A model generated the notes under the pieces. It made no database searches, was not told the origin of the DNA, and saw nothing but the letters and a program-made list of their open reading frames with translations. A stretch of 51,930 nt of DNA from Anaerolineaceae bacterium (GTDB taxonomy: Bacteria; Chloroflexota; Anaerolineae; Anaerolineales; Anaerolineaceae): contig JAAZOQ010000009.1 in NCBI GenBank assembly GCA_012797695.1, positions 1 through 51,930 on the forward strand, in the 5' to 3' direction. A program made the position numbers and the translations under genes. Below, piece after piece: positions 1 to 51,930 of the stretch (positions within the stretch are counted from its first letter, which is position 1; each line of letters begins with the position of its first letter).

Positions 1-56
1 CATACGTTGAATTATAAGCGAAAGGGAGAAAGGCTGCCTGTGATATAATCGCCAAT

Positions 57-1118
57 ATGCAGCAGGAATCTGAGCAAACCATCGTTTTGGGGAACCGCTA
101 TCACCTGATCCACCAGGTCGGCAAAGGTGGGATGGCGTTGGTCTACCAGGCCTACGATCAGATGCTCGAACGCCCGGTAGCAGTTAAATTGCTGCGCGAT
201 GATTTTCTGGCCGATGAAGGTTTTCGTGAGCGTTTTCGCCAGGAAGCCAAGTCTGCGGCGAATCTCTCTCACCCGAACATCGTGACCATTTACGATTTCG
301 GTTTCGATGCCAACGGACTTTTCATTGTCATGGAGTTCGTACAGGGCACTGATCTCAAGACGCAGATTCGCAAAAAAGGACATTATTCAGTCAAAGAAGG
401 CCTGCCGCTGATCCTGCAGGCTTGCGCCGCCCTCGGGTACGCACACCGTGCCGGCATTGTTCACTGTGACGTCAAACCGCACAACATGCTGGTCACCCCC
501 GACAACCGTCTCAAAATCACCGATTTTGGCATTGCCCGTGCCCTGGCCACCATCGACCCACAAGAAAAGCAGGAAGTGGTCTGGGGTTCACCGCAATACC
601 TTTCCCCCGAACAGGCCCAGGGGATCGCCCCCTCCCCGGCTTCTGACGTTTATTCATTGGGCGTGGTCATGTACGAATTGTTCACCGGCCATCTTCCCTT
701 CGAAACAACCGATCCCGATGAACTGGCAACCTTACGTCTGACCACTGATCCAGTTTCGCCGCGCTCCCTCAACCCTGAAATTCCCGAACCGCTGGATCGT
801 CTCATCTTAAAGATACTCTCACGCGAACCGGCGCAGCGTTTCCGTACCGCCGATCAATTGGGCCGGGTACTGCTCTCGTTCGACCAGCAGGGCGAAAACT
901 TTTTGCTGACCCCGCCACCCGTAACTAACAACACCTCACTCCCCACGCAGCGGATGGAATCCGTTTTGCCAGTGCAGCGTCGGGCAGAACAGGTGCCACA
1001 AGATCAGCCCACTGACTGGAAAACGATTCTGCTGGAACTGGCCACGATTTTAGCCGTAGGAGGGTTGATCCCCTTCTGGCTGTTCGTGTGGTTTACCATT
1101 CGCTCTCTCATTCATTAG
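57..1118 (+). CDS. Serine/threonine protein kinase (PknB/PrkC-like), C-terminal TM helix, no PASTA repeats
   Basis: Motifs GKGGMALVYQAYD, VAVKLL, HCDVKPHNML, KITDFGIAR, GSPQYLSPEQ; hydrophobic C-terminal segment ending at the stop. Confidence 0.93.
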   Translation: MQQESEQTIVLGNRYHLIHQVGKGGMALVYQAYDQMLERPVAVKLLRDDFLADEGFRERFRQEAKSAANLSHPNIVTIYDFGFDANGLFIVMEFVQGTDLKTQIRKKGHYSVKEGLPLILQACAALGYAHRAGIVHCDVKPHNMLVTPDNRLKITDFGIARALATIDPQEKQEVVWGSPQYLSPEQAQGIAPSPASDVYSLGVVMYELFTGHLPFETTDPDELATLRLTTDPVSPRSLNPEIPEPLDRLILKILSREPAQRFRTADQLGRVLLSFDQQGENFLLTPPPVTNNTSLPTQRMESVLPVQRRAEQVPQDQPTDWKTILLELATILAVGGLIPFWLFVWFTIRSLIH

Positions 1119-1126
1119 GATACCTT

Positions 1127-1789
1127 ATGAATCAAAACCTTCTCTCTACCTCGATCCTTTCTGCTGATTTCGCCGCTCTGGAAGATCAGCTCCGGCAGGT
1201 CGAAAAAGCCGGAGGAGATTGGATCCACATCGACGTCATGGATGGGCATTTCGTCCCCAACATCACCATGGGCCCGTTCATCGTGGAAACTTGTCATCGG
1301 ATTACGCAATTGCCGCTGGACGTCCATTTGATGATCAAAAACAGTGAGCGCTATATCGAGCCGTTCATTCAGGCCGGCGCCAGCAATGTCACCATCCACA
1401 TCGAGGAAAATCCCAACGTCGCCCGCACCCTGCAAGAAATCCGCCGCCTCGGGGCACATCCGGGGGTTGCCCTTAACCCCGGAACCCCTGCCAGTGCCAT
1501 AGAAGCGATTCTCCCCTTTGTGGATATGATTCTGGTAATGACCGTGAACCCAGGGTTTTCCGGCCAGAAGTTCATTCCCGAATCCCTGAGCAAGATCAGC
1601 ACAGTCCGGCACATGATCGAACATAGCAGCTTGCCCATCCGTCTCGAAGTGGATGGCGGCATTGGCCGCGATCTGGCAATGCAGTGCATTGCTGCCGGCG
1701 CGGATACCTTTGTGGCTGCCACTGCCATCTTCAAACATCCAGGCGGAATCGCCGCCGGAATTTCCGAATTCAAACAGGCATTTAAATAA
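1127..1789 (+). CDS. rpe: Ribulose-phosphate 3-epimerase
   Basis: STSILSADFAALEDQL, DVMDGHFVPNITMGP, VMTVNPGFSGQKFI, EVDGGIG motifs; start set at MNQNLL rather than the upstream in-frame ATG. Confidence 0.96.
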   Translation: MNQNLLSTSILSADFAALEDQLRQVEKAGGDWIHIDVMDGHFVPNITMGPFIVETCHRITQLPLDVHLMIKNSERYIEPFIQAGASNVTIHIEENPNVARTLQEIRRLGAHPGVALNPGTPASAIEAILPFVDMILVMTVNPGFSGQKFIPESLSKISTVRHMIEHSSLPIRLEVDGGIGRDLAMQCIAAGADTFVAATAIFKHPGGIAAGISEFKQAFK

Positions 1790-1831
1790 ATTTTCGGCTG
1801 ATCACAAACGCCAGCCGAAGGTTTTTAAAAT

Positions 1832-1858
1832 AAAAATACGGCACAAAGCCGTATTTTT
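1832..1858. terminator. Bidirectional hairpin terminator between rpe and rpmB
   Basis: AAAAATACGGC-ACAAA-GCCGTATTTTT between convergent genes. Confidence 0.8.
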
Positions 1859-1874
1859 ACCAGGTCAAACGAAA

Positions 1875-2057
1875 TTAATGGCTCTTTACCATCGTACGAA
1901 TGCATTTCGCGCACAAGGTTTTCTGAACCTTTTTACCGTTCTCAATCACAGTGATCTTTTGCAGATTGGGTTTGAAGGCCCGTCTGGTTGCTCTCAAAGA
2001 AAAACTGCGGTTGTGACCAAAGGTGGTTGTTTTTCCACAGGAATCGCACTTCGCCAT
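1875..2057 (-). CDS. rpmB: 50S ribosomal protein L28
   Basis: MAKCDSCGKTTTFGHNRSFSLRATRRAFKPNLQK...CAKCIRTM is typical of L28. Confidence 0.95.
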   Translation of the reverse strand: MAKCDSCGKTTTFGHNRSFSLRATRRAFKPNLQKITVIENGKKVQKTLCAKCIRTMVKSH

Positions 2058-2194
2058 TTTTTAAGTTCCTTTCCTTACATTTATTACAAAATTGGGTAAA
2101 ATGAAGGTTGTATGCAACCCACTAGCAAGCTGCGATTGTATCACAAACCGTATCTTTTTTCAAGAAATGCTGTTATAAACAAAAGGATAAAAAC

Positions 2195-2551
2195 ATGAGC
2201 ACAGTGAACAATCCACTTGGAAGTATCTTCATCTCACATCGAGCCATTGCCGCCATCGCGTACCACACCACGATGGAGTCTTATGGAGTTGTTGGTTTAG
2301 CTGCCAAGAGCCTGGCTGAAGGTCTTTCACAGGTACTCGTCAAAGACCCCATTCTGGGGGTTGATGTTGAATTCGAAGACAATGTAGTTTCGATCGATCT
2401 GTACGTCATCGTGGAGTATGGTGTGCGCATCAAGTCGGTCGCTTCCAGCATTTCGGAGAACGTCAAGTATCGCATTGAGAAAGACACCGGGCTTACCGTT
2501 GATCATGTCGACGTCCATATTCGCGGTCTGCGTATCAGTAATTCTGATTGA
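2195..2551 (+). CDS. Asp23/Gls24 family envelope stress response protein
   Basis: ISHRAIAAIAYHTTMESYGVVGLA..., VDVEFEDNVVSIDLYVIVEYGVRI, VDVHIRGLRI; next to a FakA homolog. Confidence 0.88.
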   Translation: MSTVNNPLGSIFISHRAIAAIAYHTTMESYGVVGLAAKSLAEGLSQVLVKDPILGVDVEFEDNVVSIDLYVIVEYGVRIKSVASSISENVKYRIEKDTGLTVDHVDVHIRGLRISNSD

Positions 2552-2578
2552 TATCTTCTTTATCGTAATTGGAGCGAA

Positions 2579-4261
2579 ATGAATAGCAATTCTATCCTTA
2601 CCGAGCCAACGGTCAGCAGCTCACCTACAAAAGTTACTTCCATTGATGGCCAATCCTTTAAAAAGCTGGTCGAAGCAGCCCTTTTATGGTTAAAGTCCAA
2701 TCAGCAAATCGTTAATTCTCTGAACGTTTTTCCGGTTCCTGATGGCGATACGGGCACCAATATGCTGCTCACTATGCAGGCTGCCTACAATGAAGTATTG
2801 AAGTCCGAAGAAACCAACATCGGCAAAATGGCAAAAGACGTTGCCCAGGGCGCCCTGATGGGGGCCCGCGGCAATTCTGGCGTCATCCTTTCACAGATCT
2901 GGCGTGGTTTTGCGCGTGCGCTCGATTCTTACCCCGAGATGGATGCCAATTTGATGGCCGCTGCCTTCAATGAAAGCCGTAACACGGCTTACAAAGGGGT
3001 AGTTCGTCCAGTCGAAGGCACCATTCTGACCGTGATCAAGGACGTTGCAACCGCCGTCAGTGAAGCGATCAAAGACACCGATGACCTGACCGTGATCCTT
3101 GATATCGCAGTAAAAGCTGCTGATGTTTCGGTAAAAAGCACTCCTGATCTCTTACCCATTCTGAAAACGGCCGGCGTGGTCGATTCTGGCGGTAAAGGCT
3201 TGTACTATTTATTGGATGGCATGCTGCGCTTCGTCAATCACCAGCCGCTCGAGGGCACAGCCACAGCAGTCCAGCAGATCTCCACGATGAACCTCGAAGA
3301 CACCCTGGAAGAAGTCGAAGATGGGCAAGACGTCGAGGTCGTGGTAGATTTCAAGCCCACTGCGCCCCTGAATCTGGAAGTTTTTTATCAGGAACTTGAA
3401 AAGATGGGGACTTCAATCCAGGTGGGCGAAGGCGACGGTATGTACCGCATGCACATCCACGTCGAAGACGGCCGCCAGGAAGAACCAGTACAGTACATTT
3501 CTACCCTGGGTACCTGGACCAAGATCGCCATGGAAAATCTGCGCGCCCAAATGGCCGAGAAAAAAGCCACCGCGCCCGCTTATGAATTGCATCCCATCGA
3601 GCCCGGTCAGATTGCCGTGGTGGCAGTTTCTCCCGGTGACGGCATTTCGAAGATCTTTGCCAGCTTGGGCGTTGCCGCCATTGTCAGCGGCGGGCAAACC
3701 ATGAATCCCAGCACGGAAGAGATTCTGCACGCTTTCGAAGATCTGCCTACCGAGAACGTCATCATTCTGCCCAATAACAAGAACATCATTCTGGCCGCGG
3801 ATACCGCCAAAACTCTCAGCACCAAGAACGTTCAGGTACTGCAAAGCAAGAATATTGCGCAGGGGCTCTCTGCCCTGCTGCGGCTTTCACCAGATGGCGA
3901 CATTGATGACGTCTTCGCTGAAATGCAGGAAGCCATCACCGAAGTCGACTGCGGTGAGATCACCATCGCCACCCGTACCGTCGAGATCGACGGGGTCAGC
4001 GTGGAAGAGGGTAAATACATTGGTTTGAAAAACGAAAAACTGGCGGTTGCCGCTGATGAACTCGAAAAAACTGCCATCGAATTATTGCATAAGATGGAAA
4101 TCGAAAATCGCGAACACATCACGATCTTCTATGGCAATAATATTACCGAGCCAGAAGTCGAAACCATCGCCGGGAAAATCGAAGAAGCCTTCACGAACAT
4201 TGAAGTCGAAATTCATGAGGGTGGTCAACCGCATTACTTTATGATCTTGAGCATTGAATAA
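2579..4261 (+). CDS. fakA: DAK2 domain fatty acid kinase (FakA/YloV-like)
   Basis: NVFPVPDGDTGTNMLLTM, GARGNSGVILSQIWRGFA, TAGVVDSGGKGLYYLLDGM. Confidence 0.9.
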   Translation: MNSNSILTEPTVSSSPTKVTSIDGQSFKKLVEAALLWLKSNQQIVNSLNVFPVPDGDTGTNMLLTMQAAYNEVLKSEETNIGKMAKDVAQGALMGARGNSGVILSQIWRGFARALDSYPEMDANLMAAAFNESRNTAYKGVVRPVEGTILTVIKDVATAVSEAIKDTDDLTVILDIAVKAADVSVKSTPDLLPILKTAGVVDSGGKGLYYLLDGMLRFVNHQPLEGTATAVQQISTMNLEDTLEEVEDGQDVEVVVDFKPTAPLNLEVFYQELEKMGTSIQVGEGDGMYRMHIHVEDGRQEEPVQYISTLGTWTKIAMENLRAQMAEKKATAPAYELHPIEPGQIAVVAVSPGDGISKIFASLGVAAIVSGGQTMNPSTEEILHAFEDLPTENVIILPNNKNIILAADTAKTLSTKNVQVLQSKNIAQGLSALLRLSPDGDIDDVFAEMQEAITEVDCGEITIATRTVEIDGVSVEEGKYIGLKNEKLAVAADELEKTAIELLHKMEIENREHITIFYGNNITEPEVETIAGKIEEAFTNIEVEIHEGGQPHYFMILSIE

Positions 4262-4263
4262 CC

Positions 4264-5112
4264 ATGGCCTCCACTTGTATCATTACCGATAGCTCTGTTC
4301 AATTTACCTATCCGGGCTTTCCTGGTAATAAGTGTCTCAAAATCTTCCAGCATCAGTTCAGTTATTCACCCACCCACGAGATAGCTTCGACAATTCTCAA
4401 AGTGGGTGAATTGCCTGCTTATACCTCCAGCAGTTTTTGCCCCCATATTCTCCCTGCCCCCCGTGAACAACTGGCAGAAACCATCACAGCCTCTCTGCCC
4501 TATTACGATGATATCTTTATCTTGCTCTTATCCAAAGAAATCAATCCGCTTTATGATGCGGTAGAGCAATTAACGATTTCACTGCATGGCCACGCCAATT
4601 TACACCTGATCGACTCACAAAACGTCTCTCTGGGGTTGGGAATGCTGGCACAATTCACCGCGGAATTGTTGACTCAGGGAATCCCCGCTGACGAAGTCGA
4701 AAAAACGATCCGGCTGCAGATTCCGCACATTTACTCCCTTTTCTGCACTCCCAATCTGACCTATCTGCAATCAGCCGGCATGATCGACAGCGGACAGGCA
4801 ACCGTGGGTGAAATGCTCAATCTCTATCCACTGTTCGTCATGGAAGAAGGCAAGCTCAACCCCATGCAAAAAGTCAAAAATCCGCGGGCGGCAATTGACT
4901 ATTTTCTCGAATTTTTGGATGAGTTCGACGATCTGCGCCATGTAGCATTTTTGCAGCCAGCTCCGCCGGTCATCAATGAATCGAAACAACTTCATCAGCA
5001 TATTGAAGAGTTTTTCCCGGAAACGAAATACACCGAACACCTCCTCAGCCCATTCCTTTCCACTTTTCTCGGTCCGCGGGGATTTGGCATGACCGTGATG
5101 GAAAATCTGTAA
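4264..5112 (+). CDS. Divergent DegV/FakB family fatty-acid-binding protein
   Basis: DegV architecture: TDSS N-terminus, DSQNVSLGLGMLAQ, NLTYLQSAGMID, LGPRGFG; immediately downstream of the FakA homolog. Confidence 0.78.
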   Translation: MASTCIITDSSVQFTYPGFPGNKCLKIFQHQFSYSPTHEIASTILKVGELPAYTSSSFCPHILPAPREQLAETITASLPYYDDIFILLLSKEINPLYDAVEQLTISLHGHANLHLIDSQNVSLGLGMLAQFTAELLTQGIPADEVEKTIRLQIPHIYSLFCTPNLTYLQSAGMIDSGQATVGEMLNLYPLFVMEEGKLNPMQKVKNPRAAIDYFLEFLDEFDDLRHVAFLQPAPPVINESKQLHQHIEEFFPETKYTEHLLSPFLSTFLGPRGFGMTVMENL

Positions 5113-5189
5113 TCTCCGTACAATACAACCCTCAAAATCACTTCCAGATTAAGAAATGATTGGACCTTCCTTTGGGGTAAAATGAGAAT

Positions 5190-7718
5190 ATGCTTTCTTC
5201 TATCGATAAATTACTGAAAATTCTGACGCTCGAGGCACAGCAATTCAAATTTACCGACCGCGCCATCATTGGTGGGATCGAAAAATTCTTGCCTGCCTGG
5301 CTGCATGAAGCAGCCGCTGATAATGTCCCGGCAGAAGTGCTGCAGAACATCGAAACAGCACTTGCGGCTTACAGTGAAGTTTCTATCCCGGAGCGATACG
5401 AGAAAACGATCAAGCTGATCGAGGTCATCAAAGCTGCCTACCCCAATGAACCTAAAGTGACCAAAGCTGAAGCTGCGTTTCTCGCCTGTAAACCACAGGC
5501 AGAAGAAGCCGGGGAAAGGCTTGAACCATCCGCATCGGCAGCAATCGTACCTGATGCCCCTGCCCCCGTTGTTTCGACCCCGCCTGCTGCGGCAGTCTCT
5601 GGAACCGTAAACAAGCCGCCTTCACTGGGATTAGGCCTCAAAGCCCCGCTGACCACCATCCGCGGAATTGGCCCAGAGACCGCCAAAAAATATTCGTCCC
5701 TTGGCGTTCATACACTGGGCGATCTGCTCTATTATTTTCCACGCCGCTACGACGATTATTCACAGCTCAAGCCCATCAACCGTCTGGAATATGGGGATGA
5801 GTTGACCATTATTGCCACCGTGCAGAGCACGCTGGTCACCCACCAGAAATACAAGAATCAATCCCGCATCGAAGTGGTCGTCAGCGATGGCACCGGCTTT
5901 CTGCGCCTGATCTTCTTCCGTTATGGGGCAGATGTCGCGCGTTATATGGAAAATCAATTCAAGCGTGGTGCCCAACTGGTAATCTCCGGCAAGATCGATA
6001 TGTATCTGGGCCGTCTGCAAATGAAGAACCCTGAGTATGAGCCGCTGGAAAAAACTCATTTGAACACCAACGGCATCATCCCCGTCTATCCTCTTACCGC
6101 AGGCATGACTCAAAACACGGTCCGCAAAGATATTCATGAGCTGATCAACTTCTACGGCAATAAGATTGGGGATTTCTTACCCAACGAGATCAAACGCTCT
6201 GCCAACCTGATTGATCTCTCCGTGGCGCTGCATCAGGTCCACTACCCGGCTAATCAAGGCCTGCTCAATTCTGCCCGTGAACGCCTTTCTTTCGATGAAA
6301 TCTTCTTGATGCAACTGGGAGTCATGCAGCAAAAACAGAGCTGGCAATCTGGCACTGCACAACGCTTTGCCATGGAAATGCCACTTTTTGAAACGTTGCT
6401 GAACAGCCTCCCCTTCAAGCTGACTTATGCCCAAAACCGCGTCCTCGAAGAGATCAAGGGCGATCTGCAATCTGGCCGGCCAATGAATCGACTGATTCAG
6501 GGCGACGTGGGTTCAGGAAAAACCATTGTCGCTGCACTGGCAGCCTGCGTTGTAGCTGCCGGCGATGCGCAGAGTGCCATTATGGCCCCTACTTCGATCC
6601 TGGCCGAACAGCACTTCAAAACCTTGCAGAAGATCACCGCTGCCATGCCAGAAGAATCTCCTTTGCATCCAAACGAAATCCGCCTGCTTACCGGGGATAC
6701 CCCAACCAAGGAACGCGAAGAATTATTCGCCGCGCTGCAGGACGGCAGTGTGAAATTACTCGTCGGTACCCACGCGCTCATCGAAGCCCCGGTCCAGTTC
6801 AAGAATCTGCAATTTGTGGTCATTGATGAACAGCACCGCTTTGGCGTGGCCCAACGCGCAGCGCTGCGCAGCAAAGGGCAAACCCCTCACCTGCTGGTCA
6901 TGACCGCCACGCCCATTCCGCGTTCACTGTCACTGACCCTGTTTGGCGACCTCGATGTCTCAGTAATCGATGAAATGCCCGAGGGAAGGATCCCCGTCGA
7001 GACCCACATCCTGCATCCGCTGGAGCGTGAACGGGCCTATCAGATGATCCTTTCTCAGGTACAGCAGGGTTACCAGGCCTTCATCATTTATCCGCTCATT
7101 GAAAAGGGAGAAGATGATGAAGCGAAAGCCGCCGTGGAAGAGCACGATTATCTGCAAAAAGAGATTTTCCCCGATCTCAGCATCGGATTGCTGCATGGCC
7201 GCATGAAACCGGATGAAAAAGAAAAGGTCATGAAGGATTTTCACGACCAGAAATATCAAATCCTCGTTTCGACCACAGTCGTGGAAGTCGGCGTGGATGT
7301 GCCCAATGCGACTCTCATGCTGATTGAGGGTGCCAACCGCTTTGGTCTGGCGCAATTACATCAATTGCGCGGACGCGTTGGCCGCGGACAGGTGAAATCA
7401 TACTGTCTGCTCATCCCAGATAACGAAGACGCCGTGCAAAATGAACGTCTGGAAGTAATGGAATCGACCAACAATGGTTTTATCCTGGCCGAAAAAGATC
7501 TGCAGCAACGCGGGCCAGGTGATTTCATCGGTACCCGCCAATCAGGCTTCTCAGAATTGAAGATGGCCAGTTTTACCGACGTGAAAACCATCGAAAAGGC
7601 GCATAATCTGGCCCTGAATCTCTTTGCCAAGGATCCCACCCTTTCTGAGCCAGAAAATCAACCCCTGCATGAGCGTTTAAGTGAATTTTGGCAAGCCATT
7701 CCTACCGACATCAGTTGA
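5190..7718 (+). CDS. recG: ATP-dependent DNA helicase RecG
   Basis: Wedge domain (TTIRGIGPETAKKYSSLGVHTLGDLLYYFPRRYDD), GDVGSGKT, DEQHRFGVAQR, LHQLRGRVGRG; about 150 aa N-terminal extension. Confidence 0.96.
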   Translation: MLSSIDKLLKILTLEAQQFKFTDRAIIGGIEKFLPAWLHEAAADNVPAEVLQNIETALAAYSEVSIPERYEKTIKLIEVIKAAYPNEPKVTKAEAAFLACKPQAEEAGERLEPSASAAIVPDAPAPVVSTPPAAAVSGTVNKPPSLGLGLKAPLTTIRGIGPETAKKYSSLGVHTLGDLLYYFPRRYDDYSQLKPINRLEYGDELTIIATVQSTLVTHQKYKNQSRIEVVVSDGTGFLRLIFFRYGADVARYMENQFKRGAQLVISGKIDMYLGRLQMKNPEYEPLEKTHLNTNGIIPVYPLTAGMTQNTVRKDIHELINFYGNKIGDFLPNEIKRSANLIDLSVALHQVHYPANQGLLNSARERLSFDEIFLMQLGVMQQKQSWQSGTAQRFAMEMPLFETLLNSLPFKLTYAQNRVLEEIKGDLQSGRPMNRLIQGDVGSGKTIVAALAACVVAAGDAQSAIMAPTSILAEQHFKTLQKITAAMPEESPLHPNEIRLLTGDTPTKEREELFAALQDGSVKLLVGTHALIEAPVQFKNLQFVVIDEQHRFGVAQRAALRSKGQTPHLLVMTATPIPRSLSLTLFGDLDVSVIDEMPEGRIPVETHILHPLERERAYQMILSQVQQGYQAFIIYPLIEKGEDDEAKAAVEEHDYLQKEIFPDLSIGLLHGRMKPDEKEKVMKDFHDQKYQILVSTTVVEVGVDVPNATLMLIEGANRFGLAQLHQLRGRVGRGQVKSYCLLIPDNEDAVQNERLEVMESTNNGFILAEKDLQQRGPGDFIGTRQSGFSELKMASFTDVKTIEKAHNLALNLFAKDPTLSEPENQPLHERLSEFWQAIPTDIS

Positions 7719-7727
7719 GGATTATTC

Positions 7728-8252
7728 ATGATTAGAGCTGTCTTCCCAGGTTCGTTTGACCCCATTCACAATGGTCACATCGACATTGCCCTTCGCGCTT
7801 CCCGGCTTGTGGATGAATTGATTGTGGCTGTGTACGATAAACCGCTCAAAAATTTCCTTTTTACCCCAGAAGAACGCATTTCCCTGGTGGAAGGGGTCTT
7901 TCGCAACGTACCTAAAGTAAAGGTCATGGGATATTCCGGGCTGACCGTCAAATTCTGCCAGAAAATGCAGGCTCAGGTGATCGTACGCGGCTTGCGCGTC
8001 TTCTCTGACTTCGAATACGAATTCCGCATGGGCCTGGCCAATCACCGTCTGGCCCCAGATGTCGAAGTACTGGCCCTGATCACCAGTGAGGAGCATACCT
8101 TCCTCTCCTCGACCACAGTGCGTGAAATCGCCTCGCTGGGAGGGGATGTCTCTTCGATGGTACCGAAATCGGTGGAAATCGCTTTGCAGCAGAAATTTCT
8201 TGAACTTGGGGAAGACCACCCGGTTATCCCCACCCAGACCATTCGCGACTGA
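7728..8252 (+). CDS. coaD: Pantetheine-phosphate adenylyltransferase
   Basis: AVFPGSFDPIHNGHIDIALRA, SSTTVREIASLGGDVSSMVP. Confidence 0.96.
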   Translation: MIRAVFPGSFDPIHNGHIDIALRASRLVDELIVAVYDKPLKNFLFTPEERISLVEGVFRNVPKVKVMGYSGLTVKFCQKMQAQVIVRGLRVFSDFEYEFRMGLANHRLAPDVEVLALITSEEHTFLSSTTVREIASLGGDVSSMVPKSVEIALQQKFLELGEDHPVIPTQTIRD

Positions 8253-8319
8253 AAACGGCGCGAAATTTGCAACGTTTTGATGCAAATAAATGTATAATTT
8301 ATTTGCAGGAGACAAATGT

Positions 8320-8784
8320 ATGGACATTTTGCATCTGATTGACCGATTAGAGGAGCTCTTCAACGAAAGCCGCCCTATCTGGTTCACCCACAGCGTGGTG
8401 ATGGATGAGGACCGCTTGCTGGATCTCATCGACCAGATGCGTGTGGCCATCCCTGAAGAGATTAAAAAAGCGCAGACCGTCGTTACGCAAAAAGACCGCA
8501 TGCAGGCTCAGGCTACTGAAGAAGCGAACCGCACGTTAGCGCTGGCCCGTGAAAAAGCGGATAAAATGGTCGAGAAAGATCCCATCACTCAGGCAGCTCA
8601 GGCCCGCGCTGACCAGATCATTGCCCAGGCCCGTCAGGAATGTGATCAAATGAAACGGGATGCAGATGATTACGTGCTGCAAAGTCTCAAAGACATGCAG
8701 GCTGAACTGGACCGGCTGCTCAATCAGGTAAAAAACGGCATCACCACCCTCGAAACCGAGAACCGGAACCGCGATCAGCAATAA
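8320..8784 (+). CDS. Conserved coiled-coil protein encoded next to coaD (ATP synthase b/H-like)
   Basis: MDILHLIDRLEELFNESR... followed by long Ala/Glu/Gln/Lys-rich helix; SD GGAG upstream of ATG 8320; resembles the uncharacterised family found beside coaD in Clostridia (from memory). Confidence 0.75.
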   Translation: MDILHLIDRLEELFNESRPIWFTHSVVMDEDRLLDLIDQMRVAIPEEIKKAQTVVTQKDRMQAQATEEANRTLALAREKADKMVEKDPITQAAQARADQIIAQARQECDQMKRDADDYVLQSLKDMQAELDRLLNQVKNGITTLETENRNRDQQ

Positions 8785-8801
8785 AATCACTTTCGACTTG
8801 A

Positions 8802-8836
8802 AAAGGCAGTGGTTAATAACCACTGCCTTTTTTGTT
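8802..8836 (+). terminator. Rho-independent terminator
   Basis: AAAGGCAGTGG-TTAATAA-CCACTGCCTTTTTTG. Confidence 0.9.
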
Positions 8837-8924
8837 TAACCTTATACAAAATTCCCCTATTTGGTGCATTTTGTATAATATAGATATAGTTGAGAAAATT
8901 TATTAGGTTTATTAGGGAGGAAGA

Positions 8925-9764
8925 ATGATCAAAATTGTTACAGATAGTACCTGCGACCTTCCCCAGGAAGTGATCGAAAGGTTGGGTATCACAGTGGTTC
9001 CTTGCTATGTCAACTTTCCTGATGCCAGCTACCTGGATGGGGTAGATCTGACCCGCACTGAGTTTTATGAGAAATTACCCGGTTGTAATCCACCCCCGAC
9101 TACCTCTGCCCCTGCCATTGGTTCCTTTGCCCGGGTATACCAGCAACTGATCACAGAAGGAGCCAACGGGGTTCTCTCGATTCACATTTCCCCAGTTTTG
9201 AGCGGCATTCTCAACGTCGCCCAACTGGCTGCTGAGGCCATGGAAACCTCATTGATCCAGGTTTTTGACCCCGGGCAGTTAAGCCTCGGCACAGGCATGG
9301 TCGTCGAGGCCGCGGCTGAAGCTGCCCAAAATGGGCAGTCGCTGGAAGAAATTCTGAAGTCCATCACGGATGTGGCTCAGCGCACTTATACCTTTGCCGC
9401 TGCCAACACCCTGACCTATCTGCAGCGCAGCGGCCGTGTTTCTTTCATCAAAGCCAAACTGGGCAGTTTGCTGCAGATCAAGCCCATTCTTGAAATGAAC
9501 CAGGGCCAGGTTACCACCAGTGCAGCCCGCACCTTTTCAGGTTCCGTACAGCACCTGCTCAAAATTCTGGCATCTCTTGGCCCACTTGAAAAGCTGGCCA
9601 TTGTCCACACCCATGCCGAAGACAAAGTTGCAGAACTTTACCAGAGCAGCCAGCAATATTTTCCCGACCCGGAACATTTCTACACCGTCGACGTTACCCC
9701 CGTGCTGGGTGCACATCTTGGCCCAGGGGTGGTGGGTTTCGTCGCCGTGACTGCCAAAGGATAA
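8925..9764 (+). CDS. DegV family protein (canonical FakB-like)
   Basis: IVTDSTCDLPQEV, TTSAPAIGSF, NTLTYLQRSGRVS, GAHLGPGVVG. Confidence 0.93.
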   Translation: MIKIVTDSTCDLPQEVIERLGITVVPCYVNFPDASYLDGVDLTRTEFYEKLPGCNPPPTTSAPAIGSFARVYQQLITEGANGVLSIHISPVLSGILNVAQLAAEAMETSLIQVFDPGQLSLGTGMVVEAAAEAAQNGQSLEEILKSITDVAQRTYTFAAANTLTYLQRSGRVSFIKAKLGSLLQIKPILEMNQGQVTTSAARTFSGSVQHLLKILASLGPLEKLAIVHTHAEDKVAELYQSSQQYFPDPEHFYTVDVTPVLGAHLGPGVVGFVAVTAKG

Positions 9765-9769
9765 ATTGA

Positions 9770-10558
9770 ATGGAATACTCATTTTTACACTACTATTTGT
9801 GGGGAGGAGCACTGATCCTCGCTCTGATGTTGTTGTTATGGCTGGTCAGCCTGCTGCTTAAAAATTCGAGCATCGTAGATATCTTCTGGGGAGCAGGCTT
9901 CGTGCTTTCTGCCTGGTTCTATGCTCTGCTCCTGCCCGGGCCTCTATCTCTGCGCCAGGGGCTCTTTCTGGCGCTGGTGACCCTGTGGGGAATGCGTCTG
10001 ACCCTGCACATTTTGATCCGCAACTGGGGGAAGCCAGAAGACTTTCGCTATCAAAAATGGCGTGAAGAAGCCGGCCGCGGCTGGTGGATTCGCAGCCTCT
10101 TCAAAGTCTTTCTGCTGCAGGGCATATTGATGTGGCTGATCTCCGCTCCACTCCTGGCAGCCCAGTATCACTACAGTCAATCTCACCTGATCTGGTTGGA
10201 CTATGTCGCCCTGGTCATCTGGGCAATTGGTTTCTTCTTCGAAGCTGCCGGTGATGCGCAACTGGTCCAGTTCCGTGCCAACCCGGCCCACAAAGGGAAA
10301 CTGCTCAACACCGGCGTCTGGAAATACACCCGTCACCCCAATTATTTTGGCGATGCCGCGCAGTGGTGGGCTTTCTACCTGTTTTCCCTCGCCGCCGGTG
10401 CCTGGTGGACAGTTTTCAGCCCACTTTTGATGACCTTTTTCCTGGTCAAAGTTTCTGGAGTAGCGCTACTTGAAAAAACGCTGGCTGAAACCAAACCGGG
10501 GTACCGTGAGTATATGCAAACCACCAGTGCTTTTATCCCCTGGTTTCCCAAGAAATAA
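9770..10558 (+). CDS. DUF1295 domain membrane protein (isoprenylcysteine/steroid methyltransferase-like fold)
   Basis: NTGVWKYTRHPNYFGDAAQWW motif and multiple TM helices. Confidence 0.85.
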   Translation: MEYSFLHYYLWGGALILALMLLLWLVSLLLKNSSIVDIFWGAGFVLSAWFYALLLPGPLSLRQGLFLALVTLWGMRLTLHILIRNWGKPEDFRYQKWREEAGRGWWIRSLFKVFLLQGILMWLISAPLLAAQYHYSQSHLIWLDYVALVIWAIGFFFEAAGDAQLVQFRANPAHKGKLLNTGVWKYTRHPNYFGDAAQWWAFYLFSLAAGAWWTVFSPLLMTFFLVKVSGVALLEKTLAETKPGYREYMQTTSAFIPWFPKK

Positions 10559-10619
10559 TTAGGATATTTTTAGTCGTCTTTAAGGAATCACGCGGGAATC
10601 TGTTGGTATAATCATTGCA

Positions 10620-11663
10620 ATGTCAATGAAGATTACCCGTCGTGATTTCTTAAAGGTCGGTGCGCTCAGTTTAGCCAGTCTGGCTTTCAAACCCGTCTAT
10701 AACTACGGGGAATTGATCGACGGTGAAAACCTGGGTCGGGTGGCGATTGATTCCATCAGCGTCTACAGTGAGCCAAACGAAGAAAGCACGATCAAGTTTC
10801 AGCACTATCGGGATGAAGTCTTTCACATCTATAACGAAGTCTATTCCGATAAGAAACCTTATACCAACCATCTCTGGTACAAAGTTTGGGGGGGCTATAT
10901 CAATTCAGCGCACACCCAGCGTGTCAAAGCATACTTGAACCCGGTAGTTCAGGATATGGGCGGTACCATTCACGCGGCCGAGATCACCGTGCCCTATTCT
11001 CAGAGCTACCTGCACCGCACCAAAGACTCCTGGACAGAGTTATACCGGCTATATTACTCCACTACCCACTGGGTCACGGATGTAGTGGAAGGCCCGGATG
11101 GGGAAGCCTGGTACCGCATCAAAGACGAAATGATGCAGTACGACTCACTTGACTACTACGTCCCAGCACAGCATGTGCGTCTGATCCCGGCCAGCGAACT
11201 CACCCCCATCTCGGCTGACGTGGATCCTTCCAAGAAACGCGTCGAAGTTTCACTCGACAAGCAAGAACTTACTGCCTATGAAGACACCAAAGTAGTACTC
11301 AAAACGAAGATCTCTTCCGGGCTAGATTACCAGCCTTTGAATGAAATTCCGTATAACACCCCTACCGGCACTTTTTACGTGGAAAACAAGATGATCTCCA
11401 AACACATGGGCGGAGCAGAATTGACCACCGATCTGGATGCCTACATTCTGCCCGGTGTGCCCTGGACGTCTTTCTTTCAGACTGAGCTGGGAGTCGCCTT
11501 CCACGGGACCTACTGGCACCAAAACTTTGGCAACCCAATGAGCCACGGCTGCATCAACATGGTCAATGATGAAGCCAAATGGCTGTTCCGTTGGTTAACC
11601 CCTGCCGCGGACCCGCAGAAAATGTCCACCATAGGGATGGGCACGCAAGTGATCGTCTATTAG
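10620..11663 (+). CDS. L,D-transpeptidase (YkuD) with Tat-type signal
   Basis: TRRDFLKVGALSLASLAF signal; catalytic HGTYWHQNFGNPMSHGCINM. Confidence 0.92.
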   Translation: MSMKITRRDFLKVGALSLASLAFKPVYNYGELIDGENLGRVAIDSISVYSEPNEESTIKFQHYRDEVFHIYNEVYSDKKPYTNHLWYKVWGGYINSAHTQRVKAYLNPVVQDMGGTIHAAEITVPYSQSYLHRTKDSWTELYRLYYSTTHWVTDVVEGPDGEAWYRIKDEMMQYDSLDYYVPAQHVRLIPASELTPISADVDPSKKRVEVSLDKQELTAYEDTKVVLKTKISSGLDYQPLNEIPYNTPTGTFYVENKMISKHMGGAELTTDLDAYILPGVPWTSFFQTELGVAFHGTYWHQNFGNPMSHGCINMVNDEAKWLFRWLTPAADPQKMSTIGMGTQVIVY

Positions 11664-11665
11664 CC

Positions 11666-12829
11666 TCATTCCCCCAGAAACTGCATAAAGACCTGATTCC
11701 CTAGCAGTCGACCGCGGTCTGTCAGCCTGAGACTCTCGCGCTCAGGGCCAAACTCCTCGAGTAATTCATTACGCTCACACCAGGCCAGGGCCTCTGGGAA
11801 TACTTCATCAATCTTCCGACCAAAGCGCTCTGTAAAATCATGGCGCGACACCCCTGCTTCCGTTTTACGCAGCCCGACAAACATCCACTCGCGCATCTGT
11901 TCCTCGAATGGAATGGCCGCAACCTCTTCTGCCGCCGGCCATTCTCCTTGCGGAGCACGCATTCTTTGAATATACGCAGCTACCGAAGCTGCATTCCGGG
12001 TGCGCACCCCATTCACGAATCCATGCGCGCCGGCGCCCAGGCCAAAATAGGGCTGATAATTCCAGGTGTTCCAGTTATGCCGGCACATCCCCCCTGCGCG
12101 GGCAAAGTTTGAAATCTCGTACTGCGTGAAGCCGTGCTGCGCCAGAAGCGAGCGTGCCTCAACGAACATCTGTGCCGCAACCTCTTCATCAATGTCATCC
12201 AGCAGTCCGCGCTGATACTGACGATAAAGAGGCGTCCCCTCTTCAATTGTCAGCCCATATAACGAAAGATGATCCACGCCAAAATTCACCGCCATCTCCA
12301 GAGCAGCACGCCAGCGCTCCAGCGTCTGCGCAGGGATAGCAAAGATTAAGTCCAGATTAACATGCTTGAAACCCGCCTGATGGCTCCATTTCACCGCGTT
12401 TACCACATCCTCAAAACGATGCTGTCGATTCAGCACAGCCAGATCCTGTGGATGGGGCGACTGCATGCCGAAACTCATCCGGGTACCCCCCATGTCGTGC
12501 AAAGCCGCCAAAGACTCCGCCGTGACCGTGCCGGGATTAGCTTCACTGGTGATCTCGATCTCAGAAGCAAAATCGAAATGAGTGTGCAGGGTTTCCAGAA
12601 TTTGCTGATATTGCTGTGAGGATAAAAGCGAGGGAGTGCCTCCCCCCAAGAAGACTGTTGCCAGTTCAACCCGCTGGGATTGCTGCTGGGCGACTGCCTC
12701 GATCTCAGTGCACAAGGCCTTGACGTAAGCCGGAATCATGTGAGAGATTCCCGCAAATGTGTTAAAATCACAATACCCGCATCTGCGGCGGCAAAATGGT
12801 ATGTGCAAATAAACACTGGTTTCGACCAT
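11666..12829 (-). CDS. hemW: Radical SAM HemW / coproporphyrinogen III oxidase-like protein
   Basis: VYLHIPFCRRRCGYCDFNTF, FLGGGTPSLL, MSFGMQSPHPQDLAVLNRQH, NLDLIFAIPAQT. Confidence 0.92.
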   Translation of the reverse strand: MVETSVYLHIPFCRRRCGYCDFNTFAGISHMIPAYVKALCTEIEAVAQQQSQRVELATVFLGGGTPSLLSSQQYQQILETLHTHFDFASEIEITSEANPGTVTAESLAALHDMGGTRMSFGMQSPHPQDLAVLNRQHRFEDVVNAVKWSHQAGFKHVNLDLIFAIPAQTLERWRAALEMAVNFGVDHLSLYGLTIEEGTPLYRQYQRGLLDDIDEEVAAQMFVEARSLLAQHGFTQYEISNFARAGGMCRHNWNTWNYQPYFGLGAGAHGFVNGVRTRNAASVAAYIQRMRAPQGEWPAAEEVAAIPFEEQMREWMFVGLRKTEAGVSRHDFTERFGRKIDEVFPEALAWCERNELLEEFGPERESLRLTDRGRLLGNQVFMQFLGE

Positions 12830-12928
12830 TGAGTGAAAGAATATCACATTCTGATCGGATCACAAAGGAAAAGGAAGCTCCTTCTACCGCTGTGGTATAA
12901 TGCGGTTTTCAAGTGAGTAAACTGAATT

Positions 12929-14089
12929 ATGAGCCCAGAAAATACAACTTCAAAAACGAAAGTTTGTCCAACTTGCGGGACACGCTTAAGTGAAAATGCT
13001 ACCCGCTGTCTGGTTTGCGGCCGGAACTTTTCGGTTCCGACCTCAACGAAAACAGTGCAATCCAATCCAGTCGAAAGTCCGCGCCTGCCTGAGCTAAAAC
13101 TCAGCCTGCCGGCCGCGCTGGGATTGATTGTGCTGATCCTGGCACTTGGTGCAGCGATCGTGTTCCTCATTCTGCAAGGCACAGGGCGCGTGGCCACTCC
13201 TACCGGTACTCCAACCATCACGGTGACCCCAACCAACACTTCGATTCCCAAGCCGACTGAAGAACCCACCCTGGCCCCCACTTATACTCCATTAGCGCCA
13301 ATCGACTACACCGTGGTCTCTGGGGATCTATGTTCAAGCCTGGCAGTCACCTATGGGGTCTCCATCAACAGCATCATTGACCTTAACAATCTCGACACCA
13401 ACTGCACGCTCTATCCGGGTACCGCGATCAAAATTCCGCGGCCTACCCCGACCGTCACCCCGCAGGCTACCGCTACTCTCAGTGCGGCTGAGGCTACGTC
13501 CTCTGCCTGCCAGACCATTCAGTACACTGTGGTCGATAACGATACCCTGAGTTCAATCTCGCTGAACTACAACATCAGCGTGGACTCAATCAAGAACTAC
13601 AACAATCTTTCTTCCGACAATGTCTGGAAAGGCGAGGTTTTGAACCTGCCCTTGTGCGAACGTCTGCCAACTGAAGGCCCAACGCCGACGCCGACTACCC
13701 CACCTCCGTATGCAGCCCCTAACCTGCTGCTGCCCAACGATGGGATCGTGTACTCGAGCGTTACCGACACCATCACCTTGCAGTGGTCTTCGGTGGGTAC
13801 GCTGCGCAGCAATGAAGCCTACATGGTCACCATCGAAGACGTTTCTTCGACGGGCACAAAACGCGACGTTCAGTACGTGACCGATACCAAAGCCTCCGTA
13901 CCGTTGAGCCTGCGCCCTATGGATAACACCAGCCACATCTTCCGCTGGTGGGTCGTGGTTGCCATCCAGACCGGTTCCAATGCCGACGGTACCCCCATCT
14001 ACATGGTCAACGGTACCACCAGCTCCATGCGCGTCTTCGGCTGGGCTGGCACCAATGGCGGCGGAATCAGTCCTACCGCAACCCCATAG
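12929..14089 (+). CDS. Zinc-ribbon / TM / double LysM protein with Thr-Pro-rich linkers
   Basis: CPTCGTRLSENATRCLVCGRNF, TM helix, two LysM modules (YTVVSGDLCSSLAVTYGVSINSIIDLNNL; YTVVDNDTLSSISLNYNISVDSIKNYNNL). Confidence 0.88.
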   Translation: MSPENTTSKTKVCPTCGTRLSENATRCLVCGRNFSVPTSTKTVQSNPVESPRLPELKLSLPAALGLIVLILALGAAIVFLILQGTGRVATPTGTPTITVTPTNTSIPKPTEEPTLAPTYTPLAPIDYTVVSGDLCSSLAVTYGVSINSIIDLNNLDTNCTLYPGTAIKIPRPTPTVTPQATATLSAAEATSSACQTIQYTVVDNDTLSSISLNYNISVDSIKNYNNLSSDNVWKGEVLNLPLCERLPTEGPTPTPTTPPPYAAPNLLLPNDGIVYSSVTDTITLQWSSVGTLRSNEAYMVTIEDVSSTGTKRDVQYVTDTKASVPLSLRPMDNTSHIFRWWVVVAIQTGSNADGTPIYMVNGTTSSMRVFGWAGTNGGGISPTATP

Positions 14090-14111
14090 ACTCGAACGTT
14101 CTTCTGGATTG

Positions 14112-14146
14112 AAACGGCATCATTCTTACGAATGATGCCGTTTTGT
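14112..14146. terminator. Bidirectional hairpin terminator
   Basis: AAACGGCATCATT-CTTACG-AATGATGCCGTTTTG. Confidence 0.85.
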
Positions 14147-14215
14147 TTCAGATCCTCCATCCTCCGAATGAGGAAGATTAAAAAGTTACTGTTCCGAAGA
14201 AAGTAGATTCTTAAA

Positions 14216-14253
14216 ACAAAGCGGACAACGTGAATGAGAATCACGCTGTCCGC
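14216..14253 (-). terminator. Terminator downstream of trxB
   Basis: GCGGACA(A)CGTGA-loop-TCACG(C)TGTCCGC followed by a T-rich tract on the minus strand. Confidence 0.75.
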
Positions 14254-14276
14254 CAGTTTTGTATTCAAATGATCGT

Positions 14277-15218
14277 TTAGCGGTCTTCCAGATAGCGAGT
14301 GACCTGAATGGCAGCGGCCGCGCCAAATCCAGCGGAGGTGACCACCTGCCTGTACATTGGGTCCCCAACCTCGCCGGCCGCAAAAACACCGGCGACGCTG
14401 GTCTGCATCTTCTCGTCCACCTTCAAGAAACCTCGTTCATCCATCTCCAACTGTCCCTTGTAGAGCGCCGTATTGGGAGTATGCCCAATGAAAACAAATA
14501 CGCCATCTGTCGGCAGGTTCGTTACCTGCCCGGTCTTGACGTTGCGCAGATCAACGCTGGCAACCTTCCCCTCGCCATTGATCTTTTCCACAACCGAGTC
14601 GAAAATGAACTCGATCTTTTCATTTTCAAGAGCACGTTTTTGCAGCAACGCGCTGGCACGCAAAGCATCCCGACGATGCACGATGCGCACCTTGCTGGCA
14701 AAGCGGGTCAGGAACAGACCTTCTTCCAGAGCGCTGTCGCCGCCTCCCACAACCACGACCTCTTTGTTCTTGAAGAACCAGCCGTCACAGGTGGCACAGT
14801 ACGAAACTCCACGCCCGGTCAGTAACTCTTCGCCAGGAACGTTCAGTTTCACCGGGCTGGCACCGGTCGCCAGAATCACCGCATTGGCAGTGAATTCCTT
14901 GCCATAGGTCTTGATATGAAAGGGAGTCTGGCGAAAATCAACTTCCGTGGCCGCGTCGAATTCGAAACGCGCGCCAAATTTTTCGGCCTGATGCTGGAAC
15001 ATCTCTCCCAACTGGGAACCGCTGACACCATCCGGAAAGCCGGGGTAATTCTCAATCACATTGGTCAATGAAGCCTGACCGCCCAGTTCCATCCCGGTCA
15101 ATACAAAGGGATTCAACTCTGCCCGCGCCGCATACAAAGCGGCTACCAGCCCAGCCGGGCCAGCTCCCAGAATGATGACGTTTTCGTGTTGAATCTGTTT
15201 GGTTGAATCGTTTGCCAT
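14277..15218 (-). CDS. trxB: Thioredoxin-disulfide reductase
   Basis: ILGAGPAGLVAALYAARA, SYCATCDGWFF redox CxxC, VVVGGGDSALEE, FAAGEVGDPMYRQVVTSAGFGAAAA. Confidence 0.95.
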   Translation of the reverse strand: MANDSTKQIQHENVIILGAGPAGLVAALYAARAELNPFVLTGMELGGQASLTNVIENYPGFPDGVSGSQLGEMFQHQAEKFGARFEFDAATEVDFRQTPFHIKTYGKEFTANAVILATGASPVKLNVPGEELLTGRGVSYCATCDGWFFKNKEVVVVGGGDSALEEGLFLTRFASKVRIVHRRDALRASALLQKRALENEKIEFIFDSVVEKINGEGKVASVDLRNVKTGQVTNLPTDGVFVFIGHTPNTALYKGQLEMDERGFLKVDEKMQTSVAGVFAAGEVGDPMYRQVVTSAGFGAAAAIQVTRYLEDR

Positions 15219-15229
15219 GGTTATTCCTT

Positions 15230-16582
15230 TCAGTATTGGAGCACGGACCGATCGGCAATCTCCAGAGCCTGATCAATTACAGCAAAGCCTTCGCGTAATT
15301 GTTCTTCGCTGATGATCAGGGGCGGCAAGATCAGGATCGTGTGCCAGTGCGTATAAAGATAAACTCCGTGATCGAGCAGGTATTTTTTGACCTCATTCAT
15401 CACCGGGCTGCTCTTGCCAAATTCTGCCAGCGGCTCGCGGGTTTGTCGATCTTTCACCAGTTCCAGAATTCCGAACAGGCCAATCGACCGGCCTTCCCCT
15501 ACACTCGGATGTTTCTGTGCCATCTCAGTCAGACACTGTTTGAGCACTTCACCCATCTGAGCTGCATGCTCTACCAGATGATCCTGCTGCATCACCTGGA
15601 TGGTGGCAATGGCCGCCGCCAATGAGATCGGATGACCATTATAAGTCAGGCCACCCTCATAAACTCGATCATTAAACTTAGATGCAATTTCTGGCCTTAA
15701 AGCGACAGCTCCCAGCGGGGCATATCCCGAAGTTAAACCCTTAGCCATGGTCAGAATGTCTGGATGGACGTTCCAATGATCCACCGCAAACCATTTGCCA
15801 GTGCGGCCAAACCCGCTCATGACCTCGTCGGCGATCATCACAATGCCATAACGGTCACAAATCTCGCGTACTCCCTGCATGTACCCTTCGGGCGGAATGA
15901 TGACCCCATTGGTACCCGTGACGCTTTCCATAAGGATACCGGCAATGGTGTCCGGGTTCTCGTACTGGATGATCTCTTCAAGATGCGCCAGGTAATCGCG
16001 GCAGAAATCCGCTTCAGAAATCTCAGGGTTGCCGCGGTGAAAGGTCGACCGGTAACGATAAGGATCCAGAAAATGTACCACCCCTGGCATGACTGTCGGT
16101 TCCCAGGCAGTGCGCCGCGGATCGCCCGTGACTGCCACTGCCCCATAAGAGGCACCGTGATAAGAGCGGTAACGCGCCAGGATCTTGCTCTTACCGGTAT
16201 AAGCCCGGGCAAACTTGATGGCATTCTCGTTGGCATCCGCGCCGCCCAGAGTATAGAGAAATTTACTCAGCCCAGCCGGGGTGATCTCTTCCAGCAGTTT
16301 TCCCAGCAGAGCGCGCGGCTTGGTCGCCATTCCCGGCCCGGCAAAGGGCAATTCACGCGCCTGATCGACCATCGCCTCGATGACACGCTCATCGCCATGA
16401 CCAATGTTGACGCACATGACCATCGAATTAAAATCCAGATAGCGTTTGCCTTCCACGTCCCAGAAATATACCCCCTTGGCCTTTTTAATGGCAATTGGTG
16501 AAACATGTGCCTGGGCCGACCAGGTCCAAAAGTTGTGCTGCAGCGACAGCGGCAGGATTTCAGAATCAGGAAGATCGATCAT
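15230..16582 (-). CDS. Class III PLP-dependent aminotransferase
   Basis: GVYFWDVEGKRYLDFNS, GGADANENAIKFARAYTGK, ADEVMSGFGRTGKWFA, MAKGLTSGYAPLGAVAL (PLP lysine). Confidence 0.93.
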   Translation of the reverse strand: MIDLPDSEILPLSLQHNFWTWSAQAHVSPIAIKKAKGVYFWDVEGKRYLDFNSMVMCVNIGHGDERVIEAMVDQARELPFAGPGMATKPRALLGKLLEEITPAGLSKFLYTLGGADANENAIKFARAYTGKSKILARYRSYHGASYGAVAVTGDPRRTAWEPTVMPGVVHFLDPYRYRSTFHRGNPEISEADFCRDYLAHLEEIIQYENPDTIAGILMESVTGTNGVIIPPEGYMQGVREICDRYGIVMIADEVMSGFGRTGKWFAVDHWNVHPDILTMAKGLTSGYAPLGAVALRPEIASKFNDRVYEGGLTYNGHPISLAAAIATIQVMQQDHLVEHAAQMGEVLKQCLTEMAQKHPSVGEGRSIGLFGILELVKDRQTREPLAEFGKSSPVMNEVKKYLLDHGVYLYTHWHTILILPPLIISEEQLREGFAVIDQALEIADRSVLQY

Positions 16583-16655
16583 TGCCAGACCTCAAATGAA
16601 AGAAATGGATTGATCTTATCCTAGCATAAAACAAAACCAGACGAAATGATTTTCA

Positions 16656-16692
16656 GGAAACAAAAAGTGGAAAGGGGTTGACCTTTCCACTT
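16656..16692 (-). terminator. Terminator downstream of the cyclase-family gene
   Basis: Minus strand AAGTGGAAAGG-loop-CCTTTCCACTTTTTGTTTC. Confidence 0.85.
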
Positions 16693-16698
16693 GGATAG

Positions 16699-17334
16699 CT
16701 AACTTTCCATCAATACTGCTCTGGCAGGCGCGCCATCCGAACCTTCGAGCTTGAGCGGCAGACAAGCCAGGGTATATTTCCCGGCACTGGCATCGGCCAG
16801 GTTCAGGCCCTCGACAATGACGATTCCCGCACCCAGCAAAACGTTGTGCGTCGGACCGCTCTTCTTGTAAGGGGCAATGGAAAGATAATCCAGTCCCACC
16901 AGTTTGGTCTTACGCTCCGCCAGGAAACGCGCGCCGCTTTCATCGATTCCCACAAAAGTGGTATTGAAAGGGGCATTGGGATCCTTCCACAGCTCTGAAT
17001 TACGCGTTTTGAACAAGATGCGCTCGACCACCGGTTCCAGTTTAAGCTGCTTCAGCACCTCTTCGTTGATGACCTCCACGCTGCTGGGCAACTGCACCAC
17101 CTGTGCGGGGCCAACCAGCGCGTCCAGAGGCAGGCTCTCGATCGTGCCGCCATCGGGCAGAAAATGATAGGGCGCATCTACGTGAGTGCCGGTATGGGCA
17201 CTGCAAGCTAACAGAGTGACATTGGCATGGGCACCTTCTTCGATCTTGGCACGACGGTGCAGATCGACTTCAGGGTCGCCCGGCCAGACCGGCATTCCCG
17301 GTCGGATTGTAACTGAAATATCAATGATTCTCAT
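16699..17334 (-). CDS. Cyclase family protein (kynurenine formamidase-like metal hydrolase)
   Basis: HTGTHVDAPYHF signature; start set at MRIIDISVT with SD TTGGAG. Confidence 0.88.
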   Translation of the reverse strand: MRIIDISVTIRPGMPVWPGDPEVDLHRRAKIEEGAHANVTLLACSAHTGTHVDAPYHFLPDGGTIESLPLDALVGPAQVVQLPSSVEVINEEVLKQLKLEPVVERILFKTRNSELWKDPNAPFNTTFVGIDESGARFLAERKTKLVGLDYLSIAPYKKSGPTHNVLLGAGIVIVEGLNLADASAGKYTLACLPLKLEGSDGAPARAVLMES

Positions 17335-18994
17335 TTTTTTCGCTCCAAATACTACCACTAAATACTTTGCTCAAGAAATCTGCCCGCTGATCCGTGGTCA
17401 TAGGTGTCGGCTGTGCCCAGTCGACCAGATAGGCAGTGTACAACTGCGTACTGATATATTTTCCATCATAAATGACGTGTTTGTCAATAAACTCACGACG
17501 AATGTCGTCCCCTACCCCTTCATAGGTCATCATGTCGAACAGGAAATTGCCCGGGCCGTAATGGATCAGGCTGTTGCCCTCAAACTGGAACCCCATTGCA
17601 TAATGCGACTGAGAACCACTGACAATATCTGCCCCGGCTGCCGCAGCATTCCGAAAATCGCTGGCGATTTGATCGCCATAGAGGTAGGTATACACCTCGA
17701 ACTGCTGGAAAGTCGCCACCACCACGTAACCTTCCGCTTTCAACTCGGAGATGGTTTTGTTGTAGTAATCCATATCACACTCGGCGCTGCCGGCACTGCT
17801 ATCGGTAGCCCAATCTGTGGACGGGCCTTCAGGATTGCAGCCGATGAAGGCAATTTTATTGCCGTTAACCTCAATTTTGACCGGGGCTTTGGCCTCGTCT
17901 TCCGTCTTACCGCCGCCAAACGTGTACCATCCCAGCGCTTTGTAGGTATCGATGGTGGAATCCAGGTACTGGGAACCGTAGTCATTTTCATGGTTGCCCG
18001 TCAGTTCCACCACGTTGACACCCAGATCCTGCAGGGTTTGTAAATATTTTGGCGCCGAGCAGAAGCGCAGCCCCACCTGGGCATAATCCGGGAAGGGGCA
18101 ATCTTCATTGAAGGAAACCTCATTGCTGACATGGATTAAATCAGCGTTCTTGAACCAATCTTTGACCTTTTCAATCGGGTAATCGAGGCTTTTGATCTCC
18201 ATCTTATAGGCAATGGCACGCACCAGTGCGGTAGTGCCCGTCATCATCAACACAGTCATCTTGGATTCGTCCCGATTGGTAGCCGGCACCTGTGCCAGTA
18301 GTGCGGTAACCGCCTGCTGAACTACCGCATCCTGACGCGCACTTTGAAAGACAAAGTCCGCTTTCAGCGGATAGTTTTGCACATCCAGCGGTTTATCCAG
18401 TGGGCTGAGGCCATCCAACTGAATCACTTTCCAGCGCGGGGTCAGGGCATCGAAGGGTACAATCGCCCAGGTTTTAAGAGATTGGAAGTCATTGGTTTCC
18501 AGCGCGCTGGCATCCACCACCGTCACGGTATCTGTCGAAGCGATTCCCCATAAGGCATCGAAAATCGCTTTGGTTTCACTGCTTACCTGCAGTTTTTCAA
18601 AGCTGCCATCCTCAGGGAGCGTACCCAGCCAGGCCGCCTTTAACGTCTCGAGCGAAACGTTATCCGTCACGGTTGGGAAAGGCGCAACCAATGCATAGAC
18701 CCATTCGATCTGCCCCAGAGAACCCTCCAAAGAGCCAGAAGCAGCCAAAGTCAACTCAAGGTTAGCAGCAGCCTCATTTGCTGACCCCTGCAGCACCTGA
18801 CTGCTTTGAATTTCATTTTGCAGAGAAGCCGGCACCTCTGGCGAGACCCACAACACCGGGGCCGGTTCCACTGTAGCAGTGGGGCTTGCCACCGGGGTCG
18901 CAGTTTCAGAAACCACAGCTTGCGGAGCGCAACTATTCAGAAAAATCGTGAAGATCACGAGAATAAGCAACGAAAGAGATAAAGTGCGTTTCAA
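17321..18994 (-). CDS. Lipoprotein with C-terminal CapA-like metallophosphatase domain
   Basis: Lipobox LNSCAPQ; MMTGTTALVRAI, NADLIHVSNEVSF, ELTGNHENDYG, SGSQSHYAMGFQF, GPGNFLFD; about 250 aa N-terminal domain precedes it. Confidence 0.87.
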   Translation of the reverse strand: MKRTLSLSLLILVIFTIFLNSCAPQAVVSETATPVASPTATVEPAPVLWVSPEVPASLQNEIQSSQVLQGSANEAAANLELTLAASGSLEGSLGQIEWVYALVAPFPTVTDNVSLETLKAAWLGTLPEDGSFEKLQVSSETKAIFDALWGIASTDTVTVVDASALETNDFQSLKTWAIVPFDALTPRWKVIQLDGLSPLDKPLDVQNYPLKADFVFQSARQDAVVQQAVTALLAQVPATNRDESKMTVLMMTGTTALVRAIAYKMEIKSLDYPIEKVKDWFKNADLIHVSNEVSFNEDCPFPDYAQVGLRFCSAPKYLQTLQDLGVNVVELTGNHENDYGSQYLDSTIDTYKALGWYTFGGGKTEDEAKAPVKIEVNGNKIAFIGCNPEGPSTDWATDSSAGSAECDMDYYNKTISELKAEGYVVVATFQQFEVYTYLYGDQIASDFRNAAAAGADIVSGSQSHYAMGFQFEGNSLIHYGPGNFLFDMMTYEGVGDDIRREFIDKHVIYDGKYISTQLYTAYLVDWAQPTPMTTDQRADFLSKVFSGSIWSEKNENH

Positions 18995-19112
18995 AGAATT
19001 CCTCCAGTAACATAAGTCGTTCCCATTATAAACCTGCGCAATTAATTATTCCTGATAGTTCCTGAGAGACTTTATCGATATAATTTTCTCTGATGAAACG
19101 AAAGGATGCCTC

Positions 19113-20270
19113 ATGCGCGAAGTTGCTGTGATCGGAATTGGACAAACACGAGTTGAAGAACAATGGGAAAAATCTCTGCGTGAACTGGCCGGGGATGCCG
19201 CCCTGGCTGCCTTGCACAACTCCGGTCTGGATCGCGTTCACGCGGTGTACGTCGGCAATATGATGTCAGGCTCAGCCAATTTGCAGCAGCACCTGGGCGC
19301 TTACATCGCCGATTGGATCGGCATGCGCTACGCTGAAGGGCTGCGCATTGAAGCCGCCTGCAGTTCAGGTGCTGCGACCTTCCGCAGCGCAGTCATGGCC
19401 GTCGCTTCGGGGCAGGTAGACAGCGCCCTGGCAGTAGGGGTCGAAAAGATGACCGATTCGCCCAGTGCGGAGATTACCGCTGAACTGGCGACTGCCGCAG
19501 ACGCTGATTGGGAAGCCGCTCAGGGGCTTTCCTTCGTTGCCTTGAACGCACTCATCATGCGCCGCTATATGTACGAATACGGCTGGAAGAAAGAAGATTT
19601 TGCCGCTTTTTCCATCAATGCCCACGCCAACGCGGTGCATAACTCCTTTGCCCGCTTTCATGAGCCTATCACGCTTGAAGGTTATCAAAAAGCCGGCATG
19701 GTAGCGGACCCCATTAATTTGCTGGACGCTTCTGCCATTGGAGACGGCGCTGCCGCGGCGATTCTGGTACCGCTGGAATACGTGCAGGCCAACCGCGGCA
19801 TTCCACTGGTTAAGGTAGCCGCTTCCGCCGCCGCCACGGATTCCATTGCCATCGACCAGCGTCACGATCCATTATGGCTGAAAGCTGCCGAGATATCCGG
19901 CAAGAAGGCCTATGCCCAGGCCGGGCTCAGCCCACAAGAGATCGACCTTTTCGAACTGCATGATGCCTTCTCGATCATGGCCGCGCTCTCCCTTGAAGCC
20001 AATGGTTTTGCCGAGCGCGGACAAGGTCCACGATTGGCCAACGACGGTGAGATCACCCCTGCCGGGCGCATCCCCATCGCCACCCGCGGCGGATTGAAAG
20101 CCCGCGGGCATCCGGTGGGGGCCACTGGCATGTACCAGATCGTTGAAGTCGTCCAGCAGCTACGCGGTGAAGCCACGGGCACGCAGGTGGAAAACGCTCG
20201 CATCGGCATGGCACAAAATATCGGCGGCAGCGGCTCGAATATCATTACGCACATTTTGCAAGCGATCTAG
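19113..20270 (+). CDS. Thiolase / acetyl-CoA acetyltransferase family protein
   Basis: EAACSSGAATFRSAVMAVASG, ELHDAFSIMAALSLEANGF, GGLKARGHPVGATGMYQIVE. Confidence 0.92.
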   Translation: MREVAVIGIGQTRVEEQWEKSLRELAGDAALAALHNSGLDRVHAVYVGNMMSGSANLQQHLGAYIADWIGMRYAEGLRIEAACSSGAATFRSAVMAVASGQVDSALAVGVEKMTDSPSAEITAELATAADADWEAAQGLSFVALNALIMRRYMYEYGWKKEDFAAFSINAHANAVHNSFARFHEPITLEGYQKAGMVADPINLLDASAIGDGAAAAILVPLEYVQANRGIPLVKVAASAAATDSIAIDQRHDPLWLKAAEISGKKAYAQAGLSPQEIDLFELHDAFSIMAALSLEANGFAERGQGPRLANDGEITPAGRIPIATRGGLKARGHPVGATGMYQIVEVVQQLRGEATGTQVENARIGMAQNIGGSGSNIITHILQAI

Positions 20271-20283
20271 CTGAATACTCTTT

Positions 20284-20317
20284 GCCGCATCGGGAAGAAC
20301 TTCCGATGCGGCTTTTT
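20284..20317 (+). terminator. Rho-independent terminator
   Basis: GCCGCATCGGAAG-type stem with CTTCCGATGCGGC followed by TTTTT. Confidence 0.88.
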
Positions 20318-20355
20318 AAGCCTTTAGAACAGATTTTCATGTTATTATTGAGGCG

Positions 20356-21219
20356 ATGATTACCCCGCTCACTCCTGAACTTCTCCAGACGTATCGTGCG
20401 CAAACTTATCACACCCTTCCGCAATTACGTCTGAAAAATCCGCAGCAGGCCATCGAATTCATCAATGAAAGAGGGCTTGCCTACCTCTGGCCCATCAAAG
20501 ATACGGAATTCCCCAGTCTGTGGGCAGCGGCAGCCGGCAATCGGCCAGTGGCAGATGATCACGATGACCCCGGCCACATTACCTGGGGTTGGAAGGATAG
20601 TCTGCTGGATCAGAAGGTCTGGTACTATGCGCGCCTGCTCAAGCGCCGCAATACCTTTGTTTCGCTGGAACTGGCCCCTTACCTGTATGCACTTTCCCCT
20701 AATTACGGTTCTCCAGAAGATGATTTTGCAGAACAATATCAGATGGGAACCCTGACCCAGGAGACCAAACTGGTTTTCGAGGCCCTGCTCGAAAAAGGTC
20801 CGCTGGATACCCTCGCTTTGCGGAAAGCCGCGCATCTAAGCGGGAAAGCCTCCAACACTGCCTTCAATCATGCTCTCGATACCCTGCAAATGGATATGCG
20901 CGTGCTGCCAGTAGCCATCAGCGAAGCCGGGCGCTGGCATTACGCCTTCGTCTACGACCTTACCCACCGTTACTTCCCCGAACTGCTGGAACAGGCCCGC
21001 GCGATCGGTGAAAGCGAAGCTCGCCAGAAATTACTGCTCACCTACTTCCGCTCAGTTGGAGCTGCCACCGCTCGTATGGTGCAATCCATTTTCCGCTGGT
21101 CACCTGAAATCACAGCCCGTGCATTGCACCGCTTGGTAGACAATGGTACCCTCATGGCTGATTTGTCCTTTGCCGATCAAAAAGAGAGTTTTTTCGCGAT
21201 CCCCGATTTGCTTCGCTAA
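20356..21219 (+). CDS. Winged-helix protein, possibly AlkZ/YcaQ-like
   Basis: Repeated winged-helix-like segments (TKLVFEALLEKGPLDTLALRKAAHLS; ITARALHRLVDNGTLMADLSF); family assignment from memory. Confidence 0.55.
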   Translation: MITPLTPELLQTYRAQTYHTLPQLRLKNPQQAIEFINERGLAYLWPIKDTEFPSLWAAAAGNRPVADDHDDPGHITWGWKDSLLDQKVWYYARLLKRRNTFVSLELAPYLYALSPNYGSPEDDFAEQYQMGTLTQETKLVFEALLEKGPLDTLALRKAAHLSGKASNTAFNHALDTLQMDMRVLPVAISEAGRWHYAFVYDLTHRYFPELLEQARAIGESEARQKLLLTYFRSVGAATARMVQSIFRWSPEITARALHRLVDNGTLMADLSFADQKESFFAIPDLLR

Positions 21220-21287
21220 AATTTCCTGTGACTTTCCCGTTTTGGCTATAATGGAAGTAATTCTGTTACACGCCCTGGGAGAGACTT

Positions 21288-24200
21288 ATGGAATTTCACA
21301 TATCAAGACAAAGCCGGGAGAAATTTCAATTTGACGATACTCTTTTTGCTCTGGATGGCAACGTCCTCTTCGCCGACTTGTATGCCGTACGCCTCTTTGC
21401 CAGCAAGATCAATCAGCAGCGCGACCTGATCCGGTTTCCCGAGCAGTCCGCCCGCGCCGGGCAGATCAACGCACTCGGCTTGATGGATGAGATTTTCCAC
21501 TACATCTTCTTTCTTTACCGTCAGCAAAAAAATCCGTCGCTCTTATCAACCCTATTGCAAAAGCTTGGAGAATCACTGGGGGGTAAACAATTAGATTCAG
21601 TTCTGCTGCTTTTTATCAAAGAATTCCCGCCCACCGCCGTTTACAAGAAAGAAATCTCCGCTGAAGATTACCTCATTGGTGAAACGAAGGATGTGCCCAA
21701 CCGCAATCTGGTGCTCGAGGAACTGGTGCTGTATTGGGTGACCGAACAAAATCCTGCTCTGAATCAATACGCTGAGCTTTTCGAAAGCCCGCAGTTGACC
21801 GAATCGCGGGAATACACTACCCTGTTCCAGCAACTCAATGAATTCTTTGCCGAACAGCCTCCCTTTGGACCAGAAAATCTGCCTCTCCTTGATCTGCTGC
21901 GTACTCCGTCCCGCCGTGTGCCTCATTCGCTGACCGGCCAGCTCGAGTACATTCGCGATCACTGGGCCGCCCTGCTGGGTGAATATTTTTACCGCTTGCT
22001 TTCCGGGCTGGATTACCTGAAGGAAGAAAACAAACTCTCCTTCGGCGGTCCGGGGCCTGCGCCTGTACCGGTCTATGATCGCAAAAGCTGGCTGGCGAAT
22101 GGTGCTGCCAGCGAGCGTATCGCCTTCAGCCAGGACCGCGACTGGATGCCCGGTCTGGTACTGATGGCCAAGAATACCTACGTCTGGCTCGATCAACTCA
22201 GCAAGAAATACCAGCGCGATATTCACACTCTGGACCAAATTCCATCTGAAGAGCTCATCACCCTGGCTGAAAGCGGAATTTCCGGTCTGTGGCTGATCGG
22301 GCTGTGGGAACGCAGCCAGGCTTCGGCTACGATCAAACAGTTATGCGGCAACCCGGACGCCATTGCTTCCGCGTATTCGCTGTATTCCTACGACATCGCC
22401 GCCGATCTTGGCGGGCAGACTGCCTACGAAAAACTGCGTGATGCGGCCAACCGCTGCGGATTGCGCTTGGCCAGCGACATGGTTCCCAACCACATGGGCA
22501 TTGATTCAGAATGGGTGCTGCACCATCCCGAGCGTTTCTTGAGCGTCGATCAGTGCCCTTATCCCAATTACTCCTTTACCGGGCCGGATCTTTCGAGTGA
22601 GGCCAACGTCACGATCCAGATCGAGGACCACTACTATTCGCGCACCGATGCTGCCGTGGTCTTCAAACGCTACGATCACCACAGCGGTAAGACCCAATAC
22701 ATTTATCATGGCAACGATGGCACTTCAATGCCCTGGAATGATACAGCGCAGCTCAATTACCTCAGTCGCGACGTACAGGAAGCCGTCTATCAGACCATTC
22801 TGGAAGTAGCCCGCAAGTTCCCCATCATTCGCTTCGATGCGGCCATGACGCTGGCCAAGAAACAGGTGCAGCGTCTGTGGTTTCCGGAACCCGGCAGCGG
22901 CGGCGCGATCCCTTCCCGCTCAGAACATGCCATGACCGCGGAACAGTTCGATGCTGCCATGCCCGAGGAATTCTGGCGCATGGTGGTGGATCGTATGGCC
23001 GTGGATGCACCGGATACGCTGCTCCTCGCCGAAGCCTTCTGGATGATGGAAGGTTACTTCGTGCGTTCACTGGGGATGCACCGGGTGTACAACAGCGCTT
23101 TCATGCACATGCTGCGCGATGAAAACAATGCCGGCTATCGCCAATTGATCAAGAATACCCTCGAATTCGAGCCAGAAATCTTGAAACGTTACGTCAACTT
23201 CATGAACAATCCCGACGAACGTACGGCCGTGGATCAATTTGGCAAAGGGGATAAATACTTCGGGGTTTGTACTCTCATGGCTACCTTCCCGGGGCTGCCC
23301 ATGTTCGGTCACGGTCAGATTGAAGGCTTTGCTGAAAAATATGGCATGGAATATCGCCATGCTTATCAGGATGAAACGGTCGATACAGCCCTCGTTGAGC
23401 GGCATCAGCGTGAGATCTTCCCCCTCTTGCACATGCGTCGCCTCTTTTCTGGGGTCGAGAACTTCTGGCTTTTCGATTTCTTTACCACCAATGGGCACGT
23501 AAATGAAAACGTTTTTGCCTTTACCAATGCATCTGCCGATCAACATGCTCTGGTCATCGTGAATAACAGCCTGCATTCTTCTGAAGGCTGGCTGAAGACC
23601 TCCTCGGCACGGCTCACCAGCGGTACTCTGGCCCAGAAAAGTCTGGCAGATTGTCTGGATTTGAGCGCCACTGCCCACAAATACCTGCTCTTCCGCGATC
23701 AGATCAGCGGCCTGCAGTATATCCGTCGTGTCGAAGAACTGCGTCAGAACGGGTTCCACATTCGCTTGAGCGGTTACGAATACCACGTCTTCTGCGACTT
23801 TCAGCTCGTTTCTTCGGATTCGCAGCACGATTACCACCGGCTGGCTGATTACTTAGGCGAAGGCGGCATTCCTGACATCCAATCCGGGCTGACCGAGCTT
23901 TTCATCCAGCCAGTTCTGCAGCCCTTCAAGGAAATGATCAACTCCGGTTATTTCAACTATCTGGATTCGCTGATCCAGACAGGAAACGGTTTACCCCCTT
24001 CTATCACCGCGGAGGCCCGTGAGAAGCTCTCTGCCTTCCTGCAGGGCATCGAAAGAGCTACTCACCAATCCCTGCATCAATTCGATCTGGCGCTTGAGAC
24101 CAGTTTGAAGGGACTGCAAACGGCAATTGCTCTGCCGGCAAAGCCGGCAGAAGCTCGTCAAAGCCACATGAAAAAGCTCGAAAACGCATCTGCCTATCTG

Positions 24201-24740
24201 GCAAATTCCTTTGCCGGCCTGCGGCAGCACACGCTGTTGGCCTGGACGCTCTTTGGACAGGTTGGGCTGGGCAGTCTGCAAGGCAGCCCGGAGCTGCTTT
24301 CACTGGCCTGGGCAGATGAATGGCAGCTTTACAAGACCTTTGCCGCCCTGCTGCGCAAACTGGGCAACGATGAGACCGAAGCCAATCACGCCATCAAAGC
24401 GCTGAAATTATTGACCACCCAGCACGACTGGTACCGCCAGATTGGCAATCAAACCACTGCCGAAATCGTAAAATCCTGGCTGACCGTACCTGAGATTCTT
24501 GACTTTCTGCATGTCAACCGCTTCGAGGACGTACTCTGGTACGATCACGATGCCATGCTCGATTTTGCCTGGTGGATGACCATGGTTGCTTATCTGGATG
24601 CCGAAATGAACCCCCAGGCAACCTCCTCTTCGTCAAGCGAGGTGTTAATGGGAGCCTACACTCTGCTGCAGGAAATTCTCCAGGCAGATGAATCTTCAGA
24701 GTATCAGATCGAGAAACTTCTGGATTTATTGAAAGTCTAG
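21288..24740 (+). CDS. Large GH13 alpha-amylase-like protein (1150 aa)
   Basis: GLRLASDMVPNHMG, FPIIRFDAAMTLAKK (nucleophile Asp), TLLLAEAFW (acid/base Glu), FMNNPDERTA. Confidence 0.88.
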   Translation: MEFHISRQSREKFQFDDTLFALDGNVLFADLYAVRLFASKINQQRDLIRFPEQSARAGQINALGLMDEIFHYIFFLYRQQKNPSLLSTLLQKLGESLGGKQLDSVLLLFIKEFPPTAVYKKEISAEDYLIGETKDVPNRNLVLEELVLYWVTEQNPALNQYAELFESPQLTESREYTTLFQQLNEFFAEQPPFGPENLPLLDLLRTPSRRVPHSLTGQLEYIRDHWAALLGEYFYRLLSGLDYLKEENKLSFGGPGPAPVPVYDRKSWLANGAASERIAFSQDRDWMPGLVLMAKNTYVWLDQLSKKYQRDIHTLDQIPSEELITLAESGISGLWLIGLWERSQASATIKQLCGNPDAIASAYSLYSYDIAADLGGQTAYEKLRDAANRCGLRLASDMVPNHMGIDSEWVLHHPERFLSVDQCPYPNYSFTGPDLSSEANVTIQIEDHYYSRTDAAVVFKRYDHHSGKTQYIYHGNDGTSMPWNDTAQLNYLSRDVQEAVYQTILEVARKFPIIRFDAAMTLAKKQVQRLWFPEPGSGGAIPSRSEHAMTAEQFDAAMPEEFWRMVVDRMAVDAPDTLLLAEAFWMMEGYFVRSLGMHRVYNSAFMHMLRDENNAGYRQLIKNTLEFEPEILKRYVNFMNNPDERTAVDQFGKGDKYFGVCTLMATFPGLPMFGHGQIEGFAEKYGMEYRHAYQDETVDTALVERHQREIFPLLHMRRLFSGVENFWLFDFFTTNGHVNENVFAFTNASADQHALVIVNNSLHSSEGWLKTSSARLTSGTLAQKSLADCLDLSATAHKYLLFRDQISGLQYIRRVEELRQNGFHIRLSGYEYHVFCDFQLVSSDSQHDYHRLADYLGEGGIPDIQSGLTELFIQPVLQPFKEMINSGYFNYLDSLIQTGNGLPPSITAEAREKLSAFLQGIERATHQSLHQFDLALETSLKGLQTAIALPAKPAEARQSHMKKLENASAYLANSFAGLRQHTLLAWTLFGQVGLGSLQGSPELLSLAWADEWQLYKTFAALLRKLGNDETEANHAIKALKLLTTQHDWYRQIGNQTTAEIVKSWLTVPEILDFLHVNRFEDVLWYDHDAMLDFAWWMTMVAYLDAEMNPQATSSSSSEVLMGAYTLLQEILQADESSEYQIEKLLDLLKV

Positions 24741-26140
24741 CGCTGCAAATCCGTTTCGAAACGCTGCAGGGCACCTTCAAACACCTCTCGGGCCGTGACC
24801 CCGGAGCGCCAGCTCTTCACGGCCTCGAGCGCTGGAACCAACCCAGAACGCAGGTCTTTGCCGCTAACCCGCTCGCTCAAAGCAATCGCGTGAGCCGCAT
24901 ATTGAACGTTATTGCGCGGTTCGATGCGGTCGAAATCCTCAAAGAACCAGCCGCACGAAGTGAACATGCGCTGCCGTTCGAACTGGGCAGCCATCAGATG
25001 CTGCAGTTGGCTGATTTCAGATTGATCCAGGGACATTTTACCCTCTTGATCCAGCCAGGCCGCAAAAGAGACGTCCCCCAACAGCACCGAGATGTATTCA
25101 TCACGAGCCCGCCACGGCTCACGCAGCCAGTTCGCAGCACAATCCAGGTAACAGGCATCCACCAGCTCCGCCACCTGATTCATCAGATCACGCAGAGGCT
25201 TTTTCCAGGCACCATGGGGCGTGCAAGCGCACTCCCCGCGCCAGCGTTCCACCCCCTCCATACAGCTCCATGAAGTGCGGTTACGAATCTGCACCGTTTT
25301 TACCGGTGGATGTTCGCGCAGCCATTTAGCCGGAGTGGTGTATTCGATGCTGGCCTGGGTCAACGCCCCATCGAGAAGGTAACTCAAGAAGAGATCCCGA
25401 AAAGGCTGGTGGTGGCCGTACAATTCGCCGTCTGATGCCAGCAGGATCAGTTGATCTTGCTCGTTATTGGCAGAGTAAACATTCTTGAGGCAATTCTGGA
25501 TAAACGAATCTGCATTGGCGGTAGTTTCAGCGTTGAAGCTGATACCCGTGCTCAACCCACTGTGATAGAAAAAGACAGACATCGAGCGCCCACCCGCAAG
25601 TTCCACCCGATAAGGTTGAGTCACATCCACCTCGCCTTCTGCCTGCCACGGAGCCAGGATCGTATAGCGAATGCCGTTTTCGGCCAGCACCGTCAGCGTT
25701 TCTTCATCCACGGCAGTTTCGGGCAGCCACATGCCCTCAGGGGCAAACCCATAAGTGTGAGTGTAATCGGCAATTCCCCAGCATACCTGCGTTTGCTTAT
25801 CACGCAGCGATGCCAGCGGCAGGATGGTATGGTGATAAGGTTGTGCCATGGCATTGACTGTCGCGGTACGATTCATGTAGCGTCGTTCTGACTCGGTGAT
25901 CAAAGCCAGCGTATCCTGCGCGTTTTGCTCCATCCAGCGCGTCAGGGTTGGGCCAAGATTAAAACTGATCTTTTCAAAGTTCCCTAATCGTGCGTTGGGG
26001 GCATAGCAATCAGCGTTGATCTTCTCATTCCAGTTTTTGAAAGGCTCGGCTCCTTGCTCTTGAGGGATGATCCCGGAATAAGGATCTTCACGCGAAGGCT
26101 GGTAGAAGTGAGCATGGATACAAAGAGCATGTCTGGGCAT
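24737..26140 (-). CDS. Glycoside hydrolase family 57 protein (DUF3536-like)
   Basis: ALCIHAHFYQPSREDPYSG N-terminus, GMWLPETAVDEETL, ILLASDGELYGHHQPF; start set at MPRHAL. Confidence 0.87.
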   Translation of the reverse strand: MPRHALCIHAHFYQPSREDPYSGIIPQEQGAEPFKNWNEKINADCYAPNARLGNFEKISFNLGPTLTRWMEQNAQDTLALITESERRYMNRTATVNAMAQPYHHTILPLASLRDKQTQVCWGIADYTHTYGFAPEGMWLPETAVDEETLTVLAENGIRYTILAPWQAEGEVDVTQPYRVELAGGRSMSVFFYHSGLSTGISFNAETTANADSFIQNCLKNVYSANNEQDQLILLASDGELYGHHQPFRDLFLSYLLDGALTQASIEYTTPAKWLREHPPVKTVQIRNRTSWSCMEGVERWRGECACTPHGAWKKPLRDLMNQVAELVDACYLDCAANWLREPWRARDEYISVLLGDVSFAAWLDQEGKMSLDQSEISQLQHLMAAQFERQRMFTSCGWFFEDFDRIEPRNNVQYAAHAIALSERVSGKDLRSGLVPALEAVKSWRSGVTAREVFEGALQRFETDLQR

Positions 26141-26160
26141 AAGTGAGAGATTCTTCCTGT

Positions 26161-27048
26161 CTATTGAAGATGATCCAGCGATTGGCGAAAACGGGCCGGC
26201 ATCACACCGAACTCGCGTGGGAGAAGATCGACCATGGCCGTACGATTTTCGGCCAGGGTATCCAACCAGAAGGTAGAGATGGGGAATTTTGGGTTCAGTT
26301 GATCGACCCACAGGGTCAGCGTACGCATGTATCCCAGCGGAAAGGGCAGCAGCAGCCGATGCACCTTGATTTTGTGGGCAATGGCCTGCACTATCTCCCG
26401 ATACGAGAGAATTTCGACACCGCCAATATTGTAGATGCGGTTCAGCGTCTTAGGATTTTCCAGCGCCAGTACCAGCGTGGAAACCAGATCATTAATCCAC
26501 AATGGCTGCAGCAGGGTATTACCGTCCCCAGGTAAAAGAAAGAGACCCGGGGTCTTCGTCAAAAGCTGTCGGATAGGCTCGGTAAATTGATCTCCGGCCC
26601 CGTAAATCGCATTCATGCGAAAGATCGTGTAATTGACCCCACTGTTGATGATCCAACGCTCGGCGATAGCCTTGGCTTTCAAAACCGGGAAGGCGGAACT
26701 GCGATTGGCACCCAGATGGCTGAGATAGAAAAGGCGCTGTACCCCGGCATCCGCCGCGGCCTGCGCCACTGCCTTGCTGCCTTCCACATCGACTTCGTTC
26801 AGATTGCCGCGTGCGCCATAGCGTTCGGCGCTGGCAAAATGATAAACGATGTCCACGTCCTTCATAGCCGCCCGTAAGCCGCGGCTGTCATTTAAACCGC
26901 TGACTGCCACCTCTACGGAAACTCCACGAGGAATTTTGGGCGATTCCGCAGAGGGACGCAGTAAAATGCGCACTTTCTGCCCGGAATCGACCAGAGCCGG
27001 CACCAGATGTCGGCCGACAAAACCAGTACCACCTGTAATCAAGATCAT
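26161..27048 (-). CDS. NAD(P)-binding atypical SDR / NDUFA9-like epimerase
   Basis: MILITGGTGFVGRHLVPALVDSG, VDIVYHFAS, GVNYTIFRMNAIYGAGDQF. Confidence 0.9.
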   Translation of the reverse strand: MILITGGTGFVGRHLVPALVDSGQKVRILLRPSAESPKIPRGVSVEVAVSGLNDSRGLRAAMKDVDIVYHFASAERYGARGNLNEVDVEGSKAVAQAAADAGVQRLFYLSHLGANRSSAFPVLKAKAIAERWIINSGVNYTIFRMNAIYGAGDQFTEPIRQLLTKTPGLFLLPGDGNTLLQPLWINDLVSTLVLALENPKTLNRIYNIGGVEILSYREIVQAIAHKIKVHRLLLPFPLGYMRTLTLWVDQLNPKFPISTFWLDTLAENRTAMVDLLPREFGVMPARFRQSLDHLQ

Positions 27049-27138
27049 CTGCAGGGAATTATAGCAGAAGATTGGGTTGTAGAAAAACAGTCCTCTGGCA
27101 CATATCTTGCTACTTAATATGCAGAGACAGGTGAACCG

Positions 27139-28458
27139 ATGAAAGAAACCCATTCTCCTACCAATAATCTTCTGGGGTTCCAGTATTACCCCGATTCTGC
27201 CCACTACACTCACAAAGACCTGAACGCTGCGCTGGAGCATCTCAGCAACCTTGGCGCTGCCTGGCTGGTCTTGCATGCTGAAGCCTCGCGCGCTATCCCC
27301 GAGACCTTTATTTCAGGGCTACTCGCTGCCGGGATCACCCCCATCATCCATTTACCCCTTTCTCTGCCCAATGCGCCGGCTGCGGCGGATCTCAAGGCCA
27401 TTCTGAACGCTTACGGCAAATGGGGAGCCAATTACGTACTCCTTTTCGACCGTCCCAACGATCGCGCCGGCTGGTCAGCCGCGGGCTGGTCCCAGGCCAA
27501 TCTGGTCGAGAGTTTTCTCGACCGCTTTGTACCGCTGGCCAACGAATGTCTGAACGCGGGCCTGACCCCTATCTTCCCGGCCTTGACCCCGGGTGGCAGC
27601 TACTGGGATCTCTCCTTCTTCACCCTGGCGCTGCAATCGCTGCAGCGTCGCAATCAAAAAGCATTGCTGAACAAGATGGCCCTGGCAGCTTATGCCTGCT
27701 CCTTCGGGCATTCGATCGATTGGGGCAAAGACGGCGCGTCCGCCTGGCCGCAGAATAAGCCTTACTTCACCCCAGCTGCCAATGAAAACCAGATCGGCTT
27801 TAATCAGGCCATCTGGCTGGAAGAAATCGCTGAAAAGACACTGGGCAAACAATTGCCGCTCTTTTTGCTCGGTCTCGGCCGTAAAGATTTGGCAACCCCG
27901 AATTCGTTCAGTGAAACTGAGCAAGCCAGCTGGGTTCGCGAGATCAAGTCCGCGCTGCCCCAACTGGCCGCCTCTTTACCCCTGCTGGCCGGCAATTTCT
28001 GGCTGCTGCAAGCCACCGCCGCAGATGAAAACGCCAGCTTTGCCTGGGTAAGCGAAACCGACACTGTCAATGCGGCATACCGCGTTTTTGCCGATGTGCC
28101 CGCAGCACAAACTGCGGCCGCACACACGATTCCGCAGGGCACCGCCAGCCACGTTTCAGAAACTGCTTCCACGGCAGCACCAGCAAATTTTTCCATCCAC
28201 CACTACCTGCTGCTGCCCAAATATGAGTGGGGTATTGCAGACTGGCATCTAGAAGTGATCAAACCCTTCGTACGCAAATATCAGCCGACCATCGGATTTT
28301 CTCTGGCTGAAGCTGCCCTGGCCGCACAGGTCACTGTTGTGGGCGGTGAAGGCCAATTCTCCGAAGAAGCGCTCAATACCCTCCGCAAAGCCGGGGCCAC
28401 AGTGGACCGGATCAGCGGAGATGGTACGAGTATTGCAACACAACTGGCAGAGAGGTAA
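27139..28458 (+). CDS. Uncharacterised protein: TIM-barrel-like N-terminal region plus CWB2-like C-terminal module
   Basis: C-terminus IGFSLAEAALAAQVTVVGGEGQFSEEALNTLRKAGATVDRISGDGTSIATQLA resembles a cell-wall-binding repeat 2; no signal peptide seen. Confidence 0.6.
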   Translation: MKETHSPTNNLLGFQYYPDSAHYTHKDLNAALEHLSNLGAAWLVLHAEASRAIPETFISGLLAAGITPIIHLPLSLPNAPAAADLKAILNAYGKWGANYVLLFDRPNDRAGWSAAGWSQANLVESFLDRFVPLANECLNAGLTPIFPALTPGGSYWDLSFFTLALQSLQRRNQKALLNKMALAAYACSFGHSIDWGKDGASAWPQNKPYFTPAANENQIGFNQAIWLEEIAEKTLGKQLPLFLLGLGRKDLATPNSFSETEQASWVREIKSALPQLAASLPLLAGNFWLLQATAADENASFAWVSETDTVNAAYRVFADVPAAQTAAAHTIPQGTASHVSETASTAAPANFSIHHYLLLPKYEWGIADWHLEVIKPFVRKYQPTIGFSLAEAALAAQVTVVGGEGQFSEEALNTLRKAGATVDRISGDGTSIATQLAER

Positions 28459-28460
28459 AT

Positions 28461-29639
28461 ATGAGCATATCCATTCCCGCAACTCCCGTTTCTCACACTC
28501 CCATCGAAGCCAAACTGCCTTCGATCAAAGTTCTCGGTCTGGGCGGCGGCGGACAAAATGCCATTAACCGCATGATCGAGCTGGGGCTGGAAGGCATTGA
28601 TTTCATTGCTGCCAATACCGATGCTCAGGTACTGCAATCCAGCCTGGCTCCTACCAAGATCCAGTTAGGGCCCAAACTGACCCGTGGATTGGGAGCCGGC
28701 GGCAATCCGGAGATCGGCGAAGCTGCCGCTGAGGAAAGCTACAAAGAGCTCAACCTCGCTCTGGCGGGTGCGGATATGGTCTTTCTCACCGCTGGAATGG
28801 GCGGTGGCACGGGCACTGGCGCGATCTCCATCGCCGCCCGGGTAGCCAAAAGTCTGGGAGCCGTGGTCGTCGCCATTGTGACCACTCCTTTCAGTTTCGA
28901 AGCCGGCCGCCGCAGCAAGAATGCCCAGGAAGGGCTGAAGAAACTTCAGCCATTTACCGATACGCTCATCAGTGTGCCCAATGATCGCCTCTTGCAGGTC
29001 ACCCCGGTCGATATGCCCATGGAAATGGCCTTTCGTCTGGCCGACGACATTCTGCGCCAGGGAGTGCAGGGGATTTCCGAACTCATTACCCAGCCTGGCC
29101 TGATCAACGTGGATTTCTCGCACGTTCGTGCCATGATGCAGAACGGCGGGGGCTCCTTACTGGCCATTGGTACCGGCAAAGGTGAACAAAAAGCTGTCCA
29201 GGCCGTGGAACACGCTCTGCATCACCCCATGCTCGAAACCATCAATCTGGAAAATGCCAGCGGTGTGATTGCCAATTTCACCGGCGGGGAAGATCTTTCC
29301 TTCGCCGAGATCACCGACGCGTTGGTTTATCTGCAGCAAAAGACCAATAAACAGATCGACCTCATCCCCGGTGTAATGTGCGACAATCGCTTCGAAGATC
29401 GGGTGCAGGTCACCCTGGTTATCACCGGCATTGGCGCTTCCGCGATGGATACCGGCTTGAAATTTGACGCAGCCCGTCATGAAGTCAAACAGCCAGTCCA
29501 ATCAGCTGTAGTAGAGTCAGATGCCCCCGTCCTCGTGGGCGAACAGATTCCAGCGGCCATTGCCTACCCCCAATTCGAGATGGCGGGTACCCCGGTCGAT
29601 CTGGACGTTCCGGCTTTTCTGCGCCGGAGAGTGCACTAG
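28461..29639 (+). CDS. ftsZ: FtsZ-family tubulin homolog with Asp-to-His change in the T7 loop
   Basis: [46 protein letters not shown]-terminal [13 protein letters not shown]. Confidence 0.94.
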
Positions 29640-29648
29640 GAGGTTGCT

Positions 29649-29864
29649 ATGGATTCAGGAGCCATCGAACGCGCCTGTCATTCGATCTACCGTCAGTATC
29701 CCGAATTTGCCGGCGTACACCCCAGCGTCCGCCAATCGGGTGCGCAAACCCTGCTCATCTTTGCCACCAAAGTCAAAACCGCGGATGGCAAGTCCCTGCC
29801 CCGCACCCTGCGCGTCAACGTCAATGAGCAAGGCGCTATCGTAAAAGTCACCACTTCCAGATGA
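29649..29864 (+). CDS. Small conserved-looking protein of unknown function (71 aa)
   Basis: Tightly spaced after ftsZ; SD GGAGG before ATG. Confidence 0.7.
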   Translation: MDSGAIERACHSIYRQYPEFAGVHPSVRQSGAQTLLIFATKVKTADGKSLPRTLRVNVNEQGAIVKVTTSR

Positions 29865-29874
29865 AAGGAACATT

Positions 29875-30093
29875 ATGATTGCTACCCTCTTTCAAAAAGT
29901 AGAACTGCGTTTCTGGGATTTCATCATTCCGCAATTGACCGAGTCCCCCTGGCTGCGCAAAACAGTCAAAGCAGCCGTAAATTTCTATCACAATGATGCT
30001 CTCGTCCGGCAGGTGGCCTTGATCGCCATGCTGGCCTGCGCCGGTTTTGCTACCGGCATCCTTGCCTTCACTTTATCCAGAATTCTCGGGTAA
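29875..30093 (+). CDS. Small protein with C-terminal TM helix (72 aa)
   Basis: SD AGGAA; C-terminal VRQVALIAMLACAGFATGILAFTLSRIL; followed by a terminator. Confidence 0.72.
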   Translation: MIATLFQKVELRFWDFIIPQLTESPWLRKTVKAAVNFYHNDALVRQVALIAMLACAGFATGILAFTLSRILG

Positions 30094-30108
30094 ATCCCCA
30101 GACTTTCA

Positions 30109-30138
30109 AAAAAACGGCCTGTGGGCCGTTTTTTGTTT
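30109..30138 (+). terminator. Terminator of the ftsZ operon
   Basis: AAAAAACGGCC-TGTG-GGCCGTTTTTTG. Confidence 0.92.
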
Positions 30139-30231
30139 TAAATTGGGGTTCATTGGATGAAAAATACACGCATAATGGTAAAATGAAAGTGGATTAAAGG
30201 TGGTGAGTTCGCCTAACCGTTCTGAGAATCG

Positions 30232-30942
30232 ATGAAAAAGCCCTCCCTGGTTCTGGCCCTTCTTTTGTTTGCCGCCTGCGCAATCGTGGGCTATCTCGTC
30301 GCGTCTCGCTCCAACCCAACAGCCACTTCTGCCGCCAGCAGCAGCGTTGCCAACCAGGCCACCGCTATGGCCGCGGCTCAGCAGAATTTCCTCCTCGTCC
30401 AGGTGGATGACCTGACGCAATCCTCGCCAAAACTGGTACAGGTATGGATCGTGCTGACGTATTACTCGAATCCTCCGCAAGTCATGTTCATTCCGCTGTA
30501 CCCCTCCTATGACGGCAGTCAGAACAGTACCATCGCCGAAGCTTTCACGCTGACCAGCGCCGGTTCCGTCTCGGAACGCTTCATTAGCAAGATCGCTGAG
30601 CTTTACAAAGTGGAAGTCGATGGGGCAATCATGACCGATGCTGCCGGCTACAACGGTTTTGCCAACTGGTTCGGCATCTCGAACATTCAAGTCAGTACTG
30701 CCCCCGCCGGTTCGGACGACGAAAAGCATGCCCTGCTGCTGAACAGCCAGACTTTCTTTCAGAACGTGTGCGGACAGTTGACTACCGGCAACGCGGCCGG
30801 GCAATTCGAAAGTATCCAGTGGTCGCAGTTGATCCCGGGGCATTTCAACACCAACTTATCCTTCGAAGTCTTGATGGCCTCCTGGGACCGCGTTATCCGC
30901 TCTGAGGCCCCACAGGTGTGCAAGGTGCTCTCGACAGAATGA
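30232..30942 (+). CDS. Secreted/membrane protein, possible degenerate LytR-CpsA-Psr (LCP)-like domain
   Basis: N-terminal TM; NFLLVQVDD..., VMFIPLYPSY, ISKIAELYKVEVDGAIMTDAAGYNGFANWFG mirrors the LCP layout without the conserved Arg. Confidence 0.5.
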   Translation: MKKPSLVLALLLFAACAIVGYLVASRSNPTATSAASSSVANQATAMAAAQQNFLLVQVDDLTQSSPKLVQVWIVLTYYSNPPQVMFIPLYPSYDGSQNSTIAEAFTLTSAGSVSERFISKIAELYKVEVDGAIMTDAAGYNGFANWFGISNIQVSTAPAGSDDEKHALLLNSQTFFQNVCGQLTTGNAAGQFESIQWSQLIPGHFNTNLSFEVLMASWDRVIRSEAPQVCKVLSTE

Positions 30943-30999
30943 TCGCCATTCCTCTTCACCATCGCAATCTGGCCAGTCGTCCTACGGTATAATCACTGC

Positions 31000-32553
31000 A
31001 TGCGCAAATTCCTCTATGTTACCGTTTTCTTTTCTGGTTTAGCCTCCTTAGCCGTCGAATTTGCCGCTTCCCGCCTGCTCGAAAACTACTTTGGCTCTTC
31101 AAATCTGGTTTGGGCCAGCATCATTGGTCTGATCCTGATCTACCTGACCGCCGGCTATTTCATCGGTGGGGCCTGGGCAGATCGTTCTCCCCGGTATTCG
31201 ACCCTGTTCCGCATTCTGGCTTGGGGAGCACTGGCTGTTGGATTGATCCCGGTGATCTCCCGCCCTATTCTCATTCTGGCTGCCAATGCCTTCGATGCCC
31301 TGCAGCTGGGGGTATTGCTGGGCTCATTCACCGCGGTGATGATCCTGCTCATCCTCCCGATCACGCTGATCGGGACGGCTTCTCCCTTTGCGATTCGCCT
31401 CGCCATTACCGACCCGGCTCAAGCCGGCAAGATTTCTGGCCGAATCTATGCCATCTCCACTCTAGGTTCCTTCATCGGCACCTTTCTCCCCGTTCTGGTG
31501 CTCATCCCCTTGATCGGTACCTATCGCACCTTTCTGGTCATCAGTGCGCTGCTTCTGACCGTCGCCTTGATCGGCATTTCGCTTGCTGATGGCGTCAAAA
31601 AACTGCTGGTCTACCTGTGGATGCCACTGGTTTTGATCGTTTTGTTTCTTCTGGGGGCCAATGGGCTTGAAAAGAAGACGCCCGGCCAGGTCTATGAAAC
31701 CGAATCTGCCTACAACTACATTCAGGTCATCCAACAAGAGGGTTACATCCTGCTGCGCTTGAATGAAGGTCAGGGCATTCACTCGATCTATAAACCCGGC
31801 GTTTATAACTACTATGGCACCTGGGAAGAAGTGCTGGCCGCGCCCTTCTTCAATTCTGCCCCGATCCGCCTGGATTCCGTGACCGACGTGGCCATTGTCG
31901 GCCTGGCAGCCGGAACGACTGCCAAAGAGCTATCCGCTGCTTTCCCTGAAGTGCAAATCGACGGCATTGAAATCGATCCCCGCATCATCGCGGTCGGCCG
32001 CCAGTATTTCGCAATGAACGAGCCTAACCTGAACGTGATCATTCAAGACGGACGCTGGGCGCTGGCCCACAGCCCCAAAAAGTACGACATCATCAGCATC
32101 GATGCCTACCGCCCGCCTTACATCCCGGCTTCGCTGGTTTCGCAGGAGTTTTTTCAGATCGTGTACGATCACCTCAAACCCGGCGGGGTCATGGTCATCA
32201 ACATTGGCCGCACCCCTGAAGATCGCCGCCTGATCAATTCGCTATACGCAACTGCAGCCACGATCTTCCCGACCCTTTACGTTTCAGACCTGCCCGAATC
32301 TTATAACTCAATGCTTTTCGCCACCAAAGCCACCACGGATATTCAAAACTTTCGAGATAACTACGCTCAGCTTTACTCCCAATCAGATACTCCCCCATTC
32401 CTTCTTGAAATCATGTCGCAGACCTATGATGGATTGCATGCGCAAACTGAACCCGGCATCGTTTTTACCGACGATCTGGCCCCCATCGAGCAAATGACCA
32501 ATTCACTGGTCTTGAACTATCTCCTCTCTGGAAAGGTAGATACCCTGCAGTGA
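31000..32553 (+). CDS. Membrane protein fused to spermidine-synthase-like domain
   Basis: N-terminal TM helices; VAIVGLAAGTTAKELSAAFPEVQIDGIEIDPRIIAVGRQYF; DIISIDAYRPPYIP. Confidence 0.88.
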   Translation: MRKFLYVTVFFSGLASLAVEFAASRLLENYFGSSNLVWASIIGLILIYLTAGYFIGGAWADRSPRYSTLFRILAWGALAVGLIPVISRPILILAANAFDALQLGVLLGSFTAVMILLILPITLIGTASPFAIRLAITDPAQAGKISGRIYAISTLGSFIGTFLPVLVLIPLIGTYRTFLVISALLLTVALIGISLADGVKKLLVYLWMPLVLIVLFLLGANGLEKKTPGQVYETESAYNYIQVIQQEGYILLRLNEGQGIHSIYKPGVYNYYGTWEEVLAAPFFNSAPIRLDSVTDVAIVGLAAGTTAKELSAAFPEVQIDGIEIDPRIIAVGRQYFAMNEPNLNVIIQDGRWALAHSPKKYDIISIDAYRPPYIPASLVSQEFFQIVYDHLKPGGVMVINIGRTPEDRRLINSLYATAATIFPTLYVSDLPESYNSMLFATKATTDIQNFRDNYAQLYSQSDTPPFLLEIMSQTYDGLHAQTEPGIVFTDDLAPIEQMTNSLVLNYLLSGKVDTLQ

Positions 32554-33236
32554 AAAAACTCTTTTCCGCGCTTTCGATTCTGGTAACTCTGATGATCCCC
32601 TTCTTATTGATGATGGGGGCCATCCGCATCCTTCTAAATCCATTCTATCTGGATTACGAATACAACCTGTCCAACTTCCCGGCAGACCCCTTTGGGTTTA
32701 CCACCGCTGACCGCCTGCATTGGGGCAAGATTTCTCTCGATTATCTGACCAACGATCAGGGCATTGAATTCCTGGGTGACCTTAAATTCGCCGATGGCAC
32801 TTCTTTCTACAATGAGCGCGAATTAAGCCACATGCACGACGTCAAAGATCTCATCCAGACCACTTTGAAGATCTGGTACGCCTGTCTGGCGGCCTTCCTG
32901 CTTTTACTGATCTGGAGTTACGTCCAGAAATGGTCCGAGGTTTTCTGGCGCGGAGTGGCCCGCGGTGGTCTGTTGACCGTTGCCATCATTATTCTGGTGC
33001 TCCTGGGCACAGTCATCAATTTTGATACCCTCTTCCGTGATTTTCACGCAATCTTCTTCACCGGAGATACCTGGCTCTTTTACGTTAATGATTCCCTCAT
33101 CCGTCTCTTCCCTGAAAAGCTCTGGTCAGATGCGTTCACCTTTATGGGCATCTTTACCCTCACAGGCGCCATCATTCTGGGTTTTGGCGGTCTGCGCGGC
33201 GCACACAATCTCATCTTCGAACATCGCAAGAAATAG
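32550..33236 (+). CDS. DUF1461 / TIGR01906-like integral membrane protein
   Basis: Four TM helices, FTTADRLHWGKISLDYLTN; GTG start overlaps the upstream stop (GTGA). Confidence 0.75.
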   Translation: MKKLFSALSILVTLMIPFLLMMGAIRILLNPFYLDYEYNLSNFPADPFGFTTADRLHWGKISLDYLTNDQGIEFLGDLKFADGTSFYNERELSHMHDVKDLIQTTLKIWYACLAAFLLLLIWSYVQKWSEVFWRGVARGGLLTVAIIILVLLGTVINFDTLFRDFHAIFFTGDTWLFYVNDSLIRLFPEKLWSDAFTFMGIFTLTGAIILGFGGLRGAHNLIFEHRKK

Positions 33237-33243
33237 CGACAAA

Positions 33244-33275
33244 AAACCGGCTCTTCCGAGCCGGTTTGCTTTTTT
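33244..33275. terminator. Hairpin terminator between convergent genes
   Basis: AAACCGGCTC-TTCC-GAGCCGGTTTGCTTTTTT. Confidence 0.85.
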
Positions 33276-33288
33276 ACGTGGTTAGGGT

Positions 33289-34041
33289 TTACTTGGCTTT
33301 GCCCTGATTGGCAACCGCCTCAGCAGCCTTTTTGATCTCATCCGCGTCGCCCAGATAGTAGTGACGAATCGGTTTCAACTGGTCATCCAATTCATACACC
33401 AGCGGCACGCCGGTAGGAATGTTCAGTTCCACGATCTCATCGTCTGAGACGTTATCCAGATATTTGACCAGCGAACGCAGGCTATTGCCATGAGCCACGA
33501 TCAACACGCGCTGACCGGACTGGATCGCCGGGGCAACTGTCTCATGCCAGAACGGCAAAAAGCGGGCCACGGTATCCTTCAAACACTCCGTAACGGGTAA
33601 TTCATCCGCCGTGAGGTCATGATAGCGACGATCATGGCCTGGGAAACGCTCATCTTCTTTGGTCAGGGCCGGGGGCTGTACATCATAGCTGCGCCGCCAG
33701 ATGTGCACCTGCTCATCCCCATACTTCTTGGCCGTCTCAGCCTTGTTCAGGCCTTGCAGCGCGCCATAATGGCGTTCATTCAAGCGCCACGATTTCACCA
33801 TCGGGATCCACAGCAAATCCATTTCATCCAGTGCCAGGAACATGGTACGGATCGCGCGTTTGAGAACAGAAGTATAGGTAATGTCGAATTCAAAACCAGC
33901 TTCTTTCATCAGACGGCCAGCTTTTTGGGCTTCGGCCTTTCCCTTTTCAGAAAGATCGACGTCCGTCCAACCGGTGAAACGATTTTCTTTATTCCAATCA
34001 CTTTCGCCATGTCGCAGCAGAACCAGTTTATACATGGGCAA
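33289..34041 (-). CDS. gpmA: 2,3-bisphosphoglycerate-dependent phosphoglycerate mutase
   Basis: [61 protein letters not shown]. Confidence 0.96.
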
Positions 34042-34068
34042 ACTCCTTACCGCTTGATATTTTACAAG

Positions 34069-34097
34069 AGTAGCGCAAGAGAATCTCTTGCGCTACT
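34069..34097 (-). terminator. Perfect hairpin between ABC ATPase gene and gpmA
   Basis: AGTAGCGCAAGAG-AAT-CTCTTGCGCTACT; T-tract weak. Confidence 0.6.
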
Positions 34098-34123
34098 TCT
34101 CACTTACTGAATTATATACCGTT

Positions 34124-35236
34124 CTAACGAATCGCGACCGGGTTATCCGGGTTGTCGGACGGATCGAAGATATGGAAGTTATCCATATTGAAGAGCATGT
34201 TCACCTTTTCGCCGATCTTGTAGCGGCTGCGAGGATCAACACGAGCAACGAAGTTGTTGCCGCCGTTCATCAGGTAAACATAGATTTCATTGCCCATCAA
34301 CTCGGTCACATCCACTGTGGCTTCGACAGTCTCTCCATGAATGTTGGCGGGGGCGAAATCCGGGTTGTGGATATCATCCGGGCGGATACCGAAGATCACA
34401 TCGTGGCCTACCAGATTAGCGTAGGTGCCCGTGTATTCTTTCGGCAGCTTGACGGTCATCGTGCCATTATCGACATACAGATTCTCACCGGATTTGGTGA
34501 CCTTCATGGGGAAGAAGTTCATTGCCGGGGAACCAATGAAACCAGCTACGAACATATTGGCGGGTTTATCATACAGGTTCTGCGGAGTATCCAGTTGCTG
34601 CAAAACACCTTTGTTCATGACTGCGATACGGGTAGCCATGGTCATGGCTTCGGTCTGATCGTGGGTCACGTAAATGAAAGTGGTCTGCAGACGATTATGA
34701 ATCTTGCTGATTTCAGCACGGGTTTGCACGCGCAGTTTGGCATCCAGGTTGGAAAGAGGCTCATCGAAGAGGAATACTTTTGGCTCGCGAACAATGGCGC
34801 GACCTACAGCCACACGCTGACGCTGACCACCTGAAAGTTCACGTGGTTTGCGTTTGAGTAAGGCTTCGATGCCCAACATCTGGGCAGCTTCTTCGACGCG
34901 TTTCTGGATTTGCGCCTTTGGAATATGACGTAATTTCAGGCCGAAGGCCATATTATCGAAAACGGTCATGTGCGGATACAAAGCGTAAGATTGGAATACC
35001 ATAGCAATATCGCGATCTTTCGGAGCGACATCATTCACAATGCGGTCGCCAATGATCACGTTACCACTACTCACCTCTTCCAAACCTGCCAGGCAGCGCA
35101 GTGCGGTGGTTTTACCGCAGCCAGAAGGACCAACCAACACCAAGAACTCTTTATCCTCGATCTTGATGTTGAGATCATTGATTGCAGTAAAATCGTTGAA
35201 TTTCTTTACAACATGTTCATATGTTACACCAGCCAT
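34124..35236 (-). CDS. ABC transporter ATP-binding protein (UgpC/MalK/MsmK type)
   Basis: GPSGCGKTTALRCLAGLE, LSGGQRQRVAVGRAIVREP, FLFDEPLSNLDAKLR, C-terminal TOBE-like region. Confidence 0.93.
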   Translation of the reverse strand: MAGVTYEHVVKKFNDFTAINDLNIKIEDKEFLVLVGPSGCGKTTALRCLAGLEEVSSGNVIIGDRIVNDVAPKDRDIAMVFQSYALYPHMTVFDNMAFGLKLRHIPKAQIQKRVEEAAQMLGIEALLKRKPRELSGGQRQRVAVGRAIVREPKVFLFDEPLSNLDAKLRVQTRAEISKIHNRLQTTFIYVTHDQTEAMTMATRIAVMNKGVLQQLDTPQNLYDKPANMFVAGFIGSPAMNFFPMKVTKSGENLYVDNGTMTVKLPKEYTGTYANLVGHDVIFGIRPDDIHNPDFAPANIHGETVEATVDVTELMGNEIYVYLMNGGNNFVARVDPRSRYKIGEKVNMLFNMDNFHIFDPSDNPDNPVAIR

Positions 35237-35405
35237 TAATTCCTCCTTCCGGAACGAGTATAGTGAACTCATTATAAGTCAGAATGAATTATTTTTACAA
35301 GTCAATGGCGGTCATCTTTCTGCCATAAAACGGCCATTTTTCTCTGGAGAATTGGTTTCTGAGACAATCTATGATAGAATATTTGTGCCATCAGCGGAGG
35401 AAAAT

Positions 35406-36218
35406 ATGCCCGAAGTACCCGAGATTGCTTCCCGTTGTGCTGAGATGAACCAGGCCTTGCCCGGGAAATACATCCGTGCGCTCGAAATCAAACAGCCGAA
35501 ATGTTTGAATATTCCTGTGGAACTGTTCCAGACGCGCATCGCTGGAGCAATGATCGAAACGGTCTCCTATCATGGCAAATGGTTGCTCATCTGCACTTCT
35601 CGGGGCTGGATCTTGCTCAATTTGGGCATGGGCGGCGAAATTCTGCTCACCAATCGTCAGAATTTGCCGTCAAAATTTCGTGCCATCATTGATTTTTCCG
35701 ATGACTCCGCACTGGTCATTAATTTTTGGTGGTTTGGGTACCTCCATTACGCCGAAATGGATGCCCTCGCTCAGCATGAGATGACCGCCAAGTTAGGCCC
35801 AAATATTTTGGACCTGTCTGAAGAGGCCTTTTCTGAACGTTTTCGTCAGCAAAAAGGCAAGGTCAAAGCCGTTCTGCTTGATCAAACCCGGTTTGCCGGC
35901 ATTGGGAATGCCTACATCCATGACATTCTCTTCCTGGCTCACCTGCACCCGCTGCGGCCAATAGCTTCGCTCTCTTCAGAAGAAATCCACCAGCTTTATC
36001 AGGCCACTCGCTCTGGATTGTTACCTGCGTTGGCCAAAGGAGGAGCATTCTATGAAACAGATCTCTTTGGGAACAAAGGCCGATTTTTAGCCGAGGATGT
36101 TTTGATCGGTTATCGTGAAGGGCAGCCCTGCCCGCAATGTCAGACGCCAATCATCAAGATCAAAACTGGCAGCACCAGCAGTTTCATCTGTCCGCACTGT
36201 CAGTCTGACACCGTCTGA
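35406..36218 (+). CDS. Fpg/Nei-family DNA glycosylase, divergent
   Basis: MPEVPEI N-terminus, YHGKWLL, LDQTRFAGIGNAYIHDILF (H2TH), C-terminal CPQC...CPHC zinc finger; SD GGAGG. Confidence 0.88.
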   Translation: MPEVPEIASRCAEMNQALPGKYIRALEIKQPKCLNIPVELFQTRIAGAMIETVSYHGKWLLICTSRGWILLNLGMGGEILLTNRQNLPSKFRAIIDFSDDSALVINFWWFGYLHYAEMDALAQHEMTAKLGPNILDLSEEAFSERFRQQKGKVKAVLLDQTRFAGIGNAYIHDILFLAHLHPLRPIASLSSEEIHQLYQATRSGLLPALAKGGAFYETDLFGNKGRFLAEDVLIGYREGQPCPQCQTPIIKIKTGSTSSFICPHCQSDTV

Positions 36219-36256
36219 CCATCGTCCTTGTGATACACAATTGAAGAGAGGTTACC

Positions 36257-38065
36257 TTGAACAGTAAGCTCACTGACGAGCTGGATCTGAAGCAGACCAT
36301 CTCGCCTGATCGCCTGAAAGGGCTGTGGCGCTTAATGGCCGGCTTTCGTGGAGTCTATCTTGGCGCCCTGGCGGCTGTCGGTCTGGCCACAACCGCCAAG
36401 ACGCTCACTTATTTTCTGCTGCGCTATTTCGTCGATAGTTACCTGCTCGAAGCAGTTCATACCTATTCCCTGCCCCTGATTGCAGCCGGCTTCCTTCTGC
36501 TGGCTGCGGGTGAAGGTGGTTTTACTTTCCTCAGCGGCGCTCTGGCAGCCCGGACTTCCGAGGGCATTACCCGGCGTCTGCGCAACTATCTTTATGACCA
36601 CATCCAGCACCTGACCTTTACTTACCATTCCAAGATGCAGACTGGCGAGTTAATCGAGCGCAGTACTTCCGATGTGGATGCAGTGCGCCGCTTCTTCGCC
36701 GATCAGGCGATCAGTATTGGCCGTATCTTTCTGCAGTTCACCATTAACTTTGCCGTGCTCTTGAATTTAAACTGGCGTCTGGCCCTCTACTCTGTTGTCG
36801 TGGTTCCGCTGGTACTGCTGGTATCCATGTGGCTCTTCAAAAAGGTTTCGAAAGCCTACGAAGCCTATCAGGAGCAGGAAGCCGTGCTTTCCACCACCCT
36901 GCAGGAAAACCTGGCTGGTGTACGTGTGGTTAAGGCCTTTTCGCGCCAGGATTACGAGATGGGCAAATTCGAAAAGGATAACTGGGAAAAATTCCTGCGC
37001 GGCAAGAAATTGCTGACCATGAACTCGCTCTTCTGGCCGGCTTCGGATATCCTGTGCGGGCTGCAAATGCTGGCCGGCTATTTGATCGGTGCGCTCATGG
37101 CAATCAACGGCGAGATCAGCCTGGGCACCTACCTGGCTTATGCCGGGCTGGTCGTGTACATCATTTACCCTCTCCGCAACCTGGGCCGCCTGATTGTGCA
37201 GACGTCCAGCGGTCTGGTTTCGTATTCGCGCGTGATGGACATCATCAAAGAGGACCGCGAACCACTGCAGCAAGGGGATTTCCTGCCCAAAGCGGCTCCA
37301 CAGGGCAAACTGGAATTCGCTCAGGTGGGGTTCGAGTATGAGGCAGGTTCCGCCGCGTTGAAAGACATCAGTTTTACCGTTCAACCCGGCGAGGTGATCG
37401 CCCTGTTAGGCTCGACCGGCTCCGGCAAGACCAGTCTGGTCAACCTGCTGCCGCGCTTCTATGAGTACACCTCCGGGCACATCTACCTGGATGGCACTGA
37501 ACTGAATCGTTACCCGCGTCAATATCTGCGTCAAAACATCGGCATCGTGGAACAGGAGCCTTTCCTGTTTTCACGTACCATCCGTGAAAACATCGCCTAC
37601 GGCGTCAATCGTGAAGTCAGTGATGCTGAGATCGAAGCTGCTGCCCGCGCTGCGGCAATCCATGACGTGATCGTCTCTTTCCCTGAAGGGTATCAAACTC
37701 TGGTGGGCGAAAAAGGGGTCACCCTCTCGGGTGGGCAGAAACAACGCGTCACCATTGCCCGTACCATCCTGAAGAACCCGCGCATCCTCATCCTCGACGA
37801 TTCCACTTCGGCGGTGGATACCGAGACCGAGGCAGAAATTCGTGAAGCGCTGCAGAAACTCATGGAAAATCGCACGACTTTTATCATCGCTCACCGCATC
37901 CAATCCATCACCAATGCCGACCAGATCATCGTGCTCGATCAAGGCAGCATCATCCAGCATGGAACTCACGCCGAACTGATGGCCCAGGCGGGCATGTATC
38001 AGCAAATCTACAGCATCCAGACACGCATCGAAGATGAGTTAGAGAAGGAGATTTCAGGTGTCTGA
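36257..38065 (+). CDS. ABC exporter half-transporter, NBD with noncanonical Walker B (Asp)
   Basis: LLGSTGSGKTSLVNLL, LSGGQKQR, ILILDDSTSAVDT; N-terminal TM domain; TTG start with SD. Confidence 0.93.
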   Translation: MNSKLTDELDLKQTISPDRLKGLWRLMAGFRGVYLGALAAVGLATTAKTLTYFLLRYFVDSYLLEAVHTYSLPLIAAGFLLLAAGEGGFTFLSGALAARTSEGITRRLRNYLYDHIQHLTFTYHSKMQTGELIERSTSDVDAVRRFFADQAISIGRIFLQFTINFAVLLNLNWRLALYSVVVVPLVLLVSMWLFKKVSKAYEAYQEQEAVLSTTLQENLAGVRVVKAFSRQDYEMGKFEKDNWEKFLRGKKLLTMNSLFWPASDILCGLQMLAGYLIGALMAINGEISLGTYLAYAGLVVYIIYPLRNLGRLIVQTSSGLVSYSRVMDIIKEDREPLQQGDFLPKAAPQGKLEFAQVGFEYEAGSAALKDISFTVQPGEVIALLGSTGSGKTSLVNLLPRFYEYTSGHIYLDGTELNRYPRQYLRQNIGIVEQEPFLFSRTIRENIAYGVNREVSDAEIEAAARAAAIHDVIVSFPEGYQTLVGEKGVTLSGGQKQRVTIARTILKNPRILILDDSTSAVDTETEAEIREALQKLMENRTTFIIAHRIQSITNADQIIVLDQGSIIQHGTHAELMAQAGMYQQIYSIQTRIEDELEKEISGV

Positions 38066-39887
38066 TCAATATTTCGAAGAAGAAGAATTTCAATCCCATT
38101 TCGACGGACGAACTTTCCGGCGTATTCTGGGGTTAACGGTACCGCACCTCAAATGGGTGATCGGCTTCCTCATCACCATCGCAGTGGTGGCCATGATGGA
38201 TTCGATCTTCACTTATCTCAGTAAATTGATGATCGATCAGGGTATTGTTGCCAAGAATGCCCCTTACCTGGTGCATATCGTCATCCTCTACGCTTCGCTG
38301 GTCATCGTTCAGGCCATCGGTGTCTTTTCATTCATCTACCTGGCCGGGATTCTGGGTGAGCGCATCCGCTATGACCTGCGCAAAAGCATGTTCAACCACC
38401 TGCAGGCCTTGTCGCTGAATTACTACAGCAAGACACCGGTTGGCTGGATCATGGCCCGCGTCACTTCAGACTCAGAACGAGTGGCCGATCTGGTCACCTG
38501 GGGAGCCGTTGATTCCACCTGGGGCATAATGAGCATCTTTACCTCGATGATCTTCATGTTCACCATCAACTGGAAACTGGCCCTGATCGTGCTGGTGCTG
38601 CTGCCGATCCTGTTTGTGATCGCCGTCGAATTCCGCAAACGCATCCTGTCAGAATACCGCCGGGTGCGCAAAATGAACTCCAAGATCGTCGGCTCGTTCA
38701 ACGAGAACATTACCGGCGTACGCGTCATCAAAGCTCTGGGTCGTGAAAAGACCAATCTGGCCGAATTCAAGACCATCACTGATGGAATGTACCAGTCTTC
38801 TTATCGGGCTGCCTGGTGGAGTGCGCTTTTCCTGCCCACCGTGCAGATCGTTTCAGCAATGGCCGTTGGGGCCACCGTCTGGTACGGCGGTTTTCAAGCA
38901 CAAATGGGTTCGATGACCATCGGTGACATTCAGGCCTTCGTCTCGTACATCACCTTCATGATGTGGCCGATTCAAGACTTGGCGCGGGTGTTCTCCGAGA
39001 TTCAACTGGCGATTGCGTCTGCCGAGCGAATGTTCTCCCTGATCGACTCACAGCCAGCCGTGGCTGACCGCCCCAACGCTTTTGATCCCGGCACCATCCG
39101 CGGGGATATTTCTTTCCAGCACGTCAACTTCGCTTACGAAGATGATGAGCCGGTCCTCACAGATTTCTCTCTTGAGGTCAAACGCGGAGAGACCATTGCT
39201 CTGGTGGGCCCCACTGGCGGCGGCAAATCGACCATCGTCAACCTGCTCTGCCGCTTCTACGAGCCAGTCTCGGGCAAGATCACCATCGGTGGCCACGATT
39301 ACCTGGAGTATTCGCTGCAGGCCATCCAATCGCGAATCGGCGTCGTTTTGCAGACCCCACACCTCTTTTCCGGGTCAATCCGCGAAAATATCCGCTACGG
39401 GCGCCTCGGCGCCACAGATGCCGAGATCGAGGAAGCTACCCGATTGGTGGGTGCCTACGACTTCATCATGCGCTTCCCGAACCAGTTCGAAGAAGAGGTC
39501 GGCGAAGGCGGCAACCTGCTTTCGGTAGGTCAGAAGCAGTTGATCAGTCTGGCCCGTGCCATTCTGGCTGACCCCGAGATCTTTGTAATGGACGAAGCCA
39601 CCAGCAGCGTGGATACCCTGACCGAAGCCCTGATCCAGAAAGGCATGGAGCCCCTGCTCAAGCGCTGTACCAGCTTCATCATCGCTCACCGCCTCTCGAC
39701 CATCCGCAAAGCAGACCGCATTCTGGTCATCGAAAACGGGCACATCGCTGAGATCGGTACTCACGCCGAGTTGCTCAAACAGCGCGGAAAATACTTCAAG
39801 CTGTACACCCAGCAATTCCGCGAACAGATGGAAGTCACTTACAATCCTTTTGGTTCTGAAAACGCTTCGGCTTCACAGCCAGGTTGA
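38058..39887 (+). CDS. ABC exporter half-transporter, NBD with noncanonical signature LSVGQ
   Basis: GPTGGGKSTIVNLL, LLSVGQKQLISLARA, IFVMDEATSSVDT; GTG start overlaps the upstream gene by 8 bp. Confidence 0.93.
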   Translation: MSDQYFEEEEFQSHFDGRTFRRILGLTVPHLKWVIGFLITIAVVAMMDSIFTYLSKLMIDQGIVAKNAPYLVHIVILYASLVIVQAIGVFSFIYLAGILGERIRYDLRKSMFNHLQALSLNYYSKTPVGWIMARVTSDSERVADLVTWGAVDSTWGIMSIFTSMIFMFTINWKLALIVLVLLPILFVIAVEFRKRILSEYRRVRKMNSKIVGSFNENITGVRVIKALGREKTNLAEFKTITDGMYQSSYRAAWWSALFLPTVQIVSAMAVGATVWYGGFQAQMGSMTIGDIQAFVSYITFMMWPIQDLARVFSEIQLAIASAERMFSLIDSQPAVADRPNAFDPGTIRGDISFQHVNFAYEDDEPVLTDFSLEVKRGETIALVGPTGGGKSTIVNLLCRFYEPVSGKITIGGHDYLEYSLQAIQSRIGVVLQTPHLFSGSIRENIRYGRLGATDAEIEEATRLVGAYDFIMRFPNQFEEEVGEGGNLLSVGQKQLISLARAILADPEIFVMDEATSSVDTLTEALIQKGMEPLLKRCTSFIIAHRLSTIRKADRILVIENGHIAEIGTHAELLKQRGKYFKLYTQQFREQMEVTYNPFGSENASASQPG

Positions 39888-39904
39888 TTTTTCTGACCCA
39901 TGAC

Positions 39905-39941
39905 AAAAAAACTCCAGTTCAATTATGAACTGGAGTTTTTT
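39905..39941. terminator. Bidirectional terminator between ABC exporter and phoU
   Basis: AAAAAACTCCAGTTC-AATTAT-GAACTGGAGTTTTTT. Confidence 0.92.
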
Positions 39942-39953
39942 CTATGAAAGAGA

Positions 39954-40655
39954 TTATTGCGGCTTGCTTTCGGATTCGATCTCGTGCATTTCGCCGGTGG
40001 CGCTAAAAATGGTCCGCTCACAAATGTTGGTCACCCGGTCGGCTACCCGTTCCAGGTTATGAGCCACCCACAACAGCCAGTTAGCCCGCTGAATCGATTT
40101 CGGGTCCTGGATGATGAGCACCATCAACTCACGATAGATCTGATCGTACAGTGCATCGATTTCGTCATCCTGCTGCGGAATACGCCGGGCTTCCTCGACA
40201 TCCTCGTTGATAAAAGCGGTTAAGGCCCGGTGCAGCATGTCGGTCCCCTTCACGGCCATGCGGGGAATATCTACCAGCGGCTTCAGCAAAGGTTCGTTGT
40301 TCATGCGGATATTGATCGTGGCAATCCCTTTGGCATAATCGCCCATGCGCTCCAGCTCGCCTGAAATTTCCAGGATCGAGGCCAGCAGGCGCAGATCGTG
40401 AGCCATCGGCTGCTGTGTAGCAATGGCAATCATGACTTTCTCTTCGATGGCGTAACGTTTTTTGTTGACTTCCTGATCGGTAGCAATAATCTTGTTCGAC
40501 AGATCGATATCCCGTTTCTTCAAAGCGTCCACTGAGCCCAGAATTTGCTGTTCGACCATGCTGCCCAGATAGAGCAGCTCATCACGCAGTTCCTGCAACT
40601 CAATTTCGAGGGTCCGCCTTACGGACTGGTGTTGTTCTTGAGACTCGTTTTCCAT
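39954..40655 (-). CDS. phoU: Phosphate transport system regulator PhoU
   Basis: LLYLGSMVEQQILGSVDALKKRD, ASILEISGELERMGDYAKGIA, HNLERVADRVTNICERTIF. Confidence 0.95.
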   Translation of the reverse strand: MENESQEQHQSVRRTLEIELQELRDELLYLGSMVEQQILGSVDALKKRDIDLSNKIIATDQEVNKKRYAIEEKVMIAIATQQPMAHDLRLLASILEISGELERMGDYAKGIATINIRMNNEPLLKPLVDIPRMAVKGTDMLHRALTAFINEDVEEARRIPQQDDEIDALYDQIYRELMVLIIQDPKSIQRANWLLWVAHNLERVADRVTNICERTIFSATGEMHEIESESKPQ

Positions 40656-40673
40656 AATTTCTCTCCAATCGGA

Positions 40674-41498
40674 TTAGCCGAAGCGTCCAGTTACATAATC
40701 TTCGGTACGCTTATCCTGAGGACGCGTGAAGATAATGTTGGTTGAATTATACTCAATCAGCCGCCCAGAGCGAGCCTCATCGATCATCATCATGGCCGTA
40801 TAATCTGAAACACGCGCAGCCTGCTGCATATTGTGGGTCACAATGATGATAGTGTAATCCTTGGCCAGGTCGTGCATCAGCTCTTCGATGCGCAGGGTGG
40901 AAATTGGGTCCAGCGCCGAGGCCGGTTCATCCATCAGAATGACTTCCGGCTGCACCGCCAGAGCGCGTGCAATGCACAAGCGCTGCTGCTGCCCGCCCGA
41001 GAGTGACATACCCGATTGATGCAGTTTATCCTTCACCTCATCCCAGAGTGCTGCCTGGCGCAAACTGCTCTCGACGATCCCATCCAGAATGCCGCGCTGA
41101 TGAACGCCATAAAGCTTGGGTCCATAGGTGACATTATCGTAGATGCTCTTGGGGAACGGATTGGGCCGCTGAAATACCATGCCAATGCGCCGACGCACGT
41201 CTACCACATCGATTTTCTTCCCATAGATATTATCGCCATCCAGGTTGATCTCTCCCTCAATACGCGCGCTGGGGGTCAGATCATTCATCCGATTGAAAGA
41301 GCGCAGCAGGGTCGATTTACCGCAGCCCGAAGGGCCAATGATAGCGGTGATTTTCTTCTCGCGGATTTCCATGTTGATATCGGTGAGCGCGCGAAACTTG
41401 CCATAAAAGACGGAAAGTTGACTGGCACTCATTTTGATTGCTGCGGTTTCCGCCACCATCTCTTCTTCATTTTCTTTAACAGCGATGTTCATGACCAT
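40674..41498 (-). CDS. pstB: Phosphate ABC transporter ATP-binding protein
   Basis: [61 protein letters not shown]. Confidence 0.96.
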
Positions 41499-41500
41499 AA

Positions 41501-42448
41501 CTATCCTCGTAGTTTCTTTTTGCGCACTTCGATCCAGACGCGCGCTAAAATGTTGGTCGCTAAAACCAGGATCATCAATACCAGAGCCACTGCCCAAGCC
41601 TGATCAACCCGTTCCGGATAAGGCTGCTGTGCATATTTCCACAGGGTCAACGGCAGGGAATCGATCGGCGAATCAAAAATTCTGCCCAGAATTGCAAAGA
41701 AGCTCTGATGATTCTGGATGCCGCTGGTAATGATCATTTTCAAGTCAAACCGTTCATTGCCCAAAGTAGTAAACAGCAAGGGGGCAGTTTCACCGGCAGC
41801 ACGGGCAATTGCCAGCAATACACCGGTAATTACGCCATTCATGGCTGCGGGCAGCAGCACACTCAGCGAGGTCTTCCACTCTGACGCCCCCAGTGCCAGC
41901 GAGCCTTCGCGCATGGAAGAAGGCACCAGCTTCAGCATCTCTTCTGTCGTGCGGATGATCGTGGGTACCATCAAGATGGCCAACGCCACACTTCCTGCCA
42001 GTGCAGAGTAATGGCCCTGTGGCCGCACGATCAAAGTGTATCCAAACAGGCCCACTACGATGGAAGGCACCCCCGAAAGCACATCTGTGCTGAAACGCAG
42101 CAGCGTTCCCAATACAGTATTGGGGTTGCGCGCCGCGTAAAAAGCTGCCATTACCCCCGGTACAAAAGCAATCACGGTTGCCATTAAGGTCACGATAATG
42201 GTGCCTTCAATGGCATGTAAGACTCCGCCGCCTTCCATCCCCATAGGCTTGGGGAGTTGCGTGAAGAAGTCGAGATTGATCGATTTTCCCCCTTTGTAAA
42301 TCACGTAACCAATAATCCAGAACAAAGGAACCAAAGCCAGCAAGGTCAGCGCACCGGTCAAAGACAGCATAAAAACGTTGGCAGCTTTGCGCCGTTGCGT
42401 GCGGGTGCGCACCCCTTCCTGCAGTATTTCAGTGTAATTAGGAATCAT
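41501..42448 (-). CDS. pstA: Phosphate ABC transporter permease PstA
   Basis: [50 protein letters not shown] overlap with pstC. Confidence 0.95.
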
Positions 42449-43446
42449 GATCGGGCCTCCTGCGGGTTTCTGCGGGTAACGCTCCACACCAGCAAGCGTG
42501 CGATCATGTTCAAGATCAAGGTCATGGCAAACAGTACAAACCCAATTTCAATCAAAGAAGAAGTATGCAAACTGGATACTGCTTCAGCAAACTCGTTGGC
42601 AATAATACTGGCCATGGTATAACCCGGGCGCAAAATGGAGATCGTTCCCTCGATGCTGTTGCCAATGACCATCGTAACCGCCATGGTTTCGCCCAAAGCG
42701 CGTCCCAGCCCCAGGATCACAGCTCCCAGGATGCCCGAATTGCCATAGGGAAGCAGAATTTGCCAGATGCTTTCCCATTGGGTCGAGCCGAGTGCCAGCG
42801 AAGCTTCTCGCTGTGAATCGGGGATTGCCTGCAGCACATCCCGGCTCACCGCCGCAATGGTAGGGATAATCATGATCGCCAGTATCAGACTGGCTGCCAG
42901 CCGTGAGGCTCCGCTTTGTGGAATTGGGCCAGCAAAGAAAACTCCAATCCCTGGCAGGTGCGAAAACGCATCGTACAACGCCGTTCCAATGGGGGTAACC
43001 ACCGACGGCAGAAAAATGAAAATGCCCCACAGGCCATAAACCACCGAAGGGATGGCAGCCAGCAATTCGACCAGCCAGTTGAGCGGGGTCCGTAGCCAGT
43101 TTGGGCAAAGTTCAGACAGAAAAATGGCTATTCCCAGGCTGATGGGTAAAGCGATGAGCAGCGCCACCAGAGCGGTGATCAGGGTGCCATAGATAAAGGG
43201 CCAGGCTTGGAATTCATTGCTGACCGGGTTCCAGGTAGGATCCTGGGTAGGGATCAAGAAGTTCCAGGAGAAAACGTTGCGTGATTCGGCTGAATCTTTC
43301 CATAATAAAAAGCCAATTGCCAGCATCAAAAAAATGATCAGTGCTGACATAAGAATGATCAGGCTATTCCAGGGCCGATCACCATGATTCAAAATGGAAC
43401 CAAACTTCTTTTTCCAGGAATTTTCAGTATTCGTTGGTTTTTTCAT
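42445..43446 (-). CDS. pstC: Phosphate ABC transporter permease PstC
   Basis: AIPSVVYGLWGIF, MIIPTIAAVSRDVLQAIPDSQREASLALGSTQWES, LGRALGETMAVTMVIGN. Confidence 0.95.
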   Translation of the reverse strand: MKKPTNTENSWKKKFGSILNHGDRPWNSLIILMSALIIFLMLAIGFLLWKDSAESRNVFSWNFLIPTQDPTWNPVSNEFQAWPFIYGTLITALVALLIALPISLGIAIFLSELCPNWLRTPLNWLVELLAAIPSVVYGLWGIFIFLPSVVTPIGTALYDAFSHLPGIGVFFAGPIPQSGASRLAASLILAIMIIPTIAAVSRDVLQAIPDSQREASLALGSTQWESIWQILLPYGNSGILGAVILGLGRALGETMAVTMVIGNSIEGTISILRPGYTMASIIANEFAEAVSSLHTSSLIEIGFVLFAMTLILNMIARLLVWSVTRRNPQEARS

Positions 43447-43465
43447 TGCGTCCCATATTTGACGA

Positions 43466-43498
43466 ATTCTGGAGGTACTGCTTGCGTACCTCCAGAAT
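43466..43498 (-). other. 13-bp perfect intergenic hairpin between pstS and pstC without a T-tract
   Basis: ATTCTGGAGGTAC-TGCTTGC-GTACCTCCAGAAT; on the minus strand no U-run follows. Confidence 0.8.
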
Positions 43499-43520
43499 CA
43501 GAGGATTTAGATTTCGAAGA

Positions 43521-44696
43521 CTACTTGACGGGCTGGCCGTTGCAGGTCACTTCGCCGAGTTTGGCGAGAACCTGATCGCGGACGGCTGCCGGCAAAACGG
43601 AGTAGCCCAGGTCAGCGGCCACTTTAGCGGCACCAGAATCGGTCAGAGTCCAGTTCACGTACTCAACAATCTTCTGAGCTTTGACACAATCGGTCATCGA
43701 GGTAGTGTGCAGGATCAGGTAGGTGTAACCCGTGATCGGCCAGGAACCTTCCCCTTCACCGTCAACAATGGTGGCATTCAGTTTCGCATCGAAAGCGTTG
43801 GCGAAATCAGCCATGTCAGACTCAACCGAGGCAGCGTTGGCAACCACAGTCTTGCCGGCTTTGTTGATGAGGGAAGCCATGGACATACTGTTGGAGATCG
43901 CGTAGGAAAGCTCGACGTAACCAATGCTGTTCTTGGTGTTGATGACTGCAGCGGCTACGCCCTGATTGCCTTTACCACCGATGCCGTTGCCGGCTTTATC
44001 GACAGGCCATTCCACGGAAGAAGCACCACCAGCAGTCCAATCGGTGCTGAAAGAGGTCAAAGCCTTGGTAAAGATCTCGGTCGTGCCAGAGCCATCGGAA
44101 CGATGTACGGCAGTGATGGCAGCATCGGGCAGATAACCATCCAGACCAGGATTCAGAGCCACAATCGCGGGATCATTCCATTTGGTGATCTTGGCATTGT
44201 AGATGTCAACAAGGGTCTGACGATCGAGTACGAGAGCGGGAGCCTTGGTATCAGCGGGGAAATCTTTGGCCCAGGAGATGTTGTACACAGGGACCACAGC
44301 GCCGGCCAGCATGGGGTACATCTGCAGGTCTTTGCCCTGGGTGTACTGGTCATCGTTCAGCAATGAATCAGAGCCAGCGAAATCGAGGGTGTTATCGATG
44401 ATGCCAGATTTACCAGCACCGGAGCCCAAACCCTGATAGTTGATCACAACAGACGGATCGACATACTGATAAGCATAGGTCCACTGGGTGTAAACGGGCA
44501 ATGGGAAGGTAGCGCCACCGGCATTGATCTGAACAGATCCGGGGGCCAGGGTCGCGGTAGCTTCAACGGTGGGGGCGGCTGCTTCAGTAGTAGCAACTTC
44601 AGCAGTGGCTGTCGGCGTGGCAGCCTGACCGCAAGCACTCAAAGCGAATGCAGCGACCAAAAGGGCGAACAATGAAACCATCAAACTCTTACGCAT
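43521..44696 (-). CDS. pstS: Phosphate-binding lipoprotein PstS
   Basis: Lipobox LSACGQA, INAGGATFPLPVYTQW, YQGLGSGAGKSGII, HRSDGSGTTEIFTKALTSF. Confidence 0.96.
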   Translation of the reverse strand: MRKSLMVSLFALLVAAFALSACGQAATPTATAEVATTEAAAPTVEATATLAPGSVQINAGGATFPLPVYTQWTYAYQYVDPSVVINYQGLGSGAGKSGIIDNTLDFAGSDSLLNDDQYTQGKDLQMYPMLAGAVVPVYNISWAKDFPADTKAPALVLDRQTLVDIYNAKITKWNDPAIVALNPGLDGYLPDAAITAVHRSDGSGTTEIFTKALTSFSTDWTAGGASSVEWPVDKAGNGIGGKGNQGVAAAVINTKNSIGYVELSYAISNSMSMASLINKAGKTVVANAASVESDMADFANAFDAKLNATIVDGEGEGSWPITGYTYLILHTTSMTDCVKAQKIVEYVNWTLTDSGAAKVAADLGYSVLPAAVRDQVLAKLGEVTCNGQPVK

Positions 44697-44732
44697 ATTT
44701 TCTCCTTAATTTTTAGATCGATACAAGGATAT

Positions 44733-44781
44733 CAGCCCGGTTTTAATGGGCTGGGAACAACAAGTTAACGTTTTGTTAAAG
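44733..44781 (-). promoter_or_regulatory. Putative Pho-box promoter of pstS
   Basis: Minus strand CTTTAACAAAACGTTAACTTG: TTAACA-N5-TTAACT direct repeat; GTTAA is followed after 18 nt by TTAAAA. Confidence 0.65.
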
Positions 44782-44865
44782 TTGGCTTCTTTTCTGGCGA
44801 ATATCGATTGCAAAAACGAAAACGGTCAAAACCATCACCACGAAGAACACAATTGTTGAATACAT
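44776..44865 (-). CDS. Putative 29-aa single-TM microprotein
   Basis: Not in the ORF track: MYSTIVFFVVMVLTVFVFAIDIRQKRSQL*; SD GAGGAGAGG then AAAAA then ATG. Confidence 0.65.
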   Translation of the reverse strand: MYSTIVFFVVMVLTVFVFAIDIRQKRSQL

Positions 44866-44909
44866 TTTTTCCTCTCCTCGAATCAAACAATTAACTATGT
44901 ACAGCATAC

Positions 44910-44957
44910 CCATCCATTTTTAAGAGGTGCCGAACAGGTGATTAACTTTTGGTTAAA
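44910..44957 (-). promoter_or_regulatory. Putative Pho-box promoter of the 29-aa ORF
   Basis: Minus strand CTTTAACCAAAAGTTAATCACC: same 11-bp-period repeat as the pstS box and the same 18-nt spacing to TTAAAA. Confidence 0.6.
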
Positions 44958-44982
44958 GAAAAAGACCGCTCTTCAGCGGTCT
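44955..44982 (-). terminator. Terminator downstream of menG
   Basis: Minus strand AAGACCGCT-GAAG-AGCGGTCTTTTTCTTT. Confidence 0.88.
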
Positions 44983-45003
44983 TGGAATGAAAAGCCATTT
45001 CAA

Positions 45004-45708
45004 TCAGGGTTTGCGGGCCCAATGGCAGGCCATGGTGCCGAACATAAAGCGTCTGAAGCCAACATCCTCCCATCCAGCAGCGCGCAGACGTTCGGCCAGT
45101 TCTTCAGCCGTCAGAAATTTTTCAGTGGAATTGGGCAAATACTGATATGCCTCACGAACCCCCGAGATCAACCCACCCAGCAAGGGAATAACCAAGTGCA
45201 TGTGCAGCCAGATGAATGGCGACAGCAAATTGCGCCCGGGTTGTGTCGTCTCCAGGATGACCACACGTCCACCCGGTTTGAGCACACGCAGTTGCTCGCG
45301 GATCGCTCCTTCTAGATCCCCTACATTACGCATGAGATAACCTGAAACAACGCCGTCGAAGCATTCCCCCGGAAAAGGTGTTTGCAATGCGTCAGCGGTT
45401 ACGAAAGGCAATGCGCCTTTTTGTGCTTTACCCACCGCCATCATCTGCCAGGTAAAATCCGCCGCCGCCACCTGTGCGGAGGGAGTGACCCGCAGTACTT
45501 CACGCGCCAGATCGCCGGTGCCGCAGCCCAAATCGAGCACCCGCTCGCCCGGCAGCACCGCCAATTTTTGGATAGCAAAACGGCGCCAGCGCACATCCTG
45601 CCCACCAGTCATCAACCGGTTCATCAGGTCATAGTGCTCGGCAATTTGGGCAAACAGGCCATTCACGTAACGCGCCCGTTCTGCGCCTCTCGACATTTCT
45701 TTGGTCAT
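45004..45708 (-). CDS. menG: Demethylmenaquinone methyltransferase (UbiE/MenG family)
   Basis: AEHYDLMNRLMTGGQDVRWRR, VLDLGCGTGDLAREV, YLMRNVGDLEGAIREQLRVLKPGGRVVILETTQP. Confidence 0.93.
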   Translation of the reverse strand: MTKEMSRGAERARYVNGLFAQIAEHYDLMNRLMTGGQDVRWRRFAIQKLAVLPGERVLDLGCGTGDLAREVLRVTPSAQVAAADFTWQMMAVGKAQKGALPFVTADALQTPFPGECFDGVVSGYLMRNVGDLEGAIREQLRVLKPGGRVVILETTQPGRNLLSPFIWLHMHLVIPLLGGLISGVREAYQYLPNSTEKFLTAEELAERLRAAGWEDVGFRRFMFGTMACHWARKP

Positions 45709-45714
45709 GTCTGC

Positions 45715-45722
45715 ATTATAAT
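45715..45722. promoter_or_regulatory. Putative bidirectional -10 element ATTATAAT
   Basis: TATAAT read at 45717-45722 on + (toward menA) and at 45720-45715 on - (toward menG). Confidence 0.6.
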
Positions 45723-45749
45723 TGCCTCAACGGAAAACAGGAACCATCC

Positions 45750-46658
45750 ATGACAACTTCAAAAGATACTGCTCTTCGCCCGGTGAAAATCTGGTGGCTG
45801 GCCATCCGCCCGCGTACCCTGCCTGCTGCTATTTCAGGCGTGCTGGTCGGCACCGCCCTGGCCATTCAAGATCATGCCTTCCGCCTGCCGCAATTTCTGG
45901 CCGCTTTGTTCATTGCCTTGCTGCTGCAAATCGGCAGCAATCTGGCCAATGATGTCTTCGACTTCGAACGCGGTGCGGATGCCGGCACCCGGCAGGGGCC
46001 ACTGCGTGTCACCCAATCAGGGCTGCTGCCCCCAAAGCAGGTAAAAATTGGCATGGGCATTACCTTTGCCTTGGCTGCCTTGCTCGGGCTCTTTCTGGCC
46101 ATCACCGTGAGCTGGTGGGTCGTCCCTGTTGGTGTAGCGGCTATTTTGGCAGCGGTAGCTTACACCGGCGGTCCTTTCCCGCTGGGGTATCACGGGTTGG
46201 GCGAGATATTCGTGCTCCTCTTCTTTGGCTTTGCCTCAGTTGTCGGCACTGATTACGTCCTGACCAGCCACATTACCGCGGCGGCCTGGGGAATGTCGCT
46301 GCCCATCGGCCTCATCATCGTCGGTATTCTGGTCGTCAACAATTACCGTGACCTCGCTGATGACCGTCTCTCGGGTAAACATACACTGTCCGCCCTCTTC
46401 GGTGCACGTTTCTCGCGCGTAGAATACGTTGTCTGCATTCTGCTGCCCTACCTGCTGATCCCAATTTACGCCACGGCCGGGATGATCTCCTGGTGGGCCC
46501 TGCTCACCTGGGTCAGTCTGCCTTCTGCCATCCAGATGATTCGCATGATCTATACGCAATCGGGGACGCGGTTGAACCTGCTGCTCGCCAATACCGGCAA
46601 ACTGGCGCTGATCTTCAGCCTGCTGTTCCTCTTGCCGGCGTTACTTCAACTGTTCTAA
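45750..46658 (+). CDS. menA: 1,4-dihydroxy-2-naphthoate polyprenyltransferase
   Basis: IRPRTLPAAISGVLVGTALA, NLANDVFDFERGAD, NNYRDLADDRLSGKHTL. Confidence 0.94.
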   Translation: MTTSKDTALRPVKIWWLAIRPRTLPAAISGVLVGTALAIQDHAFRLPQFLAALFIALLLQIGSNLANDVFDFERGADAGTRQGPLRVTQSGLLPPKQVKIGMGITFALAALLGLFLAITVSWWVVPVGVAAILAAVAYTGGPFPLGYHGLGEIFVLLFFGFASVVGTDYVLTSHITAAAWGMSLPIGLIIVGILVVNNYRDLADDRLSGKHTLSALFGARFSRVEYVVCILLPYLLIPIYATAGMISWWALLTWVSLPSAIQMIRMIYTQSGTRLNLLLANTGKLALIFSLLFLLPALLQLF

Positions 46659-46674
46659 ACAGAAAGCGGAGCGG

Positions 46675-47169
46675 ATGCATTCTCCTCTGCCACGAAAAAC
46701 CCTGATCCTGCTGCTGGCAGCCCTGCTCTTTGCAAGCACGCTGGGGTGGTTCATTTACTATGGCCCCTGCGGTACTGCCCGCGTCAATCGGGCGGTCACC
46801 GAACTGACCGCACTGCTCACTCGCTGGGACGACCTTAATACCAATGCCGACGGCACCAGCCGTGGCGCGCTGGCATCCGTGCTGGCACAGATGAACGAGG
46901 TGATTGCTGAAGTACGCGCACTTTCCGTGCCCATGTGCCTGCAGGCTCCCCGTTCTGCTCTGGCTGACGGAATGGCAACCAACGTGGCAGCCTATCAGGC
47001 CTTCCAGACCGGTCAATCTGATGATCAAATCCAGGCCCTCTTCACCGCCTCCAATACAGCCACTCAGGCTGCGTTGACTCAGATTCAGATCGCTGCCCGC
47101 ATTGCCCCCTTCTTCCTCAGCCATTTCCCCACCCCTTCTCCTGCTGCAAGTACTACGGTGTCTCCCTGA
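46675..47169 (+). CDS. Hypothetical secreted/membrane-anchored protein
   Basis: N-terminal hydrophobic segment KTLILLLAALLFASTLGWFIYY and a helical body with Pro-rich tail. Confidence 0.65.
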   Translation: MHSPLPRKTLILLLAALLFASTLGWFIYYGPCGTARVNRAVTELTALLTRWDDLNTNADGTSRGALASVLAQMNEVIAEVRALSVPMCLQAPRSALADGMATNVAAYQAFQTGQSDDQIQALFTASNTATQAALTQIQIAARIAPFFLSHFPTPSPAASTTVSP

Positions 47170-47255
47170 GGGATGCCCCATTTGGTATAATGGGCCTATC
47201 AGGCAGGGAAAACCTCCATTGTTTTTTCACCACAATTAATTAACCGGATGATTTC

Positions 47256-48992
47256 ATGAAGAACTTCCTCAAAAAATTCCAGCCCGTTTGGGTATTCCTT
47301 TATTTTTGTGCCGCGACTGTTTTCATGACCTACCCGCTGGCCTTTCACCTCACTGATTCCGTTCTGGGCGGGATGGGCGATAACATCTACTTTGTCTGGC
47401 TTATCCGCTGGTATCAGAAAGTTTTCCTCGAAGGTCAGGGGCACCCCTTCTTCAACCCCTGGATGAACTATCCGCAGGGCTGGAACCTCTCCACCACTGA
47501 TACCACCCTTTCTTCGGCTCTGCCGGGGGTGCCCTTCAGCGTGCTGTGGGGACCCATTGCCGGCTATAACATCGCCATGTTCATTACCTTTGTGCTGGCC
47601 GGCTTCTTCATGTACCTGTGGATTCGCCATCTGACCCACTCTGAAGCGGCCGCTCTTCTCGCCGGTACGATCTACACCTTTTCACCCAACCATATTGCTC
47701 ATTTTTTCGCCGGCCACCTCAACCTGAGTGGAATCGAATGGTTCCCGCTCTTCTTCTGGGGGCTTTACGAACTGCTCAAGATCGGCCGTCGCTTCGACTG
47801 GCGCTACATTCTGCTCACCGGTCTGGCGCTGGGTGCCATTGCTTTCACCTCAATGTACTACCTGTATATGACCCTGCTCTTCTCAGGCGTGCTGGTGCTG
47901 GCTTATCTGATCTTCACCCGCTTTGCCGCGTTCAAAAACAAATATTTCTGGTTCAATCTGATCCTGGCTGGTTTACTCAGCGTGCCCTTCCTCTACTATT
48001 CGCTGCGGCCGTTTGTAACCCTCTCTGGAGCTGGTGGCATCGCCAGCCGCTCCATGGAATACGCCGCTATGTATTCAGCCAGCCCTACTGATTTCTTCTT
48101 GCCCTCGTCGGATCATTTTCTCTTCGGCGGGCTGCTTAGCCGGTATTTCGACCGTTCACTGTGGAATGAGACTTCGCTCTACATCGGGCTGGTTGGGTTG
48201 ATCTTCATGATCGTTGCTCTGGTGCGCAATCGTCGTTCTGAACACCGCTGGCTGATCTGGTCCGGGTTCGTGGTGATCATCGTCTCCTTTATCCTTGCTC
48301 TGGGCATCAACCTGCACTGGAATAACCAGAACGTCGTCTGGCAGATACCTGCCTTCCTGCAGCCGCTCTTCCACAAAACCGAGACACTGATTTATCTGCC
48401 CTCCGCCTGGCTTTTCAATCATTTGCCTTTTTACAACAAGATGCGCGCCCTGGCCCGCTTTGGGCTTTTTGCCCTCATTTTCATCCCCATTCTGGCCGCG
48501 ATTGGATTCGACAGCGTGCGCCAGCAACTCTCGGCTCGTCGGGCAGCGTTATTCAGCGTCGCCGTCTTCCTCTTTGCCTTTTTTGAATTCTATCCGGGCA
48601 CTTATGCCGCTTATCTTTATCAGCCGCAGCCGCGCCCCGTGGATCTGTGGCTGGGGCAGCAGCCCGGTGAAGGTGCCGTCGTTGACATGCCTTTCGGCAA
48701 CTCCGCCAATCAAGGGGAACTGTATTACACCCTTTTCTACAACAAACCTTTCCTGGGCGGCTTCTTCAACGCCAACAAACCGGAACAATGGAGTTATGCC
48801 GAGCCGATCATGGCCGGCTTCCCCGATGAACACTCCATCGAGCTGCTCAAGCGCTATAAAGTCGAGTACGTCGTCATTGACATAACCCAGTACTCCCATA
48901 ACCCCAATTTCGAAGCTACCCTGCAAAGCTACGGGCTGGTCAAGCTGACCCAGCAAGAGAACGAAGCTGTTTACACGTTCGAGAAACGATAG
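47256..48992 (+). CDS. Polytopic membrane protein, GT-C/YfhO-like glycosyltransferase
   Basis: Many TM helices; MGDNIYFVWLIRWYQK, PFFNPWMNYPQGWNLSTTDTTL, FSPNHIAHFFAGHLNLSGIEWFPL. Confidence 0.8.
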   Translation: MKNFLKKFQPVWVFLYFCAATVFMTYPLAFHLTDSVLGGMGDNIYFVWLIRWYQKVFLEGQGHPFFNPWMNYPQGWNLSTTDTTLSSALPGVPFSVLWGPIAGYNIAMFITFVLAGFFMYLWIRHLTHSEAAALLAGTIYTFSPNHIAHFFAGHLNLSGIEWFPLFFWGLYELLKIGRRFDWRYILLTGLALGAIAFTSMYYLYMTLLFSGVLVLAYLIFTRFAAFKNKYFWFNLILAGLLSVPFLYYSLRPFVTLSGAGGIASRSMEYAAMYSASPTDFFLPSSDHFLFGGLLSRYFDRSLWNETSLYIGLVGLIFMIVALVRNRRSEHRWLIWSGFVVIIVSFILALGINLHWNNQNVVWQIPAFLQPLFHKTETLIYLPSAWLFNHLPFYNKMRALARFGLFALIFIPILAAIGFDSVRQQLSARRAALFSVAVFLFAFFEFYPGTYAAYLYQPQPRPVDLWLGQQPGEGAVVDMPFGNSANQGELYYTLFYNKPFLGGFFNANKPEQWSYAEPIMAGFPDEHSIELLKRYKVEYVVIDITQYSHNPNFEATLQSYGLVKLTQQENEAVYTFEKR

Positions 48993-49370
48993 CTGTCTGC
49001 GTTCTCCCTGATCACCTGCACTGTCTCTGGCGTTTGCCAGAAAGGGATGCGAATTATTCAGTCAGATGGAAAGTATTAAAAGCAAAATTTGGCCAAAATT
49101 GGCCCGGGAGGAGAACGCGATGCCTCTCGGCAAATTCACCGCGAAGCTGCCATCTGGCAGCATCGTTTTTGAGAACATACCCTCACTGATCAAATGGATT
49201 TAGAAACTCAACTGGACTACATCCACTTCAACCCCATCAAACACGGCTATGTTACTTATGCTGCAGATTTACCGTGGTCCAGTTTTGCCCGATACGTCGA
49301 GGAGGGAATTTATGCCAGCGATTGGGATGGAGAAACCGAAGGCCGTCTGCAAATGATCAATTGGGAATAG
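48989..49370 (+). pseudogene. Decayed REP-associated tyrosine transposase (RAYT, Y1/HUH family)
   Basis: IAVCVLPDHLHCLWRLPERDANYSVRWKVLKAKFGQNW in one frame, then (+1 frameshift) GERDASRQIHREAAIWQHRF*EHTLTDQMDLETQLDYIHFNPIKHGYVTYAADLPWSSFARYVEEG...; N-terminus missing, in-frame TGA. Confidence 0.88.
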
Positions 49371-49393
49371 GCCCTAAGACCCAACCTACTAGA

Positions 49394-49849
49394 CTATTTC
49401 CTTTTTCTACTAATTTTTTTGCATTGATGGACAACTCTTTTAGGGTAAGTATTTTTTCGACTCATCCATCCGCTTATTGTCATTCCAAAAAAGACGATTA
49501 AAAGTCCTATCATGAATGCATTGGGAATAGATTTATCGAAATAACTCATAATTAAATACAGTCCAAAAACAGCAAACAATAATGTTGCGAACATCAAAAT
49601 AGTCGATATTCTCTCAGAAATTAGTAACCTTTTCCGCCTTCTTTGAAATGACCCTTCAATAACATTTGATAGAAAGCCATAATATACATTTATTGGCAAA
49701 ATAAGTGAAAAAAGATACAACGCTAGCTTAAGGTCTGAATCCAATGTATCCAGTTGCAAGCAGGTAATAATCACTGAAAATGAAACAGCCATCAATCCTA
49801 AATGAACATTTGTGTTTAAGCTCTGTTGAAAATCTTTATGCTCTTGCAT
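49394..49849 (-). CDS. Hypothetical four-TM membrane protein in an AT-rich patch
   Basis: Hydrophobic segments and basic C-terminus; composition clearly more AT-rich than flanks. Confidence 0.6.
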   Translation of the reverse strand: MQEHKDFQQSLNTNVHLGLMAVSFSVIITCLQLDTLDSDLKLALYLFSLILPINVYYGFLSNVIEGSFQRRRKRLLISERISTILMFATLLFAVFGLYLIMSYFDKSIPNAFMIGLLIVFFGMTISGWMSRKNTYPKRVVHQCKKISRKRK

Positions 49850-49888
49850 AATTCCCTCTTATTAGATTCATAATAAAACTTAACAAGA

Positions 49889-49912
49889 AAAACCTGGCGT
49901 GACCAGGTTTAA
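49889..49912 (-). terminator. Terminator downstream of tRNA
   Basis: Minus strand AAACCTGG-TCACG-CCAGGTTTTTCTTG. Confidence 0.8.
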
Positions 49913-49920
49913 AAGAATAG

Positions 49921-49992
49921 TGGCGAGGGTGGGATTTGAACCCACAACCAATGGCTTATGAGTCCACTGCTCCACCATTGAGCTACCTCGCC
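49921..49992 (-). tRNA. tRNA with CAT anticodon (elongator Met, or Ile2 if lysidine-modified)
   Basis: GGCGAGG-TA-GCTCAATGGTGGAGC-A-GTGGA-CTCATAA-GCCAT-TGGTT-GTGGGTTCAAATCCCAC-CCTCGCC-A; CCA not encoded. Confidence 0.92.
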
Positions 49993-50059
49993 AACGACTG
50001 CAAATTCTACCTGAACCCCCCCCATTTGTCAACGAAAAAGGGCACGAAAAAGGGCATTT

Positions 50060-50845
50060 TTACGAAAAAGCCAGCCCTTTTTCTTTAATCGAGACGTACC
50101 GGGCGTTGCCGATGACGATGTGATCGAGCAATTCGATATCGAGCAGTTTGCCGGCCTGAATCACGGAACGCGTCAGCGCAATGTCCTCCGGGCTGGGCGT
50201 TGGGTCCCCGCTGGGATGGTTGTGGGCCAAGATGATCGAAGCCGCGTTCTTCTGGATCGCGCTACGGAAGAGTTCGCCCACCCGCACCAGCGACAGGTTA
50301 AGCGAGCCTTTATACACCGTCTCTTTACTCAGCAGGCGATTGCGTGTGTCGAGGTTGAGCACCACCAGGTTCTCCTGCGGCAGGCCCTGCATCTCGAGCT
50401 GCAAAAGCTGCGCTGCTTCTGCCGGTGAACTGATCGCCCCACGTTCTTCAAGCTGCTCACGCACCAGGCGCGAGCCCAACTCGATGGCCGCCTTGATCTG
50501 AGCCGCCTTGGCCGGCCCCAATCCATGAATGCTGCACATCTCGCTGACACTGGCACGCTGGATGCCGCTCAATCCGCCCAGTTCGTCGAGAATGCGCTGT
50601 GCCAGCTGCACCGAGTTTTCACCGGGCAGCCCCACGCGCAGTAAAATCGCCAGCAATTCCGCTTTGCTGAGCGCCGCCGCACCGGCCTCGGCCAGCCGTT
50701 CGCGGGGGCGTTCATCCTCGGCCAGGTCGGTGATGCGAAAGCTGCCGGCAGTTTCTCGCGTGCGCAGAGTTCCTGAAGAAGAATGAGGGGAATTTCGATA
50801 ATCGCGATGAGAGCGGTTCTTACTACCATTATTTGTCTTCATCAC
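50060..50845 (-). CDS. radC: RadC family JAB-domain protein
   Basis: RPRERLAEAGAAALSKAELLAILLRVG, ILAHNHPSGDPTPSPEDIALT, LLDHIVIG. Confidence 0.94.
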   Translation of the reverse strand: MMKTNNGSKNRSHRDYRNSPHSSSGTLRTRETAGSFRITDLAEDERPRERLAEAGAAALSKAELLAILLRVGLPGENSVQLAQRILDELGGLSGIQRASVSEMCSIHGLGPAKAAQIKAAIELGSRLVREQLEERGAISSPAEAAQLLQLEMQGLPQENLVVLNLDTRNRLLSKETVYKGSLNLSLVRVGELFRSAIQKNAASIILAHNHPSGDPTPSPEDIALTRSVIQAGKLLDIELLDHIVIGNARYVSIKEKGLAFS

Positions 50846-50957
50846 TAATAGTTATTCCCAATTTCGCCATCTTCTTGTAACCTCACAATCCTTAAAATCA
50901 CTGATTTCTATCCGCTCTCATCCTTCGTTAATATTCCATCCATGCTATAATTTTGGG

Positions 50958-51482
50958 GTGGAGAACGCTATGAATCTTGATCCGGCTTTCCTGAAACAGC
51001 TTTCCATGATCGCCACCGGGTTCGCCGCTGCTTTCGTGGCTGCCCTCTGGCTGGCGCTTATCTTCTGGACCTTCCGCGATATTCGCAAGCGCAGCCGCGA
51101 TCCTTTCATGCGCATCCTGGCCGTAATCGTGGTTGCACTTCTCTTCCTGCCCGGCATTCTGGTTTATCTGGTGCTGCGTCCGCCCGAAACCCTCGAAGAG
51201 GAATATCAGCACTCGCTCGAAGAAGAAGCGCTGCTCCAATCCATCGATGAAGTTGCGGTCTGTCCTGGCTGCAATCGCCGTGTACAGAAAGATTGGGTCG
51301 CCTGCCCCAACTGCCACATGCGTCTGAAGAAAACCTGTACTCACTGCGGCAAGAGCATTGAACTCCCCTGGAATCTCTGCCCCTACTGCGGAACGCCTGT
51401 ACCGGGTGCCCGCATCGAGGTCAACGAAACTGATGCGCACGACTCGTTCTCCTTCGGTGACGAAGAAGACCCACACTCTTAA
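50958..51482 (+). CDS. Membrane protein with double zinc ribbon
   Basis: Two N-terminal TM helices; CPGCNRRVQKDWVACPNC...CTHCGKSIELPWNLCPYCG; GTG start 6 nt after TATAAT (alternative ATG at 50970). Confidence 0.85.
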   Translation: MENAMNLDPAFLKQLSMIATGFAAAFVAALWLALIFWTFRDIRKRSRDPFMRILAVIVVALLFLPGILVYLVLRPPETLEEEYQHSLEEEALLQSIDEVAVCPGCNRRVQKDWVACPNCHMRLKKTCTHCGKSIELPWNLCPYCGTPVPGARIEVNETDAHDSFSFGDEEDPHS

Positions 51483-51499
51483 CGGGATAGATACGCTTA

Positions 51500-51930
51500 A
51501 TGAATTCACTTGCCAAAATTGAGCCGGTTGATTATTTATTGATCGGACATGTAACTCAAGATGTTACCCCCACCGGCTTTGTTTTGGGGGGCACTGTGTC
51601 TTATGCCGGGTTGACGGCCCGGGCGTTCGGCAAAAAGGTCGGCATTGTTACTGCCTGCCGGCCAGACCTGGCTTTGCCGGAACTGGAGGGGATCCAGATC
51701 GTGCGCAAGCCCTCAGCGCAGAATTCGACCTTTGAAAACGTGAATACTCCGGCCGGGCGCATTCAGCACATTCGCGGAGTCGCCGACAAGATCACCCTGG
51801 CGGATATCCCGGATGCCTGGCGCGAGACCCCAATCGTTCACCTTGGCCCGGTGGCCGCGGAACTGGCAGATGATCTGGCAGCCGGTTTTCCGAATTCGCT
51901 GGTCGGTATTACACCGCAAGGCTGGCTGCG
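51500..51930 (+). CDS. PfkB-family carbohydrate kinase-like protein, truncated by window end
   Basis: VDYLLIGHVTQDVTPTGFVLGGTVSYAGLTARAFGKKVGIVTACRPD resembles the PfkB N-terminus; ORF open to the window edge. Confidence 0.65.
   Translation, partial: MNSLAKIEPVDYLLIGHVTQDVTPTGFVLGGTVSYAGLTARAFGKKVGIVTACRPDLALPELEGIQIVRKPSAQNSTFENVNTPAGRIQHIRGVADKITLADIPDAWRETPIVHLGPVAAELADDLAAGFPNSLVGITPQGWL

Follow-up and report, generated by a model that had tools for sequence, protein, structure and literature searches.

A predicted membrane microprotein upstream of pstS and its family at the phosphate loci of Anaerolineales

MgrB, which acts on PhoQ, is a membrane microprotein induced by the very two-component system that it then tunes. 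In phosphate signaling, the small DUF1127 proteins (SDPs of A. tumefaciens and YjiS of E. coli) are reported to bind PhoR and keep both Pst expression and phosphate uptake in check, and it has been proposed that the basic protein contacts an acidic region of PhoR (PMC12501420). Another small protein, YoaI of E. coli, is membrane bound and under the control of PhoB (PMC10294691, PMC11853020). The locus described here comes from Chloroflexota, a phylum in which phosphate control has hardly been explored. It appears to add to this much-studied signaling system a conserved microprotein family that lies below the usual gene-calling size and has no curated model.

The microprotein gene and its surroundings

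The window, meaning the whole 51,930-bp stretch of DNA that was analyzed, carries a pst operon on its minus strand. Read 5' to 3' on that strand, menG is followed by a terminator, a Pho-box-like array, a TATGCT -10 hexamer, a Shine-Dalgarno (SD) sequence, a small open reading frame (sORF), a second Pho box, and pstS:

45004..45708, minus strand: menG/ubiE-type methyltransferase, upstream, separately terminated and outside the system (Pfam Ubie_methyltran, 5.4e-48)
44962..44983, minus strand: intrinsic terminator of menG, AAGACCGCT-GAAG-AGCGGTCTT-TTTC, between menG and the sORF (9-bp hairpin and T tail)
44914..44957, minus strand: predicted sORF Pho box, four 11-bp repeats, TTTAACCAAAA GTTAATCACCT GTTCGGCACCT CTTAAAAATGG (19.5 bits, second-best site of the window)
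44903..44908, minus strand: -10 hexamer TATGCT of the sORF promoter, with the spacing from the Pho box that pstS promoters show
44871..44879, minus strand: SD sequence GAGGAGAGG, 5 nt 5' of the ATG, spacer AAAAA (direct reading)
44776..44865, minus strand: sORF encoding the 29-aa microprotein MYSTIVFFVVMVLTVFVFAIDIRQKRSQL (direct reading; E=4.7e-13 with the family profile, whose six sequences include this copy)
44737..44780, minus strand: predicted pstS Pho box, TTTAACAAAAC GTTAACTTGTT GTTCCCAGCCC ATTAAAACCGG, the first repeat holding the sORF stop codon (47.6 bits, best site of the window)
44726..44731, minus strand: -10 hexamer TATCCT of the pstS promoter (direct reading)
43521..44696, minus strand: pstS, phosphate-binding lipoprotein (Pfam PBP_like_2, 1.7e-28)
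42445..43446, minus strand: pstC/pstA-type permease (ORF; clusters with Pst permeases of related loci)
41501..42487, minus strand: pstC/pstA-type permease (ORF; sequence and operon position)
40674..41597, minus strand: pstB ATPase, true start probably internal (by sequence)
39954..40655, minus strand: phoU (Pfam PhoU, 2e-43)

The sORF had been put forward in a first-pass annotation, and reading the minus strand returned exactly the same sequence, coordinates, strand, 29-aa translation, and strong SD. It ends 79 nt before pstS. Its last codon and stop (CTT TAA) run into the first repeat of the pstS Pho box (44776-44778 within 44737-44780), so that coding end and operator overlap. A 44-bp Pho-box matrix (consensus CTTAACAAGACGTTAACCtATTCTTCCATTGcCCTTAAAAGCGG), trained on 49 pstS upstream regions without the window, with only its starting seed coming from the window's pstS box, found just the two listed strong sites on both strands of the 51,930 bp, the next independent site scoring -1.1 bits. 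Their position and 11-bp repeat structure suggest that PhoP binds at these predicted boxes.

The annotation had also proposed a possible action on the menG/pst region. The menG half of this finds no support, because a strong terminator (44962-44983) ends menG ahead of the sORF's own Pho promoter and menG is absent from the recurrent neighbors of the relatives described below. Contamination of the genome bin was considered as a source of the contig and is unlikely, since radC, 5 kb off, is 83% identical to that of a same-genus genome, with two neighbors in synteny.

Relatives of the microprotein in Anaerolineales

Where else does the peptide occur? A tblastn search across 147 genomes of the window's own taxonomic family (f1) returned nothing but noise besides its own copy, and no convincing homologue was seen in the other 146 genomes. 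Weak class-level tblastn matches, such as MNLIFLAVTMILTLIVFGVDASQKRNQYLKEQEI before surE, were the leads that opened the family, and reading the pstS upstream regions of related contigs gave MTAIDLFWFFVVATLIVFGVDIIQKDRIDHR in locus L046; a motif regular expression then gave three more members. In 400 genomes of the order, the six-sequence profile matched roughly 80 sequences at E<1e-3, and a single sister family (f2) accounts for nearly all of them. Most of the marginal matches inspected proved genuine, several lying within about 2 kb of phoR or having a Pho box, and one of them, in G686, comes from a third taxonomic family (f70) and is followed by a SurE start. Nothing convincing was found outside the order, and a match elsewhere in the phylum (G791) was rejected as a chance frame with no sORF-like start or context. 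No Pfam or NCBIfam family fits the 54 members searched, and Rfam and the PDB hold no relative.

From sixty loci we extracted 73 members, 27 to 56 aa in length and all from Anaerolineales, leaving two duplicate loci out of the count. Common to them are a single hydrophobic helix, an invariant Asp after it, and finally a K/R-rich tail, VDxx[QR]KRR (in short form, VDxx[QR]KR). Conserved in the family alignment are M1, V17, D21, K25, and R26, with the Asp and Lys invariant and the Met, Val, and Arg nearly so. The window sORF likewise has a hydrophobic helix, then the Asp, then K-R, its D21, K25, and R26 falling at the motif positions. Net charge is about -0.7 at the N terminus and +4.9 after the Asp. 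ATG is the start codon in 71/73 members, and an SD-like core is found in 46/73 versus 11% at random positions. Many members (e.g., L128, L132, L138, and L142-L149) have no SD and a -10 hexamer (TATCAT/TATGAT) that ends a few nucleotides 5' of the ATG, which suggests leaderless mRNAs. Among ungapped pairs of members, pN/pS is 0.30 and dN/dS about 0.19 (0.22 for 16 independent pairs), and divergence at codon positions 1, 2, and 3 is 0.23, 0.10, and 0.45, respectively. These values, with dN/dS near 0.2, indicate that the family is under protein-level purifying selection; selection on the window copy itself is unmeasurable, because its own taxonomic family offers no close relative.

For 67 of the 73 genes, phoPR, pstSCAB, or phoU is no more than 4.5 kb away. 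Random windows taken from these loci served as background for the Pho-box scores, and 39/73 sORF upstream regions exceed their 99th percentile even though real Pho boxes are among them. Within 4.5 kb are found pst permeases (56 members), pstS (47), surE (47), phoR (41), PHP (40), and phoP (35); ppk, ppx, CHAD, and sixA are also common. Across the relatives, pstS is no more constant a neighbor than phoR, PHP, and surE. (PhoR, through HisKA, HATPase_c, and PAS, and SurE were checked by Pfam, the other neighbors being named by sequence reading.) The usual place is between phoR and PHP-surE-pstS, often as tandem copies, and some copies lie directly before pstS, as in the window. The next downstream Pho-locus gene is PHP in 35, surE in 15, and pstS in 11 (61/73 in total), and phoR is directly upstream in 27/73. 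A PstS tree joins the window, with support of 99/96, to five other loci, two that bear the sORF and three that lack it, and a second, very distant PstS type is likewise accompanied by the sORF. What the microprotein tracks is therefore the Pho locus, rather than any single lineage of PstS.

Some features of individual loci can be added. The PHP-domain protein, SurE nucleotidase, SixA, PPK, PPX, and CHAD genes cluster with phoPR-pst in many f2 loci, the whole being a compact phosphate/polyphosphate locus. Two or three tandem paralogues occur per Pho locus in L096, L098, L104, L108, L122, L123, L126, and L131, often differing in whether a C-terminal FLCQQ-type tail is present. Members in L095, L099, and L100 have no Pho gene that was found nearby, which weighs against the reading preferred below, though L095 nevertheless has a Pho box.

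Profile matches, the shared Pho setting, the Pho box, and a dN/dS of about 0.2 among relatives together take the sORF beyond chance. On this sequence evidence we regard it as a real, previously unannotated gene belonging to an undescribed family, which almost certainly is a genuine microprotein family of the Pho regulon. The first-pass annotation had read the product as a small membrane protein, and the homologous family indeed shares one hydrophobic helix and a K/R-rich tail; the postulated response to phosphate is borne out in silico by the promoter with its Pho box and by the association with Pho/Pst loci. The gene also survived the refuting check that had been proposed for it, a lack of conservation among relatives, but it is the sister family, rather than the nearest genomes, that shows this conservation.

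Possible roles in phosphate control

Because the gene has its own phosphate-starvation promoter and its family is kept beside phosphate-sensing genes, the microprotein probably acts as a small regulatory protein in the sensing or the uptake of phosphate. More specifically, we lean toward a PhoP-induced single-pass membrane protein that would act as a feedback tuner of phosphate signaling or uptake. At low phosphate, PhoP~P (of a PhoB-type regulon) would bind the four 11-bp repeats before the sORF and drive a short mRNA encoding the 29-aa single-pass membrane protein; this mRNA could also read on into pstSCAB-phoU. By the positive-inside rule the N terminus would lie outside and the C terminus inside, so that the invariant Asp would sit where the membrane faces the cytoplasm and the basic K/R tail would extend into it. 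Once induced, the protein would join a phosphate-signaling or uptake complex in the membrane and shift its activity, in a manner akin to that of MgrB on PhoQ or of the DUF1127 proteins on PhoR. The topology, like the partner and the direction of the effect, is one that we infer.

Which protein might be the partner? PhoR is the first candidate, a real possibility that we place a little short of probable. By analogy with DUF1127, the KRR tail would contact PhoR in its segment close to the membrane, though a purely electrostatic version is weakened by the fact that this segment is not acidic in the sORF loci. Nearly every full-length PhoR of the sORF-bearing f2 loci has one N-terminal helix, followed by PAS, HisKA, and HATPase_c, and no periplasmic domain; the exception, L126 gene 2, is a second kinase adjoining a one-helix PhoR. 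The PhoR proteins of sORF-less pst loci (n=5) have two helices and a periplasmic domain. This association between one-helix PhoR and the sORF is suggestive, but it is confounded by ancestry, because a wider search found the one-helix form to be a general trait of f2 and because the PhoR of the window genome, beside PhoP, is of the periplasmic type. The one-helix proteins are about 405 aa long in f2 (e.g., L097:623-1861), versus mostly 470- to 600-aa kinases elsewhere in the order. Homology between the microprotein helix and the PhoR helix was considered and is unsupported (hhalign probability, 2.8). It has long been asked how a PhoR that has no periplasmic sensor can read phosphate, and a microprotein encoded beside a one-helix PhoR is a concrete candidate for an answer.

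The second candidate partner is Pst (PstC/PstA), which we consider unlikely but worth keeping in view. Could the microprotein even be an accessory subunit of the transporter, stabilizing or gating PstC/PstA as a KdpF-like protein? In the window and in L046, L136, and L117, pstS is the next gene downstream of it, pst permease genes are near most members, as counted above, and no phoR is near the sORF in the window. The usual next gene, however, is PHP or surE and not pst, the PstS proteins that occur with the sORF fall into two lineages very far apart, and in f1, as in further lineages, related pst operons do without it, which leaves the subunit a minority possibility. Overlaps recall instead a mere leader peptide through which translation of the following gene would be coupled or attenuated: in L090, L097, and L102 the sORF stop abuts the surE start or runs into it, and in the window it lies inside the pstS Pho box. 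Such a role is very improbable, as the amino acid sequence is conserved upstream of a variety of genes, many copies have a terminator of their own at the end, and tandem copies exist. Least credible of all is a chance ORF in a promoter region. The frame is short and lacks a homologue in the 146 genomes of its own family, but the profile match, common motif, pstS synteny in L046, SD, and Pho box speak against chance, and the family already contradicts it.

A different kind of function is hinted at by the 3' side of the gene. An anti-SD tract (UUCUUCUCCUCC, CUUCUCCUCC, or CTTCTCCTCC-like) lies within 60 nt 3' of the stop in 40/59 free-standing members, compared with 45/184 other Pho-locus 3' ends (p=4e-9) and 1/14 operonic members; 49/59 free-standing members also have a hairpin within 120 nt. 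The newly fetched members L210, L214, L215, and L216 have the tract as well. In L107, L121, L098, L104, L210, L216, and others, CTTCTCCTCC stands 0 to 60 nt after the stop and is followed by a terminator hairpin. The opposite strand of the tract reads as an SD (GGAGGAG) with an ATG, and a conserved peptide is absent there; an antisense peptide was rejected, since the opposite-strand ORFs, when read, were short and not conserved. The transcript might thus have a dual function, yielding both a protein and, through the tract between stop and terminator, a regulatory RNA. Small-protein mRNAs that also yield C-rich small RNAs are known from the rhodobacterial DUF1127 loci, and the enrichment of the tract in free-standing members, mostly with a hairpin following, fits such a precedent. 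Against it, the window copy has no tract, no Rfam family matches, and pairing with the sORF's own SD, which would sequester it, is unsupported (0.21 versus 0.18 for the control); among the local start regions compared, the tract has no preferred own-locus mRNA target. We therefore find the dual function quite doubtful. The combination of tract and terminator after the stop is not seen in the window copy, and not being universal among members, the tract does not define the family.

One broader speculation would combine these elements across the lineage. A PhoR without a periplasmic input domain might have the PhoP-induced microprotein as its membrane partner or input, while the transcript also carried an anti-SD RNA element, giving a protein-plus-RNA Pho feedback module in one large Chloroflexota lineage. 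We rate this as rather unlikely.

Comparison with known systems

The closest functional precedent for a feedback tuner of this kind is provided by the DUF1127 proteins, which are likewise under about 50 aa and basic. They have a different domain, however, whereas a predicted transmembrane helix is the feature of the window's family, and the DUF1127 profile is not among the Pfam or NCBIfam matches of the 54 members. YoaI, compared here by description only, is similar in being a Pho-induced small membrane protein; it is linked to EnvZ and, to our knowledge, does not lie in a pst locus. MgrB differs in having a periplasmic domain and cysteines, and the window's family gave no Pfam match to it. 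What of KdpF and MgtS, to which the first-pass annotation had likened the microprotein? The likeness is one of size, and for KdpF, MgtS, and MgrB alike no match to such a family appeared at E<=0.1 among the models that Pfam and NCBIfam contain. The window's family resembles KdpF and MgtS in being about 30 aa long, with one hydrophobic helix and a place beside a transporter, and is set apart from them by its conserved Asp and KRR tail and by its usual position beside phoR or PHP-surE.
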